From Pseudomonas svalbardensis (GTDB lineage Bacteria > Pseudomonadota > Gammaproteobacteria > Pseudomonadales > Pseudomonadaceae): a DNA stretch of 64,000 bases. The notes below the pieces were generated by a model. That model made no database searches, had not been told where the DNA came from, and saw only the letters and a program-made list of their open reading frames with translations. Positions within the stretch are counted from its first letter, which is position 1; every line of letters begins with the position of its first letter. The stretch lies in assembly GCF_030053115.1 (NCBI RefSeq), contig NZ_CP125619.1, forward strand, positions 4,785,501 through 4,849,500, read 5' to 3'. Positions 1 to 64,000 of this stretch are shown in pieces. A program made the translations under genes and the position numbers.

Positions 1-1720
<1,720 letters not shown>

Positions 1721-1815
1721 GCTATCTCCTCAAACGGGCCGCTTGCGCCACCCGTGAAACTCGCTGCTTTTTAGGCATTCTTTCCAAGCAATCTTTCCAG
1801 GCGTAGCAGCAGGTG

Positions 1816-2835
1816 TTAAACCGCCACCAGGCGCACGCTGGCACCTTCGCCTACGCCCAAGGCTTCGGCCGCTTCAAGATCCAGGGTCACGGGTTTGCCC
1901 GGCGCGTAATCGAGCTCAAGCAAAACGGCGCGGTAATCCTGCAACTGAGCGTTGGCCACCAGGTACTGACGACCGGCGCCTTTGACCGGCTCGCCGATTT
2001 TCACCGGGACTACACGGCTCTGAGCGATCGAACGGATCCCCGAGACACGGGCATGCAGGGTCGGGCCGCCGTCGAAAATGTCGATGTAGTGATCGGTCTC
2101 GAAGCCTTCGCGCATCAGTATGTCGAAGGTGATCTGCGCGCGCGGGTGCACCTGACCCATCGCCTCTTGAGCGGAGTCCGGCAGCAACGGCACATAGATC
2201 GGGTAATGCGGCATCAACTCGGCCAGGAACGTCCGGCTCTTCAGACCGCACAGACGCTCGGCAGCGGCGTAGTTGAGGTCGAAGAAATTACGGCCAATTG
2301 CATCCCAGAACGGCGAATCACCGTTTTCATCGCTATAACCGACGATCTCGGTCACCACAGAATCGGCGAAACGCTCCGGATGGCTGGCCACGAACAGCAA
2401 GCGACCCCGGGAGTTGAGTTCCGACCAAGCCGACCCCACCAGCTCCGGCAGCACGTAGAAACTGGTCAGCAAACTGTTGCCGGTCAGGTCGTGGCACTGG
2501 GAGAGCACGTGGATCTTGTTGTGAATCTTCAGCTCGCGAGAGGCGTGCACAAAGGTTTCATTACGGAAGCTGTAGAACGGCTCGGAATAGCCGGCCGACG
2601 CAACAATGGCCGAGCAACCCACCAGTTTGCCGGTGGCGGTGTCTTCGAGGACGAAGAAATAGCTCTCTTCACCGTTGAAGCTGACTTCGGCGGCGAACGA
2701 GGCTTCGCTTGCTGCGATCTTGTCGCTCAGGCGTTCAACGTCATCCGGCAAGGAAGTGACACCAATCGGGCTGTCCGCAGCCAGACGCTGTACCTCGCCC
2801 AGATCAGCCATTTGCGCGGGGCGCATCACCAGCAT
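1816..2835 (-). CDS. aruF: Arginine/ornithine N-succinyltransferase, alpha subunit
   Basis: 339 residues starting MLVMRPAQMADLGEVQ. The ATG at 2835 is preceded by a strong AAGGAG ribosome site; the open frame continues upstream but that part runs into repeat DNA and is not family-like. Paralogous to the neighbouring beta subunit, with the same core motifs (YSFRNETFVHASRELKIHNK, DLTGNSLLTSFYV). The two subunits form the succinyltransferase of the AST pathway. Between it and aruC lies a hairpin and a REPIN, which may lower or stabilise the downstream message. Confidence 0.94.
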   Translation of the reverse strand: MLVMRPAQMADLGEVQRLAADSPIGVTSLPDDVERLSDKIAASEASFAAEVSFNGEESYFFVLEDTATGKLVGCSAIVASAGYSEPFYSFRNETFVHASRELKIHNKIHVLSQCHDLTGNSLLTSFYVLPELVGSAWSELNSRGRLLFVASHPERFADSVVTEIVGYSDENGDSPFWDAIGRNFFDLNYAAAERLCGLKSRTFLAELMPHYPIYVPLLPDSAQEAMGQVHPRAQITFDILMREGFETDHYIDIFDGGPTLHARVSGIRSIAQSRVVPVKIGEPVKGAGRQYLVANAQLQDYRAVLLELDYAPGKPVTLDLEAAEALGVGEGASVRLVAV

Positions 2836-2887
2836 GGTGTCACTCCTTTCTCGAAAAACTCTTTTGGGGGAAATAAGCCGAACCCTT

Positions 2888-2977
2888 GTAGGAGCGAAGC
2901 TTGCTCGCGAAGGCGGTGTGTCAGCCGTTGATGACGGTGGCTGACACGACCCATTCGCGAGCAAGCTTCGCTCGTAC
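2888..2977. repeat. REPIN-type inverted repeat (GTAGGAGCGAAGCTTGCTCGCGA family)
   Basis: Two outer arms (GTAGGAGCGAAGCTTGCTCG and its near complement) flank an inner inverted repeat GTGTCAGCC/GGCTGACAC. This is the usual paired-REP structure of fluorescent pseudomonads. It sits between aruC and aruF. Confidence 0.85.
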
Positions 2978-2995
2978 AGAGAGCGGGTACGGCAT

Positions 2996-3032
2996 AAAAA
3001 TGGGTTCGACGCCTGAAATGTCAGGCGTCGAA
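2996..3032 (-). terminator. Hairpin downstream of aruC, terminator or attenuator
   Basis: Perfect 12-bp inverted repeat TTCGACGCCTGA/TCAGGCGTCGAA with a 4-nt loop at 3005-3032. In the direction of aru transcription it is followed by CCCA and a run of five T. The T run is displaced, so this may attenuate rather than terminate, letting part of the transcription continue into aruFGD. Confidence 0.6.
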
Positions 3033-3039
3033 ATAACTA

Positions 3040-4359
<1,320 letters not shown>

Positions 4360-4389
4360 TTATAGCGCAAACCCCGGTTTCAGCCGGGT

Positions 4390-4405
4390 TTACGGCAATG
4401 CGACA
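4390..4405 (-). promoter_or_regulatory. Candidate ArgR box upstream of aruC
   Basis: On the minus strand TGTCGCATTGCCGTAA fits the pseudomonad ArgR half-site TGTCGC-N8-AA exactly. Ten bases (TGTCGCATTG) are identical to a site upstream of aotJ. It lies 130 bp from the aruC start codon. Just on the gene side there is also a short inverted repeat, AACCCCGG/CCGGGTT. Confidence 0.6.
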
Positions 4406-4547
4406 TATAGCGTCGCAAAGGCGCAGTTTAAACTGCCGACACAGGTTATAGGCAGGGTTGTCGAGCGGTGCGGTAAATATGTACCGCACGGAACCGATCA
4501 TCGTCTGTTTTGCTGGCGGCTCATTCAAAACGCTAAGGGAATAGCGC

Positions 4548-7500
4548 ATGAGCCGATACGAGAACGATCGCCTTTCCACTACTGGAGGCAGTCAATCCGC
4601 TACGCAACCGGACGATCACTACCATCATCTGTTCAACAATCTGCCCGTCTGGGTATTAGAAGCATCGTCCAGTACACACCGAGCTCTCAAGAACGCCACG
4701 CTTATGACGCCGGACTGGCATGGCACCGCAACACCGCTGCAGCACCAGTCGCTGAAAAAGATCAGTCAGGAACACTGGACCCATCGAAATCGTCTGGACT
4801 CAATGCTGTCGAAGCTGCGAAGCGCACAAGCCTTTGCCGAACCGCTGCTGAGCGACGCCCTGAAAACCCGGTTTGACCTGGATCTGGACGTCAAAACCAC
4901 CTTCCTGCGCCTGTACATCCCTCAAACCGTGCCGCTTTTCGGAATCAAGACTGGCGCCGCGCGCACCTGGACCGTGTCGATGCTCGACGCCGCCCTGCAT
5001 AACTTTCAGGAATCGGAAACAGCGGCAGGGGCTTACGAGTCAGCCTCGACGTTCATCACCAAACCTTCGCCCACAGGGCAGTTCGATACGCTGCCAGCGG
5101 TCAAGCAAAAGCTCACCATCCCGGCCTTTGCCCGGTTATGCCGGGAACTGGATATCGGCGCCCGGTACAACGCTTACCTCAAAGACAATCTGGGGCTGTC
5201 CAACCCGGTGGCCGGTGCGGTGTTGAAATCGAAGGTGATCGGCTCGCACAAAACAGCACTCAAATCTGCGCTGCAGATGGCGCAAGTCCGAAAGGATATT
5301 TCAGCGGATGCCCATCTCTCGATCCAGCGCATTCTGGAAGGGCGTTGGGGTGCTCGACTGGATGGGCAGCCGCTGCAGGGTCACGACCTGACAATGATGT
5401 CCTCCTCGCTGACCGGCATTGTTATTTTCGCGGCGAGCCTGGAGCGCGCACGCACGGCAACACGGATCATTGCCTACATTCCCGATGATCCAGAGCATCC
5501 TCTCAAGGAATACCCGAACACATTGGCGTTCATGGCCGAGCTGACCCGCAAACTGCGCTCGCCCGCTTATCAAACGTTCTTCAGTCGCTTCGTCGACCAC
5601 AAGGAAAGAGGACATTTTTTCGCTGACCTCAATCGTCGCCTCCAGCGCGTGACCTGGCATCAACACCGACATGGCGACCCACTGCCGAGCTGGCGCGAAA
5701 CGCCCATCGACAAGCCTGATTTGCGGTTTTCGGCGATCCCGTTCAGAGCGGACCTGTGGAACCATCTCTATCAGCGACAGCTGAACAAGATCCTCAACGA
5801 TGCAAGCACGCTCGCCGTCTCCACCGCCACTGCCGACAGCAACGCGCGATGGGTATTGTGGAATGCCTTCAGCAAAGTGGCCTCGACAATCCTTGAAATC
5901 GCGACGTTCGTTGCGCTGCCTTTCGTCCCGTTTCTCGGCGAATTGATGCTCGGCTACATGGCCTACCAGTTACTCGACGAAACCTTCGAAGGCATAGTGG
6001 ACCTGGCTGAAGGGCTGAAAACAGAAGCGTTCAGGCATCTGATGACGTTCGTCGAAACGGTGGTTCAGGTGGGAACATTTGCGGTGGGCGGCGCCATCGC
6101 AGCCCGAACCCTCAGCCGTCTGCTCTCTCGTGAAGCTATTGCGCTTGTCGACCCACTCAAACCCGTCACAACGCCCAAAGGAAAAACCCGCTACTGGAAG
6201 CCGAATCTCAAGCCTTACGAACAGGCACTCATTTTGCCGGAAGGAGTAAAACCGGATCATCTCGGTCTCTATCAAAACGAGGGCAAGACGCTGCTGCCAT
6301 TGGAGGGAAAACTGTATGCCGTGAAGCCCGACCGTGTGCCAGGCACATTTCAGATTGAGCATCCGAAACGAACTGATGCCTATCAGCCGCCTCTGCTGCA
6401 TAACAACCACGGCGCCTGGCACACAGAGCTGGAGCAACCGCTGAACTGGGACCGGGAAAAGGTCATGCGCCGCCTCGGCCATAGCGTCGAGTCGTTCACC
6501 AACGCCGAGCGCGAACAGATCCTGCGGGTCAGCGGTTACCACGACAACGTAGTGCGCGAAATGCATGTCGAACATTATCGTCCGCCTTCGCTGCTGACAG
6601 ACACGATCAAGCGCTTCAGGATCAACCGGGACATTGAAACTTTTATCGAACAGATCGGCAGCGACCAGCCCGAGCGCTATCGCAAGGCTGATCTGATCCT
6701 GCAACATCAATTACTGACCAGCTACGACGATTGGCCTGTCGACACGCCAATGCCGGCACCGGAAACCCAAACACAAGCCTTCAGAAAACAAACGGCCGAA
6801 CTTGCCCTGAAGCATCAAAAATCGCTGTTCGAGACACGCTATCGCGCGCAGGAGAAAACCGACAACGTGCAGGTCCAGCGGCTGCTCGACGACGTGCATG
6901 GATTGCCGACCGATGTCGCGCAAGAGCTGGTGAGCAATGCAACCGGGACCGAGTTACGCCAGCTGCACAACGGTCGCGCGCCCCAACGGCTCAAGGAAGC
7001 AGCACTAAAAGCCATGGAGGCCGTACGCGCAACCCGAGCCTGTGAAGGCCTTTATGCCGACGTTTTGGACAACACCAACACCCACCGATTGGCCTTGCAT
7101 AGCCTGAGTTCGCTGCCCGGCTTTCCCGCCGAACTGCGTATTGAAGTGAGGGATTACACCCATGACGGACTTGTGCGCGACAGCATTGGCCAGGCCGATG
7201 CGCCAATCCTGAAAACACTGGTGCGCGCCGAAGACGGCACTTACCAGGTTTATCAAGACAGCGAATCGGTGCCCGGTGATTTTTATCAGGGACTCTTTCA
7301 AGCGTTGCCGCAAGCACAGCGTAATGCATTGAGCCCATCGATCACTGATGCTCAGACACTCAAACTACGCATCACCGAACATGCACTGGACCAACCGGCA
7401 CTACGCAAGCTGTTCGCAAAAAATCCCAATCGAAAACCGTTCTACGATCCGACGACCATGCGCTTGCCTGGCGGCTCAAATGGATACCAGCGCAGCCCCT

Positions 7501-9413
7501 CCCCGACGCCATCCCTCAACGACCGTGTTCGCGAGGTTTACCCCAGCCTTTCCGAGGAGGAACTCCAGTCTGTTGTTCTCCAGTTACAAACGCATCCCGA
7601 TGGCGCGCGCATGGAGCTCTCACGCCTGTCCAGCGAGCTCTCGCGACTTCATCAGGACCTGAACACCTGGATAAATGACTCGCCCACTGTTCATCCGCAA
7701 ACCCGAGCCCCCTTGAACGAATTGGAACGACAGGCTGCTCAACACAATCGCAGGCTGCTGGCCCAGGAAATCCAGCGCAGCTGGCGCCGACAATCAGAGC
7801 GGGACTTCGATGGCCCGGATGACACACCGCGCTACGCACTCAGATTTGCCGAGCCGATTCTTGGCGATCTACCGACGCTGACGGCCGATTTCCCCCATGT
7901 GTCATTGCTGTCCCTTGAAGGGAGTCATGCTGTGCAGGGTGTTCCCGAGTTTCTTCAGCGCTTCACCAGCTTGCGCCGCCTCGATTTAAAACGCTTTTCC
8001 CTGACGTCCCTCCCCGAGGCCATTCCTCGAATGACGGACCTTGATGCGCTGGTGTTAAGCGATTGCGGAATCAGGTTCGATGCAGCCAACTGGGCGAAAC
8101 TGTCTTCATTGAACAAGCTGGTCATGCTGGATCTGTACCAGAACCCGTTCACTATGGTGCCCAGTGTCGAATCTATGCCTGAGCTTGTTCACCTGGACCT
8201 GAGTCGTACCGGCCTGACCGACATTCCCGACAGCGTAGTTCGCCACCCCAAACTTGATACCGCCAAGCTGCTACACAACCGGATCAGTGAGCTGCCTTCG
8301 CAATTATTCGAAAGCCCGGTGTACACCAAACGCGCAATACACCTGACGCACAACCCACTTTCGGATAACGCCCGACAACTGATCAAGCATCACTACTTCG
8401 ACAGCTCATACGATTTGGGTATCTATGCCCCAGAGGCGGACATCAACCGAGTCAGGGCGCTGTACCCGAACCTGGAGGTCGAACAGGCGAGCGAGTTTGT
8501 CTATGAACTGGCAGGCACACTGGCAGACGGCCGGATCGAGCTGACAAACCTTGAAGCGGAGTTGGCACAGCTGAGCAACGACCTGGCGGTATGGACAGCC
8601 GACCTTCCGGCCCAACACCCGTTGACGGGCGAACCGTTCACCGCCCAACAACAGCTTGTCGAGCACATGAACCGCGACCAGTTCAAACAGACACTGGAGC
8701 AGTGCTGGCGGCATGAAAGCGAACAGGATGATTTCAATGAGGCGCTGGAGCCCACCTATGAACTCGTTTTCGAATCCCACACCAACGACGACCTGCCTAC
8801 CCTGAACGCCGACTTCAGTCATGTGACATCGCTGGAGTTACGCAGCGCCGACGGAGTGACCCGCGCCGGGCGTTTTCTGGAGTCTTTCCCCAACCTCAAA
8901 AGCCTCAGACTGCGCGACTGTAATCTGGGCAACATTCCCGATGCTGTGTTCAAGATGGGTCAACTGCGGTCGCTGTCGCTCCCTGAATGCCGCGTCAGAC
9001 TGTCAGCGGAATCGGCAAGTGCGCTGGCGGGAATGGAACAGCTCGATTATCTCGATCTGGCCCACAACCCCCTGGGGCAAACGCCTGACCTGAGTCAGAT
9101 GATGGAGCTCGCTACCGTACTGCTGAATGACACCGGTATCACCGAAATACCGCACGGCCTGCTGCAAATGACAGAGCTGGACTGGGCCGACCTCAGTGGC
9201 AACGCCATCACCGAAGTCCCCAGCGACGTGCTGGAACTACCGGTGGAAATCGCTGAAAACATCAGTTTTCGAGATAATCGGTTTTCCGGGGAGAGCCTGC
9301 TACGACTGATCGGTTACTTCGAACGGACGGGCATGGACTTTGGCGTGGACGAGTTGATCAATCGAGGAGAGATGGATATCTCGACTTCTGAAGGCTCCGA
9401 CATGGAGGAGTAA
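4548..9413 (+). CDS. Very large DUF6543 / leucine-rich-repeat protein with duplicated C-terminal module
   Basis: 1621 residues. Residues about 20-970 look like the DUF6543 (dermonecrotic-toxin-like) region of pseudomonad LRR proteins, with a hydrophobic patch near 445-520. Two tandem modules follow at 991-1299 and 1300-1605. Each opens with a helical stretch (NDRVREVYPSLSEEEL and INRVRALYPNLEVEQ) and ends in a block of leucine-rich repeats (about 1115-1275 and 1425-1590). Relatives known to me often carry a C-terminal NEL-type E3 ubiquitin ligase domain, but this protein stops right after the second LRR block with an acidic tail. No signal peptide is seen. Possibly an effector or toxin-like protein acting on hosts or protists, which is inference. 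It stands alone between the aru and aot operons. Confidence 0.8.
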   Translation: MSRYENDRLSTTGGSQSATQPDDHYHHLFNNLPVWVLEASSSTHRALKNATLMTPDWHGTATPLQHQSLKKISQEHWTHRNRLDSMLSKLRSAQAFAEPLLSDALKTRFDLDLDVKTTFLRLYIPQTVPLFGIKTGAARTWTVSMLDAALHNFQESETAAGAYESASTFITKPSPTGQFDTLPAVKQKLTIPAFARLCRELDIGARYNAYLKDNLGLSNPVAGAVLKSKVIGSHKTALKSALQMAQVRKDISADAHLSIQRILEGRWGARLDGQPLQGHDLTMMSSSLTGIVIFAASLERARTATRIIAYIPDDPEHPLKEYPNTLAFMAELTRKLRSPAYQTFFSRFVDHKERGHFFADLNRRLQRVTWHQHRHGDPLPSWRETPIDKPDLRFSAIPFRADLWNHLYQRQLNKILNDASTLAVSTATADSNARWVLWNAFSKVASTILEIATFVALPFVPFLGELMLGYMAYQLLDETFEGIVDLAEGLKTEAFRHLMTFVETVVQVGTFAVGGAIAARTLSRLLSREAIALVDPLKPVTTPKGKTRYWKPNLKPYEQALILPEGVKPDHLGLYQNEGKTLLPLEGKLYAVKPDRVPGTFQIEHPKRTDAYQPPLLHNNHGAWHTELEQPLNWDREKVMRRLGHSVESFTNAEREQILRVSGYHDNVVREMHVEHYRPPSLLTDTIKRFRINRDIETFIEQIGSDQPERYRKADLILQHQLLTSYDDWPVDTPMPAPETQTQAFRKQTAELALKHQKSLFETRYRAQEKTDNVQVQRLLDDVHGLPTDVAQELVSNATGTELRQLHNGRAPQRLKEAALKAMEAVRATRACEGLYADVLDNTNTHRLALHSLSSLPGFPAELRIEVRDYTHDGLVRDSIGQADAPILKTLVRAEDGTYQVYQDSESVPGDFYQGLFQALPQAQRNALSPSITDAQTLKLRITEHALDQPALRKLFAKNPNRKPFYDPTTMRLPGGSNGYQRSPSPTPSLNDRVREVYPSLSEEELQSVVLQLQTHPDGARMELSRLSSELSRLHQDLNTWINDSPTVHPQTRAPLNELERQAAQHNRRLLAQEIQRSWRRQSERDFDGPDDTPRYALRFAEPILGDLPTLTADFPHVSLLSLEGSHAVQGVPEFLQRFTSLRRLDLKRFSLTSLPEAIPRMTDLDALVLSDCGIRFDAANWAKLSSLNKLVMLDLYQNPFTMVPSVESMPELVHLDLSRTGLTDIPDSVVRHPKLDTAKLLHNRISELPSQLFESPVYTKRAIHLTHNPLSDNARQLIKHHYFDSSYDLGIYAPEADINRVRALYPNLEVEQASEFVYELAGTLADGRIELTNLEAELAQLSNDLAVWTADLPAQHPLTGEPFTAQQQLVEHMNRDQFKQTLEQCWRHESEQDDFNEALEPTYELVFESHTNDDLPTLNADFSHVTSLELRSADGVTRAGRFLESFPNLKSLRLRDCNLGNIPDAVFKMGQLRSLSLPECRVRLSAESASALAGMEQLDYLDLAHNPLGQTPDLSQMMELATVLLNDTGITEIPHGLLQMTELDWADLSGNAITEVPSDVLELPVEIAENISFRDNRFSGESLLRLIGYFERTGMDFGVDELINRGEMDISTSEGSDMEE

Positions 9414-9445
9414 ATCAGCCTTCAGCAGGTGGCGTGGTTGCTCTG

Positions 9446-10426
9446 TCACCCACGCTCCGAGGGCACCGACGACAATTCGAACGGACTGCTGCTGCGCCGC
9501 TGGTTGCGATCTTCCCGCGGCGTGGCACCGAAGAAGTTGCGGTAGGCGCTGGAGAAATGCGGCCCCGAGGAGAAGCCACACGACAGGCCGATCTGGATGA
9601 TCGACTTGCTGGTTTGCATCAACATCTGCCGGGCCTTGTTCAGGCGCAGTTCCAGGTAGTACTGGCTCGGCACACGGTTGAGGTATTGCTTGAAGATCCG
9701 CTCCAGCTGCCGACGGGACACGCACACATGCTGGGCGATTTCGTCGGTGGTCAGCGGCTCTTCGATGTTGGCTTCCATCAGCAACACCGCTTGGGTGAGC
9801 TTCGGATGGCTGGAACCGAGACGGTTCTGCAGCGGAATGCGCTGACGCTCGCCACCCTCGCGGATGCGCTCCACCACCAATTCTTCCGACACCGCACCAG
9901 CCAGTTCTGCGCCGTGATCACGGGCCAGCACGGCCAGCAACAAGTCGAGTACCGACAGGCCGCCGCACGCGGTCAGACGATCGCGATCCCAGTCGAACAG
10001 ATGACTGGTGGCGATGACTTTCGGGAAACGTTCGGTGAAATCGTCCTGCCAGCGCCAATGCACGGCAGCGCGATAACCGTCGAGCAAACCCAGTTGGGCC
10101 AGCGGGTAAACACCGGCGGACAAACCGCCAATCACACAGCCAGCACGCACCAGTTGTTTCAGCGCACTGCTGAGTGCCGGCGCGAGTGAGGTCGGTGGCT
10201 CATCGGCGAGCAGAAACAATTTCTGGAAGTTTTCGAGCTTCCCGGCCCACGGCTCACCCGGCAATTGCCAGGCGCCTTCGGTCGGCGGTTCGGCCTGCAA
10301 AAACGACAGTTCGTAGACAACGTCCGGATGCACACGCTGGGCAACACGCAAGGCCTCCTCAGCCAGCGCAAGCGTCAGTGCTTTAGTGCTGGGCCAAATC
10401 AGGAAACCAATTCGATGGGCAGTCAT
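9446..10426 (-). CDS. argR: Arginine-responsive AraC-family regulator ArgR
   Basis: 326 residues from the ATG at 10426 (MTAHRIGFLIWP); an in-frame TTG lies 9 bp upstream. The N-terminal half is a DJ-1/PfpI amidotransferase-like ligand domain (AGCVIGGLSAGVYPLAQLGL). The C-terminal about 100 residues form the AraC double HTH (TDEIAQHVCVSRRQLERIF and IIQIGLSCGFSSGPHFS). In Pseudomonas, ArgR activates aru and aot and represses biosynthetic genes. It is the last gene of the aot operon, 113 bp after aotP, with an inverted repeat in the gap. Confidence 0.95.
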   Translation of the reverse strand: MTAHRIGFLIWPSTKALTLALAEEALRVAQRVHPDVVYELSFLQAEPPTEGAWQLPGEPWAGKLENFQKLFLLADEPPTSLAPALSSALKQLVRAGCVIGGLSAGVYPLAQLGLLDGYRAAVHWRWQDDFTERFPKVIATSHLFDWDRDRLTACGGLSVLDLLLAVLARDHGAELAGAVSEELVVERIREGGERQRIPLQNRLGSSHPKLTQAVLLMEANIEEPLTTDEIAQHVCVSRRQLERIFKQYLNRVPSQYYLELRLNKARQMLMQTSKSIIQIGLSCGFSSGPHFSSAYRNFFGATPREDRNQRRSSSPFELSSVPSERG

Positions 10427-10470
10427 GGCGGGCAATCCGAAACGAAAACACTGTTAGAAGCCGAAAGCGG

Positions 10471-10524
10471 CTGCAACCAAATTAGACCATCTGGCGCGCG
10501 GTGCGCAGCATGACCTAATTTGGT
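10471..10524. promoter_or_regulatory. Inverted repeat between aotP and argR
   Basis: ACCAAATTAG (10476-10485) is perfectly repeated in inverse as CTAATTTGGT (10515-10524). Pairing continues inward with two mismatches over 15 bp, around a GC-rich centre. It could be a processing or attenuation hairpin, or an operator setting argR level apart from the transport genes. Confidence 0.5.
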
Positions 10525-10539
10525 GCGTAACGGGAGCGA

Positions 10540-11304
10540 TTACTTGAGGCTGCCCGAGAGGAATTGTTGCAAACGTTCGGACTGTGGATTGACCAGCACC
10601 TCACGCGGGTTGCCGCTTTCTTCGACGACACCTTTGTGCAGGAACACCAGCTGGTTCGACACTTCACGGGCGAAGCCCATTTCGTGCGTCACCACCACCA
10701 TGGTCCGGCCTTCCAGCGCCAGGGCCTGCATGACTTTCAGCACGTCGCCGACCAGTTCCGGGTCGAGCGCTGACGTCGGTTCGTCGAACAACATCACCTC
10801 AGGCTCCATCGCCAGCGCACGGGCAATCGCCACACGCTGCTGCTCGCCGCCGGACATGTGACCCGGGTAAGCGTCTTTGCGATGGGCGACACCGACCTTG
10901 TTCAGGTAGTGCTCGGCCTTCTCGCGGGCTTCGGCCTTGGACATGCCGAGCACGTGGACCGGCGCTTCCATGATGTTTTCCAGCGCGGTCATGTGCGACC
11001 ACAGGTTGAAATGCTGGAACACCATCGACAGGCGCGAACGCATGCGTTGCAGCTGTTTCGGGTCGGCGGCTTTCAGCGCGCCGTCCTTGTTGGCGACCAG
11101 TTTCAGCTCTTCGTTGTTGAGCAGAATCTTGCCCGCGTGCGGCTGCTCCAGCAGGTTGATGCAGCGCAGGAAGGTACTTTTGCCGGAGCCACTGGAGCCG
11201 ATGATGCTGATCACATCGCCAGCCGCCGCTTTCAGGGACACGCCCTTGAGCACTTCGTGACTGCCATAGCGTTTATGCAGGTCTTGGACTTCAAGTTTGT
11301 ACAT
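10540..11304 (-). CDS. aotP: Arginine/ornithine ABC transporter ATP-binding protein
   Basis: 254 residues from the ATG at 11304 (MYKLEVQDLHKRYG). Walker A GSSGSGKS at 36-43, signature MSGGEQQRV and Walker B VMLFDEPTSALD place it in the HisP/GlnQ polar amino-acid ATPases. It powers the AotQ-AotM permease fed by the periplasmic binding protein AotJ. Gene order aotJQMOP-argR matches P. aeruginosa. Confidence 0.95.
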   Translation of the reverse strand: MYKLEVQDLHKRYGSHEVLKGVSLKAAAGDVISIIGSSGSGKSTFLRCINLLEQPHAGKILLNNEELKLVANKDGALKAADPKQLQRMRSRLSMVFQHFNLWSHMTALENIMEAPVHVLGMSKAEAREKAEHYLNKVGVAHRKDAYPGHMSGGEQQRVAIARALAMEPEVMLFDEPTSALDPELVGDVLKVMQALALEGRTMVVVTHEMGFAREVSNQLVFLHKGVVEESGNPREVLVNPQSERLQQFLSGSLK

Positions 11305-11331
11305 GCGGTCGGTTCTCACAAAAACAGTCAG

Positions 11332-12456
11332 TCAGTCGTTGAGCAAGCGCCCGTGACGCAGCGCTTCGCGCCCCGCCACCTTGGCCAGCCAGAAACCGGG
11401 TTGGGCATAACGCAGCCGTTCAATGGCAAACAGCACCCCGGACGTACCAGCACACACCGTGCTGACCCGATCCGATAACGGATCGATCACTTCGAAAATC
11501 TCATCGCCGGCTTCAATCCACTCACCGGGTTTACGCAAGAAACTGATCACGCCAGGGTGTGGCGCGAACAGTAATTCAGTGCCTTCGAACGGCATGCCTT
11601 CGCAAGCGTCTTGCGCAGGTTTTGGCCATTCGCCGCTGATCAGGCCTTGTTCGGCCAGAAACGCCAGAATGCCTTCAGCGTAAGCGCAGGCTTCAGCGCG
11701 ACAGGTATCGGCCTGACCACCTAATTCAATGGTAGTCGCCAGGCAGGCCAGGGGAATCTGCGCATCAGGAAACAGACGCGACAGACGCAACCACGGCAGC
11801 GAACAGGCTTCGTCAAAGGAGCTGCCGCCGGAATCTTCCGCCAACAAACCCACCTTCACGTCCAGGTGCGCGGCCAACGAACGCCATTGCGGCCAGTGTT
11901 GCGGCAAGGCGTACATGTGCAGCGCCGCTTCGGCATCGCAATGCAGATCCAGCACCACGTCAGCGGTGCAGGCATGGCTGAGCAAAATGCGTTGCATGCC
12001 TTGCAACTGACTAGCGGCTGGCGGCAATGCGGCCAGCACATCGCTCATGGCCTGACGGATCAGCTGAATATTGGCGTGCGGATCATCGCCCAGGTGCCCT
12101 TCCAGCTCGGCGGCCACTGGCGCGCTCAGCTCGACGAAATCCCGGTTGAAGTTCTTGCCGCTGCCCGCCTCAAAACGCCCTTGATGATTGCCCTGAAGCA
12201 GTTGGCCGAGGCCAAGTGGATTGGCCACCGGCACCAGTTCGATCACACCGTTGAGCAAGCCTTGAGCTTCAAGTTCGGTCAGGCGCTTTTTCAGCTCCCA
12301 AGCCGTACGCATGCCCGGCAATTCATCGGCGTGCAGGCTGGCCTGAATGTAGGCCTTGCGCCCGCCACTGCGCTCCCCATTACCGAAACAGAACACCGAA
12401 ATCTGGCGTTCGCTACCCAGGTGGTTCCACGGCAATGCATGATCGATGCGTTCCAT
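11332..12456 (-). CDS. aotO: AotO, succinylglutamate desuccinylase/aspartoacylase-family protein
   Basis: 374 residues. Metal-binding elements of the AstE/AspA zinc carboxypeptidase fold are visible: ASLHADELPGM near residue 42 and VLDLHCDAEA near residue 170. The family removes acyl groups from amino acids, but the substrate of AotO is not known. Embedded between aotM (1-bp gap) and aotP (27-bp gap), it is part of the arginine uptake operon although it is not a transporter component. Confidence 0.88.
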   Translation of the reverse strand: MERIDHALPWNHLGSERQISVFCFGNGERSGGRKAYIQASLHADELPGMRTAWELKKRLTELEAQGLLNGVIELVPVANPLGLGQLLQGNHQGRFEAGSGKNFNRDFVELSAPVAAELEGHLGDDPHANIQLIRQAMSDVLAALPPAASQLQGMQRILLSHACTADVVLDLHCDAEAALHMYALPQHWPQWRSLAAHLDVKVGLLAEDSGGSSFDEACSLPWLRLSRLFPDAQIPLACLATTIELGGQADTCRAEACAYAEGILAFLAEQGLISGEWPKPAQDACEGMPFEGTELLFAPHPGVISFLRKPGEWIEAGDEIFEVIDPLSDRVSTVCAGTSGVLFAIERLRYAQPGFWLAKVAGREALRHGRLLND

Positions 12457-12457
12457 A

Positions 12458-13156
12458 TCAGTGCTTCCGCGGGGCCAGATAGCCCAGCCAGCGGCGCTCG
12501 GCCAGTTTGAACAGCTTCACCAGAATGAAGGTCAGGCACAGGTAGAACACACCCGCCGTGATGTATGCCTCGAACGGCAAGTAGAACTGAGCGTTGACCG
12601 TGCGCGCGGCACCGGTGATGTCGATCAAGGTCACGATGGACGCCAGACTGGTGGTCTGCAGCATCATGATCACTTCGTTGCTGTACTGCGGCAGCGCCCG
12701 GCGCAGGGCCGACGGCAGCAGGATCCGCTTGTACATTTTGTAGCGCGACATGCCCATCGCCTTGGCCGCTTCGATCTCACCATTCGGCGTGGCCCGCAGG
12801 CTGCCGGCGATGATTTCAGCGGTGTAGGCACTAGTGTTGATCGCGAACGCCAGGCAAGCACAGAACGTGGCGCTGGACAGCCACGGCCAGAGGAAGCTTT
12901 CACGTACGGCTTCGAACTGCGCCAAACCGTAGTAGATCAAAAACAGCTGCACCAGCATCGGCGTGCCGCGGATCACGTAGGTGAACAGCCAGGCCGACAT
13001 GTTGACGACGGCATTCTTCGAGACGCGCATCAGCCCCAGCGGCAAGGCCGCCAGCAGGCCGAAAAACAGCGACAGCGCGAGCAATTTCAGGGTGGTCACC
13101 AGGCCGCCGAAGTACAGCGGCAGGGCCTCCCAAATGACGTTGTAGTCGAAGATCAT
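12458..13156 (-). CDS. aotM: Arginine/ornithine ABC transporter permease
   Basis: 232 residues, inner-membrane permease of the HisM type, with several hydrophobic helices and the EAA loop (NGEIEAAKAMGMSRYKMYKRI) that docks on AotP. Its ATG overlaps the aotQ stop by 4 nt (ATGA), indicating translational coupling. It pairs with AotQ to form the transmembrane channel. Confidence 0.94.
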   Translation of the reverse strand: MIFDYNVIWEALPLYFGGLVTTLKLLALSLFFGLLAALPLGLMRVSKNAVVNMSAWLFTYVIRGTPMLVQLFLIYYGLAQFEAVRESFLWPWLSSATFCACLAFAINTSAYTAEIIAGSLRATPNGEIEAAKAMGMSRYKMYKRILLPSALRRALPQYSNEVIMMLQTTSLASIVTLIDITGAARTVNAQFYLPFEAYITAGVFYLCLTFILVKLFKLAERRWLGYLAPRKH

Positions 13157-13842
13157 AGATCAGCCGCCCTTACGCCTACCGAGTAGCGCTTCTCAAGGTG
13201 ACGCAATGCCAGCAACGAGACACTGGTGATTACCAGGTACATCGCCGCCACTGCGAGGAAGAAGGTGAAAGGCTCGCGGGTGGCATCTGCCGCCTGCTTG
13301 GCCTTGAACATCATGTCTTGCAGACCTACCACCGAAATCAGCGCGGTGGCCTTGGTCAGGACCAGCCAGTTGTTGGTGAAACCCGGAATTGCCAGGCGAA
13401 TCATTTGCGGCACCAACACCCGGAAGAACACCTGAAAACTGCTCATACCGTACGCCATGCCAGCTTCTGCCTGACCCTTCGGGATCGCCATGAAGGCACC
13501 ACGGAAGGTTTCCGACAGGTACGCACCGAAGATGAAGCCCAGGGTGCCGATACCGGCGGCCAACGGGTTCAGGTCGATGTAGTCGTCAAAACCGAGCATC
13601 GGCGCGACGCGGTTGAGCAGGTCCTGACCACCGTAGAAAATCAGCAGGATCAGCACCAGATCGGGAATACCGCGGATCACCGTGGAATACAGGTCGCCCA
13701 GCCAGGCCAGCCAGCGAATCGGGGACAGACGCAGCGCAACGCCGATCAGACCCAGAACAACGGCCAAGACCATGGACGACAAGGCGAGCTGAAGCGTCAG
13801 CCATGCGCCATCGAGGATGACAGCCCCGTAGCCTTTCAACAT
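13153..13842 (-). CDS. aotQ: Arginine/ornithine ABC transporter permease
   Basis: 229 residues, HisQ-type inner-membrane permease with an EAA-like loop (IPKGQAEAGMAYGMSSFQVFFRV). It follows aotJ after a 91-bp gap holding a strong hairpin and overlaps aotM by 4 nt. Together with AotM it passes arginine or ornithine delivered by AotJ into the cytoplasm. Confidence 0.94.
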   Translation of the reverse strand: MLKGYGAVILDGAWLTLQLALSSMVLAVVLGLIGVALRLSPIRWLAWLGDLYSTVIRGIPDLVLILLIFYGGQDLLNRVAPMLGFDDYIDLNPLAAGIGTLGFIFGAYLSETFRGAFMAIPKGQAEAGMAYGMSSFQVFFRVLVPQMIRLAIPGFTNNWLVLTKATALISVVGLQDMMFKAKQAADATREPFTFFLAVAAMYLVITSVSLLALRHLEKRYSVGVRAADL

Positions 13843-13871
13843 GATTCAGGTCCTCGAAAGTTAGGATGAAA

Positions 13872-13912
13872 AAATGGCGCAAACCTCAGAGATTCTGTTG
13901 CTTGCGCCATTT
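13872..13912 (-). terminator. Intercistronic hairpin between aotJ and aotQ
   Basis: Perfect 11-bp inverted repeat AAATGGCGCAA/TTGCGCCATTT with a 19-nt loop. Such hairpins after the binding-protein gene of ABC operons commonly protect its message and reduce read-through, giving more binding protein than permease. Confidence 0.6.
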
Positions 13913-13933
13913 CAGACTTGTCGCCGGGACGTG

Positions 13934-14707
13934 TTACTTGCCGTAGATATCGAAGGCGAAGTATTTGTCCTGGATTTGCTTGTACTTGCCGTTCTCGCGA
14001 ATGGCGGTGATCGCGGTGTTGATCTTGTCTTTCAGCGCGTCACCCTTGCGAACCGCGATACCCACGCCGTCGCCGAAGTATTTGACGTCGGTGAAGGCCG
14101 GGCCAACGAAGGCGAAACCTTTGCCAGCGTCGGTTTTCAGGAAACCGTCATCCAGCAGCGTAGCGTCTGCCACGGTGCCGTCGAGGCGGCCAGCGGCGAC
14201 GTCGAGGTAAATTTCGTTTTGCGAACCGTAAGGCTTGATCTCGGCACCCAGCGGAGCCAGAACTTCGCGGGCGAAACGCTCGTGGATCGAACCACGTTGC
14301 ACGCCGATGTTCTTGCCCTTGAGCTCAGCCAGGCTGTCGCTGACTGGAGTGCCGGCCTTCATGACCAGGCGAGCCGGAGTGTTGTAATACTTGTTGGTGA
14401 AGTCCACGGACTTCTTGCGGTCTTCAGTGATCGACATGGACGACAGGATCGCGTCGATCTTGCGCACTTTGAGTGCCGGGATCAGACCGTCGAACTCTTG
14501 CTCGACCCAAACGCACTTGACCTTCAACTCTTCGCACAGAGCGTTGCCGATGTCGTAGTCGAAACCAACGATGCTGCCGTCCGGCGCTTTGGAAGCGAAC
14601 GGAGGGTAAGCCGCTTCGATACCAATTTTCAGAGGCTTTTCATCGGCGAAAGTCGTCAGGGACAGCACGGACAGTGCCAGGGCGCCAAGCAGCACGAGTT
14701 TCTTCAT
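13934..14707 (-). CDS. aotJ: Arginine/ornithine periplasmic binding protein
   Basis: 257 residues from the ATG at 14707, which has GGAG upstream; the open frame extends further but lacks a signal sequence. N-terminal signal peptide [21 protein letters not shown], then the family-3 solute-binding fold starting [21 protein letters not shown] with the signature [18 protein letters not shown]. It captures arginine or ornithine in the periplasm. First gene of the aot operon, with an ArgR-type box about 170 bp upstream. Confidence 0.95.
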
Positions 14708-14875
14708 CTTGGGACTCCATCGGTAAAGGGCTAAAACGGCAGAGTGAGCGACAGCCCAATATGCGAATGAGTGGAACCGCAAAGCGGTGCTGCGTTGTAG
14801 GAATCGCGCGCTTTTTTCAGCGCGAGCAACAACGAGCAAGTGATCGGCATTCTAACGACAGGCCCGAAGCCGATA

Positions 14876-14891
14876 TTTCTTCAATGCGACA
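14876..14891 (-). promoter_or_regulatory. Candidate ArgR box upstream of aotJ
   Basis: On the minus strand TGTCGCATTGAAGAAA fits TGTCGC-N8-AA, the pseudomonad ArgR half-site. It shares TGTCGCATTG with the site before aruC and is in the same orientation relative to the gene it serves. Confidence 0.6.
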
Positions 14892-15221
14892 ACTAATTAC
14901 AGAAGCACCGAGAAAGCCGCTTGGGCGCGTTGACAGCCTTGCAAATTCATGCAAGAGCAAAAGACAGTGAACCGATTTATACTGCAAATTGCGGGCCTAT
15001 TATTGGCAAACCCTTCTAATCCGGCAAGCGCAGCGTTGTGTCTTATTTTTTATGGGGGCTGGAGAAGCCCGATGATGGGGCTTTGCGTTTCCCAATGCCC
15101 CGCATCCGTGCGCGCGGTTACACATTCAGTAACTTGAATAGTGGCGGGTAACAGTGGGAAATCACCTACAGGTGAAGCCGATAATTATTGGCCGTTGTTG
15201 ATGTGGTGTCTGACAGGACGC

Positions 15222-15314
15222 CTTCGCGAGCAAGCCCGCCCACATTTGATCTCCAGTGAACACTGAATTTGTGACCGACTCAGATTCAATGTGGGAGCGG
15301 GCTTGCTCGCGAAG
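15222..15314. repeat. REPIN-type inverted repeat
   Basis: Arms CTTCGCGAGCAAGCCCGCCC and its complement GGGAGCGGGCTTGCTCGCGAAG flank about 40 nt. Same family as the elements at 29.9 and 61.4 kb. Confidence 0.85.
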
Positions 15315-15348
15315 AGGCCCGGTCTGCCGACACAAAAACATCAGGCAG

Positions 15349-15385
15349 TAAAAAGCCCCGCTCGGCGCAATGCCGGCGGGGCTTC
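15349..15385 (-). terminator. Rho-independent terminator of acsA
   Basis: In the acsA direction, stem AGCCCCGC/GCGGGGCT (15354-15361 with 15376-15383) followed by a run of five T, starting about 20 nt past the acsA stop codon. Confidence 0.85.
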
Positions 15386-15405
15386 GATGACTCAGGAGCG
15401 GCGGG

Positions 15406-17361
15406 TTAGGCGACGTTCATGGTCTTGTGCGTATCAATCAAATGCTGCACCACACCCGGATCCGCCAGGGTCGAGATATCCCCCAGCCCATCGTATTCGG
15501 CCGTAGCAATCTTGCGCAGAATACGGCGCATGATTTTGCCCGAACGGGTTTTCGGCAGGCCCGGCGCCCACTGGATGACATCCGGTGAGGCAATCGGGCC
15601 GATCTCTTTACGGACCCAGTTTTTCAGCTCAAGTCGCAGTTGCTCGCTCGGCTCTTCGCCACCGATCAGAGTGACGTAGACATAGATGCCCTGCCCTTTG
15701 ATGTCATGCGGCACACCGACCACGGCCGCTTCGGCGACTTTCGGGTGGGCGACCATCGCGCTTTCGATCTCGGCGGTGCCCATGCGGTGGCCGGACACGT
15801 TGAGCACGTCATCCACGCGACCGGTGATCCAGTAGTAACCGTCTTCGTCACGACGCGCACCGTCACCGGTGAAGTACATGCCGCGGAACGTCTTGAAGTA
15901 GGTATCGACGAAGCGGTCATGGTCGCCATACAGCGTGCGCGCCTGGCCTGGCCACGAATCGAGAATCACCAGGTTGCCCTCGGCGACGCCTTCGATGATG
16001 TTACCCAGGTTATCCACCAACGCGGGTACCACGCCGAAGAATGGTCGTGCAGCAGAACCCGGCTTGAGCGCGTGAGCACCCGGCAGCGGGCTCATCAGGG
16101 TCGCGCCGGTTTCGGTCTGCCACCAAGTGTCGACGATCGGGCAACGGGATTGACCGACGTTCTTGTAGTACCAATCCCACGCTTCCGGGTTGATCGGCTC
16201 ACCGACCGAACCCAACAGACGCAGGCTGCTGCCATCGGCGCCTTCAACGGCAGCCTTACCCGACGCCATCATCGCGCGGATAGCGGTGGGGGCGGTGTAG
16301 AGAATGTTGACCTTATGCTTGTCGACGATTTTCGCCACACGGGTGATGTCCGGGTAGTTCGGTACGCCTTCGAACAGCAAGGTGGTCGCGCCATTGGCTA
16401 GCGGGCCATAGACAATATAGGTGTGGCCAGTGACCCAACCGACGTCGGCGGTGCACCAGTAGACTTCGCCCGGACGGTAGTCGAACACGCGCTCGTGGGT
16501 CATCGCCGCGTACAACAGATAGCCGCCGGTGGTGTGTTGCACGCCCTTCGGCTTACCGGTCGAACCGGAGGTATAAAGGATGAACAGCGCTTCTTCCGCG
16601 CCCATTTCTTTCGGCGCGCACACAGTGCCTGCCACTTTCATCAGGTCTTCGTACCAGATGTCGCGATGCTGGTTCCACTTGATGTCGCCACCGGTGCGCT
16701 TGCACACGATAACTTTCTGAATGCTGCTGGTTTCCGGGTTGGTCAGCGCGTCGTCGACGTTGGACTTGAGCGGGATCTTCTTACCGGCACGAATGCCTTC
16801 ATCAGCAGTGATCACCACTTTGGATTTGCAGTCGATGATCCGGCCAGCCAGGGCTTCCGGCGAGAAACCACCGAACACCACCGAGTGAATCGCGCCGATC
16901 CGGGTACACGCCAGCATGGCGACCACGGCTTCGGGGATCATCGGCATATAGATAGTCACCACGTCGCCGCGGTGCACATCCTGGCCACGCAGGGCGTTGG
17001 CGAATTTGCAGACTTGTTCGTGAAGCTCGCGGTAAGTGATGTTGCGGCTTTCGGCAGGGTCATCCCCTTCCCAAATGATCGCGATTTGATCGCCGCGCTC
17101 GGCCAGATGACGGTCGAGGCAGTTGTAGGAAACGTTCAGGGTGCCGTCGGCGAACCATTTGATGTCGACATGGTGATCGTCGAAGGAAGTCTGTTTCACC
17201 GTGGTGAAAGGCTTGATCCAGTCGAGGCGCTTGGCTTGCTCGCGCCAGAAGCCGTCCGGGTTAACGACGGACTGCTGGTACATGGCCTTGTAGGTCGCCT
17301 CATCAGTCAGCGTGTTGGCCGCAACCTCGGGACGAACGGGATACAGAGAAGCCGCACTCAT
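15406..17361 (-). CDS. acsA: Acetyl-CoA synthetase
   Basis: 651 residues, the usual length. Activates acetate to acetyl-CoA via acetyl-AMP in the cytoplasm. Motifs seen: AMP-binding loop [26 protein letters not shown], the hinge region [17 protein letters not shown] and the C-terminal [11 protein letters not shown], whose Lys is the known acetylation site controlling activity. Monocistronic with its own terminator. The upstream region was not assigned regulatory sites. Confidence 0.97.
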
Positions 17362-17769
17362 CTTTGTTACCTCGGTGGAATAGTTGTTTTTGTATGACCC
17401 AGTTGTAGCCGGGCCGGGCCTATAGAACCATTCGACGATGGTAGTAACAAGCCCCTACAAAATGTGGCTATACCTCGTCAAGGCGCTCAAGAGCGGTGAT
17501 TTCAGGGGCTTTGGGCATTTATGAAATTGGCTTAATCAGCGAGCCAAAGGTCGCTTTTCGAGGATTGTTACAGGATCTGCCAATAGTGTTTATCAAAAGC
17601 ACGCCTATATGAATGTAAACCCCACGCCTAAAATCGGCCTCGCCAACCAGGCGATTAACCAAGTTGCAGCCCCCACGAAGGCAGTTAATCCAAAACCAGT
17701 ACTTAAGTTCTACACGCAACCTCAAAAAGGTTGCGTGACCCCATTCGACCTCCAAAAGGTAAATCTGAA
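17362..17769. other. Intergenic region between acsA and a small exported protein
   Basis: 408 bp between divergent genes, presumably holding both promoters. A short hairpin CGCAACCTCAAAAAGGTTGCG lies near 17716. A 78-codon frame on the minus strand has no recognisable features. Confidence 0.5.
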
Positions 17770-18033
17770 ATGAAAGCTTTATTAGTTCTGGCCCTCAGCA
17801 GCCTGTGCGCAACCGCCATGGCAGACGAGGTCCCGACTGATGTCGCACAGCAGCAACCCGCCGTTGAGGAATACACCTACTCCACTCACCTGGACATCGC
17901 CAAAGTTGTCTCCATGAGCGAAATCCCGAATGTGTGTGAAGTTGTTCCGGCGAAAATGGAATACGACGACTCCAAAGGCCAACGCCACATTCTTCGTTAC
18001 AGCGTCATGGGTAACGGCTGTTCTAACGGCTAA
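17770..18033 (+). CDS. DUF2790 small exported protein
   Basis: 87 residues from the ATG at 17770 (MKALLVLALSSLCATAMA, signal peptide, likely cleaved after AMA). The mature part contains the DUF2790 pattern: YTYSTHLDIAKVVSM, then CEVVPAKMEYDDSKGQRHILRYSVMGNGC with two Cys that may pair. This family is common in Pseudomonas in several paralogues and has no established role. The longer frame upstream lacks a ribosome site. Confidence 0.8.
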   Translation: MKALLVLALSSLCATAMADEVPTDVAQQQPAVEEYTYSTHLDIAKVVSMSEIPNVCEVVPAKMEYDDSKGQRHILRYSVMGNGCSNG

Positions 18034-18102
18034 TCACCCGCTCTCACCCCTCCAAGGTTCGACCCACTCGCCCGCTACATAAGGCAGATGAAAGCGCCGA
18101 AC

Positions 18103-18133
18103 CTTATATATCGATTTATACGATTGATATAAG
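18103..18133. promoter_or_regulatory. AT-rich inverted repeat before the SDG-repeat gene
   Basis: CTTATAT (18103-18109) and ATATAAG (18127-18133) form an inverted repeat in a strongly AT-rich stretch, about 90 bp before the next start codon. It may be an operator or upstream element. Confidence 0.3.
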
Positions 18134-18223
18134 CGTTTAATTGCGCTTTTTAATCAAATTATCTGGCGTAGTATCAATTCCACACCCAAGGCACAAAACG
18201 CCAACGAACCTGGAGCCGCTACC

Positions 18224-18499
18224 ATGAAAACCAAACTGATCCTCGCCCTGACCCTCTCCGTCCTGGCCGCTAACACCTTCGCCGCTGACGGCTACGACCG
18301 CACTGGCTCGGCTGCTTACAACACGCAAGCGGCTGTCGCTTCTGACGGTTACGACCATACCGGCTCGGCGTCTTTCGCCTCCGATGGCTCCGATCACACT
18401 GGCGCTGCCAAACTCGCTTCTGACGGTTTTGATCGCACCGGCGCTGCCAAAGTGGCTGCCGATGGTGCAGATCACGTGGGTGCCGCCCGCCTCAGCTGA
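18224..18499 (+). CDS. Small exported protein with SDGxDxTGAA repeats
   Basis: 91 residues: signal peptide MKTKLILALTLSVLAANTFA, then five imperfect repeats of the type DGYDRTGSA, SDGYDHTGSA, SDGSDHTGAA, SDGFDRTGAA, ADGADHVGAA. Repeats of 13 residues in the last three copies join through short Ala/Lys/Phe linkers. The ATG follows GGAGCCGCTACC. Function unknown. Similar short proteins in other pseudomonads are, as I recall, sometimes labelled phage infection protein, without evidence I can see. The Asp-rich, His-bearing repeats could bind metal or a surface polymer, which is speculation. Confidence 0.7.
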   Translation: MKTKLILALTLSVLAANTFAADGYDRTGSAAYNTQAAVASDGYDHTGSASFASDGSDHTGAAKLASDGFDRTGAAKVAADGADHVGAARLS

Positions 18500-18517
18500 T
18501 CATCAAGCGTGACGTTA

Positions 18518-18539
18518 AAGCCCGACTTCGGTCGGGCTT
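18518..18539 (+). terminator. Hairpin downstream of SDG-repeat gene
   Basis: AAGCCCGAC-TTCG-GTCGGGCTT, a 9-bp stem with a stable UUCG tetraloop 18 nt past the stop. The T tract after it is weak (AGTTGTGT). Confidence 0.65.
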
Positions 18540-19025
18540 AGTTGTGTCTGGGGCCTTCGAAAAGCGACTTAAAACACAACATGTAGTGAAAAACGTGATT
18601 TTTTGGCTGTTTTTTGAACAAAAAAATGGCTAGCCAAAATTTATGGAAAAAAATCTTCACTCGCGACATCCAGCCAAAGCCCTGTAAACCCTCGCTCCGA
18701 CCTAAAAACATGTCCTGCCGCCCCCTCGCAGTGCCACTTCGTCGCACCACGCGGCCGAAAATTTCCCTATAATGCGGCGTAAATCGGGCCTGCAATATTC
18801 CCTTACAGGGAACACGCCAGTCTGAAGCCCACGCAGAAGCTGTTCACATTTTCTGCGCCCGTCAGTGGCCTCAGAACACCCGTACAAAATTCTGTTTATT
18901 GCCTGCGTTGTACTGCTGCAAAAAACGATTTCCTTTAGATCCAATGCGGCCAGTAAGGCCGTGTGAAAAACCAACCTATCAGTTTTCACACGGGCATCTG
19001 GCCCTCACGCAGGAGACGACACGTC
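18540..19025. other. Intergenic region upstream of nrdB
   Basis: About 485 bp. Holds a possible promoter with TATAAT at 18768-18773 (no good -35 seen) and a perfect hairpin at 18959-18993 close to the nrdB ribosome site. A poly-A/T rich stretch runs from 18590 to 18660. No nrdA or other gene is present here. Confidence 0.5.
18959..18993 (+). promoter_or_regulatory. Leader hairpin upstream of nrdB
   Basis: Perfect 11-bp inverted repeat CCGTGTGAAAA/TTTTCACACGG with a 13-nt loop, ending 33 nt before the nrdB ATG and about 17 nt before its AGGAG. Could act in the mRNA leader or as a protein-binding palindrome. Confidence 0.5.
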
Positions 19026-20276
19026 ATGCTGAGCTGGGACGAATTCGACAAAGAAGACAGCGGCGAAACCGTTGTAAAAGGCGCCAACGCTGGGCACGCC
19101 ACTGAAGCCAACATGGACCGCCTCGACACCGCTGGCGGCGTCGCTGCGCAAGAAGCCCGCGCTGTAACCGCGTCCGACTCCGCCGCAATCGCCCGTGCAA
19201 AAGCTGCCCTGGACAACCTCGACATCGCCGAAGGCCTCGCCGAACTCGAAGGTGCCTCCGCCCGTGTGGCTGTCGACGAAAAGCGCATGATCAACTGCCG
19301 CGCCGACCTCAACCAACTCGTCCCGTTCAAGTACGACTGGGCCTGGCAGAAGTACCTGGACGGCTGCGCAAACCACTGGATGCCGCAAGAAGTCAACATG
19401 ACCGCCGACATCGCCCTCTGGAAAGACCCGGAAGGTCTGACCGACGACGAACGCCGCATCGTCATGCGCAACCTCGGCTTCTTCTCCACCGCGGACTCCC
19501 TGGTTGCCAACAACCTGGTACTGGCCGTGTACCGCCTGATCACCAACCCGGAATGCCGCCAGTACATCCTGCGCCAGGCGTTCGAAGAGGCGATCCACAC
19601 CCACGCCTACCAGTACTGCATCGAATCGTTGGCCATGGATGAAGGCGAGATCTTCAACATGTACCACGAGATCCCATCGGTCGCGAAAAAAGCCACTTGG
19701 GGCCTGAAATACACCCGTTCGATCTCCGATCCGAAGTTCGAAACCGGCACCGTCGACACCGACAAAGAGTTGCTGCGCAACCTGATCGCCTACTACTGCG
19801 TTCTGGAAGGCATCTTCTTCTACTGCGGCTTCACCCAGATCCTCTCCATGGGCCGCCGCAACAAAATGACCGGCGTCGCCGAGCAGTTCCAATACATCCT
19901 GCGCGACGAATCCATGCACCTGAACTTCGGCATCGACGTGATCAACCAGATCAAAATCGAAAACCCGCACTTGTGGGATGCTGAAATGAAGGAAGAAGCG
20001 AGCCAGATGATTCTGCAGGGGACTCAGCTTGAGATCGAATATGCGCGGGATACCATGCCTCGCGGCGTGTTGGGCATGAACGCGGCGATGATGGAGGACT
20101 ACCTGAAGTTCATCGCTAACCGTCGCCTGTCGCAGATCGGTTTGAAAGAAGAGTACCCAGGGACGACTAACCCGTTCCCTTGGATGAGCGAGATTATGGA
20201 CTTGAAGAAAGAGAAGAACTTCTTTGAGACTCGGGTTATTGAGTATCAGACTGGTGGGGCGTTGAGCTGGGATTGA
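19026..20276 (+). CDS. nrdB: Class Ia ribonucleotide reductase, beta (radical) subunit
   Basis: 416 residues from the ATG at 19026 ([11 protein letters not shown]), preceded by AGGAG; upstream in-frame sequence is leader. Residues about 1-85 are an Ala/Glu-rich extension as in other pseudomonads. The di-iron ligands and tyrosyl-radical region are visible: [28 protein letters not shown] and [13 protein letters not shown]. Makes the radical used by NrdA to reduce ribonucleotides. NrdA is normally encoded upstream but is absent from the adjoining 8 kb. Confidence 0.96.
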
Positions 20277-20335
20277 TTCCCTAGCTAGCCGCGATTTGAC
20301 GATTGCAATCTGAATCGAAGAATCGAAAAAGCAAA

Positions 20336-20363
20336 AGCCCCGATCTGATCGGGGCCTTTTTAT
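20336..20363 (+). terminator. Rho-independent terminator of nrdB
   Basis: Stem GCCCCGATC/GATCGGGGC followed by CTTTTTATT, about 60 nt past the nrdB stop. Confidence 0.85.
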
Positions 20364-20640
20364 TGGGGAATGAAAATACTTTTTTCCAACCCTACGCTAC
20401 GACGCTAAAACTCCTACAGCACTTACAGCTCCGTCCGCATTGATGCTCTTTCAAAGCACCTCTAAGCTCCATTGCAGGTGCCTAAGAAACGCCCAACGTA
20501 GAAGCTTGGTCAATCACACAGACACGCAATTCATCCTATGGTGATTTGTCGTTCGGATGTGCGAAGGCTTTGCTCGTTGGGATTTTTTTAAGTCCACTCT
20601 GCGTTGGGCCCAGGCCCTCCTAAATCTATACGTAGAGGTA
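20364..20640. other. Intergenic region before the Bro-N gene
   Basis: Together with the nrdB 3' flank this makes about 360 bp without a recognised gene. No clear promoter motif, repeat or structured RNA was recognised. Confidence 0.4.
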
Positions 20641-20703
20641 ATGGATATGCCTGAACACGATTTACTCCGCACTCTCGCCGTTCTGGAGATCAGTCATGAC
20701 TGA
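20641..20703 (+). CDS. Possible 20-residue leader peptide before the Bro-N gene
   Basis: An ATG after AGAGGTA opens a 20-codon frame (MDMPEHDLLRTLAVLEISHD) whose stop TGA overlaps the ATG region of the downstream gene (ATGACTGA). The arrangement suggests translational coupling, or a leader ORF controlling the downstream start. Whether the peptide itself is functional is unknown. Confidence 0.4.
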   Translation: MDMPEHDLLRTLAVLEISHD

Positions 20704-21229
20704 TCCCTTTTCTGTAAAAGTCTTCACTCGCCACAACCTTGCCCTCCATGCCCTTCTTCTAGAAAACCAGCCATGGTTCTGCGCCCGCGATCTGGGTCGT
20801 TTAATGGGTTTCCATCTGAGTGATCGTGTGGTCAACAAACTGGACGAGGACCAGCGACAAACATTGTTGATTGAGTACCACGGGCAACCGGAGAAGCGGT
20901 TGATGCTCAGCGAGTCCGGTGCGTATGCGCTGCTGGTCTACCATTACGCGCCGGGGCATCGATTGTTGCGTGAGTGGTTGACTCATCAAGTAGTGCCCGC
21001 CTTGCGCGATGCGGGGCAGTCGAAGAACACGGATCGCCCGATGTTGAGTTTGTTGGATTGGCCGGAGATGTCGTTGAGTCTGTTGCATTGGCAGGATGAA
21101 GGCTGGATTCGGCTGCGGGATATGCCTTATTTGTTACTCAATCGCACGCGACGGCGAGTGCCGGTGGTTAAGCCTTGGTGGCGGAAGGTTGCGGAGGTGT
21201 TTCAGTCTTCGAAGCATTCGGTGGGTTAG
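20696..21229 (+). CDS. Bro-N (phage antirepressor-type) domain protein
   Basis: 177 residues. Residues about 8-105 show the Bro-N pattern: FCARDLGRLMGF, a short variable part, then LMLSESGAYALLVYHYAPGHRLLREWLTHQVVPALR. In phages this domain is found in antirepressors and DNA-binding proteins. The C-terminal 70 residues have no recognised domain. No other phage genes flank it, so it is either a domesticated orphan or a prophage remnant. Ribosome site CTGGAG lies 8 nt upstream. Confidence 0.8.
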   Translation: MTDPFSVKVFTRHNLALHALLLENQPWFCARDLGRLMGFHLSDRVVNKLDEDQRQTLLIEYHGQPEKRLMLSESGAYALLVYHYAPGHRLLREWLTHQVVPALRDAGQSKNTDRPMLSLLDWPEMSLSLLHWQDEGWIRLRDMPYLLLNRTRRRVPVVKPWWRKVAEVFQSSKHSVG

Positions 21230-21321
21230 CGCGGCTGCTCCTTTGTAGGATGAATTGAACGACTCGTCGCTCTTTTGTGTAGGAATTTTCGTAGACAGTC
21301 GTAATGGCCACTCAGTATCGT

Positions 21322-21342
21322 CCGAGGGTTTTCAACCCTCGG
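21322..21342 (+). promoter_or_regulatory. Hairpin immediately upstream of the HNH gene start
   Basis: Perfect 9-bp inverted repeat CCGAGGGTT-TTC-AACCCTCGG ends 8 nt before the ATG. No free ribosome site lies between the hairpin and the start codon. The only GAGGG is inside the stem. Confidence 0.5.
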
Positions 21343-21349
21343 CGATTGT

Positions 21350-22072
21350 ATGGACACGGAAAAGAAGCAATCTAGATGGACTGACGAAGAGCTAGCGGCG
21401 TCGGTCGATACCTATCTTAAAATTCTCGCTCTCGAAGAGGATGGTCAGACAGTCGACAAACCTCTTGAACAACGAATTCTGCAAGAAGGGGCATTAATCA
21501 ACCGCACCACCAAAGCCGTTGATTTCCGCCTACAGAACCTGTCGTTCCTGTTTGTTGAGTTAGGCCTGAAGCCTAATAGTTACCCCTTAATGGCGAATAT
21601 CGGGTCAGGGGTTGCAGCACGCGTCGAAATAATTCTTGCCTCGAAAGGCGTGATCGACCTTGACGACTATTTACCAACTGCGGACGAAGAGACGCTCAAC
21701 CGTCGCACTGAAAAGCTTCGAGGAAAAAAACTCCTAGGCGTGCCAGAAGGTATAGAGAAGCCAAAAAAGGTAACTGTCACCACCACCTCGTACGCTCGTT
21801 CCCCTCGGATCAAAGCCTGGATTTTGGACAATGCAAAAGGGATTTGCGAAGGTTGCGATCAGCCAGGTCCTTTCGAACAAGCTGATGGCACTCGCTTTCT
21901 TGAGGTTCACCACGTAAAGCATTTAGCAAACCGCGGATCGGATCGCCGGAGTAACGCGGTCGCGCTTTGTCCTAATTGCCATAAGCGGTGCCATCACGCC
22001 AACGACAAAGACGAATTCACTGCCACGCTTTATCAGAAGGTAGAACGATTGAAGCGTGAACAATTGGACTGA
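21350..22072 (+). CDS. HNH endonuclease
   Basis: 240 residues. The C-terminal zinc-bound HNH nuclease is clear: C166-x2-C169, then FLEVHHVKHLANRGSDRRSNAVALCPNCHKRCHH, with catalytic H187/H188, N202 and a second zinc pair C207/C210. The family includes McrA-like and other restriction nucleases. Residues 1-140 (helical, with a LINRTTKAVDFRLQNLSFL stretch) may give DNA or partner specificity. No methylase or partner gene is adjacent, so a type IV-like or homing role is possible. Base composition looks lower in GC than the flanks, suggesting acquisition. Confidence 0.8.
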   Translation: MDTEKKQSRWTDEELAASVDTYLKILALEEDGQTVDKPLEQRILQEGALINRTTKAVDFRLQNLSFLFVELGLKPNSYPLMANIGSGVAARVEIILASKGVIDLDDYLPTADEETLNRRTEKLRGKKLLGVPEGIEKPKKVTVTTTSYARSPRIKAWILDNAKGICEGCDQPGPFEQADGTRFLEVHHVKHLANRGSDRRSNAVALCPNCHKRCHHANDKDEFTATLYQKVERLKREQLD

Positions 22073-22080
22073 ACAAGATT

Positions 22081-22395
22081 TGTAGCGAGGGAGCTTGCTC
22101 CCGTTCGGCTGCGGAGCAGTCGCCAAGCAAACAACTTGGTATGTCTGATTCACCGCATATGCTGAGTTTTAGGGCTGCTCAGCAGCCGAACGGGGATAAA
22201 TCCCCTCACCACAGGTTCGTGCCTGGCTTGGTTGCGGTGTTGATCTTGGGAATCGCGAGCAGGCTCCCACAGGTTTGGTGTGTTGCCGCAGATTTTGCGG
22301 TGTATTGAAAACAGTCAGTGCAACCCGCCCCGCCTCCCGCTATTAATACTCTTCCCCATTCAAGGACCCGATTGTGCTCCTTCAAAATTCGCGGT
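22081..22395. repeat. REP-type inverted repeat and intergenic region
   Basis: Arms CCCGTTCGGCTGC (near 22100) and GCAGCCGAACGGGG (near 22182) form a long inverted repeat flanked by GAGGGAGCTTGCTC-type sequence at 22081-22212. A second unpaired REP-like stretch (AATCGCGAGCAGGCTCCCACAG) follows near 22252. No gene lies in the remaining 120 bp before the LysR stop. Confidence 0.7.
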
Positions 22396-23319
22396 TTAAG
22401 GTCCGTGCTTGCGCTCAAGGCTGTGACCAAACCCGCGAATCACCTCCAGCAGTGCCTTCACCCGCAGCGGCAAGTTCCCGGCCGGGTACACCGCGTGCAT
22501 CTGCGGGCTGTCGCCGTTGCTGGAGGTGAGCCGGTAATCGGGGCAGACCCGGTGCAGGCGCCCCGCTTGCACTTCGGGCTCCGCCAGCCAGTCCGCCAGG
22601 CGGGCGATGCCGATGCCCGCCAGGGCGGCCTGGAACACCGCCACACCCGAGCTGAACCGAAACCCTGGATGGACCCGAACGCTGATGGCCTGCTGCTCAC
22701 TGCGGAAATTCCATTCCTTGAGGATGCGCGGCGCCGTGTGCAGGATCAGCGAGTGGTCCCCCAGCGCTTCAATGGCCTCAGGCGTCCCGCGCCGCTGCAG
22801 GTAGCCGGGGCTGGCGTACAGATGACGCGAGTAACTCCAGAGTGGATAGCCGATCAGGTCACTGGATTGCGCAAACGCGCCGCGAATCGAGAAGTCCAGC
22901 TTGCTCTTGACCGGGTCGAGGGTCTCATCGGTGAAGATCACGTCGACGTTCACGTCTGGATAACCCTCGGCGTACTGCGCGATCAGTTGCGGCAAAACAC
23001 CGTGAGCGAGGGACTCGGGGGCGGAAAAACGCACCCACCCGCTCGCCATGCCGCTGAGACCGGCCAGGTCTTCATCCGCCTCACGTTGCAATTCCAGCAT
23101 TTTGCAGGCGTGGGGCAGCAAGCGTTCACCCGCCTCCGTCAAGCTTACGGCGCTGGAGGAGCGATTAAACAACTTGACCCCGGCACTTTCCTCCAGGCCT
23201 TGAACGGCGCGGGTCAACGCACTGGGAGAGCGCCCCAGCGTGCGTGCCGCCGCGACGAAGCTGCGCTTGCGCGCTACGGTCGCGAAGGCTTCAAGCGCCC
23301 ATAACTTATCCAGAGCCAT
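22396..23319 (-). CDS. LysR-family regulator, divergent from the oxygenase operon
   Basis: 307 residues from the ATG at 23319 (MALDKLWALEAFATVARK). N-terminal winged HTH (SFVAAARTLGRSPSALTRAVQGLEE) and a C-terminal periplasmic-binding-like effector domain. It faces the 2-oxoglutarate oxygenase gene across 104 bp that contain a LysR-type palindrome, so it probably controls that operon and itself. The inducer is unknown. Longer upstream frame (440 codons) runs through the oxygenase gene and is rejected. Confidence 0.88.
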   Translation of the reverse strand: MALDKLWALEAFATVARKRSFVAAARTLGRSPSALTRAVQGLEESAGVKLFNRSSSAVSLTEAGERLLPHACKMLELQREADEDLAGLSGMASGWVRFSAPESLAHGVLPQLIAQYAEGYPDVNVDVIFTDETLDPVKSKLDFSIRGAFAQSSDLIGYPLWSYSRHLYASPGYLQRRGTPEAIEALGDHSLILHTAPRILKEWNFRSEQQAISVRVHPGFRFSSGVAVFQAALAGIGIARLADWLAEPEVQAGRLHRVCPDYRLTSSNGDSPQMHAVYPAGNLPLRVKALLEVIRGFGHSLERKHGP

Positions 23320-23330
23320 TGAACACCTCA

Positions 23331-23345
23331 TTGCATTTATCGCAA
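23331..23345. promoter_or_regulatory. LysR-type operator in divergent promoter region
   Basis: TTGCATTTATCGCAA is a perfect dyad TTGC-N7-GCAA and contains the T-N11-A core typical of LysR regulators. It lies 12 bp upstream of the regulator's ATG and about 80 bp before the oxygenase gene. Confidence 0.6.
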
Positions 23346-23423
23346 CGTGGCATTGCAACACAAAAAAGGCCCTTCCGTTAACCTTCGCGCTCAATTTACA
23401 GGGATGTAGGCAAACCGGAGCAA

Positions 23424-24515
23424 ATGGACGTGGCAAAGCTGGAAGAAATAATCGGGACATCAACGCCCACTGAGGGTGAACATATTCGTGACTGGCAGCG
23501 CAGTCACTCAGCGAGTTCAACCCGACAGGCGATACCGCAGATTCATGTCTCGTTCGAAGAGCAGCACGCGCTTCACGCCGGCCTGGCTTCCCTGGCCGTG
23601 ACCGACAGCGCCTCGGGTATCCGTCGCATGCCGGCCTTGGGGCAACTGCTTGAGAGCATCCTGCGCGGTGAAAAAATCGATCGCTTGCGCAACTTCCCCA
23701 AGGCTCCCGAGACGGCAATGATCGTCAGGGGGCTGCCCCTGGACTCGCACCTGCCCGCCACCCCCTACGATATGACGCCGGGTATCGAGCAACTGCCGGT
23801 AGTGGCCGGCGCTATCCTTGCGGTGCTGCAGACCCTGCAAACTAATCCGGTGGCCTACGAGGGTGAAAACGACGACACGGTGTTCCGCCACGTGTCGCCC
23901 AAGCACCAGCGTGAAGCCGAAAAAAGCTCCTATGGGTCGCGCATGGACCTGTGCATGCACGTCGACAACCCGCACCTGCCCTTGACCTGCGAACCTGTCT
24001 CAACGTTGTCGGCCTGTCCGGAGTACCTGTGCCTGACCGGTCTGCGCTGCGAGCCGGATGTGCCGACCCGCATCGTTGCCATTAGCGAGGTGCTGGCCAT
24101 GTTGCCCGCCTGGGTTGAAACAGCCTTGTCACAACCGCAGTTCGCCATTCACCGACCGGTGTCCTTCGGCAAGCCAGGCAATGTGCTGGAACACGTGCCC
24201 CTGCTGTACAAAAGCGCAACCGGCGAACTGTTTTGCCGTTACAACAAGGCCAGTGTCACAGCCACCTGCGCCATCGCGAAGTTGGCCCTGCAGCTGTTTG
24301 AAGCCGCCGCCAATCACCCCGATGTCGCACGCCCCATCCTGCTGCAACCGGGGGACATGCTGATCTTCAAGAACCAGCAAACCCTGCATGCCAGGGAAGG
24401 TTTTACCCCGCGCTACGACGGGCGCGACCGCTGGCTGCTGCGCGTTTTCGGGGTCAACGACCCGGCCCGCGTGCTGGCGCTGAACCCCCAACAACCCTTC
24501 ATCGCAAGAGCCTGA
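23424..24515 (+). CDS. Fe(II)/2-oxoglutarate oxygenase, clavaminate synthase-like (VioC/AsnO type)
   Basis: 363 residues. The iron triad is visible: H179-V-D181 in LCMHVDNPH and H322 in NQQTLHAREGF, with R334 or R337 for 2-oxoglutarate (PRYDGRDRWLLRVF). The region LLYKSATGELFCRYNKASV and the overall layout resemble the clavaminate synthase/VioC/AsnO group, which hydroxylate free or carrier-bound amino acids. Starts ATG after CGGAG. Its stop overlaps the next ATG (TGATG). No peptide synthetase is nearby, so a free amino acid is the likely substrate; its identity is unknown. Confidence 0.82.
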   Translation: MDVAKLEEIIGTSTPTEGEHIRDWQRSHSASSTRQAIPQIHVSFEEQHALHAGLASLAVTDSASGIRRMPALGQLLESILRGEKIDRLRNFPKAPETAMIVRGLPLDSHLPATPYDMTPGIEQLPVVAGAILAVLQTLQTNPVAYEGENDDTVFRHVSPKHQREAEKSSYGSRMDLCMHVDNPHLPLTCEPVSTLSACPEYLCLTGLRCEPDVPTRIVAISEVLAMLPAWVETALSQPQFAIHRPVSFGKPGNVLEHVPLLYKSATGELFCRYNKASVTATCAIAKLALQLFEAAANHPDVARPILLQPGDMLIFKNQQTLHAREGFTPRYDGRDRWLLRVFGVNDPARVLALNPQQPFIARA

Positions 24516-25285
24516 TGTTCATGGTCGATATTGTCATTCTTTGTGTGTTCGCCTTCGCCGCCGGCCTGATCGATGCGGCGGTGGGCGGCGGCGGCCTGAT
24601 CCAGATACCCGCGTTGTTCAACGTGCTACCCGCCGCACCACCGGCAGCACTGCTGGGGACCAACAAGGTCGCGGCCGCGTTCGGCACCGCGTTCGCGGCC
24701 CGGTCCTTCGTGCGCAAGGTGGTGATCGACTGGGGCCTGGTGATTCCAGCCGCCTGCGCCGCCTTTGTCATGGCCTTCTTCGGCGCGGCCACGGTATCGT
24801 TCGTGCCCCAGTCAGTCATGCGCCCGGCGGTGCTGGTATTGATCGTGCTCATGGCGATCTACACCTTCTGGAAAAAGGACTTCGGCGCCCTGCACGCCCC
24901 CACGCACATCGGTATCCGGCAGAAGTGGCTGGCGGTCGTCATCGGCGGCGCCATCGGTTTCTACGACGGGCTGTTCGGCCCTGGCACCGGTTCCTTCCTG
25001 ATCTTCCTGTTTATCCGCTGCTTCGCCTTCGACTTCCTGCACGCCTCGGCGTCGGCCAAGCTGGTGAACATCGCGACCAACGTGGCGGCGCTGATATTCT
25101 TCATCCCGACAGGGAACGTGCTGTACCTGATCGCCCTCCCCATGGCGGCCTTCAACATCCTGGGCGCGTTGACCGGCACCTGGCTGGCGGTGCGTAAAGG
25201 CGTGCCCTTTGTCCGGGCGCTGTTTCTGGTGTTGCTGGTGATTCTGATCAGCAAACTGTCCTACGACCTGTTGCTGAAAACCTGA
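24515..25285 (+). CDS. TauE/SafE-family membrane exporter
   Basis: 256 residues, about eight hydrophobic helices, with the family repeats GLIDAAVGGGGLIQIPAL near the N-terminus and GFYDGLFGPGTGSFLIF in the second half. The family moves small anions such as sulfite, sulfoacetate or other organic compounds. Translationally coupled to the oxygenase and followed 9 bp later by a YbaK gene, so it may carry the product or substrate of the oxygenase. A second, distinct member lies at 28.1 kb. Confidence 0.88.
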   Translation: MFMVDIVILCVFAFAAGLIDAAVGGGGLIQIPALFNVLPAAPPAALLGTNKVAAAFGTAFAARSFVRKVVIDWGLVIPAACAAFVMAFFGAATVSFVPQSVMRPAVLVLIVLMAIYTFWKKDFGALHAPTHIGIRQKWLAVVIGGAIGFYDGLFGPGTGSFLIFLFIRCFAFDFLHASASAKLVNIATNVAALIFFIPTGNVLYLIALPMAAFNILGALTGTWLAVRKGVPFVRALFLVLLVILISKLSYDLLLKT

Positions 25286-25294
25286 GGAAAGCCC

Positions 25295-25774
25295 ATGCAG
25301 CCCATGTTTGATCGCCTGGTGGCGCTACTCGATGCCCACGCCGCCGCCTATCGGGTGTTGATGCACGATGCCGAGGGCCAGTCGGCGCGGGTCGCCGAAC
25401 TCCGTGGCACCGAACCCGGCCAAGGCGCGAAAGCCATGCTCTGCGCGCTAAAGGGTCAGGCCGAACCCTATGCCCTGGTGATACTGCCAGGGGACCAGAG
25501 GCTCGACATGAAGAAAGTCGGAGCGGCCCTGGGAGGAAAAAAAGCCGAGCTGGTGAACGCGCAAACTGCCATGCAACTGACCGGGTGCAGGATCGGCGCC
25601 ATCCCTCCGTTTACCTTCGATGAGAGGATTCAATTGATCGTCGACCCGTCCCTGATCACGGGCTACGGCGAAATCGCCTTCAACGCCGGTCGGCTGGATG
25701 CATCAATGGTGCTCGATACGCAGGATTACCTGTCGATTGCCAAGCCCCGGTTGGTGGATATCCGCCAGGGTTGA
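25295..25774 (+). CDS. YbaK/ProX-type aminoacyl-tRNA deacylase domain protein
   Basis: 159 residues, single editing domain. Typical elements: TEPGQGAKAMLCAL with the conserved Lys, LDMKKVGAALGGKKAELV and TGCRIGAIPPFTF. Members hydrolyse misacylated tRNAs in trans (Ala-, Cys-, Ser-tRNA and others). It is third in the operon with an amino-acid-type oxygenase and an exporter. It may clear tRNA charged with a non-protein amino acid, which is inference. Ribosome site GGAAAG before the ATG. Confidence 0.85.
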   Translation: MQPMFDRLVALLDAHAAAYRVLMHDAEGQSARVAELRGTEPGQGAKAMLCALKGQAEPYALVILPGDQRLDMKKVGAALGGKKAELVNAQTAMQLTGCRIGAIPPFTFDERIQLIVDPSLITGYGEIAFNAGRLDASMVLDTQDYLSIAKPRLVDIRQG

Positions 25775-25809
25775 GCACCGGTGGGCAGGATTGGATTGCG
25801 CTGATGGGT

Positions 25810-25921
25810 GTAGGTGCGAGCTTGCTCCGGGCGGCGTTGCGACGAAAGCCTGAGAACGCCGCGAGGTATCAGGTTTTATGCGTTATCGTTAGCAACCATC
25901 GCGAGCAAGCTCGCGCCTGCA
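25810..25921. repeat. REPIN-type inverted repeat
   Basis: Arms TAGGTGCGAGCTTGCTC and GCGAGCAAGCTCGCGCCTGCA enclose about 70 nt with inner pairing GGCGTTC/GAACGCC-like bases. Variant of the GCGAGCTTGCTC family. Confidence 0.75.
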
Positions 25922-25937
25922 AGGACCCGAGCCCACC

Positions 25938-26927
25938 ATGAAATTCGACCTCGCCTACTGCCTCAGCCTCGACGACAAGCTGTCGATCTATGACGTGCGC
26001 GATTTGAATTTCGACGAGACGATGGATTTCGATTCCGCCAAGGAACACTTCCAGTGCCCCATCGATGCCTGCCGGGCGGCGTTTGATGCGGCGAATGTGT
26101 TGACGACGTTCAACGCCAAAAACGTGAATTACGTGCGCACCCCGCACTTCAAGAACACGCCCAGCACTCGGCATGTTGCGGATTGTCCTTATGTCAGTCT
26201 CAAGACGTCGGCGTCAGGTGTGGACGCGGACGGTGCGGAAACGGATGACAGTCGCGAGGAGCATTTCCCGTCGGAGTTGTTGCTGACGCGGCGTGAGTAT
26301 GTGCGTAAACCGTCGAACCCGGCGGTGGCGGCTGACGTGATGCGGGACGATCCGAAACCCTCTTCAGCGGCCAGTGACGTCGATCACCCAAGCCGCGAAT
26401 CAGCACCAGACAAGACCAGTGTCTTCGCCCACCCGGTGGAGTGTTTTGTGTCGAACTTCGAGGACAAGGAGTTGCTCAAGCGCATGCCGCTGAAGATTGG
26501 CGAGCACACGGCGCCTTATGGGTCGTTCTTCAAGAAGATCGAGTATCTGCAGGACCACAAGGGGCTGATTTACTGGGGCAAGATCAAGAAGATCGAGGAT
26601 TACCACAGCGCAAGTTTTCGCATCGACTTCGAACAGAAGGTCTGGTTCAAGCAACCGGACGAGGCGAAGAAGAAGCCTTATTCAGTCAATGTTTACCTGA
26701 GCAAAAAGCTGATCGACAACTACCGCAAGCGCAAAGCGTTTCTGGAAGAGATCAAGCACGCAATCGAGAGTGAAAAAGAGTTGTTTTGCTTTTTCTATGG
26801 TGTGACGCCGGGGTTGAAGCAGGTGCCGAGCAAGAAAAACCCCGAGCAAATGTTCGGGGTGTTCAGTGCGAATATTGAGAACCTGGATCACTTCATTATT
26901 CGTGAGGCGCCGGGGCTCAAAGGTTAA
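25938..26927 (+). CDS. Protein of unknown function with N-terminal zinc-type motif
   Basis: 329 residues. The N-terminal 90 residues carry C40-x4-C45-x24-H70-x8-H79-x3-C83, a plausible zinc site (FQCPIDACRAAF then HFKNTPSTRHVADCPY). Residues about 90-165 are acidic, Pro/Ser-rich and likely disordered. Residues about 170-329 are Lys/Phe-rich with alternating strands (LIYWGKIKKIEDYHSASFRIDFEQKVWF), suggesting a nucleic-acid-binding or nuclease-associated fold, but I do not recognise the family. It converges on the DUF6933-like pair. The zinc layout is reminiscent of CoiA-like proteins, which is weak evidence. Confidence 0.6.
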   Translation: MKFDLAYCLSLDDKLSIYDVRDLNFDETMDFDSAKEHFQCPIDACRAAFDAANVLTTFNAKNVNYVRTPHFKNTPSTRHVADCPYVSLKTSASGVDADGAETDDSREEHFPSELLLTRREYVRKPSNPAVAADVMRDDPKPSSAASDVDHPSRESAPDKTSVFAHPVECFVSNFEDKELLKRMPLKIGEHTAPYGSFFKKIEYLQDHKGLIYWGKIKKIEDYHSASFRIDFEQKVWFKQPDEAKKKPYSVNVYLSKKLIDNYRKRKAFLEEIKHAIESEKELFCFFYGVTPGLKQVPSKKNPEQMFGVFSANIENLDHFIIREAPGLKG

Positions 26928-26957
26928 AGAACCGGGTCACGGCGTTATTACGACGAC

Positions 26958-27653
26958 TCATTGCGCTTCGAGATTAAGCTGCCTTACGGCCTCCCTAATC
27001 TCCCGTTTCGCTTCCTTGTGCCGCTCACGTGCTGCTTGAATGCCAGGCTCATCAAGGCCGCCGTAACGGCTTAACCAGTGAACGATCATTTCCTCATCCG
27101 GGTAGAAGTAATCCTTGTGTTCTTTACCGCCTCTCAGGTAGTTGTTCATGTCGGTATCGAAGCGGCCTGCCGAGAACTCGTCAGGGGGTAAAGAACCTCG
27201 TTCGGCAGCACATCCCTCAAACACCCAGGCGATGTCATTGATGTGTTTCTGCGCACCGCGATGTCCGCGTTTGTAAAACACGTACTCGCGACAACTCTCT
27301 TGGAATCGCTCCGCTATCAGTTCGTCGTTGAACCAACGAAGTATGTCGTGTTGCCCCGCATGCTGAATCACGCCGTTTATCCAACGCTCGGAAAAACGTT
27401 GAACGAAACCTTCGACATCCGCTTTTTTCGCGTCCGCAAAAATCATGCAATAACGAGTTTTTACGTGAATGACGTACAACACATGCTTGCGTTGAACAGT
27501 GACGGCGTGAACCAGCCACTGTTCGGTTGACTCATCAGACACGTCATCTTCAATGACGGACGTTGGCGGTTTGTGCACCGGGCTGATTTTTTTACCCTTG
27601 TGCACGCGGCTGAAGAAGTTACTTGCAGCGTCGGTACAATTGAAGATCCACAT
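26958..27653 (-). CDS. DUF6933-like protein
   Basis: 231 residues. The first 110 residues fit the pattern of DUF6933 as I recall it: an N-terminal NCTDAASNFF, WLVHAVTVQRKHVLYVIHVKTRYCMIFADAKK and a helix FVQRFSERW. The remaining part is charged and helical (ILRWFNDELIAERFQESCREYVFYKRGHRGAQKHIND). No catalytic motif seen and no known function. Lies 38 bp after a 119-residue ORF on the same strand, so the two probably form an operon. GC content appears lower than average. Confidence 0.6.
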   Translation of the reverse strand: MWIFNCTDAASNFFSRVHKGKKISPVHKPPTSVIEDDVSDESTEQWLVHAVTVQRKHVLYVIHVKTRYCMIFADAKKADVEGFVQRFSERWINGVIQHAGQHDILRWFNDELIAERFQESCREYVFYKRGHRGAQKHINDIAWVFEGCAAERGSLPPDEFSAGRFDTDMNNYLRGGKEHKDYFYPDEEMIVHWLSRYGGLDEPGIQAARERHKEAKREIREAVRQLNLEAQ

Positions 27654-27691
27654 CCATCGTTCTCTTATAAAGGGCTGGTTGATAACCGTTT

Positions 27692-28054
27692 TCAGTCCTC
27701 TCGCACGATCTCTTCAGCCCATTCAAGCTTATAGGGTTGACGAACAACGTCAGCGACCTCTTCTAACATTGCTTCGCTAAGAGCCGACAGCTCTGCATCG
27801 GTCAGCAAGTCGTGCTTGACCATCCATCGCAAAGCTATGGGTGCACTGGAACGACTGTAGGGGTCGAAAGTTCGGACGATGTCCTTGTCCCGATCATGCA
27901 TCAGGCGATAAAGCATTCGATACCTGGCATGAGCCGAGAGCGCGTCATGCTGGGCAATTGTCTTGGCATCAGCCAGCACACCCTGGCAGAAACGATCGAG
28001 CGCAAGTTTGTGCAGTTCCTTGAATTTCTTCCAGTCACTTTCGATGATGGACAT
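27692..28054 (-). CDS. Small helical protein of unknown function
   Basis: 120 codons including stop, 119-120 residues. ATG at 28054 (MSIIESDWKKFKELH) has GGGAGG upstream, so the longer frame to 28123 is not used. Predominantly charged helices: DRFCQGVLADAKTIAQHDALSAHARYRMLYRLMHDRDKDIVRTFDPYSRSSA is split by one loop. Similar short proteins occur widely in Pseudomonas without a known role. Probable operon partner of the DUF6933-like gene. Confidence 0.6.
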   Translation of the reverse strand: MSIIESDWKKFKELHKLALDRFCQGVLADAKTIAQHDALSAHARYRMLYRLMHDRDKDIVRTFDPYSRSSAPIALRWMVKHDLLTDAELSALSEAMLEEVADVVRQPYKLEWAEEIVRED

Positions 28055-28143
28055 GACATCCTCCCGCGAAGAATTGTGCTCAGCGCAAAGACTCATTCTT
28101 GCGAAAAAACCTACCAATACCAACCCCTAAATAGAGGGGTGAT

Positions 28144-28959
28144 TTAGTTGCCCCACATACTCAGCATCACAAACATCAGCAAACCGATATAGACCCGCGC
28201 ATGGGTTCGATCCGGTATCCGCCCAATCCACGGCGCAGCCAACCGAATCCCAACCAGCGACCCGACCGTCAAAATCGCAAACGCCAGCACATCCACATAA
28301 CCGATAAACCACGGCCCCAGATCAAACTTGGTGAACCCAGCCATCGCCATGTAAGTCAGCGTCCCGGCCAGCGCCACGGGCAAACTGAGCGGATTGGCCA
28401 TGGACGTCGCCTGGGACATGCTCAGCCCGCAACGCCGCAACAACGGCACGGTCATGACGCTGCCGCCTACGCCGAGAAACGTGGCGATGGTGCCGATTCC
28501 TACGCCCCCGCCAGACACTTCTGCCCTTCCCAATCGCCGTGGGACTGCGGTGTCGGACGCTGTAAGAAAGCCGCGTCGTAACAGGCAATCCGCGATGGTC
28601 ACTCCCAGGTACGCGATGAAGGCATAGCGAATCACTTCGCCACTCACCCACATCGCCGAGACGGCACCGACGATCGCGCCCAAGCCGATGAACCCGCCCA
28701 ACGGCCACAGGTAATGGCGAATGAGGTTTCCGGCGCGACGGTGTTTTCCGGTGGCGATCGTTGCGTTGACGATCATGACGCAGGTCGAGGTTGCCACAGC
28801 AATGTGCATTGCCGATTGGCCGACGGGGTCGTCTGTGCCGTGGCTGGCCATGAGCATGCGGTACAGCAATGGCACGACGACGAAGCCGCCGCCGAAGCCG
28901 AACAGCACCGCGGTGATGCCGGTCATGCAGCCGAAGAGTGCCAGCAGGAGATAGAGCAT
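28144..28959 (-). CDS. TauE/SafE-family membrane exporter
   Basis: 271 residues, about eight transmembrane helices, with FGFGGGFVVVPLLYRML near the start and GIGTIATFLGVGGSVMTVPLL in the second half, the duplicated signature of the family. Probably exports a small anion. Divergent from an AraC-type regulator, which likely controls it. Distinct from the exporter at 24.5 kb. Confidence 0.88.
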   Translation of the reverse strand: MLYLLLALFGCMTGITAVLFGFGGGFVVVPLLYRMLMASHGTDDPVGQSAMHIAVATSTCVMIVNATIATGKHRRAGNLIRHYLWPLGGFIGLGAIVGAVSAMWVSGEVIRYAFIAYLGVTIADCLLRRGFLTASDTAVPRRLGRAEVSGGGVGIGTIATFLGVGGSVMTVPLLRRCGLSMSQATSMANPLSLPVALAGTLTYMAMAGFTKFDLGPWFIGYVDVLAFAILTVGSLVGIRLAAPWIGRIPDRTHARVYIGLLMFVMLSMWGN

Positions 28960-29069
28960 TGCGTGTCGTCCATTGGTGAGAGCGGTCGACGTTAGGGCAA
29001 TGCGCCTTGGCCTGCTTCAGCAAGTTAGCCAATAATGTTTTCGTTTACGCCAACCGCTGAGGCTGTTCG

Positions 29070-29837
29070 ATGCGCAATGTTTCGATTGATCTGCTGGACC
29101 ACACGCCACGGCCAGTGGTGGCCATCGGCACGGATTATTCTCACGGGCATTTGTTACCTCGTCATACGCATCGGCGGGCGCAATTGTTGTACGGCGCCAC
29201 CGGGTTGATGCAGGTCAGCACGCACGACGGCAGCTGGGTGGTGCCGCCACAACGGGCGGTGTGGATTCCGTCGGGGGTGGCGCATGAGGTGCTGATGCTG
29301 GGGGTGAGCACGCGCAGTGTGTATATCGAACCGGCGGTGGTGGATCTGGGGGATCGCTGTCAGGTGATCAGCGTTTCGCCGTTGATGCGGCATTTGCTGA
29401 TGGAGGCGGTAGAAATCCCGCTGGAGTATGACGAGCGCGGGCGCGACGGTACGTTGATCGGCTTGCTGCTGCATGAACTTGGGCGCAGCACTCACCTGCC
29501 GTTGCACATTCCGCTGCCCGTCGATGCGCGGCTGCTCGCGTTGTGCCAGGGCTTTGTGCAGCGGCCCGACGCTCATCAGTCGCCCCAGCAATGGGCCGTT
29601 CATTTGCACGTAAGCCTGCGTACTTTCAATCGCCTGTTCCGCCATCAGACTGGCCTGAGTTTCAGCCAATGGCGGCAGCGGGCCTGCGTGGTGCTGGCTC
29701 TGGCGCGGCTGGTGGTGGGCGAACCGGTAACGCGCATTGCCCTGGATTTTGGCTATGACAGCCCGGCGGCGTTCTCGACAATGTTCCGCCGCATACTGGG
29801 GCAGGCGCCGACCGTTTGGTTGGAGGGGGTGAAATAG
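29070..29837 (+). CDS. AraC-family regulator with cupin domain
   Basis: 255 residues. N-terminal cupin-like sensor (HLLPRHTHRRAQLLYGATGLMQV, VWIPSGVAHEVLM) and C-terminal double HTH (WAVHLHVSLRTFNRLFRHQTG and RIALDFGYDSPAAFSTMFRR). This NimR-like arrangement typically senses small molecules or drugs and controls an adjacent transporter. Here that would be the TauE/SafE gene on the opposite strand. Confidence 0.9.
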   Translation: MRNVSIDLLDHTPRPVVAIGTDYSHGHLLPRHTHRRAQLLYGATGLMQVSTHDGSWVVPPQRAVWIPSGVAHEVLMLGVSTRSVYIEPAVVDLGDRCQVISVSPLMRHLLMEAVEIPLEYDERGRDGTLIGLLLHELGRSTHLPLHIPLPVDARLLALCQGFVQRPDAHQSPQQWAVHLHVSLRTFNRLFRHQTGLSFSQWRQRACVVLALARLVVGEPVTRIALDFGYDSPAAFSTMFRRILGQAPTVWLEGVK

Positions 29838-29877
29838 AGAGGCCATTGCCGCTAATTGCCAGTTAGTTTGCGAAACC

Positions 29878-29980
29878 TGTGGGAGCGGGCTCGCGAAAGC
29901 GGTGTGTCAGGCGACATCAATGTTGACTGTGCCGCCGTCTTCGCGAGCAAGTCGGATCGCCGCACCGCCGCTCCCACATG
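29878..29980. repeat. REPIN-type inverted repeat
   Basis: TGTGGGAGCGGGCTCGCGAA at one end and CGCCGCTCCCACA at the other, with the inner TTCGCGAGCAAG. The 30.0-kb flank up to the bglX stop holds no gene. Confidence 0.8.
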
Positions 29981-30052
29981 GATTGCGCTTGACTGACTGG
30001 AATTAGGGCAAGCCCCCTCGCCACAGGTCTTGTGTCTGACGCGCCTTCACTC

Positions 30053-32317
30053 TTACAGCAACTCAAAACTCTGCGCCTTCACATCCTGAGAATCCAGACC
30101 GATCTGCACCTGGAACTCGCCCGGCTCGGCGGCGTACTCCAACTGAGCGTTGAAGAACTTCAAGTCGTTCTCATCAATGCTGAAGTGGACCGCTGTCTCT
30201 TCTCCGGCCTTGAGCATGATTTTTTTAAAGTTCTTCAGTTCTTTGACCGGACGGCTGAGGGAGCCAACGACATCGCGGATATACAGCTGAACCACTGTTT
30301 CGCCGTCGCGCTGGCCGATATTCTTCACCATGACGCTGGCGACGAGCTTGTCGGTCTTGTTCAGTGTGGTCGAAGACAGGGCCATGTCGGTCAAGCTGAA
30401 ATCGGTATAACTCAGCCCATAGCCGAAGGGATAAAGCGGACCATGGGATTGATCGAAATATTGAGACGTGTAGTTGCGAGGCCCACCCGGCAGGTAGGGG
30501 CGGCCGGTGTTCAAATGGCTGTAGTAATTCGGGATCTGCCCCACGGAGCGTGGAAAGGTGATGGGTAACTTGCCGGAGGGGTTGTAGTCACCGAACAATA
30601 CATCGGCAACGGCGTTGCCTCCCTCAGAGCCGCTGTACCAGGTTTCCAGAATCGCATCGGCCTGTTTGTGCTCCTTGCCGATGGAAAGGGGCCGGCCGTT
30701 CATCAATACCAGTACCAGCGGCTTGCCGGTGGCTTTCAGGGCGGTGATCAATTCACTCTGGCGTCCTGGCAGATCGAGGCTGGTTCGACTGGCCGCTTCA
30801 TGAGACATACTGCGGGGCTCACCCACTACTGCAATCACAACATCGGCTTGTTGTGCAGCCTTGACCGCTTCGTCAATCATTTCTGCTGCCGGACGAGCGT
30901 CGTTCTCGATTTCAGACGCTCCCAGGTATTTAATAACCTCTTGATCCTCCGTGAGATTGACGCCTCGGGCATAGATCAGCGAGCCCTTATCCATAGCGCT
31001 TTTCAACCCGTCGTAGATCGTCACCGATTGCGAGGGCACGCCGCTTGCGGACCAACTGCCCATGATGTCGACGGTACTTTTTGCCAACGGGCCTATGAGC
31101 GCGATCACACCCTCTTTTTTTAGCGGCAAGAGCCCGTTTTCATTCTTCAGCAGCACCAATGTCTTGCGTGCCACCTCACGAGCCGGCGCTCTGTGCAGAC
31201 GGTTTTCGGCATTGTTATCAGCGGGGTCTTCACTGGCAACGCCGATGCGCCGGTAAGGGTCTTCGAACAGCCCCATGTCATACTTGGCCCCCAGGACTTC
31301 CCGCACTGCGTTATCGATATTGCTCTGGGAAACAGCGCCAGACTCAAGCAGCCCGGGTAGCTCCGGACCATAGGAGAAGTCGTTCATGCTCATATCAACA
31401 CCGGCCCTGATCGCGAGCCTGGCCGCTTCGCGGTGATTCTTCGCAACACCATGCTGAACCAGATCGTTTATCCCATTGTGGTCGCTGATGACCAACCCCT
31501 TGAAGCCCCATGCTTTGCGAAGCAGGTCTTGCATCAACCATGCATTGGAAGCGGCTGGCACGCCATTTATCGAGTTAAGCGCCACCATCACCGCTCCCGC
31601 GCCACCCTCAATCGCCGAACGATAAGGTGGCAGGTAGTCCTGGTGCATTCTGGCCAGGCCCATGTCGACGCTGTTGTAGTCGCGTCCACCCTCGACAGCA
31701 CCATACAACGCGAAGTGTTTGGCGCTGGCCATGATGCTGTCGGGTGCTTTCAGGCTTTTGCCCTGGTAGGCCTGAACCATCACTTTGGCAATGCGCGAAA
31801 CCAGATAGGTGTCTTCACCGAAGCCTTCGGATGTACGCCCCCAGCGAGGATCACGGGCGACATCTATCATCGGTGCAAAGGTCAAATCGATACCGTCCGC
31901 ACTGGCTTCTTTCGCCGCCGTTCGACCGCTCAACTCAATGGCGTCCATGTCCCAGCTGGAGGCCAGCGCCAGGCCAATGGGAAAAATGGTTCGATGGCCG
32001 TGTATCACGTCCCAGCCGAAAAACATCGGTATTTTCAGGCGGCTTTGTTGAGCCGCGTCCTGCATGGGTCTGTTTACGGAACGGCTCACAGAGCCGTACG
32101 TACCTCCGATTCGCCCGGCGGTGATCTCTTGGCGCATCCTTTCGGGAGTCATCTTTTCATCAATAGCGATCAGCCGCAGTTGGCCGATCTTTTCCTCCTG
32201 GGTCATCTGATTTATCAGGTGGGTGACAAAGGCATCTTTGTTAGACGATTCCATATCGGCCAGGACCGGCAGACTTGTAAAACCGATCAGGGCACACAGC
32301 AGACGTAATCTTTTCAT
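30053..32317 (-). CDS. bglX: Periplasmic beta-glucosidase, glycoside hydrolase family 3
   Basis: 754 residues from the ATG at 32317 (ribosome site GGAAGG), beginning with the signal peptide MKRLRLLCALIGFTSLPVLA. The GH3 barrel contains SAKHFALYG (K200, H201) and GLVISDHNG with the probable nucleophile D279. The second sandwich domain and the C-terminal fibronectin-III-like domain (residues about 665-745) follow. Cleaves terminal glucose from beta-glucosides in the periplasm. Monocistronic. Confidence 0.93.
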   Translation of the reverse strand: MKRLRLLCALIGFTSLPVLADMESSNKDAFVTHLINQMTQEEKIGQLRLIAIDEKMTPERMRQEITAGRIGGTYGSVSRSVNRPMQDAAQQSRLKIPMFFGWDVIHGHRTIFPIGLALASSWDMDAIELSGRTAAKEASADGIDLTFAPMIDVARDPRWGRTSEGFGEDTYLVSRIAKVMVQAYQGKSLKAPDSIMASAKHFALYGAVEGGRDYNSVDMGLARMHQDYLPPYRSAIEGGAGAVMVALNSINGVPAASNAWLMQDLLRKAWGFKGLVISDHNGINDLVQHGVAKNHREAARLAIRAGVDMSMNDFSYGPELPGLLESGAVSQSNIDNAVREVLGAKYDMGLFEDPYRRIGVASEDPADNNAENRLHRAPAREVARKTLVLLKNENGLLPLKKEGVIALIGPLAKSTVDIMGSWSASGVPSQSVTIYDGLKSAMDKGSLIYARGVNLTEDQEVIKYLGASEIENDARPAAEMIDEAVKAAQQADVVIAVVGEPRSMSHEAASRTSLDLPGRQSELITALKATGKPLVLVLMNGRPLSIGKEHKQADAILETWYSGSEGGNAVADVLFGDYNPSGKLPITFPRSVGQIPNYYSHLNTGRPYLPGGPRNYTSQYFDQSHGPLYPFGYGLSYTDFSLTDMALSSTTLNKTDKLVASVMVKNIGQRDGETVVQLYIRDVVGSLSRPVKELKNFKKIMLKAGEETAVHFSIDENDLKFFNAQLEYAAEPGEFQVQIGLDSQDVKAQSFELL

Positions 32318-32593
32318 GATTGCCTTCCCTGTGACGCATACCACCTGCTTGCTTTTGAAACGCCACCTTTCCTTGTGTTGAAAATCAGAAGCTGACGTTC
32401 AAACATTGCTGCTGACGGGGGCTGAAAGCCACTGAGTTTTCAGGATCCCGCATAGAAATAGCGTAGTCGCTCCGACGCTCCTGCCAGAGAGAAAAAACAT
32501 AACCGATCAAAAAATGAGTTTGATCCGGGCGCAAAACAACTGTACAAAAACACAGTATATTTTGAATCAGCACTCTCGAGCCCGGAGAACACC
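32318..32593. other. Divergent promoter region of bglX and the HTH gene pair
   Basis: 276 bp with a LexA-like box at 32540-32555 just before a TATATT element (32556-32561). The bglX side shows nothing recognisable. Confidence 0.5.
32540..32555 (+). promoter_or_regulatory. LexA-like SOS box
   Basis: CTGTACAAAAACACAG has the CTG-N10-CAG frame with CTGTA and ACAG ends and an A-rich centre, close to the gammaproteobacterial LexA consensus. It adjoins TATATT, a possible -10, and lies about 40 bp before the HTH gene. Confidence 0.6.
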
Positions 32594-32911
32594 ATGGCCT
32601 CTCTTGCGATGAAAATCACCCTGGAACGTATCGCCCTTTTCCAATTCACCCCCGCGCATTGCGCTCAGGCCCGAGCGATGCTGGGTTGGAGTGTGGAGGA
32701 GCTGTCTCGGGAATCCGGGGTTTCGGTTGACGCTATTCAGCGTTTCGAGGCGGAGCGTGATGTGCGGGATGTGACCCGGCTTGCGTTGGCTTACCGGTTT
32801 GAATCGGAGGGTTTGGTTTTCTTTCCGGGGTTCGCGCCGGGGAGAGGGATGAATGTGAAGGGGTCTACGCCGAATCCGGTGGGGCGAGGGGATTATGCGA
32901 TGGTTGAGTGA
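32594..32911 (+). CDS. Small XRE-type HTH regulator
   Basis: 105 residues. HTH from about residue 21 to 70: FTPAHCAQARAMLGWSVEELSRESGVSVDAIQRFEAERD, an XRE/Cro-like helix pair. The C-terminus is short and Gly-rich. Ribosome site GGAGAACACC before the ATG. Sits behind a LexA-like box, so it may be induced by DNA damage. A second HTH protein follows 11 bp later. Confidence 0.75.
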   Translation: MASLAMKITLERIALFQFTPAHCAQARAMLGWSVEELSRESGVSVDAIQRFEAERDVRDVTRLALAYRFESEGLVFFPGFAPGRGMNVKGSTPNPVGRGDYAMVE

Positions 32912-32922
32912 GGTGTCAGCGA

Positions 32923-33183
32923 ATGAGTGAAGTCGATGGAAACGACAGCTGTTTTTACGAGGCGCTGAACTATCCCCATGCGGGTCAGATGCGGGCCAAA
33001 TCTGAGTACGTTATGAAGATTGGCATACTCCTCGAAACCGGTCGGCTAAGTAAGACGGAGGCGGCGCAAAAGCTCGGGCTGTCTCAGGAGGAGTGGAATG
33101 AAATGCTCCGTGGAGAATTTCGCGATTTGACCGTGGCAAAGATCTCGGAATATCTAAACCTGCTAGAGGATGAACGCAGGTAG
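32923..33183 (+). CDS. Small HTH protein, HTH_37-like antitoxin-type
   Basis: 86 residues from the ATG at 32923 (MSEVDGNDSCFYEAL). The segment ETGRLSKTEAAQKLGLSQEEWNEMLRGEFRDLTVAKISEYLNLL matches the XRE/HTH_37 type found in antitoxins and phage regulators. No toxin gene lies beside it. Probably co-transcribed with the preceding HTH gene. Confidence 0.7.
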   Translation: MSEVDGNDSCFYEALNYPHAGQMRAKSEYVMKIGILLETGRLSKTEAAQKLGLSQEEWNEMLRGEFRDLTVAKISEYLNLLEDERR

Positions 33184-33234
33184 TTTAGTGGTGAAACTCG
33201 GGCCGCTCACGTGAGTCGGCCCGGCAACACATCA

Positions 33235-34293
33235 TCAAGCGTTCTGAGTCGCGACCTGATCGCCTACATTTTCCAACCCTACCCACCAAGCACTACCACG
33301 CTGCGGATACATGACGTTGAACGCCTCGCCCATTTGCGGTGTGGTAATCGACATATTGCGCTCCCAGGCCAATGCCAGAATCCGGTCGAAAGGTTCGTAC
33401 CAGGCGTGCATCGACAAATCGAAGGTGCCGTTGTGAATCGGCAGTAACCAGCGACCTTTGAGGTCAATGTGCGCTTGCAGGGTTTGCTCCGGCTGCATGT
33501 GAACATGCGGCCATTCGACGTTGTAGGCACCGGTTTCCATGAGCGTGAGGTCGAAAGGGCCGTACTGTTCGCCGATGCGTTTGAAGCCGTCGAAGTAGCC
33601 GCTGTCGCCGCTGAAGAAGATCCGCGTGTCGCCGTCGATCATCACCCACGAGGCCCACAATGTGCTGTTGCTATCGAACAGACCGCGACCGGAAAAGTGT
33701 TGCGATGGCGTGGCGATGAACTGGATGCCGTCAACTTCTGTGCCCTGCCACCAGTCCAGTTGGCGCACTTTGCTGGCGTCGACGCCCCACTTGATCAGGG
33801 TGTCGCCCACACCCAGCGGCGTCAGAAAGTACTTGGCCTTGTCCGCCAGTTTGAGCACGGCTTGATAATCGAGGTGGTCGTAGTGATCGTGGGACAGGAT
33901 CACCGCTTCGATCGGCGGCAACTCTTCGAGGCTGATCGGCGGCTGGTGGAAGCGCTTGGGGCCGGCCCATTGCACCGGTGAGGCGCGCTCGGCGAAGACC
34001 GGGTCAGTGATCCAGAATTTGTCCCGCAGTTTCAGCAGTACCGTGGAATGACCGAGGCGGTAAACGCTGTGGTTGGGTGCGGCGATCAACGCTGCCTGAG
34101 TCAGGGTTTTCACCGGGACGGATGCGGTCGGGCGGGTGTTACGCGGTTTGTGGAAGATCATGTTCCACATGATGCGCAAGGTTTTGCGAAAGCCTTCGCG
34201 CTTTACCTGTGCATGGTTTCGAAAGAGCCCTTCTACCTGACGGGAAGCTTCAGGAGTAGAGGCGTTATCCGATGGGGAAGTTGATGTGGCCAT
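33235..34293 (-). CDS. Metallo-beta-lactamase-fold hydrolase (UlaG/NAPE-PLD-like)
   Basis: 352 residues from the ATG at 34293 (MATSTSPSDNAS), with CTGGAG 10 nt upstream. Metal site HDHYDHLD at 135-142, then SQHFSGRG, FSGDSGYFDGF and LPIHNGTFDLS supply further ligands. The layout matches the UlaG/NAPE-PLD/RomA branch of the fold (lactonases, phosphodiesterases), not beta-lactamases proper. No signal peptide is evident. Faces a TetR gene, with two palindromic operators between them, and is probably repressed by it. Confidence 0.85.
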   Translation of the reverse strand: MATSTSPSDNASTPEASRQVEGLFRNHAQVKREGFRKTLRIMWNMIFHKPRNTRPTASVPVKTLTQAALIAAPNHSVYRLGHSTVLLKLRDKFWITDPVFAERASPVQWAGPKRFHQPPISLEELPPIEAVILSHDHYDHLDYQAVLKLADKAKYFLTPLGVGDTLIKWGVDASKVRQLDWWQGTEVDGIQFIATPSQHFSGRGLFDSNSTLWASWVMIDGDTRIFFSGDSGYFDGFKRIGEQYGPFDLTLMETGAYNVEWPHVHMQPEQTLQAHIDLKGRWLLPIHNGTFDLSMHAWYEPFDRILALAWERNMSITTPQMGEAFNVMYPQRGSAWWVGLENVGDQVATQNA

Positions 34294-34413
34294 GACTGAA
34301 TGACTCCAGGAAAACCACATGATTCGCGGTTCTCCGCTTGGGACGATAATGGCCAAGGCACGCACGCATCAGCCGCAGATTCTATTGTTCACTGCGCAGG
34401 ATTCACAAAACAT

Positions 34414-34429
34414 TACACTGCACAGTGTA
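34414..34429. promoter_or_regulatory. TetR-type operator, primary
   Basis: TACACTGCACAGTGTA is a perfect 16-bp palindrome in the divergent promoter region between the hydrolase and the TetR gene. Confidence 0.75.
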
Positions 34430-34460
34430 GTTTCTAGGTTGCATCAAACCCGATCACAAG

Positions 34461-34476
34461 TAAACTGCCAAGTGTA
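34461..34476. promoter_or_regulatory. TetR-type operator, secondary
   Basis: TAAACTGCCAAGTGTA matches the primary operator at 13 of 16 positions and lies 47 bp from it, about 30 bp before the TetR start codon. Confidence 0.6.
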
Positions 34477-34506
34477 GTTCTCACTTCTTCCTGCCGAAGC
34501 GTACTT

Positions 34507-35118
34507 ATGACAGCTCCACAGCGCCTCACCGACCGAAAACGCGAAGCCATCATTCAAGCGGCGATTGCCGAATTCCGTGCCAACGGGTTCGACATCACCA
34601 GCATGGACAAGATCGCTGCCATCGCCGGCGTATCGAAGCGCACGGTGTACAACCACTTCCCCAGCAAGGAAGAATTGTTCGCCGAAATCCTCAATCAATT
34701 ATGGGCGCGGGTGACATCAGAACAGGAAACGCCCTACCACCCTGACCTGCCGCTGCGCGATCAGATGCGCCGGATGCTGATGGCGAAATTGCAGATGCTG
34801 GGCGATGACAATTTTCTCGACCTGGCGCGAGTGGCCATCGCCGCCACCATCCATTCCCCCGAGCGCGCCCAGAATATGGTCGCCCGAATGGGTGAGCGCG
34901 AAGAAGGCCTGACCGTGTGGATCCGCGCCGCTCAGGCCGATGGCCGATTGAAACCGGTCGCCCCCGAATTCGCTGCACAACAGATTCAGGGAATGCTCAA
35001 ATCCTTTGCGTTCTGGCCACAGATTTCCATGGGCCTGCCCGGCCTGTCAGCCGAGATGCAGACCACGGTGGTGGAGTCGGCGCTGGACATGTTTCTGGCC
35101 TGCTATCAGCTGCAATAA
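34507..35118 (+). CDS. TetR-family repressor
   Basis: 203 residues. N-terminal HTH: AAIAEFRANGFDITSMDKIAAIAGVSKRTVYNHFPSKEELF. The C-terminal ligand domain (TetR_C_7-like, with PERAQNMVARM and AAQQIQGMLKSFAFWPQI) is as in AcrR/RutR relatives. Divergent from the metallo-hydrolase gene with a pair of operators in the gap, so it should regulate both genes. The ligand is unknown. Confidence 0.9.
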   Translation: MTAPQRLTDRKREAIIQAAIAEFRANGFDITSMDKIAAIAGVSKRTVYNHFPSKEELFAEILNQLWARVTSEQETPYHPDLPLRDQMRRMLMAKLQMLGDDNFLDLARVAIAATIHSPERAQNMVARMGEREEGLTVWIRAAQADGRLKPVAPEFAAQQIQGMLKSFAFWPQISMGLPGLSAEMQTTVVESALDMFLACYQLQ

Positions 35119-35252
35119 ATGACAATGTCCGCCGCTTTAGCAGTGATCGGTAGCGCGGAAAATGACCAAGGCCCACCGAACGCATCGAAAGCCTGACCTC
35201 GGAAATGCATCAGCACTTCGTGCGCAAGATCAGCCGAAGGTTTAGCGCTCGC

Positions 35253-36140
35253 TCACGGCAATCGAAGCGCCCGCCCCAACTCATCGAACAACGTCACCAC
35301 CGAGCGCAAGGCGCGGCAGTCCGGGCGGGTCAGCAACCAGAGCGCCGTGTCGTAACCGTGTAGCGGCTCGCTCAACGGTTGCAGCCCTTCACCGATGAGG
35401 AAGTCCGGTAATGCCGCGACACCGAGCCCGGCCCGTACCAGTTCAGTCACCGACAACATGCTGTTGCAGCGATAACCCGGTGTGACGCCGGGCAACTGCT
35501 GACGGCGCCACACGACGGTGGGGTGATCGGGGAGGAAATCGTCCGGCGCAATCCAGGTCAGCGAAGCCAAGTCTTCGGAGTCGACCGATTTCAGATATGC
35601 CTCACTGGCACAAACTCGATACGACACCTCCGCCAATCGCCGGCCAACCAAGTGCTCGGGCGGTGTGCGGGTCAGGCGCAAGGCGATATCCGCATCCCGG
35701 CGGCTGAGGTTGGCGAAGTCGTTGGAGGTACTCAACTCGATGGTCAGCGCCGGGTAACCGGGCATGAACTTCGCCAACGCCGGCAGCAGCAAGCCTTGCA
35801 AGACCGAATCGGTGCAGGTCAGGCGCACCGTACCGCTGATGACTTCACCGCCCTGCTCCACGCCAATGCGCGCCGCCTCCAGCGCCTGTTCGGCCCGTTC
35901 AGCCCGTTCAGCCTGCTCGGCCAGGGTTTGCGCCAAGGTGGTGGGCAAGTAGCCGGCGCGGCTTTTTTCGAACAGTTGCTGGCCCAGCGCGGCTTCCAGT
36001 CGGCGCACGGCGCGAAATACTGTCGAGACGTCGACCTTCAACAGCGTCGACGCCCGGGCCAGAGAGCCGCCGCGCACCAGTGCGAGGATCAGGGACAGGT
36101 CGGGGTAGTCCAGTCGATAGTGCGTTGATGCATTGATCAA
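35253..36140 (-). CDS. LysR-family regulator
   Basis: About 295 residues. HTH region DLSLILALVRGGSLARASTLLKVDVSTVFRAVRRLEAALG, followed by a substrate-binding-like domain. No in-frame ATG lies close to the domain start. TTG at 36140 or at 36155 is the likely start; an ATG at 36136 is out of frame. The open frame continues far upstream through the opposite gene and is not used there. It faces a CTP-synthase-like amidotransferase gene and likely regulates it. Confidence 0.8.
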   Translation of the reverse strand: MINASTHYRLDYPDLSLILALVRGGSLARASTLLKVDVSTVFRAVRRLEAALGQQLFEKSRAGYLPTTLAQTLAEQAERAERAEQALEAARIGVEQGGEVISGTVRLTCTDSVLQGLLLPALAKFMPGYPALTIELSTSNDFANLSRRDADIALRLTRTPPEHLVGRRLAEVSYRVCASEAYLKSVDSEDLASLTWIAPDDFLPDHPTVVWRRQQLPGVTPGYRCNSMLSVTELVRAGLGVAALPDFLIGEGLQPLSEPLHGYDTALWLLTRPDCRALRSVVTLFDELGRALRLP

Positions 36141-36218
36141 TTGGGATACCGCCAATATTGAGTGCGTGAACGCCAATCTATAGTGGGTGCCAGGAATCAA
36201 CAAGCGTGGAGCGCACTC

Positions 36219-36926
36219 ATGGAAACCCGCCCAATCCGCATCGCCCTGATCGGCGATTACGATCCGCAAGTCACCGCTCACCAGGCCATCCCCATCGCTC
36301 TCGGCATGGCCGCTGAACATGCGAACACAGACGTGCAGTTCCAATGGTTGGCCACCGACCGCATCAGCGCCGATGCGCCATTGGCGGGCTTCGACGGTTT
36401 CTGGTGCGTGCCCGCCAGCCCTTACCGCGATAGGGACGGTGCGTTGCGGGCGATTCGTTTTGCCCGTGAACAGCAGCGACCCTTCCTTGGCACCTGTGGC
36501 GGTTTTCAACACGCCGTACTCGAATACGCCCGAAATGTTCTGGGCTGGGACGATGCCGAACATGGTGAAACATCGCCGGATGCGGCGCGAGCGCTGATCA
36601 CGCCACTGACCTGTTCGCTGGTGGAGGCCGTCGACAGCATTCATCTGGTTGAAGGCTCGTTGATCGCGCAGGCGTACGAAAGCACTGAGATTGTCGAGGG
36701 ATATCGCTGCCGCTACGGCGTTAATCCAGCATTCGAACGTGAGTTATTGACCCAACAGCTGTGCGCCGTTGGACACGATTCAACCGGCGACTTGCGGGCG
36801 GTGGAACTCAAAGGTCATCCGTTCTTCGTCGCGACGCTGTTCCAACCTGAACGCGCAGCACTCAAGGGCAAGCTGCCGCCGCTGGTCCGTGCATTGATCG
36901 CAGCCTGCAAGAGGCAGAAGTCATGA
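36219..36926 (+). CDS. CTP synthase C-terminal-like class-I amidotransferase protein
   Basis: 235 residues from the ATG at 36219 (METRPIRIALIGDYDP). Glutaminase-type nucleophile motif FLGTCGGFQHAVLEY with C93, as in the GATase1 domain of CTP synthase. The synthetase half is absent. The family is annotated as CTP synthase C-terminal-region-related and has no proven reaction. It overlaps the next gene by 4 nt (ATGA), so they form an operon opposite a LysR gene. Confidence 0.85.
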   Translation: METRPIRIALIGDYDPQVTAHQAIPIALGMAAEHANTDVQFQWLATDRISADAPLAGFDGFWCVPASPYRDRDGALRAIRFAREQQRPFLGTCGGFQHAVLEYARNVLGWDDAEHGETSPDAARALITPLTCSLVEAVDSIHLVEGSLIAQAYESTEIVEGYRCRYGVNPAFERELLTQQLCAVGHDSTGDLRAVELKGHPFFVATLFQPERAALKGKLPPLVRALIAACKRQKS

Positions 36927-37246
36927 TCGTCAAGACTCCGCCAGCGCCCTACTACGCGGTGATTTTTACCTCCCTGCGCACTGACGGTGATCACGGTTAC
37001 GAGCAGGCCGCCACGCGCATGGTCGAACTGGCCCGTGAGCAACCCGGTTTCCTGGGTGTGGAATCGGCTCGGGGTGAGGACGGGCTCGGGATTACGGTCT
37101 CCTACTGGGCCAGCGAAGCGGCGATTCTGGCGTGGAAACATCATCCCGAGCACAGTGAGATTCGCGAACGCGGGCGCTCGACCTGGTATTCGTCTTTTCA
37201 TACGCGGGTGTGCAAGGTTGAGCGGGCGTATCGGTTTGATCAGTGA
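36923..37246 (+). CDS. Antibiotic-biosynthesis-monooxygenase (ABM) domain protein
   Basis: 107 residues, single ferredoxin-like ABM domain: YYAVIFTSLRTDGDHGYEQAATRMVELAREQPGFLGVESARGEDGLGITVSYWASEAAILAWKHHPEHSEIRERGRSTWYSSFHTRVCKVER is the whole core and fits the family in several points (PGFLG, W in the third strand, HPEH). Often acts on small aromatic or reactive compounds. Translationally coupled to the preceding amidotransferase-like gene. Confidence 0.85.
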   Translation: MIVKTPPAPYYAVIFTSLRTDGDHGYEQAATRMVELAREQPGFLGVESARGEDGLGITVSYWASEAAILAWKHHPEHSEIRERGRSTWYSSFHTRVCKVERAYRFDQ

Positions 37247-37289
37247 CCATTTGGCGCTCTGAAGAACGCCGACGCAGTCACCGCAAAAC

Positions 37290-37616
37290 TCAGCTCTGCA
37301 CGAGACTGCGAACCGCCGAAATCTCCGGCACTTCCCGCCGATTCATGTACACCCGCAACGGCTCGGTGATGTTGATCCGATCATCGATGTTCTGATCCAG
37401 CAGCAACTGAATCAACTCACGCTTGAGCGTCATGGCCTGCGCGGTACCTGAGGCCCAGACGAATTCGCTGGTGGGAATAATGCCGTCGTCAGCCACGTCC
37501 ATGCCGAAAGAGTCTTCGCTGAAACGAACAATGTACTGGCCGGTCTTGCGATTGAGGCCGACGAAGCCTTTGAGTTGGTCGGCGGCCTGGCAGATGAGCT
37601 CGGAAGTGATGCGCAT
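37290..37616 (-). CDS. DUF2025 family protein
   Basis: 108 residues from the ATG at 37616 (MRITSELICQAADQLKGFVGLN). Matches the DUF2025 family of pseudomonads, a small alpha/beta protein of known structure but unknown role. The residues GQYIVRFSEDSFGMDVADDGIIP and EFVWASGTAQAM are typical. Single gene. The upstream frame has no ribosome site. Confidence 0.85.
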   Translation of the reverse strand: MRITSELICQAADQLKGFVGLNRKTGQYIVRFSEDSFGMDVADDGIIPTSEFVWASGTAQAMTLKRELIQLLLDQNIDDRINITEPLRVYMNRREVPEISAVRSLVQS

Positions 37617-37850
37617 GATAAACCTCACAGAAGGTCGCAAAGGACCGGTGATCGATGGTTTACACGCAGGGCAAGCGAATGGGCGTTCCCTCTGTCGGGG
37701 TAACTGCCGGGGCCAAGAGTACTGCAAAGAAGCGCACAAAAGCGCTGAAAAAATCTGCTTTAAACACGTTTATGTCGGTCTGGCGATAGCGCAAGCGGCG
37801 CTCAGTTGTTAAAAGATACGTCTTTGAAAATCTGCGAAAGGACCTCGACC

Positions 37851-38978
37851 ATGCCTGTTACCTTCACCAAGAGCGCCCTGTTGCTGAGTCTGATGCTGGG
37901 CCTCGGCCAGGCACAGGCCGCCAGCGAGCCAAGCCCCACCGCACTGGCAACCCGCACGGGCATCCCGCATCCGGCCGTGATCGCCCACCGTGGCGCGTCG
38001 TTCGATGCACCGGAATCCACCGCCGCCGCCTACAAACTGGCCCGCGATCTGGGTGCCGACTACCTGGAAATGGACGTGCAACGCAGCAAGGATGGCGTGC
38101 TGTTCGCCCTGCACGATGACAACCTGCAACGCACCACCGACGTCGCCAGTAAATTCCCTGAGCGCAAGGACCGCCCGGCCAACGAGTTCACTATCGCCGA
38201 GCTGAAAACCCTCGATGCCGGGAGCTGGTTCAACGCTGCCTACCCGGATCGCGCGCGTCCTGCGTACGTCGGTCTGAAAGTTCTGACCCTCGACGAAATC
38301 ATCGACATTGCCCAAGGCAATCCGCTGCACAAGCCCGGTCTGTACATCGAAACCAAAGAACCGAAGCAGTTTCCCGGGATCGAGCGCGACCTCAAGGAAA
38401 AACTCCAGGATCGCGGTTGGTTGAGCCCGGCCGGCTCGAAACTGGCGAAGAGCGATCTGGCGGTTGGCCAGGGCAAAGGTAAAGTCGTGCTGCAAACCTT
38501 CGAGAAGAGCAGCCTCGAACTGCTCGAGAAGGAAATGCCGAAAGTGCCGAAAATCCTCCTGCTGTGGGTCGGTGAAGGCAGTATTGAACCGAAATCCAAG
38601 GTGACGTTTGCCGAGTCCGGCGACAAGGACAAAGCCACTTACTACGCCAAACAGCAACCGAAAGACAAAGCCGAATTCCAGCAATGGGTCGAGTACGCCA
38701 AAGCCCAGGGCGCGATCGGCACCGGCCCTTCTGCCGCGCTGACCAAGGGTGGTGATCAGAGTTACTCGGACCTGGTGCAACCCTGGATGAACCAATACAC
38801 CCACGATCAGGGCTTGTTGGTGCACGTGTACACCATCGACGATGCCGTGGATTACCAGAAAGTCATGGACGCCGGCGTCGACGGCATCTTCACCAACCGC
38901 GCCAGCGAACTGCTCAAGTTCTACAAGCGCCCGGCGGCGGCCAGTGTTGCGCAGTTGTTGCAGAACAACGGGTACTGA
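37851..38978 (+). CDS. glpQ: Exported glycerophosphodiester phosphodiesterase
   Basis: 375 residues from the ATG at 37851 (ribosome site AAAGGA). Signal peptide MPVTFTKSALLLSLMLGLGQAQA, then the GDPD barrel: IAHRGASFDAPEST (H46, E55), YLEMDVQRSKDGVLFALHDD (E73, D75, H88) and YIETKEP. Hydrolyses glycerophosphodiesters to glycerol-3-phosphate and an alcohol in the periplasm. Monocistronic. Confidence 0.92.
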   Translation: MPVTFTKSALLLSLMLGLGQAQAASEPSPTALATRTGIPHPAVIAHRGASFDAPESTAAAYKLARDLGADYLEMDVQRSKDGVLFALHDDNLQRTTDVASKFPERKDRPANEFTIAELKTLDAGSWFNAAYPDRARPAYVGLKVLTLDEIIDIAQGNPLHKPGLYIETKEPKQFPGIERDLKEKLQDRGWLSPAGSKLAKSDLAVGQGKGKVVLQTFEKSSLELLEKEMPKVPKILLLWVGEGSIEPKSKVTFAESGDKDKATYYAKQQPKDKAEFQQWVEYAKAQGAIGTGPSAALTKGGDQSYSDLVQPWMNQYTHDQGLLVHVYTIDDAVDYQKVMDAGVDGIFTNRASELLKFYKRPAAASVAQLLQNNGY

Positions 38979-39017
38979 TGAACGAGGGAACGATCTTCAC
39001 TCAGTCGCGTTCGGAGA

Positions 39018-39034
39018 ATTAAGGGTGGATTAAG
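39018..39034 (+). promoter_or_regulatory. PmrA-like direct repeat upstream of the PepSY gene
   Basis: ATTAAG-GGTGG-ATTAAG is an 11-bp-spaced direct repeat. Its complement CTTAAT-N5-CTTAAT equals the PmrA box known in enteric bacteria. It lies about 55 bp before the ATG, with a weak -10-like TTAACCT at 39044-39050. Confidence 0.5.
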
Positions 39035-39087
39035 TTGCGCCGGTTAACCTGATCCCACTTAAACAGATCACCCAAGGATAGAACCTC

Positions 39088-39393
39088 ATGAAAACCCTGA
39101 CTGCCCTGTTCACTGCCGCTGCCCTGACCCTCACCGCTGGCCTGGCCCAGGCCGATGTTCGCGTCGACCAGATCCCTGAGCTGGTCAAAAGCGGCAAGAT
39201 CAAGCCATTGGAAGAAATGAACCAGGCTGCTCTGAAGTTGCATCCAGGTGCGACCATCACCGACACGGATCTGGATAACCATTTCAACAACTATGAATAC
39301 GAAGTCGAACTGAAAACCGCTGACGGAAAAGAGTGGGACGTGGATTTTGATGCCGCCACCGGTAAAGTCCTGAGCGACAAGCAAGACACCTGA
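39088..39393 (+). CDS. PepSY-domain small exported protein
   Basis: 101 residues: signal peptide MKTLTALFTAAALTLTAGLAQA, then a PepSY domain (KPLEEMNQAALKLHPGATITDTDLDNHFNNYEYEVELKTADGKEWDVDFDAATGKVL is its core, seen here in outline). Such periplasmic proteins are often induced by two-component systems and may modulate proteases or sensors. Ribosome site AAGGA 9 nt upstream. Ends in a strong terminator. Confidence 0.88.
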   Translation: MKTLTALFTAAALTLTAGLAQADVRVDQIPELVKSGKIKPLEEMNQAALKLHPGATITDTDLDNHFNNYEYEVELKTADGKEWDVDFDAATGKVLSDKQDT

Positions 39394-39405
39394 TGCACAA
39401 ACACC

Positions 39406-39439
39406 AAGCCGCACGATCTTCGGATCGTGCGGCTTTTTT
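39406..39439 (+). terminator. Rho-independent terminator of the PepSY gene
   Basis: 13-bp stem AAGCCGCACGATC/GATCGTGCGGCTT closed by a TTCG loop and followed by a T run. Confidence 0.92.
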
Positions 39440-39509
39440 GCACGTCAAATTCAAGCAATCAAATCGCACCAACGCAGCATCAGCCCGCTAGAATCCCACC
39501 ACACTGTTC

Positions 39510-40706
39510 ATGCAGAGATGGATTGAAATGGGGCAAGCAGCGGCAGCAGACATCGCCACGATCGCTCGGATCAGTGCGGTGCCGGCGATTCTTCAAGTGA
39601 TCCGTGAACTGACAGGCCTGCGCTTTGCCGCCGTAGCTCGGGTCACCGAAGAGTCGTGGACAGCGTGTGCGGTGCTCGACCAGCTGAATTTCGGTTTGCA
39701 GGTCGGCGGTGAGCTGGACCTTGTCACGACCCTGTGCCACGAAATTCGTCAGGCGCATCATTCGGTGGTCATCGACAAGGCCAGTGAAGACCCGCTTTAC
39801 CGCGATCACCACACCCCTCGCCTCTATCAGTTCGAAAGCTATATCGCCGTGCCGATTTTCCGCACCGACGGACGCTTTTTCGGCACCATCTGCGCCCTTG
39901 ACCCCAATCCTGCCCCCCTCAAATCCAGCACGATCCAGAGCACCATGGAATCCTTCGCCCGGATGCTGGCGCTGCAGATCGAGGCCGAAGAAAATCTGCA
40001 AAAGACCGAAGCAGCGCTGAGGCAGGAACGGGAAACCGCCAAACTACGCGAGCAGTTCATTGCCGTGCTCGGACATGATCTGCGCAACCCCTTGTTCGCC
40101 ATTAGCGCCGGCGCCGAAATGCTCCTGCGCAAACTACCCGATCCGGCGAATCAGCAACGGGCCCGGCACATCCTCACCAGCGCCGGTCGTGCGACCAAAC
40201 TGGTCGATGACGTTCTGGATTTCGCTCGCGGCTCTTTGGGCCGTGGCATTCCCGTGAACATTGAACCGTGCCCGGATCTCGAGGATGCATTGCGGCATGT
40301 GATTTCAGAGGTTCAGAGCGTCCATCCCGACCGCACCATTCAATCGTCCATCGGTGACCTGCGCAGCGTTCATTGCGATCGCGAGCGGGTCGCGCAGTTA
40401 CTCTCCAATCTGGTGGCGAACGCGGTTGCTCATGGCGATCCCGACGGCTCGATCGATATCAGCGCGCAGATCAATGAAGGACAGTTTGTGCTGAGCGTGA
40501 AAAATCAGGGGCTGATTGCCGAGGATGCGCTGCCCCATCTGTTCCGGCCCTACTCGCGACCGGCCAGCGGAACACCGCAGGCCGGCCTCGGGTTGGGGTT
40601 GTACATTGCCAGTCAGATTGCGCAGTCCCATGGGGGGAAACTGGACGTGGTATCGACCGAGCAACAGGGCACGACGTTTACCTTCAGTCTTCCAGCACGG
40701 AGTTAA
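39510..40706 (+). CDS. GAF-domain sensor histidine kinase
   Basis: 398 residues (or 392 from the ATG at 39528). N-terminal GAF domain about 25-160 (YIAVPIFRTDGRFFGTICALD), then HisKA with the phospho-acceptor H189 in VLGHDLRNPL and a HATPase (LLSNLVANAVAHG, GLGLGLYIASQIAQSHGG). No transmembrane helix, so it is a cytoplasmic sensor. No response regulator gene lies beside it. Confidence 0.9.
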   Translation: MQRWIEMGQAAAADIATIARISAVPAILQVIRELTGLRFAAVARVTEESWTACAVLDQLNFGLQVGGELDLVTTLCHEIRQAHHSVVIDKASEDPLYRDHHTPRLYQFESYIAVPIFRTDGRFFGTICALDPNPAPLKSSTIQSTMESFARMLALQIEAEENLQKTEAALRQERETAKLREQFIAVLGHDLRNPLFAISAGAEMLLRKLPDPANQQRARHILTSAGRATKLVDDVLDFARGSLGRGIPVNIEPCPDLEDALRHVISEVQSVHPDRTIQSSIGDLRSVHCDRERVAQLLSNLVANAVAHGDPDGSIDISAQINEGQFVLSVKNQGLIAEDALPHLFRPYSRPASGTPQAGLGLGLYIASQIAQSHGGKLDVVSTEQQGTTFTFSLPARS

Positions 40707-40780
40707 GCGGTCGTACTGACCAAGGAACCGAAAGTAGATTACCGTGGTCATCGACATCGACACTGCGGACTTGAGATCGA

Positions 40781-40815
40781 CTGTGTACCGACTCGGTAAG
40801 CAAACCGGTACACAG
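40781..40815. terminator. Hairpin between convergent kinase and chemoreceptor genes
   Basis: Perfect 10-bp inverted repeat CTGTGTACCG/CGGTACACAG with a 15-nt loop. It may stop transcription from both sides; no strong T run is present. Confidence 0.5.
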
Positions 40816-40824
40816 CCCTTCCCG

Positions 40825-42450
40825 TTACGCGCTTAAGCGCGCCGTCACTTCATTCAACTGCCCCGACAACCCGTGCAGGTTGTGGCTGGCCGCTTCCGTG
40901 CGCTGCACATTGTCCAGATTGGTGCTGGCGATGCTGGTGATTTCGGTGAGGTTGCGCGAGATGTCTTCGGCCACCGAGGTCTGCTCTTCGGCGGCGGTGG
41001 CGATCTGGCGGTTCATGTCGCGGATGGCTTCCACGGCAAGGGTGATGCGCTCCAGCATGGCGCCGGCCTGAGTCACTTGCTCGACACTTTCCTCACTGCG
41101 CGACTGACCGCTTTCAATTGCCTGAGCGGCGTTCACCGCACCGGTCTGCACCGTTTGAATGATCTGGTTGATCTCGATGATCGACGCCGCCGTGCGCTGA
41201 GCCAGGCTGCGGACTTCATCGGCCACCACGGCGAAACCGCGCCCTGCTTCGCCGGCACGGGCCGCTTCAATGGCTGCGTTGAGCGCCAGCAGATTGGTCT
41301 GCTCGGCGATGCCGCGAATCACTTCCAGCACCTTGCCGATGCGCCCGCTGTCAGTTTCCAGACGACGGATGACCGTGGCGGTATTGGCAATTTCGCTGCG
41401 CATTTGGGTGATGGTGTGAATGGTGCCCTGCATGACCTTTTCGCCCTGCTGGGCGGACTGGTCGGCATCGTCGGCGGCACGTGCCGCATCGGCAGCGTGG
41501 CGTGCGACTTCTTGCGCGGTAGCGGACATTTCGGTCATCGCCGTGGCCACCTGATCGGTGCGGTTGAACTGCTCGTTAGTGCCGCTGGCCATCAGGGTGG
41601 CGATGGAATTCAGCTCACCGCTGGCGCTGTCCAGATCCGAGGCGCTGCGCTGCAAACGGTTGAAGGTTTCGGCAAGAAAATCGCGCAGGGTATTGGCGGC
41701 CATCGCCAGTTTGCCCAGTTCGTCCTGACGGGAACTGGCCACGCGTTCGGCGAAACGACCCTGACTGAGTTGCGCCACGTACTCGATCAGTTTGCGAATC
41801 GGTTCCACCAGGTTGCGGTTGACCAGCCACAGGCTAAATAACCCGATCAATAGACCCGAGGCGAGCATCACAATGATCCCCAGCAACACGGTGCGGTCAG
41901 CGTCGGCGCTGATCAGCCTCGATTGCTCGGCACCCTGCTTGCGCAATTCGCTGACCAACTCACTCATCTGATCGCTGGTCGCGCGGTCCACACCTTTGAC
42001 CGCCGTGTCGCCAACCGTTGGGTTGGCGCCTGCCGCCACGTAGGCGTCACGGCCCTTCTGATAGGCCGCGCCCAACAGGCGATGTTCGTCCCTCAGGCGT
42101 TCGATGCGAGTCTTGAGTGACGGCTGGATACCCTTCTGCCCGGCCAGTTCACCGAGGATGCCCTGCACATCGCGCTGACGGTCTTCGAATTGCTTCCAGT
42201 ATTTGTCCAGATCCGCAGGCTGCTTGCCGCGTAGCAGGACGTTTTTCCACTCCTGAACCTGAACCTTGAATTGCAGGTTGGCTTCATCGATCAATTGCGA
42301 GGTATGCAGCGGGCCTTCGATCAGATTCGCGTAGTTCTGAACACCGCTGGACAGAAAGTGAAAGCAGGCCAGGGCAATCAGCAACATGGCCAACAGGCTG
42401 CCGCTCAACAAGGCAAGGATTTGTGCTCTCAGGGATTTTTGCAAAAACAT
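40825..42450 (-). CDS. Methyl-accepting chemotaxis protein
   Basis: 541 residues. TM1 at about 10-33, a helical periplasmic sensor region (about 35-188), TM2 about 190-212, HAMP ([23 protein letters not shown]), then the long signalling coiled coil with the conserved tip [39 protein letters not shown]. Relays a ligand signal to CheA/CheW. Ligand unknown. Transcribed alone. Confidence 0.94.
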
Positions 42451-42720
42451 CGAGTGATCTCATGACAGGGATAAGGCACGCCCGGCAGGCGTGCAAGGTG
42501 TCCGGACATCCCTGTCAGCGACGCTGGCCCAAGACCGCACCGCGAAGTTCAACATCAACATCATCGGCGTGCCAGAGCCTTTCTTTAACGCTTCCGACCA
42601 CCGGTAGAGTGAATTTTCAGCGCCACTAGACTGTCACAAGGCGGTCAAAAATCCTTGCAATGATGCGGCTCAAGTGAACCTGTGAAACCCGCGACAGGCG
42701 CCTCCTCACAGTGAGACCTC

Positions 42721-43743
42721 ATGAACCACAGCATCGACCAAAGTCATCGCGACACGGACCTGTTCGGTCTGCTGTACGGTTTCAGTTTTCGCCCCGGCGA
42801 GCGCGGCCGCGAGCTCGATTCGGCCAAGGCGTTGCAATGCCTGCAACAGCCCGGCGACAGCGACGAATTTCTCTGGTTGCACCTGAACCTCGCCCACGCC
42901 GCCTGCGAGCGCTGGATGAAGAGCCATCTGGAGTTGCCGGACGAGTTTTTCGAAGCGCTGCATGAGGGTTCACGTTCGACGCGCATCGAGCATGTGGATT
43001 CGGCGTTGCTGGCGGTGGTCAACGACGTGGTGTTCAACCTCAGCAGCATGGTTTCCTCGGATGTCTCGACGCTGTGGGTCTGCGCCCGCAGTCGTCTGAT
43101 CATCAGCGCACGCCTGCAACCGCTGCACTCGGTGGACAAGCTGCGTTCCTCGGTGAAGGCCGGTGAATATTTTCGCTCGCCGCTGGAATTGCTGGTGCAT
43201 CTACTGCGCGATCAGGGCGAAGTGCTGACCCAGATCGTGCGCAAGACCAGCCTCAGCGTCGATCAGATCGAAGATGAGTTGCTTTCCTCGCGGCTGTCGA
43301 CCAACCGGGCTGAGCTGGGTGCCAATCGTCGAGTGCTGGTGCGTCTGCAACGCTTGTTGGCGCTGGAACCGGGCTCATTGCTGCGCCTGCTCAATCGCCC
43401 ACCGCAATGGTTGCAGAAGGAAGACGTCAAGGAGCTGCGCAAGTCCACCGAGGAGTTCGCGCTGATCATCAACGACCTCACGGCTTTGGGCGAGCGGATC
43501 AAACTGTTGCAGGAAGAAATCGCCGCCAACCTCAACGAACAGAGCAACCGCACGCTGTTCACCCTGACCGTGGTGACGGTGCTGGCGTTACCGATCAACA
43601 TCATCGCCGGGTTCTTTGGCATGAACGTCGGAGGGGTGCCGCTTTCCGGCGACCCGGAAGGGTTCTGGATTCTGGTGGCGTTGGTCGCGACGTTTACCGT
43701 GATCGCCGGGCGTTGGGCGTTTCGCAAGCGCCAGGATTATTAA
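42721..43743 (+). CDS. zntB: CorA-family transporter, ZntB-like
   Basis: 340 residues. Large cytoplasmic N-terminal domain, a long helix (about 180-275), then two transmembrane helices; the channel signature GMN at 300-302 in AGFFGMNVGGVPL. ZntB-like members move Zn2+ or other divalent cations. The assignment to ZntB rather than CorA rests on the C-terminal sequence and is fairly good. Ends in a large inverted repeat shared with the convergent PACE gene. Confidence 0.88.
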   Translation: MNHSIDQSHRDTDLFGLLYGFSFRPGERGRELDSAKALQCLQQPGDSDEFLWLHLNLAHAACERWMKSHLELPDEFFEALHEGSRSTRIEHVDSALLAVVNDVVFNLSSMVSSDVSTLWVCARSRLIISARLQPLHSVDKLRSSVKAGEYFRSPLELLVHLLRDQGEVLTQIVRKTSLSVDQIEDELLSSRLSTNRAELGANRRVLVRLQRLLALEPGSLLRLLNRPPQWLQKEDVKELRKSTEEFALIINDLTALGERIKLLQEEIAANLNEQSNRTLFTLTVVTVLALPINIIAGFFGMNVGGVPLSGDPEGFWILVALVATFTVIAGRWAFRKRQDY

Positions 43744-43748
43744 GATCA

Positions 43749-43837
43749 AAAGATCGCAACCTCGTTTCACTCGACAGCTCCTACATTGGAATGCGATCCC
43801 TGTAGGAGCTGTCGAGTGAAACGAGGCTGCGATCTTT
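43749..43837. repeat. Large near-perfect inverted repeat (37-bp arms), second REP family
   Basis: Arms 43749-43785 and 43801-43837 pair over 37 bp with one mismatch around a 15-nt loop. The core reads CTCGTTTCACTCGACAGCTC. The sequence class differs from the GAGCAAGCTTGCTC elements. Placed between two convergent genes, it may also act as a bidirectional terminator. Confidence 0.85.
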
Positions 43838-43841
43838 GCTT

Positions 43842-44279
43842 TTAAGCTTCGTAAGACTGACGCATGACAAACCGCTCCCGTACCACGTCATACGCCCAGT
43901 GGTAGACGTAGGTGTACGGCAGGAAAAACAGCAACACGCCGATATCCAGCACGAACGCTTGCCACAGGCTGACCTTCAGCCACCAGGCAATCAACGGCAC
44001 ACCCACCGCGACCAGACCGCCTTCGAACAACAGCGCATGGACAACACGTACCCACGCGTTGTGCACGAGGTTGTAGTGTTTGAGCGCACGGTCGAACAAT
44101 CCGTTGAAGACCACGTTCCAGGCCAGGGCAAGTGCCGCGATAGCCATGGTCACGACGCCCATATCGAGCATCGGCTTGTCCATGATCCAGGCCAGCAACG
44201 GGGTACAGATCAGGATGGCCAGCAATTCGAAACCGACGGCCTGGAAAATACGTTCAGTGATGGATTTGTTGGCGCTCAT
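43842..44279 (-). CDS. PACE-family efflux transporter
   Basis: 145 residues from the ATG at 44279 (ribosome site AGAGGAG). Four transmembrane helices in the two-BTP-domain layout of the proteobacterial antimicrobial compound efflux family: ERIFQAVGFELLAILICTPLLAW, WNVVFNGLFDRALKHY, then RVVHALLFEGGLVAVGVPLIAWWL and YVYHWAYDVVR. Exports biocides such as chlorhexidine in characterised members. Divergent LysR gene next to it is the probable regulator. Confidence 0.9.
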   Translation of the reverse strand: MSANKSITERIFQAVGFELLAILICTPLLAWIMDKPMLDMGVVTMAIAALALAWNVVFNGLFDRALKHYNLVHNAWVRVVHALLFEGGLVAVGVPLIAWWLKVSLWQAFVLDIGVLLFFLPYTYVYHWAYDVVRERFVMRQSYEA

Positions 44280-44369
44280 GGCCAGACTCCTCTGAGTGAC
44301 TGTGGTTGCCATGATCCTTCTTCACACCGATACTTCATAACCAATAACCATCGATCAAGGCGATAGTTC

Positions 44370-45224
44370 ATGGCCTCTCAAGAAGTGTTGCAGGCCTTCG
44401 TTCAGGCAGCGACTCAAGGCTCGTTTTCCGCCGCGGCGCGCAAATTGGGCCGCAGTCAGTCGACCATCAGCGCCGCCGTGGCCAGCCTTGAAATCGACTT
44501 GAACCTGACACTGTTCGACCGCAGCAGCCGCAAACCGAGCCTGACCCCGGCCGGGCACGTGATGCTGCAACGGGCCGAGGAAATCCTGGCCGCCACCAGC
44601 CGACTGGAAATGACCGCCAGCCAACTGTCCCAAGGGGTCGAGCCAAAACTGACCGTGGCGATTTCCGACACGTATCAGTCCGACCGATTCGAAGCGGCGC
44701 TCAGCGCCTTCGAGCAGCGTTATCCGGACCTGGAACTTGAATGCCTGATCGCCGAATGCGATGACTTGGTGGCATTGGTACAACGGGGTCGGGCGCATGT
44801 GGCCTTCGCCGAAAAACAAGACAGTTACCCGCCGGACCTGGTCAGTTCGACCGTGGAAGAACGGACCGAGATTGCCCTGTTCGTGTCCCGCGAGCATCCG
44901 TTGGCGGCGCTGAACCACATCGATCAAGACGTGTTGCAACAACACCGGGAGCTGCGTCTGGCGACGATCGTCAATCCGTATGAAAGCCGTGCGAAGGGAC
45001 GCGTCTGGTCGGCGCCGAGTTATCTGATGCTGCTGGAAATGGCCCAGGGCGGATTCGGCTGGGCGCCGTTGCCGCGGTGGCTGGTGGAGCGGTTCGGGCC
45101 AGGGACGTTGCAGGAACTGGACGTGCGCGGCTGGCCAAAACCGGTGTTCGTCGATGCACTGTGGTCGCGGCTGCATCCGCCAGGGCCGGCGGGGAGTTGG
45201 TTGTTAGGCAAAATGCTGGAATAG
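44370..45224 (+). CDS. LysR-family regulator, divergent from PACE exporter
   Basis: 284 residues. Winged HTH (GSFSAAARKLGRSQSTISAAVASLEIDLNLTLFDR, given in outline) and an effector domain. The short spacer (about 90 bp) and the divergent layout with the efflux gene mirror the AceI/AceR pair of Acinetobacter, so it likely activates exporter expression in response to a biocide or polyamine-like ligand. Confidence 0.88.
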   Translation: MASQEVLQAFVQAATQGSFSAAARKLGRSQSTISAAVASLEIDLNLTLFDRSSRKPSLTPAGHVMLQRAEEILAATSRLEMTASQLSQGVEPKLTVAISDTYQSDRFEAALSAFEQRYPDLELECLIAECDDLVALVQRGRAHVAFAEKQDSYPPDLVSSTVEERTEIALFVSREHPLAALNHIDQDVLQQHRELRLATIVNPYESRAKGRVWSAPSYLMLLEMAQGGFGWAPLPRWLVERFGPGTLQELDVRGWPKPVFVDALWSRLHPPGPAGSWLLGKMLE

Positions 45225-45237
45225 CGGCGCTTGAGGG

Positions 45238-45404
45238 CCACCCCTCACCCCAGCCCTCTCCCCACGGGGGAGAGGGGGGAAAGGGAGCAGATCTCGGTGC
45301 TTTTCAAATTCTGAGTTCAACTCAATTTCCCCGGTCGCAGAATATCTAAATATCGACTCGGTCAGTTCCCTCGCCCCTCTGGGGAGAGGGTTAGGGTGAG
45401 GGGT
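45238..45404. repeat. Inverted repeat of the CCCTCACCC/GGGTGAGGG type
   Basis: ACCCCTCACCCCAGCCCTCTCCCC at one end is repeated in inverse at 45379-45404 with few mismatches. It belongs to a third repeat class. The right arm lies inside the 3' end of the sigma-factor gene and codes its last residues. Confidence 0.75.
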
Positions 45405-46639
45405 CGATCCAACTCCCGCAACCGGGCCTCGATAAACCGCCGCTCCGGCACTTGCTGCGTCAACTCCAACGCCCGCTCATAAGCCGTCCGCGCCTCCTCA
45501 ACCCTTCCCAACTGTCGACAAAACTCCGCCCGCGCCGCGTGCGCCAAGTGGTAATCCAGCAACTCACCCCGCGCCAGAATCCCTTCAATCAACTTCAGCC
45601 CCGCCAGCGGTCCATCCCGCTTGGAGATCGCCGCCGCACGGTTCAGTTCGATCACTGGCGAAGGCGCCGCCCGCAACAGCACGTCATACAGACCCACAAT
45701 CTCCAGCCAGTCCGTTTCCGCCGCCGTGGGCGCTTCGGCATGCGACGCCGCAATCGCCGCTTGCAGGCAGTAAGGCCCGAAGCGCCGGGTTGTCAGTGCA
45801 CGCTCCACCAGTGCGCAACCTTCAGCAATCATCTCGGCGTCCCACAACGAACGGTCCTGCTCATCCAGCACGATCAACTCTCCGCTCGCCGACGTCCGGG
45901 CCGGGCGTCGGGACTCGTGCAACAGCATCAGCGCCAGCAGCCCCATCACCTCGGGTTCGGGCAGCAGTTCCATCAACAAACGACCGAGCCGAATCGCCTC
46001 GCGGGTCAAATCCTCACGGGTCAGTTCCGCGCCCATGGATGCGGAATAGCCTTCGTTGAACACCAGGTAAATCACCCGCAGCACGCTGTCCAGGCGCTCG
46101 GGCAACTCCGCCAGGGTCGGCACCTGATAAGGAATTTTCGCGTCACGGATTTTCGCCTTCGCACGTACGATGCGCTGGGCGATAGTCGCTGGCGACGACA
46201 GGAACGCCCGGGCGATTTCTTCCGTGGTCAGGTCGCAGACTTCCCGAAGCGTCAACGGCACCTGGGCGTCCGCCGCAAGTGCCGGGTGGCAACAGGTGAA
46301 GATCAGGCGCAGGCGATCGTCTTCCACGTCTTCATCACTCCAGTCGGCCTGCTCCAGCGACTCCAGTTGAGCGATCAACATCGGTTGCGACGCGATGAAG
46401 CGTGCGCGCCGCCGCAACACATCAATGGCCTTGAAGCGCCCCGTGGACACGAGCCAGGTACGCGGATTGTCCGGCACGCCGTCACGCTGCCAGCGCTCGA
46501 CCGCGACGAAAAACGCCTCGTGCAAGGCTTCTTCGGCGAGGTCGAAATCGCCGAGCAAACGGATCAGGGTCGCCAGAATCCGCCGTGACTCTTCGCGATA
46601 AACCTGCTCGACCTGCGCCCGTACCGACTCGACAGACAT
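45362..46639 (-). CDS. ECF42-type RNA polymerase sigma factor
   Basis: 425 residues. N-terminal sigma2 and sigma4 regions (DFDLAEEALHEAFFVAVERW, TRGRFKAIDVLRRRARF-like; TLREVCDLTTEEIARAFLSSPATIAQRIVRAKAKIRD), then a long C-terminal TPR-like extension (DUF6596). This is the ECF42 architecture, usually controlled by or controlling YciI/DGPF proteins encoded beside it. The preceding gene is exactly such a protein (TGATG overlap). The last 14 residues (DRPLTLTLSPEGRGN) are encoded by an inserted repeat. Confidence 0.9.
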   Translation of the reverse strand: MSVESVRAQVEQVYREESRRILATLIRLLGDFDLAEEALHEAFFVAVERWQRDGVPDNPRTWLVSTGRFKAIDVLRRRARFIASQPMLIAQLESLEQADWSDEDVEDDRLRLIFTCCHPALAADAQVPLTLREVCDLTTEEIARAFLSSPATIAQRIVRAKAKIRDAKIPYQVPTLAELPERLDSVLRVIYLVFNEGYSASMGAELTREDLTREAIRLGRLLMELLPEPEVMGLLALMLLHESRRPARTSASGELIVLDEQDRSLWDAEMIAEGCALVERALTTRRFGPYCLQAAIAASHAEAPTAAETDWLEIVGLYDVLLRAAPSPVIELNRAAAISKRDGPLAGLKLIEGILARGELLDYHLAHAARAEFCRQLGRVEEARTAYERALELTQQVPERRFIEARLRELDRPLTLTLSPEGRGN

Positions 46640-46989
46640 CAGGCGCCGGAATTCAACTGGCGAACGGGACGCACCTCGACACAGCCGACCCGGGCCGCCG
46701 GGATGTTGCCGGCGACCTGGATGGCTTCATTGAGGTCTTTGGCATCGATCAGGTAAAAGCCAGCCAATTGCTCCTTGGTTTCGGCGAACGGGCCGTCGGT
46801 GATCGACATCTTCCCGTTGCGCATCCGCACCGTGGTCGCGGTCTGCACCGATTCCAGCGCCTCGGCGGCGACCATTCGGCCGCTGCCCTGGATCGCCTCA
46901 GCATAGGCCATGCATTCAGCGTCATTCGGGCTTTCGGGCAGCGAGTGCAACTCGTGCTCGTTGCTGTAGACCAGGCATAAATACTTCAT
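46639..46989 (-). CDS. YciI-like (DGPF domain) protein
   Basis: 116 residues from the ATG at 46989 (MKYLCLVYSNEHELHS). Core MSITDGPFAETKEQLAGFYLIDAKDLNEAI is the DGPF motif region. Fold is ferredoxin-like; members accompany ECF42 sigma factors and may be targets or modulators. Coupled to the sigma gene by TGATG and preceded by a SnoaL-like gene. Confidence 0.9.
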   Translation of the reverse strand: MKYLCLVYSNEHELHSLPESPNDAECMAYAEAIQGSGRMVAAEALESVQTATTVRMRNGKMSITDGPFAETKEQLAGFYLIDAKDLNEAIQVAGNIPAARVGCVEVRPVRQLNSGA

Positions 46990-47069
46990 GGGGCTCTCCT
47001 GAATCGAACGGATCAACTATGGCTGCTGATTGACGCTTACGCGACATTCCCGACGAATCGGCCTGACGT

Positions 47070-47495
47070 TCAGGGTTCCAGGTTGAACAGCACCGTGCCG
47101 CTCATCATGTCGAACGGGGCCGACCAGTGTTCGTGGACGATGCGCCATTGCCCATCGTCGCGCCGATAGCAGGCGGTCACGCGCATCCAGCAGGCCTGGG
47201 TCTCGCCCTTCTCGTTGGTGCCGCCGCAATGGGCCAGCCAATGGGCGAAGGCGATGTGCTCGTCTGCCACGATGTTCATATGGTCGAAGTCGAACTTGTG
47301 CGCGCCCTGGCACATTTCCATGCATTCCTGCCAATGCGCGCGGTAGGCAGCCTTGCCCCGAAATTGCAGGGCCTTGACCGCGTCGTAGGAGACGATGTCC
47401 TCGGCATACAGGGGCATGAGTTTCTCGACATCCTTGGCGATGACCGCCTGACGATAGGTATCGATCAGGGTCTGGATTTCGTGGGTAGCGTTCAT
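47070..47495 (-). CDS. SnoaL/NTF2-like protein of the ECF42 operon
   Basis: 141 residues from the ATG at 47495 (MNATHEIQTLIDTYRQAVIAKD). NTF2-like cone: LMPLYAEDIVSYDAVKALQFRGKAAY and a second half ending TACYRRDDGQWRIVHEHWSAPF. Such proteins bind or convert small hydrophobic molecules; here the substrate is unknown. First gene of the operon leading to the YciI-like and sigma genes. Confidence 0.85.
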   Translation of the reverse strand: MNATHEIQTLIDTYRQAVIAKDVEKLMPLYAEDIVSYDAVKALQFRGKAAYRAHWQECMEMCQGAHKFDFDHMNIVADEHIAFAHWLAHCGGTNEKGETQACWMRVTACYRRDDGQWRIVHEHWSAPFDMMSGTVLFNLEP

Positions 47496-47635
47496 GGTGT
47501 TTCTCCGTGGTTTTTGTTGTGAAGACACCCTTAGTCGTCTGGTGAAAAGCCAAATCGACAGTCCAAATAAAAATAATCCATGGACGCAAACTCGTTAGAA
47601 TCCGAAACACATTTTGTTGGAAAAAGGACACTCCA

Positions 47636-48121
47636 GTGACAGCCCGACTCGTGCCTTACGACAGCCTGAACGCGCTTCAGCGCCAGCAGGTCGAGGCCAT
47701 TGAAGTTCACAAAGAACAAATCAGGTTCTCCGGCGACATTCACGGTGCGTTGCACACCTTGCTGTCCAAACCCGGCCCCGGCGTCAAAGGATTTGCGCTA
47801 CTGGTCGAGGAGGTTCCCGTGGCCTTTCTGCTGCTCAAGCGCCCGCCCGTGCTGCCGGCGTGGGCCAATGAACACAGCGCGACCCTTCACGCACTGCAAG
47901 TCGATCAACGGGCTCAGGGCAAAGGCTATGGCAAGGCCTGTCTGCAAGCCCTGCCCGACGTGGCCCGTCAGGCGTTTCCGGAGATAAAGGGGCTGGAATT
48001 GTCAGTGGATGCGGATAACGCATCGGCCATCGCGCTTTACGCAAAATTCGGCTGGGTCGACAGCGGCGAAGCCTACAGGGGCCGGATCGGTTACGAACGG
48101 CGCATGGGTCTGATTTTGTGA
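47636..48121 (+). CDS. GNAT-family N-acetyltransferase
   Basis: 161 residues with a GTG start at 47636 (AAAAAGGA ribosome site). Acetyl-CoA loop QVDQRAQGKGYGKACLQAL and C-terminal SVDADNASAIALYAKFGWVDSGEAYRG are diagnostic. Substrate unknown. Divergent from the ECF42 operon and followed directly by a PPOX gene. Confidence 0.88.
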   Translation: MTARLVPYDSLNALQRQQVEAIEVHKEQIRFSGDIHGALHTLLSKPGPGVKGFALLVEEVPVAFLLLKRPPVLPAWANEHSATLHALQVDQRAQGKGYGKACLQALPDVARQAFPEIKGLELSVDADNASAIALYAKFGWVDSGEAYRGRIGYERRMGLIL

Positions 48122-48128
48122 GGTGGTT

Positions 48129-48734
48129 ATGCTCAACAGCATCGAAGAACTGGAAGCCCTCTACGGCCAGCCCCACGATCGCGCCGTGCGCAAGCAAATC
48201 CCTTTTTTGAACGAGGATTATCAGGCGATGGTCCGCGCCTCGCCGCTGGTGATCGTCAGCTCGGTGGGGCCTGACGGGATGGACGGTTCGCCGCGGGGCG
48301 ACACGCCGGGTTTCGTGCGGATCATTGATGAACGCACCCTGGCGATCCCGGATCGGCCGGGCAACAACCGCATCGACACGCTGCGTAACGTCGTACTCGA
48401 CTCGCGGGTATCGCTGCTGTTCATCATTCCCGGGATTGGCGAAACGTTGCGGGTTAACGGCACGGCAAAGATCAGCGCCGAACCTGGGTTGCTGGAGAGC
48501 TTTGCGGTCAATGGCAAACCGGCGCGCACGGTGATGCTGGTGACGGTCGAAGCGGCGTACTTCCACTGCTCCAAAGCCATCGTTCGTTCGGATTTATGGA
48601 ACCCGCAAAAGCACCTCGAACGCTCGGCGCTGCCGACGGCGGGTGCCTTTCACAAGCGGTTGAACGATGGGCAGTTCGATGCCGAGACGTATGACCGGGA
48701 AGCGCCGGTCAGGGTGCGCGATAGCCTCTACTGA
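48129..48734 (+). CDS. Pyridoxamine 5'-phosphate oxidase-family flavoprotein
   Basis: 201 residues from the ATG at 48129 (ribosome site GAGGTGG; an in-frame GTG lies 6 bp upstream). PPOX split barrel of the MSMEG_1061 type: PLVIVSSVGPDGMDGSPRGDTPGFVRIID and NNRIDTLRNVVLDSRVSLLFIIPG. Likely binds FMN and reduces a small or reactive compound. Overlapping context with the GNAT gene suggests an operon. Confidence 0.85.
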   Translation: MLNSIEELEALYGQPHDRAVRKQIPFLNEDYQAMVRASPLVIVSSVGPDGMDGSPRGDTPGFVRIIDERTLAIPDRPGNNRIDTLRNVVLDSRVSLLFIIPGIGETLRVNGTAKISAEPGLLESFAVNGKPARTVMLVTVEAAYFHCSKAIVRSDLWNPQKHLERSALPTAGAFHKRLNDGQFDAETYDREAPVRVRDSLY

Positions 48735-48745
48735 TCAAACACGAA

Positions 48746-48775
48746 AAAAGGGTTGCCTGGAGGCAACCCTTTTGG
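48746..48775 (+). terminator. Terminator between the PPOX gene and the toxin-antitoxin pair
   Basis: Stem AAAAGGGTTGCC/GGCAACCCTTTT with a TGGA loop. It is symmetric, so it can serve both converging transcripts. Confidence 0.85.
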
Positions 48776-48789
48776 GATTTGGCTAGCTG

Positions 48790-49131
48790 TTAGAGGAGAA
48801 GACAGTAATCGAGCAACTGTTTCTCGATACTTTGACGCTGGCCGATAACCAAAGCGACCACTACAAGGTTTTCACTCGGGAACACCTCATACAAGACCCG
48901 CTGCCCCATGGGCAAGTACTCACGAAAATGAGTGACCCCAAGCGACGCTGCTTCCTGACAAACACCGTAAACATGGGCCTGACTGCTCAGAACTGTAACG
49001 ATCTGCATCACCAACTGATCAACCATCTCTGCCGCTTTTTTTCGACCGCATTGCTGCGTGAGATGGTGCTCCAGCGAAATAACCCCATGCTCCGCAGCCG
49101 TCGCAAACTCTACCCTGAAGGCCTCAGGCAT
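48790..49131 (-). CDS. ParE/RelE-family toxin
   Basis: 113 residues. RelE/ParE fold: [22 protein letters not shown], the basic helix and [30 protein letters not shown] end. The antitoxin gene overlaps its start by 8 nt. ParE relatives poison gyrase and RelE relatives cleave mRNA; which applies is not clear. Confidence 0.82.
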
Positions 49132-49393
49132 CGTTATCGTCTTGCTGCAATTGACGCCGCTGCTCCAGTCTGGCCAGCAAAGTGTCGGCAGAAATCAGTT
49201 TCCCCTGCTCTTTGTCGCGAGAGGAGAACGATAGAAGTTTGATCAGCGCGATGGCCTCGTCTCGCCGCTTACGCTCCTCGTAGGATTCGATCACATAAGC
49301 CGGAACGCCATTCTGAGTGACGAGCATCGGCTCAGAAAGATCCAGCGCTGCCGCATTCTTTTTAACAAAACTGATAGTTTCAACTCGCATCAT
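49124..49393 (-). CDS. Phd/YefM-type antitoxin
   Basis: 89 residues. N-terminal DNA-binding segment [40 protein letters not shown] in the Phd fold, C-terminal charged tail that would wrap the toxin. The pair is on the minus strand with the antitoxin first and an 8-nt overlap. GAGGAA precedes the ATG. Confidence 0.85.
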
Positions 49394-49468
49394 TCATTCC
49401 TCTGCTCACCACCCGAACAGGATGGCCAATGCAACAAGGTCTGAATTTAGGCCATTAAAAAACTTATC

Positions 49469-49987
49469 TCAAGAATTCATTTGCTCTTTTCCCAACTCCA
49501 ACACCATCTCATGCCACGCCATCCCGCCATGGTCAGACGCTGAAGGCTTGATGTAGGCAAACCCGAACCCGGCATACAGCGGAATGTGCCGCTCCTTGCA
49601 CATCAGATGGATGCTGGTCTTGCCCAACGCGCGCATCCGCTCGATGAATTCGCCCATCAACCGTTTCGCCAGCCCCTGCCCCTGAAAATCCGGGTGCACC
49701 ACCACCGACATGATGACCACGTGCGGGCCGGCCGGGTCGTGGCCGATCAGTTCCTTGAACGCCTCGTCCGACATTTCTACCTGAAACGCCGCACCGGAAT
49801 TGATGAAACCGGCTACAACGCCATCGACTTCGGCCACGATGAAACCTTCGGGCCAAGTGGCAATGCGCGTGGCGATTTTTTCGCGGGTGGCGGCTTCGTC
49901 GCCTTCGTAGGCAACGGTTTCGATGGCGTAACAGCTGTCCAGATCAGTAGGCAGGGCGTTTCGGATGACAGGGTTCGACGAGTTCAT
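49469..49987 (-). CDS. GNAT-family N-acetyltransferase (AANAT-like)
   Basis: 172 residues from the ATG at 49987 (MNSSNPVIRNALPTDLDSC). Acetyl-CoA motif VVHPDFQGQGLAKRLMGEFIERMRALG; C-terminal LYAGFGFAYIKPSASDHGGMAWHEM resembles arylalkylamine-type N-acetyltransferases. Substrate unknown. Single gene. Confidence 0.88.
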   Translation of the reverse strand: MNSSNPVIRNALPTDLDSCYAIETVAYEGDEAATREKIATRIATWPEGFIVAEVDGVVAGFINSGAAFQVEMSDEAFKELIGHDPAGPHVVIMSVVVHPDFQGQGLAKRLMGEFIERMRALGKTSIHLMCKERHIPLYAGFGFAYIKPSASDHGGMAWHEMVLELGKEQMNS

Positions 49988-50241
49988 GGCGCAGCGCAGA
50001 CCTTGGGGCAAGTGAGATGACAGGATAACGCTCGCCGATTCTAGCAATACTTGCTTGCCCTCGAACGCCCGATACCCACCCCTCGTATGAAGTGCATAGG
50101 GTTCAAGGACGGCGCCGTAAAGCTTTCATATAACCGCTACCCAAGGCCCCGGGTTCGTATTATCTATCTGTGTCTCGACGATTGATGACGCCCAGCCACG
50201 GCAGGTTGAGCGCTCCTCATCCCCCCCCCAGGACTTTGATC

Positions 50242-50352
50242 ATGAGCTCGACTCAAATCGGCCTACTCGTGTTGTTCAGCATTACCTCGTTCGGTTTCAT
50301 CACGCTGTACATCGATTTCCTGCACGAACGCCGGATCAAGAAAGACAAGTGA
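50242..50352 (+). CDS. 36-residue single-span membrane peptide
   Basis: Small ORF MSSTQIGLLVLFSITSFGF followed by ITLYIDFLHERRIKKDK: one hydrophobic helix (about 6-26) and a basic C-terminus, typical of small inner-membrane proteins. ATG at 50242 after CAGGACTTTGATC; nine C precede this site. Ends 41 bp before the kdpE stop, on the opposite strand. Function unknown. Confidence 0.5.
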   Translation: MSSTQIGLLVLFSITSFGFITLYIDFLHERRIKKDK

Positions 50353-50393
50353 GCGACACACGGCCAGGCGCTGCGACCAGCGTTCGCCGTGCT

Positions 50394-51089
50394 TTACAGC
50401 CCCACCAAGCGATATCCCACCTGCAATTCGGTGATGAAATGCTGCGGCTGGGCCGCATCGGCCTCCAGTTTTTGCCGCAAGTGCGCCATGTGCACCCGCA
50501 GATAGTGAGCACGATCGACGTAATCCAGGCCCCACACTTCCAACAGTAGCTGGCGATGGGTCATGACCCGGCTTTGTCCGCGAATCAGCGCGCAAAGCAA
50601 GCGATACTCGATGGGAGTTAGATGGACCGGTTGGTTTTCGCGCCGGACCTCGTGCGTGGCCATGTCCACCTCGATCATGCCGAATGTCACCTTGCTGGTG
50701 ACCGCGGCGGTGCCGTTTTGCACATGCCGACGCAACTGGGCGCGGATACGCGCGAGTAACTCGGGCACGCCGAAGGGCTTGACCAGATAATCGTCCGCCC
50801 CCGCATCCAGTGCCGCCACTTTTTCCTCTTCACGATCACGGGCCGACAGCACCAGAATCGGCACCGTCATCCAGCCCCGCAACTCACTGATCAATTGTTT
50901 GCCGTCACCGTCGGGCAAGCCCAGATCGACAATCACCAGATCCGGTTGACGGCTGGCGGCGTGGATCAGGGCGCGTTTGACGTTGTCGGCCTCGAACACC
51001 TGAAAACCTTCGTCCTGCAGCGCGATACCGATGAAACGGCGGATGTTGGCCTCGTCCTCGACAATGAGGATGCGTGCACTGGTCGTCAT
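50394..51089 (-). CDS. kdpE: KDP operon response regulator
   Basis: 231 residues, OmpR-type. Receiver with phospho-acceptor Asp in DLVIVDLGLPDGDG, switch Lys in DDYLVKPFGVPELLARIRAQLRR, and C-terminal winged HTH (LTPIEYRLLCALIRGQSRVMTHRQLLLEVW). Activates the kdp transport genes under potassium limitation. Its ATG overlaps the kdpD stop by 4 nt. Confidence 0.95.
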   Translation of the reverse strand: MTTSARILIVEDEANIRRFIGIALQDEGFQVFEADNVKRALIHAASRQPDLVIVDLGLPDGDGKQLISELRGWMTVPILVLSARDREEEKVAALDAGADDYLVKPFGVPELLARIRAQLRRHVQNGTAAVTSKVTFGMIEVDMATHEVRRENQPVHLTPIEYRLLCALIRGQSRVMTHRQLLLEVWGLDYVDRAHYLRVHMAHLRQKLEADAAQPQHFITELQVGYRLVGL

Positions 51090-53779
51090 AGCGATTCCAT
51101 GGAAGGCGGATGACCCGCCGGTAAAGTGATGACAAAGCGGATGCCCGAGATGGCCTGAGGCTGAGCCTCGATCGTTGCGCCATGGGCCTGGACAATCCGT
51201 TTTGCCAACGCCAGCCCAAGGCCGATGCCGGCAACGGCCGACTCCTGCTGACCCCGGGTGAACGGTTCGAACAAACTCTGAGGCGTGCTGCCCTGAGGAC
51301 AACCGGGACCGGCGTCGATCACCTCCAACACAATGCTGTCCTCCTCTTGCCGGGCCACAACCTGTACCAGCGTTCCGGCCGGGGTGTACTTGGCGGCGTT
51401 GTCCAGCAGGTTGACCAGCACGCGCTCGATCAACAGCGCATCGACTTCCACCAACGGCAACAGTGGCGACAGGGCGGTGCGCACCACATGCCGCGCCAAT
51501 GGCTCGCGCAGTTGACGCAAAGCACTGCCGACAATTTCCTCCAGTGAGTGCCATTGCCGGTTGAGGCGCACACCGCGTTCCTGCATTCGGGCCATGTCCA
51601 ACAGGTTTTCGATCAACCGCTGCATGGAGCTGGCCTGATCGCGAATACCGCCCAGCAACTGGGTCAGCGGTCCGGGCGGCGCATGGGGCGCTGCTGCGTC
51701 TGCCGCGCCGATTATGGTGGTCAGCGGCGTGCGCAGGTCATGAGAGATCGCAGCCAGCAGGGTATTGCGCATGCGCTCGCCCTCCATCTGCACCAGGGTG
51801 CTTTGCGCCACTTCGACGAAATGCACCCGTTCCAGCGCTATCGCCAGTTGGCTCATGCAGGCCTCGAGCAAGCGCTGCTCTTCAGGCCCGTTCAACCGCT
51901 CGGGCTCAGCCAGCGCGAGCACCAACACTCCGCGCACGCGCATTGGCGCCTTCAACGGCAAATACCGGCCCTGAGCGGCGGCCAGCGTATCGGTGCCCTG
52001 GCCGGCGGGTTGGCCATGGTCGTAAACCCATTGAGCAATGTTTTCATCGATCGCAAATGCACCCGCGCCACAAGCGTGGACACTGTCGGCGGCGTCCGGC
52101 AGTGTCAGCCCGACCCGCGCTTCAAATACGCCGCTGAAGGTGCGCAGCGCCACCTCCGTGATCTGCTCCACCGTCAGTGCCGCCGACAAGTCGCGAGCCA
52201 ACCTGGCCAACGAAGTCGCGCGCCGTTCACGGCTGGCAGCGGTGCGGGCTTCGTGACGCAAGCGTGCCGTGAGCTGCCCGGTGATCAACGCAATACCCAG
52301 CATCAGGGCGAAGGTAAAGAAGTACTGGGTGTCGTTGACCGTAAACGACCAGCGTGGCTGGACGAAGAAGAAATCAAAACACAGCACCGCCAGCATCGCC
52401 GCCCAGACACCCGGCCCTCGCCCAAAGCGCAGGGCGACCAGCACCACCGTGAGCAAAAACAGCATGACCACGTTGGCCAGGTCAAACACCTGCAACAGCA
52501 ACGCGGCCACCGCCGTGGCGGCAAAACAGGCCAGGCTGGCCCACAGATAAGCCGGAACCCTGCTGGGCGGAAGCGCTGTATCTGTATTCACCGCCACCGC
52601 AACCACGATAGGCAGTGGGCCATGGGCGATGACAATCTGATCGATCTCGGGATGGCGACGGCTGATGCGGTCACTGACCGACTGGTGCCAAAACTGCCAG
52701 ACCTTGCGCGGGTAATGCCCGAGCACCAGCCGGTTGGCGTTGTGCTCACGAGCAAACGCCACCAAAGCCTCGGCCACGTCCATGCCCGAGAGCGTGGCAG
52801 TGTCGGCACCGAATTCGGCGGCCAGTGCCAAGGTCTTCATGGCGGCGGCATAGCGGTGCGCACCCGCGCCACGTCGCTGCACCGAAGGCACATGAACGAC
52901 AATCCAGTCCGCCTCAAGTTTTTGTGCCAGACGCGCCGCTTCACGAACCAGACGTTCATCCGAAGGGTGCCCTGCCACGCCAACCAGTAAACGCTCGCGC
53001 GCGGGCCAAAGGGAATTGATGGATCGCTCGCGGCGATAGTCGCGCATCTGTGCATCGACGCGATCAGCGGTACGCCGCAACGCCAGCTCGCGCAAGGCCA
53101 GCAGGTTGCCCTTGCGAAAGAAATGCCGGGACGCGCGCTCGGCCTGGGGCGGCAGGTAGACCTTGCCTTCCTTGAGACGGCGCAGCAGGTCATCGGGTGG
53201 CAGGTCGATCACCACCACTTCATGGGCACCGTCGAACAGATGGTCGGGCACGGTCTCGCGCACCCGGATGCCGATGATCCCGCTGACGATATCGTTGAGA
53301 CTTTCCAGGTGCTGGACATTGAGGGTGGTCCAGACGTCGATGCCGGCGCGCAGCAGTTCTTCGACATCCTGCCAGCGCTTGGGGTGACGCGAACCGGGAA
53401 CATTGCTGTGGGCCAGTTCATCCACCAGCAGCACCGCCGGACGCCGCGCCAGCGCGGCATCCAGATCGAACTCGCTGAGGGCACACTCGCGATGCATCAC
53501 GTTATAACGCGGCAGCAATTCCAGGCCAGCGAGCAGTTCGGCGGTTTCCCGGCGGCCATGGGTTTCTATCACGCCAGCCACCAGGTCACGGCCCTGGGTC
53601 ACTTCGCGTTGGGCCGCGGTGAGCATCGCGCAGGTTTTCCCCACCCCGGCGTTGGAACCGAAATAGATGCGCAGTTTCCCACGCAGGGCGGCCTGTTCGT
53701 CCTGTTTCAGCTTCTCCAACAGCGTGTCGGGATCAGGGCGGCCGTCTCGTGAAGCGGTGAACGTATCAATAACGGGCAT
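51086..53779 (-). CDS. kdpD: KdpD osmosensitive potassium-channel histidine kinase
   Basis: 897 residues from the ATG at 53779 (AAGGA upstream). N-terminal KdpD domain with Walker A GSNAGVGKT near residue 40, a USP domain, four transmembrane helices at about 400-490, a GAF-like region, then HisKA with ISHDLRTPLTTIIGA and HATPase (LVNLLDNAAKYTPAG, GIGLGLALAKRIVQAHG). Phosphorylates KdpE. Encoded after kdpB here, not after kdpC. Confidence 0.95.
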   Translation of the reverse strand: MPVIDTFTASRDGRPDPDTLLEKLKQDEQAALRGKLRIYFGSNAGVGKTCAMLTAAQREVTQGRDLVAGVIETHGRRETAELLAGLELLPRYNVMHRECALSEFDLDAALARRPAVLLVDELAHSNVPGSRHPKRWQDVEELLRAGIDVWTTLNVQHLESLNDIVSGIIGIRVRETVPDHLFDGAHEVVVIDLPPDDLLRRLKEGKVYLPPQAERASRHFFRKGNLLALRELALRRTADRVDAQMRDYRRERSINSLWPARERLLVGVAGHPSDERLVREAARLAQKLEADWIVVHVPSVQRRGAGAHRYAAAMKTLALAAEFGADTATLSGMDVAEALVAFAREHNANRLVLGHYPRKVWQFWHQSVSDRISRRHPEIDQIVIAHGPLPIVVAVAVNTDTALPPSRVPAYLWASLACFAATAVAALLLQVFDLANVVMLFLLTVVLVALRFGRGPGVWAAMLAVLCFDFFFVQPRWSFTVNDTQYFFTFALMLGIALITGQLTARLRHEARTAASRERRATSLARLARDLSAALTVEQITEVALRTFSGVFEARVGLTLPDAADSVHACGAGAFAIDENIAQWVYDHGQPAGQGTDTLAAAQGRYLPLKAPMRVRGVLVLALAEPERLNGPEEQRLLEACMSQLAIALERVHFVEVAQSTLVQMEGERMRNTLLAAISHDLRTPLTTIIGAADAAAPHAPPGPLTQLLGGIRDQASSMQRLIENLLDMARMQERGVRLNRQWHSLEEIVGSALRQLREPLARHVVRTALSPLLPLVEVDALLIERVLVNLLDNAAKYTPAGTLVQVVARQEEDSIVLEVIDAGPGCPQGSTPQSLFEPFTRGQQESAVAGIGLGLALAKRIVQAHGATIEAQPQAISGIRFVITLPAGHPPSMESL

Positions 53780-53833
53780 GGCAATCCTTTTGAACTGCAC
53801 GGCGCCATACACGGCGCCGTGCAGTCAGTCCTT

Positions 53834-55903
53834 TCAAACCAGGCCGAGCCCGGTCAACAGCATGTCGATCACCTTGATCCCCGCGAACGGTACCAGCACG
53901 CCACCCAGGCCATAGATCAGCAGGTTGCGATTGAGCAACGCCGCCGCGCCGATGGCTCGGTAAGTCACGCCCTTGAGCGCCAGCGGGATCAGAAACACGA
54001 TGATCAGGGCATTGAAGATCACCGCGCTGAGAATCGCCGAGTTCGGGCTGCTCAGGTGCATCACGTTCAGTGCGCCCAGTTGCGGGTAGGTCGCGACGAA
54101 TGCGGCCGGTACGATAGCAAAATACTTGGCCACATCGTTGGCCACGCTGAAGGTGGTCAACGCGCCGCGCGTCATGAGCATCTGTTTGCCGACTTCCACC
54201 ACCTCGATCAGCTTGGTCGGGTTGCTGTCCAGATCGACCATGTTGCCCGCTTCCTTGGCGGCCTGAGTACCACTGTTCATGGCCACCGCCACGTCTGCCT
54301 GAGCCAGTGCCGGCGCATCGTTGGTGCCGTCTCCGGTCATGGCCACCAGCTTGCCCTGGGCCTGGTAGTCGCGGATCAGTTGCAGCTTGTCTTCCGGCCG
54401 AGCCTCGGCGAGAAAATCGTCAACCCCGGCTTCCACGGCAATCGCTGCCGCCGTCAGGCGGTTGTCGCCGGTGATCATGACTGTCTTGATCCCCATGCGC
54501 CGCAGTTCGGCAAAGCGCTCCTTGATCCCCCCCTTGACCACGTCCTTGAGTTCCACCACGCCCAATGCCTGTTGGCCATCACACACGACCAGCGGTGTGC
54601 TGCCACGACGGGAGACTTCATCGACCCTGGCCTGCAACGCGGACGGGAAGCTGCCGCCCAGCGCCTCGATGTGCAGGCGAATGGCATCTGCCGCACCCTT
54701 GCGGATGCTCCGGCCACCGGCCAGATCGACGCCGCTCATGCGGGTTTGCGCGGTGAAATGCACGAAGCTCGCACCCAGGGCATTGAGGTCCCGCGCCCGC
54801 AGGTCGAACTTCTGCTTGGCAAGCACCACGATACTGCGCCCCTCCGGCGTTTCGTCGGCCAGCGAGGCCAGTTGCGCAGCGTCGGCCAGTTCCGACTCCT
54901 TAACCCCGGGCGCCGGCAGGAAACTGCTGGCCTGGCGGTTACCCAGCGTGATGGTGCCGGTCTTGTCCAGCAGCAGGACGTCAATGTCGCCAGCCGCTTC
55001 CACGGCTCGCCCGGAGGTGGCAATGACGTTGGCCGACATCATCCGGCTCATGCCCGCCACACCGATCGCCGACAACAGACCGCCAATGGTCGTGGGGATC
55101 AGGCAAACCAGTAGCGCCACCAGTACTGTTGCGCTGACCACGTCACCTCCGCTCATGCCCACCGCGAACATCGAGTACGGGCCCAGGGTCACGATCACCA
55201 GCAGAAACAAAAATGTCAGGCCCACCAGCAGAATGTTCAGCGCCACCTCGTTGGGAGTCTTCTGGCGTTTCGCGGATTCGACCATGGAAATCATGCGATC
55301 CAGAAATGACTCGCCCGGGTTGACACTGATGCGCACCACCAGCCAGTCCGACAGCACTTTTGTCCCACCGGTTACCGATGAAAAGTCGCCGCCCGCCTCG
55401 CGAATCACCGGTGCCGATTCTCCGGTAATCGCGCTTTCATCAACCGACGCCACGCCTTCGATCACCACGCCATCGAGGGGCACCAGATCGCCAGCCTCGA
55501 TCAACACCACATTGTCCTTGAGCAGTTCGCCGGAAGGCATCGGCATCCAGGCGGAGCCATGCCGGGGTTGCTTCAACAGCTTGGCCAGGGTCTGGCGCTT
55601 CATCCCGCGCAAGCTGGCCGCCTGGGCCCGACTGCGCCCCTCGGCCAGGGCTTCGGCGAAGTTGGCGAACAGCACGGTGAACCACAGCCACAACGTGATG
55701 CTGAGAATGAAGCCACTGGAGGCTTCACCCTTGCCGCCCAGTGATTGAAACCACAACAGCGTGGTGAGAATGCTGCCCAGGTACACCACAAACATCACCG
55801 GGTTCTTCCACTGCGCCTGGGGCAGCAATTTCTTGAAGGCATCCAGGCACGCCGTGAGCAACAACCCACGGTCGAACAAAGGCAAACGAGCTTGCTTACT
55901 CAT
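53834..55903 (-). CDS. kdpB: Potassium-transporting P-type ATPase, catalytic subunit
   Basis: 689 residues. P-type ATPase motifs: TGES at 160-163, phosphorylation site D313 in [11 protein letters not shown], and the hinge [21 protein letters not shown]. Couples ATP hydrolysis to high-affinity K+ uptake by KdpA. Here it follows kdpC directly (11-bp gap) and precedes kdpD. Confidence 0.96.
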
Positions 55904-55914
55904 GGTTGTTTCTC

Positions 55915-56595
55915 TTACTCACTGGCCGCAAGGGGTGGCTGATGCGCAGGCGCCAGAGCATCCAGCGCGAGGTTGAGTTGCAGCACATTGACTCGGGGTT
56001 CGCCGAGCAGGCCGAAGGTGCGTTGTTCGGTGTGGGTATTCACCAGCTTCAACAGATCGGCTGGCGGCAGGTGGCGCAGACGTGCGACGCGCGCCGCCTG
56101 AATCTGTGCGTTGGCCACCGAAATGTGCGGATCCAGGCCTGAAGCCGACGAGGTGACCGCATCCACCGGCACCTGCGCATCTGCCGCCAGGCCGTTCTGC
56201 CGGCGGTAGGCTTCGACCCGCACGGCCACAGCATCGATCAACTTCTGGCTGGTAGGGCCAAGGTTGCTGGCGCCACTGGAACCTGCGTTATACGGCTGCG
56301 CCACGCTTTTGCTCGGATCCAGTGGATCTGCGCCGAGGGTCATGCTCGCACGCCCCTGGAAATACTCGGGCCGGGTGAAATGCTGGCCGATCACCGCCGA
56401 ACCGATCACTAACCCATCCCGTTCAACCAGGCTGCCCTGGGCCTGAAACGGGAACAGCACGTTGGCCACCAGTGTGGTGAACAACGGATACGCCAGCCCG
56501 GTCAGCAGCATGAAAAACGCCGCCGAAATCAGCACCGGGCGCAACAGGCCGACAAACAGAAATTGCATCTTGGTTTGTGTTTGTACTTGAGTCAT
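55915..56595 (-). CDS. kdpC: Potassium-transporting ATPase, subunit C
   Basis: 226 residues from the ATG at 56595 (GGGGG upstream, GTG 3 bp before). Single N-terminal transmembrane helix ([21 protein letters not shown]), then the periplasmic domain with [24 protein letters not shown] and [28 protein letters not shown]. Longer than E. coli KdpC (190) by a C-terminal tail. Located between kdpA and kdpB, which is not the usual place. Confidence 0.95.
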
Positions 56596-56605
56596 CACAG
56601 CCCCC

Positions 56606-58312
56606 TTACTTGTAGGTCTGGCCAGACAGCAACTGCAGTTGCTCGACCAGCGGGCCGAGCGCGAGCGCCGGCAGGAAAGTCAGGCCGCCCACCACCAGCA
56701 CCACGAACACCACCAGGAACATGAACAGTGGTGTGGCGGTCGGAATGGTGCCGGCACCGGCCGGGATGTTCTTTTTCATCGCCAAGGAACCTGCGACGGC
56801 GAGCATCGGCAGCATGGTGAAGAAGCGTCCGAGCAACATGGCAAGACCGATTGTGGTGTTGAAGAACGGCGTATTGGCGTTCAATCCGGCGAACGCCGAA
56901 CCGTTGTTGGCAGTGCCCGAGGTGTAGGCATAAAGCACCTCGCTGAAGCCATGGGGCCCCTGGTTGTTGAGGCTGTTCATGGTGTCTGGCCAGAGTGCCG
57001 CCAGGGCCGTGAAGCCAAGAATACAAATGGGGTGCGCCAGCACTGACAGCATCACCAGCTTGATCTCCCGTGCCTCGATCTTCTTGCCGAGGAACTCGGG
57101 GCTGCGACCGATCATCATCCCCACCAGAAACACCGTCAGCAACGCGTACTGGATCAGGTTGATAAAGCCCACACCGTCGCCACCGAACACGCAATTGAGC
57201 ATCATCTGCGCCAACGGTACGAAGCCGCCCATGGGCGTCAGCGAGTCATGCATGGCGTTCACCGAGCCGGTGGTTGCGCCAGTGGTGGTGGTCACGAACA
57301 GGCTGGTGTCGGCAATCCCGAAGCGCAGTTCCTTGCCTTCCATGTTGCCGCCACTCTGGGTGGCCGACAGTACTTGGTCCGCGCCCACCCGGGTCAGCAG
57401 CGGGTTGCCACTTTGTTCAGCCGTGTAAACGATGCTCAGAAAGCCGACGAACATCACCAGGAACGTGCCGAAGAACACCCAACCCTGACGCCGACGCATC
57501 AGCATGCTGCCGAAGGTGTACGTCAGCGCCGACGGGATCAGTAGCATGCTGAGGATATGCAGCATGTTGGTCAGCGGAGTCGGGTTCTCGAACGGGTGTG
57601 CGGCGTTCATGCTGAAGAAGCCGCCGCCGTTGGTGCCGATGTGTTTGATCGACTCGAAACTCGCCACCGCGCCGACGATCAATTGCTGCTGTGCACCTTC
57701 CAGAGTGGTGGCCAGTGCCTGGGAATTCAGGGTTTGCGGCATGCCTTGCCAGACATAAACCAGCGCCATGCCAAAACACAGTGGCAGCATCACCCGGTAC
57801 AGCGTGCGAGTGAAGTCCACCCAGTAGTTGCCGATATCAGCGGAGTTCGACCGACTAAGGCCGCGAATGAAACCCGCCGCTGCCACAACGCCGGACGTTG
57901 CGCCGACGAACATCAGGAAGGTGATGACCGCCATCTGGCTGAAGTTGGATAGGCTGGTTTCACCTGAATAAGCCTGCCAGTTGGTGTTGGTGATAAAAGA
58001 CGCTGCGGTGTTGAACGCAAGATCAGGGGTTTGCGCGTTCAGCCCCAAGGGGTTGAGCGGCATGAAAACTTGCAGGCGCAACACGATGTATCCCAGCAAC
58101 ATCATCGCCGCATTAGATAGCAGCAGGGCCGAGCCATAACGTGCCCAGCCCATCGTTTCGGCCGTATCGATCCCCAGCAGACGATAAGTAGCGCGCTCCG
58201 CCAAGGCATGTTTACGCCCGGTAAATACCAGCGTCAGCCACTTACCCATCAACACGGCGAGTCCGGTCATCAACCCGAGAATCACCGCAAATTCCAGCAT
58301 AGTGCTCAACAT
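56606..58312 (-). CDS. kdpA: Potassium-transporting ATPase, potassium-binding subunit
   Basis: 568 residues from the ATG at 58312 (CGGAG upstream); an alternative start at 58300 gives 564. Ten or so transmembrane helices with four pore-type signatures, among them [33 protein letters not shown] and [21 protein letters not shown]. Forms the K+ channel-like part of KdpFABC. Confidence 0.95.
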
Positions 58313-58325
58313 GTCGATGCTCCGT

Positions 58326-58409
58326 TCAAAGCTTGCCCATGGCGACGATGACCATGGCTGTCGCAGCAAAAAAAACCACGCTAACCCCCATAAAAATCAG
58401 GTCGTACAT
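58326..58409 (-). CDS. 27-residue hydrophobic peptide before kdpA
   Basis: ATG at 58409 opens [20 protein letters not shown] followed by IVAMGKL, one predicted membrane span. It ends 14 nt before kdpA. Preceded by AAAGGAAAT. It could be a KdpF-like partner, or a small protein encoded with the pump. Its sequence does not fit the KdpF C-terminal pattern as well as the next ORF. Confidence 0.5.
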
Positions 58410-58479
58410 TGCCGATTTCCTTTCTCAAGACCGCCCTGGCGGGCTGATAAAAAAGCCTGTGCCGCAATGACTGCGGCCA

Positions 58480-58578
58480 TCAAAACTTCTCTGCACGGAT
58501 AAGGGCGTAACCCAGGTAGGCAAACAACAAGGCGGCACACAGGCCGCTGGCGATGTAAATGAACTCGAGTGTTAACAA
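58480..58578 (-). CDS. kdpF: KdpF-like small membrane subunit (TTG start)
   Basis: 32 residues if read from TTG at 58578, which has GGGAG five nt upstream. Ends YLGYALIRAEKF, close to the KdpF pattern YLLxALLRPEKF, after a hydrophobic helix (FIYIASGLCAALLFA). KdpF stabilises the KdpABC complex. No ATG or GTG is available in frame. First gene of the kdp operon. Confidence 0.65.
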   Translation of the reverse strand: MLTLEFIYIASGLCAALLFAYLGYALIRAEKF

Positions 58579-58841
58579 GACAGCTCCCCCTGACAAAACG
58601 AAAGGACACCCGCAATCGGGTACCGGCTGAGAGCGTCAGTACAAAAAACGCACTGAATTCACGCTCTCATCTGCGCCTTGCAGGGTAAGTGAGGGGGTAT
58701 CAAGGACGGACACTGATTGGGGGCAGCGGTATTAAGACGGCGTATAGAACGAGCGAAACGAGCGGTATGCGGGAGGTGATGCGAGGGGCCAACGACAGTC
58801 ACGAACGGGCACTGTGAAGTGCCCGTCCCGGGCTAGGCTCA
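58579..58841. other. kdp promoter region
   Basis: About 260 bp between kdpF and the GyrI-like gene. Contains an inverted repeat TGAGAGCGT/ACGCTCTCA (58628-58636 with 58661-58669) about 50 bp upstream of kdpF. No clear KdpE site was recognised. Confidence 0.4.
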
Positions 58842-59327
58842 TTACGATTTGAGCGGCAGCCAGATTTCCAGCACACCGGTGTTGAGCGTCGGGTTGAAGT
58901 CTTCGCTGTAGCGTTCGAATTCCGGCGCGTCCGCCGCCTGATAACCGGACTGCGGCAGCCAGGTTTTCCAGATGTACTGGAAGGTCTGGGGCAACTGATC
59001 GAGAGAGCCCTTGTGCTCGAACACCGCGTAATGCTGAGGTTGAACCTCAACCCAGCGGTACTTTTCGGGCAGGTCGTCGAGCTTGCTGATTTCAACGCCG
59101 GCGATGTATTCGAAGCCGCCCTTGCCATCCGGATTGCAACAGATGCCGTAGGTCACTTCGTTTTTTTGACCGGGAATTTTGCCCATCTCGGGAATGAATT
59201 TCTCCCAGAGATCGGGAATGCCTTTAGTCGTGTCTGCGGTAAATCGTCCACCAAGCCCTGCAATGAGCAGGAAGTGCCCGTGCTCGAAGCGTGGCTTGGC
59301 GGCTTCGACGCCTGTTTGCTCATCCAT
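58842..59327 (-). CDS. GyrI-like / AraC effector-binding domain protein
   Basis: 161 residues, single SOUL/GyrI-like domain (FEHGHFLLIAGLGGRFTADT, GICCNPDGKGGFEYIAGVEIS, YAVFEHKGSLDQLPQTFQYIWKTWLPQSGY). Stand-alone members bind hydrophobic drugs or interact with gyrase. No HTH present. Confidence 0.85.
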   Translation of the reverse strand: MDEQTGVEAAKPRFEHGHFLLIAGLGGRFTADTTKGIPDLWEKFIPEMGKIPGQKNEVTYGICCNPDGKGGFEYIAGVEISKLDDLPEKYRWVEVQPQHYAVFEHKGSLDQLPQTFQYIWKTWLPQSGYQAADAPEFERYSEDFNPTLNTGVLEIWLPLKS

Positions 59328-59394
59328 GACTCAACTCCTGGAACAAAAAAGTGGGTTCGGCTGGGAGTATAGAACCCAAACCGAATTCGCCCAG

Positions 59395-60057
59395 TTACAG
59401 TGCATGCAACTGTTCGACGGCACCCGAGCCGACGAACTCGTTATACCCCGATAGGATCACGTAGACCGCGAAATAGCAGAAGATCGCTGCCGATGCCAAA
59501 TAGGAGTAACGCAGCAGTTTGTCACCCAGTAACTTGCCGCCGTGACTCGCTGCGAAGCACAAGGCGACACACCAGAGCAACCCGGCGCACAGAAATCCGC
59601 CGAGAAACAACGCCGAACTGAGCGTGCCACCGCCACCGGAACGAGCGATCAATGTGCCGCCCACCGCCGCGAACCAGAGAATGGCGCTGGGAGACGACAT
59701 GGCGAGGAAGATCCCGCGGAAAAACTCGCGCCGATGAGAGTTCTGACCCACGTCTTCGGCCTGCGCCAATACCGCCTCATGGTGAATCGCCGAATAGATC
59801 ATCTTCGCCGCGAAGTACAACAACAGCGCCGACCCTCCGATCCACAGCACCCAGCGCACGGTTTCGTATTGCAGCAAAACGGTCATCCCGGCCAAGGCCA
59901 GCACGGCGTAGATCAGGTCGCCGACACACGTCCCCAAACCCAGCGCGAAGCCTTGAAAATAGCCACGCTGCATCGCCAACGTGATCATCGCGATGTTGGC
60001 CACGCCGATGTCCAGGCACAACGAAAGGCTCAGCAAGAAGCCACTGGTAAATTCCAT
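59395..60057 (-). CDS. LysE-family amino-acid exporter
   Basis: 220 residues from the ATG at 60057 (MEFTSGFLLSLSLCLDIGVAN). Six hydrophobic helices with the N-terminal LysE signature (ANIAMITLAMQRGYFQGFALGLGTCVGDLIY). Exports a small amino acid or derivative. Monocistronic. Confidence 0.9.
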   Translation of the reverse strand: MEFTSGFLLSLSLCLDIGVANIAMITLAMQRGYFQGFALGLGTCVGDLIYAVLALAGMTVLLQYETVRWVLWIGGSALLLYFAAKMIYSAIHHEAVLAQAEDVGQNSHRREFFRGIFLAMSSPSAILWFAAVGGTLIARSGGGGTLSSALFLGGFLCAGLLWCVALCFAASHGGKLLGDKLLRYSYLASAAIFCYFAVYVILSGYNEFVGSGAVEQLHAL

Positions 60058-60196
60058 CAACCGATTTCCTTCGGACAAATTTGTTTACATAGTCGCTGGA
60101 CAGTTTGCCACATCAGCACTTACATTCCGCCACAGGTCACCGCAGTGACCAGCGTCGCTCGGACGGTTCCGGGCGCTCACGTTACCCGAGGCAACA

Positions 60197-61414
60197 ATGG
60201 CTAACCAAGGTTCGCCGCGCCGCTTTGCGCGCATAGATCGACTCCCCCCTTACGTATTCAACATCACTGCCGAGCTGAAGATGGCCGCCCGTCGTCGTGG
60301 CGAAGACATCATCGACTTCAGCATGGGCAACCCCGACGGCCCGACACCGCCGCACATCGTCGAAAAACTCGTCACCGTCGCCCAGCGCGAAGACACTCAC
60401 GGCTACTCGACGTCCAAGGGCATTCCGCGTCTGCGCCGGGCGATTTCCAATTGGTACAAGGATCGCTACGAGGTCGACATCGACCCGGAAAGCGAAGCCA
60501 TCGTCACCATCGGTTCCAAGGAAGGCCTGGCGCATTTGATGCTGGCCACCCTCGACCAGGGCGACACCGTTTTGGTGCCGAACCCGAGCTACCCGATTCA
60601 CATCTACGGCGCGGTGATTGCCGGCGCTCAGGTGCGTTCGGTGCCGTTGATTCCGGGCGTGGACTTCTTCGCCGAACTGGAAAGCGCCATTCGCGGCTCG
60701 ATTCCAAAACCGAAAATGATGATCCTCGGCTTCCCGTCCAACCCCACCGCCCAGTGCGTGGAACTGGATTTCTTCGAGCGGGTGATCGCCCTCGCCAAGC
60801 AGTACGACGTTTTGGTGGTGCATGACCTGGCTTACGCCGACATCGTCTACGACGGCTGGAAAGCCCCGTCGATCATGCAAGTGCCAGGCGCCAAGGACAT
60901 CGCGGTGGAGTTTTTCACCCTGTCCAAGAGCTACAACATGGCGGGCTGGCGCATCGGTTTCATGGTCGGTAATGCCGAACTGGTCAATGCCCTGGCGCGG
61001 ATCAAGAGTTATCACGACTACGGCACGTTCACCCCGCTGCAAGTCGCGGCGATTGCGGCGCTGGAAGGTGATCAGCAGTGCGTCAAAGACATTGCCGAGC
61101 AGTATCGTCAGCGTCGCAACGTGCTGGTCAAAGGCCTGCATGAACTGGGCTGGATGGTCGAGAATCCGAAAGCGTCGATGTATGTCTGGGCGAAGATTCC
61201 CGAGGCTTATGCGCACATGGGCTCGCTGGAGTTCGCCAAGAAACTGCTGGCCGAGGCCAAGGTTTGCGTCTCGCCGGGCGTAGGGTTTGGTGAGTATGGG
61301 GATGATCACGTGCGCTTCGCGCTGATCGAAAACCAGGACCGGATTCGCCAGGCCATACGCGGGATTCGCGGGATGTTCCGGGCGGATGGGCTGATCAGCA
61401 AAACCAACGCCTGA
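60197..61414 (+). CDS. alaC: Alanine (glutamate-pyruvate) aminotransferase
   Basis: 405 residues, class I/II PLP aminotransferase of the AlaC group, producing alanine from pyruvate with glutamate as donor. PLP Lys is K244 in [24 protein letters not shown] and the arginine in [16 protein letters not shown] are also present. A REPIN lies between it and gntT. Confidence 0.9.
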
Positions 61415-61425
61415 CACATAACACT

Positions 61426-61514
61426 GTGGGAGCGAGCCTGCTCGCGAAGGGGGCGTGTCAGTCAACGTTGATGTTGATTGACACACCGCATTCGCGAGTA
61501 GGCTCGCTCCCACA
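61426..61514. repeat. REPIN-type inverted repeat
   Basis: GTGGGAGCGAGCCTGCTCGC at one end and GCGAGTAGGCTCGCTCCCAC at the other, with the inner GTGTCAGTCAAC/GTTGATTGACAC pairing. Located between convergent alaC and gntT. Confidence 0.88.
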
Positions 61515-61530
61515 TTTGGTTTTGCGGTGT

Positions 61531-62883
61531 TTAAACGAACAGCGACAACAGCAGGATAAAGCCCAGCGCAACGATGGACAGGATGGTTTCCATCGCCGTC
61601 CAGGTCTTGAAGGTTTCCGCCACGGTCATGTTGAAGTATTGCTTCACCAACCAGAAACCGGCGTCGTTGACGTGAGACAGGATCAGCGAACCGGCACCGG
61701 TGGCCAGCACCAGCAACTCACGGTTCACACCCGGAATCATCCCCACCACCGGCACCACAATGCCGGCGCCGGTAATGGTCGCCACGGTGGCTGAACCGGT
61801 CGCGATACGGATCACCGCCGCCACCAGCCACGCCAGAAGGATTGGCGAGATCTGCGCTTCCACCGCCATGTTGCCGATGACATTACCAACGCCGCTGGTC
61901 ACCAGCATCTGCTTGAAGCCACCACCGGCACCGATGATCAGGATGATTGCGGCGGTTGGCGCAAGGCTCGCGTCCAGCCATTTGAGAATCTGGCTGGAAC
62001 CTACGCCCTGCTTGTAGCCGAAGGTGTACAGCGACAACAGCAACGCCAGCAGGAGTGCCGAGATCGGGTGACCGATCAGGTCCATGAAAGTGCGGAAGAA
62101 GTTGCCGTCCGGCAGCACCACATCGGCAAAGGTCTTAAGCAGCATCAGGAACACCGGCGACAGCACGGTGATCAAGGTGATGGCGAAGCTCGGGAGATCG
62201 GCAGAATCGTTATCACGCGCCAGTTGATCGACCAGTTCCTGGTTAGGATGACCCGGAATGTACTTGGCAATGAACGTGCCGTAGATCGGGCCGGCGATGA
62301 TGGCCGTCGGCAGCGCAACGATCAGGCCGTAGAGAATGGTTTTACCAATGTCGGCACCGAACACGCCGATGGCCAGCAACGGGCCCGGGTGCGGAGGAAC
62401 CAGACCGTGCACGGCGGACAGACCGGCCAGCAGCGGGATACCGATCTTGATGATCGACACGCCGGTACGCCGGGCCACGATGAACACCAGCGGAATCAGT
62501 AGCACGAAGCCGATTTCGAAGAACAGCGGAATACCGACCAGAAAGGCCGCGAACATCATCGCCCACTGCACCTTGTCCTTGCCGAACGCGCGAATCAGGG
62601 TTTGGGCAATCTGATCCGCCCCGCCCGACTCGGCCATCATTTTGCCGAGCATCGTGCCCAGCGCGAGGATGATCCCGACGAACCCGAGCACCCCACCGAA
62701 GCCGTCCTGGAACGCCTTGATGATGGTGCCGATTGGCATGCCGGAAGTCAGTCCGAGAAAGGCTGCGGCGATGATCAGGGCAATGAACGGGTGAAACTTG
62801 AACTTGGTGATCAGGACGATAAGCCCGATCACCGTGACCACTGCGTCTAGCAGCAGGAACGTCTCGTGGGACATGCCAAACAT
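61531..62883 (-). CDS. gntT: Gluconate permease, GntP family
   Basis: 450 residues, about 12 to 14 hydrophobic helices. Signatures: GKMMAESGGADQIAQTLIRAFGKDKVQWAM, GLVPPHPGPLLAIGVFGADIG and IRIATGSATVATITGAG. Proton-coupled uptake of gluconate. Downstream of gntK, same strand, 82-bp gap. Confidence 0.93.
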   Translation of the reverse strand: MFGMSHETFLLLDAVVTVIGLIVLITKFKFHPFIALIIAAAFLGLTSGMPIGTIIKAFQDGFGGVLGFVGIILALGTMLGKMMAESGGADQIAQTLIRAFGKDKVQWAMMFAAFLVGIPLFFEIGFVLLIPLVFIVARRTGVSIIKIGIPLLAGLSAVHGLVPPHPGPLLAIGVFGADIGKTILYGLIVALPTAIIAGPIYGTFIAKYIPGHPNQELVDQLARDNDSADLPSFAITLITVLSPVFLMLLKTFADVVLPDGNFFRTFMDLIGHPISALLLALLLSLYTFGYKQGVGSSQILKWLDASLAPTAAIILIIGAGGGFKQMLVTSGVGNVIGNMAVEAQISPILLAWLVAAVIRIATGSATVATITGAGIVVPVVGMIPGVNRELLVLATGAGSLILSHVNDAGFWLVKQYFNMTVAETFKTWTAMETILSIVALGFILLLSLFV

Positions 62884-62965
62884 TAGGGGTGTCTCCTGGT
62901 TGTTGTTGTTATTAAAGCGGGGAATTCACAAGCCATCAGGACAGCGCTATCTCTTCTGGCAAAAC

Positions 62966-63499
62966 TCATACGGTGTGTTTCAGGCCATGAGCCTGCCACC
63001 AGTCATGAGCTTGCTTCGCCAATTGGTCGACGCTGTGGTTCGAAGCGTCCAGAGCCAGGGTCAGGGGCTCGCCAACAGGCGATTCAAGGGTGGCGAACTG
63101 GCTGTCGATCAACGTCGACGGCATAAAGTGGCCCGGTCGATGGGAGACACGATCGGCGGCAACTTCAGGGGTCAGCTCAAGGAACACGAAGCCCAGGCCT
63201 GGCAAGGCACTGCGCAGACGTTCGCGGTATATGTGTTTGAGGGCCGAGCAGGTCAGCACCGGACGTTCGCCCTTGGCGTCAATGCGGCGCAATTCATCGC
63301 ACAGGCTGTCGAGCCAGCCGGCACGGTCGTCGTCGTTCAGGGGGATACCTGCGCTCATCTTTTCGATATTGGCGGCAGGGTGGAAAGTGTCGCCTTCAAT
63401 GGCGGTCGCGCCGCTGAGTTGGCACAAGGCCTCGCTGACGCAAGTCTTGCCGCAACCGGCAACGCCCATGATGACCAGGGCGGTGATGGGATGATTCAT
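62966..63499 (-). CDS. gntK: Gluconokinase
   Basis: 177 residues. P-loop GVAGCGKT at 12-19, then EGDTFHPAANIEKMSAGIPLNDDDRAGWL and SALKHIYRERLR, as in the GntK family. Phosphorylates gluconate to 6-phosphogluconate. Next to gntT and divergent from the repressor gene. Confidence 0.95.
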   Translation of the reverse strand: MNHPITALVIMGVAGCGKTCVSEALCQLSGATAIEGDTFHPAANIEKMSAGIPLNDDDRAGWLDSLCDELRRIDAKGERPVLTCSALKHIYRERLRSALPGLGFVFLELTPEVAADRVSHRPGHFMPSTLIDSQFATLESPVGEPLTLALDASNHSVDQLAKQAHDWWQAHGLKHTV

Positions 63500-63520
63500 G
63501 TAACACCTCAGCGCGCAGAC

Positions 63521-63534
63521 AGCGCTACCTTTGC
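63521..63534. promoter_or_regulatory. GntR-type operator near gntK
   Basis: AGCGCTACCTTTGC. Its complement has AAG-N-TAGCGCT, the core of the P. aeruginosa GntR site as I recall it, with one change in the leading AC. The 14 bases GACAGCGCTACCTT from 63518 recur at 63667. Confidence 0.65.
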
Positions 63535-63669
63535 CAGTTATGACACTAGAAAAAGCAGAAGTTGCCGACGCCTTCTTGTCATTTTTGTGGGTTGCAGCAT
63601 GTTCGTTCCCGACGCCAAAAAACGGGGATCAGGCAAACCCCGCTCACGCATTTGCAGCGGCGTCGAGAC

Positions 63670-63683
63670 AGCGCTACCTTAGT
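63670..63683. promoter_or_regulatory. GntR-type operator near gntR
   Basis: AGCGCTACCTTAGT. Its complement ACTAAGGTAGCGCT fits AC-N-AAG-N-TAGCGCT completely. It lies 30 bp before the repressor start codon. Confidence 0.7.
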
Positions 63684-63712
63684 GCCTCGAATTTTGTTTG
63701 GCAAGCCGTCCG

Positions 63713-64000
63713 ATGATCTCCCCTAAAAACGATAAAAATACGCGCACCACTGGCCGCCCCACTTTGAACGAAGTCGCACGCCTGGCCGGTGTCAGCCCGA
63801 TCACCGCCTCTCGCGCCCTGCGCGGGGTCAGCACGGTGGCCACCGAACTGGTGGAAAAAGTGCAGAAAGCGGCGCTTGAACTCAACTACGTGGTCAACCC
63901 CGCCGCCCGCGCGTTAGCCTCGGCCCAGAGCCATTCGGTGGTGGTTTTGGTGCCGTCGCTGTCCAACTTATTGTTCATTGATACGCTGGAAGCCATTCAT
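63713..64000 (+). CDS. gntR: Gluconate repressor, LacI family, N-terminal part (cut by window edge)
   Basis: 96 residues visible from the ATG at 63713 (MISPKNDKNTRTTGRPTLNE). The LacI-type HTH (VARLAGVSPITASRALRG) is followed by the hinge (NPAARALASAQSHSV) and the start of the ligand domain. Divergent from gntK, with an operator near each gene, so it likely represses both and is released by gluconate or 6-phosphogluconate. Confidence 0.92.
   Translation, partial: MISPKNDKNTRTTGRPTLNEVARLAGVSPITASRALRGVSTVATELVEKVQKAALELNYVVNPAARALASAQSHSVVVLVPSLSNLLFIDTLEAIH

Follow-up and report, generated by a model that had tools for sequence, protein, structure and literature searches.

The fthB/fthC genes of Streptomyces cattleya and Streptomyces sp. 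MA37 encode a deacylase and an exporter that protect the maker of 4-fluorothreonine (PMC7408626). FthB is described as a ProXp-ST1-related fluorothreonyl-tRNA deacylase of the INS superfamily, and the same source ascribes to E. coli ProXp-ST1 the general editing of Ser/Thr mischarging (PMC11295145). The IDO operon of Bacillus thuringiensis and the Hil operon of Pantoea/Pseudomonas combine a free-amino-acid hydroxylase with an exporter and, in the case of Hil, a LysR regulator (PMC3684760). In Pseudomonas, the canavanyl-tRNA deacylase CtdA is an editing enzyme that stands alone and is linked to a non-protein amino acid (PMC10018355).

Here we analyse a locus within a 64,000-nucleotide stretch of the Pseudomonas svalbardensis genome (the window). 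As in fthB/fthC, a deacylase and an exporter occur together, and here they are linked to the gene of an oxygenase predicted to make an amino acid. Among the papers listed by literature searches on the combination and on its parts or precedents, which mostly exclude subscription papers, none described this three-gene operon.

Gene content and layout

The sequence-only reading described a LysR gene facing a row of three genes, and all four open reading frames were confirmed in the window with Pfam matches above their cut-offs. The divergent LysR-type regulator is encoded on the reverse strand (22396..23319; LysR_substrate 115 bits, cut-off 28; HTH_1 68 bits, cut-off 26.6). The forward strand encodes a clavaminate-synthase-like Fe(II)/2-oxoglutarate oxygenase (23430..24515; 361 aa from GTG 23430; TauD 38.7 bits, cut-off 27), a TauE/SafE permease that is a putative exporter (24515..25285; TauE, PF01925, 161.9 bits, cut-off 32.6) and a free-standing aminoacyl-tRNA editing domain resembling YeaK/ProXp-ST1 (25295..25774; tRNA_edit 88.6 bits, cut-off 25.5). 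The divergent promoter carries an unstranded TTGC-N7-GCAA palindrome (23331..23345), read directly from the DNA, which we take to be of the LysR T-N11-A type and which is likely the operator. Of the 32 promoter regions aligned, 31 carry a TTGC..CAA motif, the region of L014 being cut short.

Two of the first-called starts, those of the oxygenase and TauE, are probably off. The first reading began the oxygenase at ATG 23424. This upstream ATG is missing in 26 of the 32 aligned promoter regions, where the counterpart of GTG 23430 is the start codon of the oxygenase; GTG 23430 lies 9 nt after a GGAG (23417-23420), whereas ATG 23424 follows it by only 3 nt. In most relatives the TauE start codon is the counterpart of ATG 24521, and an MVDIV N-terminus occurs in 24 of 35 loci scanned. 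The reported 1-nt overlap between oxygenase and TauE stands for the start as called (24515) and turns into a 5-nt gap with the probable conserved start at ATG 24521.

By fold and residues, the oxygenase belongs to the clavaminate-synthase-like (CSL) family of free-amino-acid hydroxylases and is nearest to the free L-asparagine oxygenase AsnO, its best profile match and top fold match. The family anchors the alpha-amino and carboxylate groups of its substrates by known residues (PMC6224419). In a 32-row alignment (A1), the iron triad comprises H179 and H322, both invariant, and D181, found in 90% or more of the rows. Also invariant are R336 (P18, 2-oxoglutarate) and R340 (P19, substrate carboxylate), spaced +14/+18 from the second His as in KDO1, and E148 (P2, alpha-amino binding), for which AsnO and KDO1 have an aligned Glu. 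The Arg found at P3 in CSL C4-hydroxylases of the KDO5 kind is absent; Asn149 follows Glu148, with Ser in some relatives. The window oxygenase shares the iron, 2-oxoglutarate and substrate-anchoring residues with AsnO, but the two proteins are 26% identical and differ in the iron motif (HxD instead of HxE), in Asn274 at P15 (Asp in AsnO) and in additional residues that follow HxD in the window protein. Fold, profile and anchoring residues thus agree with the earlier assignment to the clavaminate synthase/VioC/AsnO type, with activity on amino acids predicted.

The deacylase had been called YbaK-type, which we revise. In BLASTP its identity is 46% to E. coli YeaK, with which it has sequence blocks in common, versus 26% to E. 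coli YbaK, and its YbaK model scores fall short (TIGR00011 66.8 bits, cut-off 153.25; PRK10670 50, cut-off 243). The genome also encodes a separate YbaK elsewhere (L127; 60% identical to E. coli YbaK). Placed against E. coli YeaK and YbaK, the deacylase is, by sequence, YeaK/ProXp-ST1-like, a better fit to a beta-hydroxy product than a YbaK-type enzyme. The cassette deacylases form one clade (support 99/97) in a tree of 47 rows. The neighbours of yeaK in E. coli K-12 are dgcJ and yoaI, and the 17 kb displayed around it carry no annotated oxygenase or TauE, whereas the cassette deacylase is bound to an operon.

A PDB search with the TauE sequence gave nothing at E <= 1; the protein is predicted to export the operon product, both substrate and direction being part of that prediction. 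A role in anti-phage defence was discarded, as none of the four proteins matched PADLOC at E <= 0.001.

Conservation and distribution of the cassette

We compared 31 loci, comprising the window and 30 named Pseudomonas loci. Gene order and tight spacing are kept in all 31, including L014 with its broken frames, so the tight packing first noticed in the window recurs. The oxygenase-TauE spacing ranges from -1 to +5 nt in 30 of 31 loci, the L014 value being void due to the broken frames; in L012 the scripted value of -1 used a non-start codon, and the actual ATG gives +5. TauE and the deacylase are 9-24 nt apart throughout (31/31). This regularity exceeds chance. A LysR orthologue precedes the oxygenase in 30 of the 31 loci; it is missing from L037 and truncated at the contig end in L031. 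No other neighbour was found common to more than 8 of the 31 loci by tblastn, which was used for these counts; ORF picking missed genes beneath longer antisense ORFs.

A sample of 398 Pseudomonas genomes was surveyed, which, like the one scan of genome contigs, falls short of a full census. The deacylase lies ~0.8 kb from the oxygenase in 21 of the 23 oxygenase-bearing genomes and occurs in 7 of the 375 without an oxygenase; a deacylase match at E <= 1e-25 was obtained in only 28 of the 398. Oxygenase and deacylase protein distances correlate (r 0.88 over 28 loci). The loci and the genomes support a conserved co-occurrence of the three families without other widely shared neighbours, for which the first reading had proposed to search.

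Two oxygenase-bearing genomes lack the deacylase. No deacylase-like gene was detected (tblastn, E <= 1) in the 20 loci L098-L117, which represent G354 and G402, 9 of 13 clade-2 and 5 of 7 clade-3 matches, and four more distant ones. G354 and G402 pair at an unsettled basal branching of clade 1, which fits either a late gain or a loss of the deacylase. The objection raised beforehand, that the oxygenase may mostly occur without the deacylase, fails for orthologues and applies to the more distant oxygenases. Oxygenase-TauE pairs without a deacylase occur in L115, L116, G354 and clade 2 (9/9 loci fetched), where the sister operons have the order oxygenase-TauE-SDR. Clade-3 sister oxygenases are located in a biosynthetic-looking cluster.

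Close relatives of the deacylase are also found without the oxygenase. A flavin-reductase gene directly precedes the deacylase in L122 and L123, and ~2.2 kb separate the two in L120 and L121. Two lineages carry a wrecked oxygenase, but their regulator, exporter and deacylase are still under purifying selection. An exporter and deacylase that outlast the loss of the oxygenase behave as expected of an immunity part.

Outside the genus, a phylum sample of 398 genomes, likewise short of a full census, contained seven with an oxygenase-profile match at E <= 1e-30. A score of the clade-1 level was reached by the window's own genome alone (512 bits; none of the rest exceeded 205). Contexts were retrieved for five of the remaining six, and L155 (G660) has a clade-3 kind of cluster. 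Queries with TauE, the deacylase and the sister TauE gave no match at E <= 1e-6 in these five contexts; the L156 contig spans just 7.6 kb. Metagenomic oxygenases at the 41-50% level (P0028-P0041) also exist.

Proposed function and rival explanations

On balance, we favour the reading that the operon produces a beta-hydroxy amino acid for secretion and that editing protects the maker itself; product, export and editing activity are predictions. The two genomes and the more distant oxygenases that lack the deacylase weigh against this reading, as do the close deacylase relatives found apart from the oxygenase. LysR would turn the operon on in response to some signal, and the oxygenase would add a hydroxyl group, presumably at C3, to a free amino acid whose side chain is uncharged, yielding a beta-hydroxy amino acid. 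TauE would expel this product, probably a Ser/Thr-like mimic, and the deacylase would clear tRNA charged with it. More tentatively, the cassette may be a one-enzyme antimetabolite system, in which the threonine or serine mimic that the hydroxylase makes from a common amino acid is secreted and poisons neighbours by mistranslation, and exporter and deacylase form an immunity module kept by non-producers, like bacteriocin immunity genes.

The persistence of exporter and deacylase without the oxygenase would also fit defence against outside compounds: LysR would sense a foreign toxic amino acid, the oxygenase render it harmless by hydroxylation, TauE expel it and the deacylase clean mischarged tRNA. 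A stand-alone Pseudomonas editing protein is known beside a canavanine-utilisation operon (PMC10018355), and no further biosynthetic gene is common to the loci. A degrading enzyme, however, would be expected to be kept, and the oxygenase is the part that was lost. The usual role of its family is biosynthesis (AsnO, VioC, CmnC), to which the surroundings of the clade-3 sisters also point, and we regard detoxification as rather unlikely. It is more doubtful still that the deacylase performs housekeeping Ser/Thr editing, as E. coli ProXp-ST1 does (PMC11295145), with incidental co-transcription and oxygenase and TauE as the functional pair. Such pairs do exist without a deacylase, but a housekeeping gene should be widespread rather than confined to 28 of 398 genomes, and this one tracks the oxygenase in both occurrence and protein distance. 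A sulfonate or other small acid as substrate, with TauE exporting in its classical role, is suggested by the Pfam names TauD and TauE, which denote taurine families. We consider this highly improbable, given that fold and profile place the oxygenase among clavaminate-synthase-like enzymes, that Glu148 and Arg340 sit where these bind alpha-amino and carboxylate groups, and that a tRNA-editing partner would be senseless for a sulfonate.

If the self-protection reading is true, Gram-negative bacteria have turned translational proofreading into a form of antibiotic immunity. The combination of clavaminate-synthase-like oxygenase, exporter and YeaK-type deacylase would then be a genome signature for amino-acid antimetabolites, revealing those otherwise hidden in clusters with one biosynthetic gene, and the specificity of the deacylase would report the nature of the product.

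Comparison with known systems

The IDO and Hil operons differ from the cassette in their oxygenases (PF10014, PF13640), RhtA/MFS exporters and an SDR, and no tRNA-editing gene is among those listed (PMC3684760). The clade-2 sister operons are a nearer analogue of IDO/Hil than the cassette is. CtdA is a PheRS B3/4 editing domain linked to utilisation rather than synthesis (PMC10018355). The protection logic is already known from fthB/fthC, which resembles the cassette in combining an INS-superfamily deacylase with an exporter, FthB being likened by description; there they protect the maker of a beta-hydroxy amino acid, a role that is predicted for the cassette. In the fthB/fthC cluster this amino acid comes from a fluorometabolite pathway, whereas in the cassette it would be the product of a 2-oxoglutarate oxygenase; the cassette is further set apart by its TauE/SafE exporter and by the arrangement of its three genes in one LysR-linked Pseudomonas operon.

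Cassette layout and conservation in Pseudomonas

The window sits within a 6.36-Mb single-contig Pseudomonas chromosome. All the genes named in the sequence-only reading were found in it: a minus-strand LysR regulator (22396-23319) facing away from a predicted Fe(II)/2-oxoglutarate oxygenase (ending at 24515), a TauE/SafE permease (ending at 25285) and a tRNA_edit protein (25295-25774). The oxygenase start is better placed at GTG 23430, and TauE probably starts at ATG 24521, each slightly 3' of the start first noted. The divergent LysR/oxygenase promoter carries the palindrome TTGCATTTATCGCAA (23331-23345), and of 32 promoter regions aligned, 31 contain a TTGC..CAA motif and the other, from L014, is truncated. 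The cassette is flanked by an HNH gene (21350-22072) on the LysR side and, on the deacylase side, by an unassigned gene (25938-26927) that has no Pfam match at E <= 0.001. Among the 30 named Pseudomonas loci, a relative of the latter adjoins the cassette only in L011-L014. A second TauE/SafE permease (28144-28959, minus strand; PF01925, 127 bits) lies ~2.4 kb past the cassette.

The named-locus search returned 31 loci. The oxygenase is full in 30 of them (L011-L040) and wrecked in L041; these 30 and the window make up a full-oxygenase set of 31. The order oxygenase, TauE, deacylase is kept in all of these, and the trio is intact in 30. The exception is L014, whose TauE and deacylase are each split over two frames, where sequencing error and decay cannot be told apart. 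This locus (L014:8001-10294) apparently lies on the same contig as L126 (G329), and the draft genome is 78% complete. LysR precedes the oxygenase in 30/31 loci; it is absent in L037, and a contig end cuts that of L031. For a neighbour survey, 524 picked ORFs (>= 100 aa) were searched against all 31 stretches, a match requiring >= 40% identity across 60% of the query length. With the cassette genes and ORFs antisense to them set aside, the commonest neighbour occurs in 8/31 loci, which supports a conserved co-occurrence of the three families in the absence of other common neighbours. Where all four genes are intact (28 loci), the protein distances of one gene correlate with those of the others (r 0.76-0.91); for every gene pair, 0/500 Mantel permutations gave a value as high as that observed. 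The oxygenase is the fastest-changing protein (mean distance 0.203) and TauE the slowest (0.060).

Of 398 genus genomes, 41 carry oxygenase matches, 43 in total. By identity these fall into clade 1, the orthologues (23 matches, 61-100%), clade 2 (13 matches, 40-44%) and clade 3 (seven matches, 28-31%). A search with the deacylase matched in 28 of the 398. The oxygenase is accompanied by a deacylase gene in 21/23 clade-1 genomes, 781-797 nt apart. For the counts 21/2/7/368, Fisher's exact test returns 6e-27, a value that is only descriptive because the sampled genomes are related to one another. G354 and G402 keep a clade-1 oxygenase without the deacylase, which counts against a guard role for the latter; the first part of the G402 TauE is out of frame.

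The deacylase and its relatives

The deacylase had been called YbaK-type, an assignment that we revise. Its BLASTP identity is 46% with E. coli YeaK vs 26% with E. coli YbaK (45% and 28% in alignment), and it fails both YbaK models, as does E. coli YeaK. At another site (L127), the same genome encodes a separate protein that shares 60% identity with E. coli YbaK. A YeaK search of this genome returned the cassette copy and one marginal match (E 0.008), and nothing else. The yeaK gene is described as encoding ProXp-ST1 (PMC7603204). ProXp-ST1 and ST2 are reported to hydrolyse Ser- and Thr-tRNAs, and the ProXp-ST1-related FthB to clear fluorothreonyl-tRNA (PMC11295145). The strongest mechanistic hint is a deacylase of a kind that reads beta-hydroxy amino acids adjoining a likely beta-hydroxylase.

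The cassette deacylases group as a single clade (99/97) in a 47-protein tree, adjoining the copies in L120-L123. These nearest non-cassette deacylases (~73%) come from four genomes (G390, G285, G074 and G306) that lack a clade-1 oxygenase, which also counts against the guard reading and indicates at least two genomic contexts for this deacylase type. Near the deacylase, each of the four loci carries genes for a flavin-reductase-like protein, an SDR and a further LysR. The flavin-reductase-like gene immediately precedes the deacylase in L122 and L123, and in L120 and L121 it ends ~2.2 kb ahead of it. L123:6651-9632 exemplifies this region. A more distant YeaK-type deacylase (42-43%) in L124:8676-10413 is divergent from an ornithine-cyclodeaminase/mu-crystallin family gene.

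Oxygenase loss and sister operons

Two lineages have lost the oxygenase but not the other cassette genes. One is P. gingeri G9001 (L041), whose DNA here is also that of L118 (G083): an extra piece of sequence interrupts the oxygenase gene, and what remains of the gene has diverged. By eye, we take the piece to resemble the start of an AMP-binding enzyme. Compared with three kin, the remnants show 82-85% nucleotide identity in the final 417 nt and 72-80% in the rest. The three other genes are 91-95% identical (two kin), and the intact oxygenases of these kin are ~92% identical to each other. In G351 (L119), a deletion has removed the middle of the oxygenase, and the pieces that survive (~177 and 91 nt) are 90-93% identical. 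In both lineages the reading frames of LysR, TauE and the deacylase remain open and show constraint. Deacylase dN/dS is 0.02-0.09 (four comparisons) and 0-0.14 (six comparisons) in the two lineages and 0.03-0.14 in seven matched intact pairs. TauE dN/dS is higher in the loss lineages (0.08-0.13 vs 0.04-0.07), which may reflect slight relaxation. At other loci, eight more comparisons gave a broader range (TauE 0.04-0.19; deacylase 0.10-0.24, apart from the window-L011 pair, whose deacylases differ by four non-synonymous changes and one synonymous change).

Related oxygenases occur in other operons. In clade 2, all nine fetched loci (of 13) encode a MocR-type regulator, a divergent oxygenase, a TauE with 34-35% identity to that of the window, and an SDR. 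The top NCBIfam model for the one SDR scanned is the YdfG 3-hydroxy acid dehydrogenase, at 325 bits and below the cut-off of 411. L115:6544-9284 and L116:7361-9256 hold a further oxygenase adjoining TauE; an alpha/beta hydrolase gene follows the pair in L115. The oxygenase-TauE pair thus seems to be the older unit, with a third gene that differs between operons. In all five fetched clade-3 loci (of seven), the oxygenase adjoins relatives of carbamoyltransferase, Haem_oxygenas_2 and L-amino-acid-ligase-like ATP-grasp proteins, families assigned from L110. L109-L113 (e.g. L110:4392-12712) and L155 place a sister oxygenase in a candidate amino-acid/dipeptide biosynthetic cluster, with an SDR near it in L110 and L113. 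The 3-hydroxy-acid SDR of one branch and the Ser/Thr-type deacylase of another point to a putative beta-hydroxy amino acid.

Comparison with known systems

In the 4-fluorothreonine cluster of Streptomyces, the deacylase and exporter encoded by fthB/fthC are described as guarding against a beta-hydroxy amino acid (PMC7408626), and the cassette may follow the same logic by analogy. The IDO and Hil operons pair free-amino-acid hydroxylases with exporters, as predicted here, and their authors already propose self-detoxification (PMC3684760). Another precedent is the canavanyl-tRNA deacylase CtdA, reported as a stand-alone editing enzyme associated with the metabolism of a non-protein amino acid (PMC10018355). 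The literature was searched for the combination, its parts and precedents, and the deacylase, exporter and clavaminate-synthase-like oxygenase were not found together. Within this literature, guard logic, exporter-bearing hydroxylase operons and stand-alone editing are already known, and their combination with such an oxygenase appears to be new. We therefore regard the cassette as a variation on a known theme.
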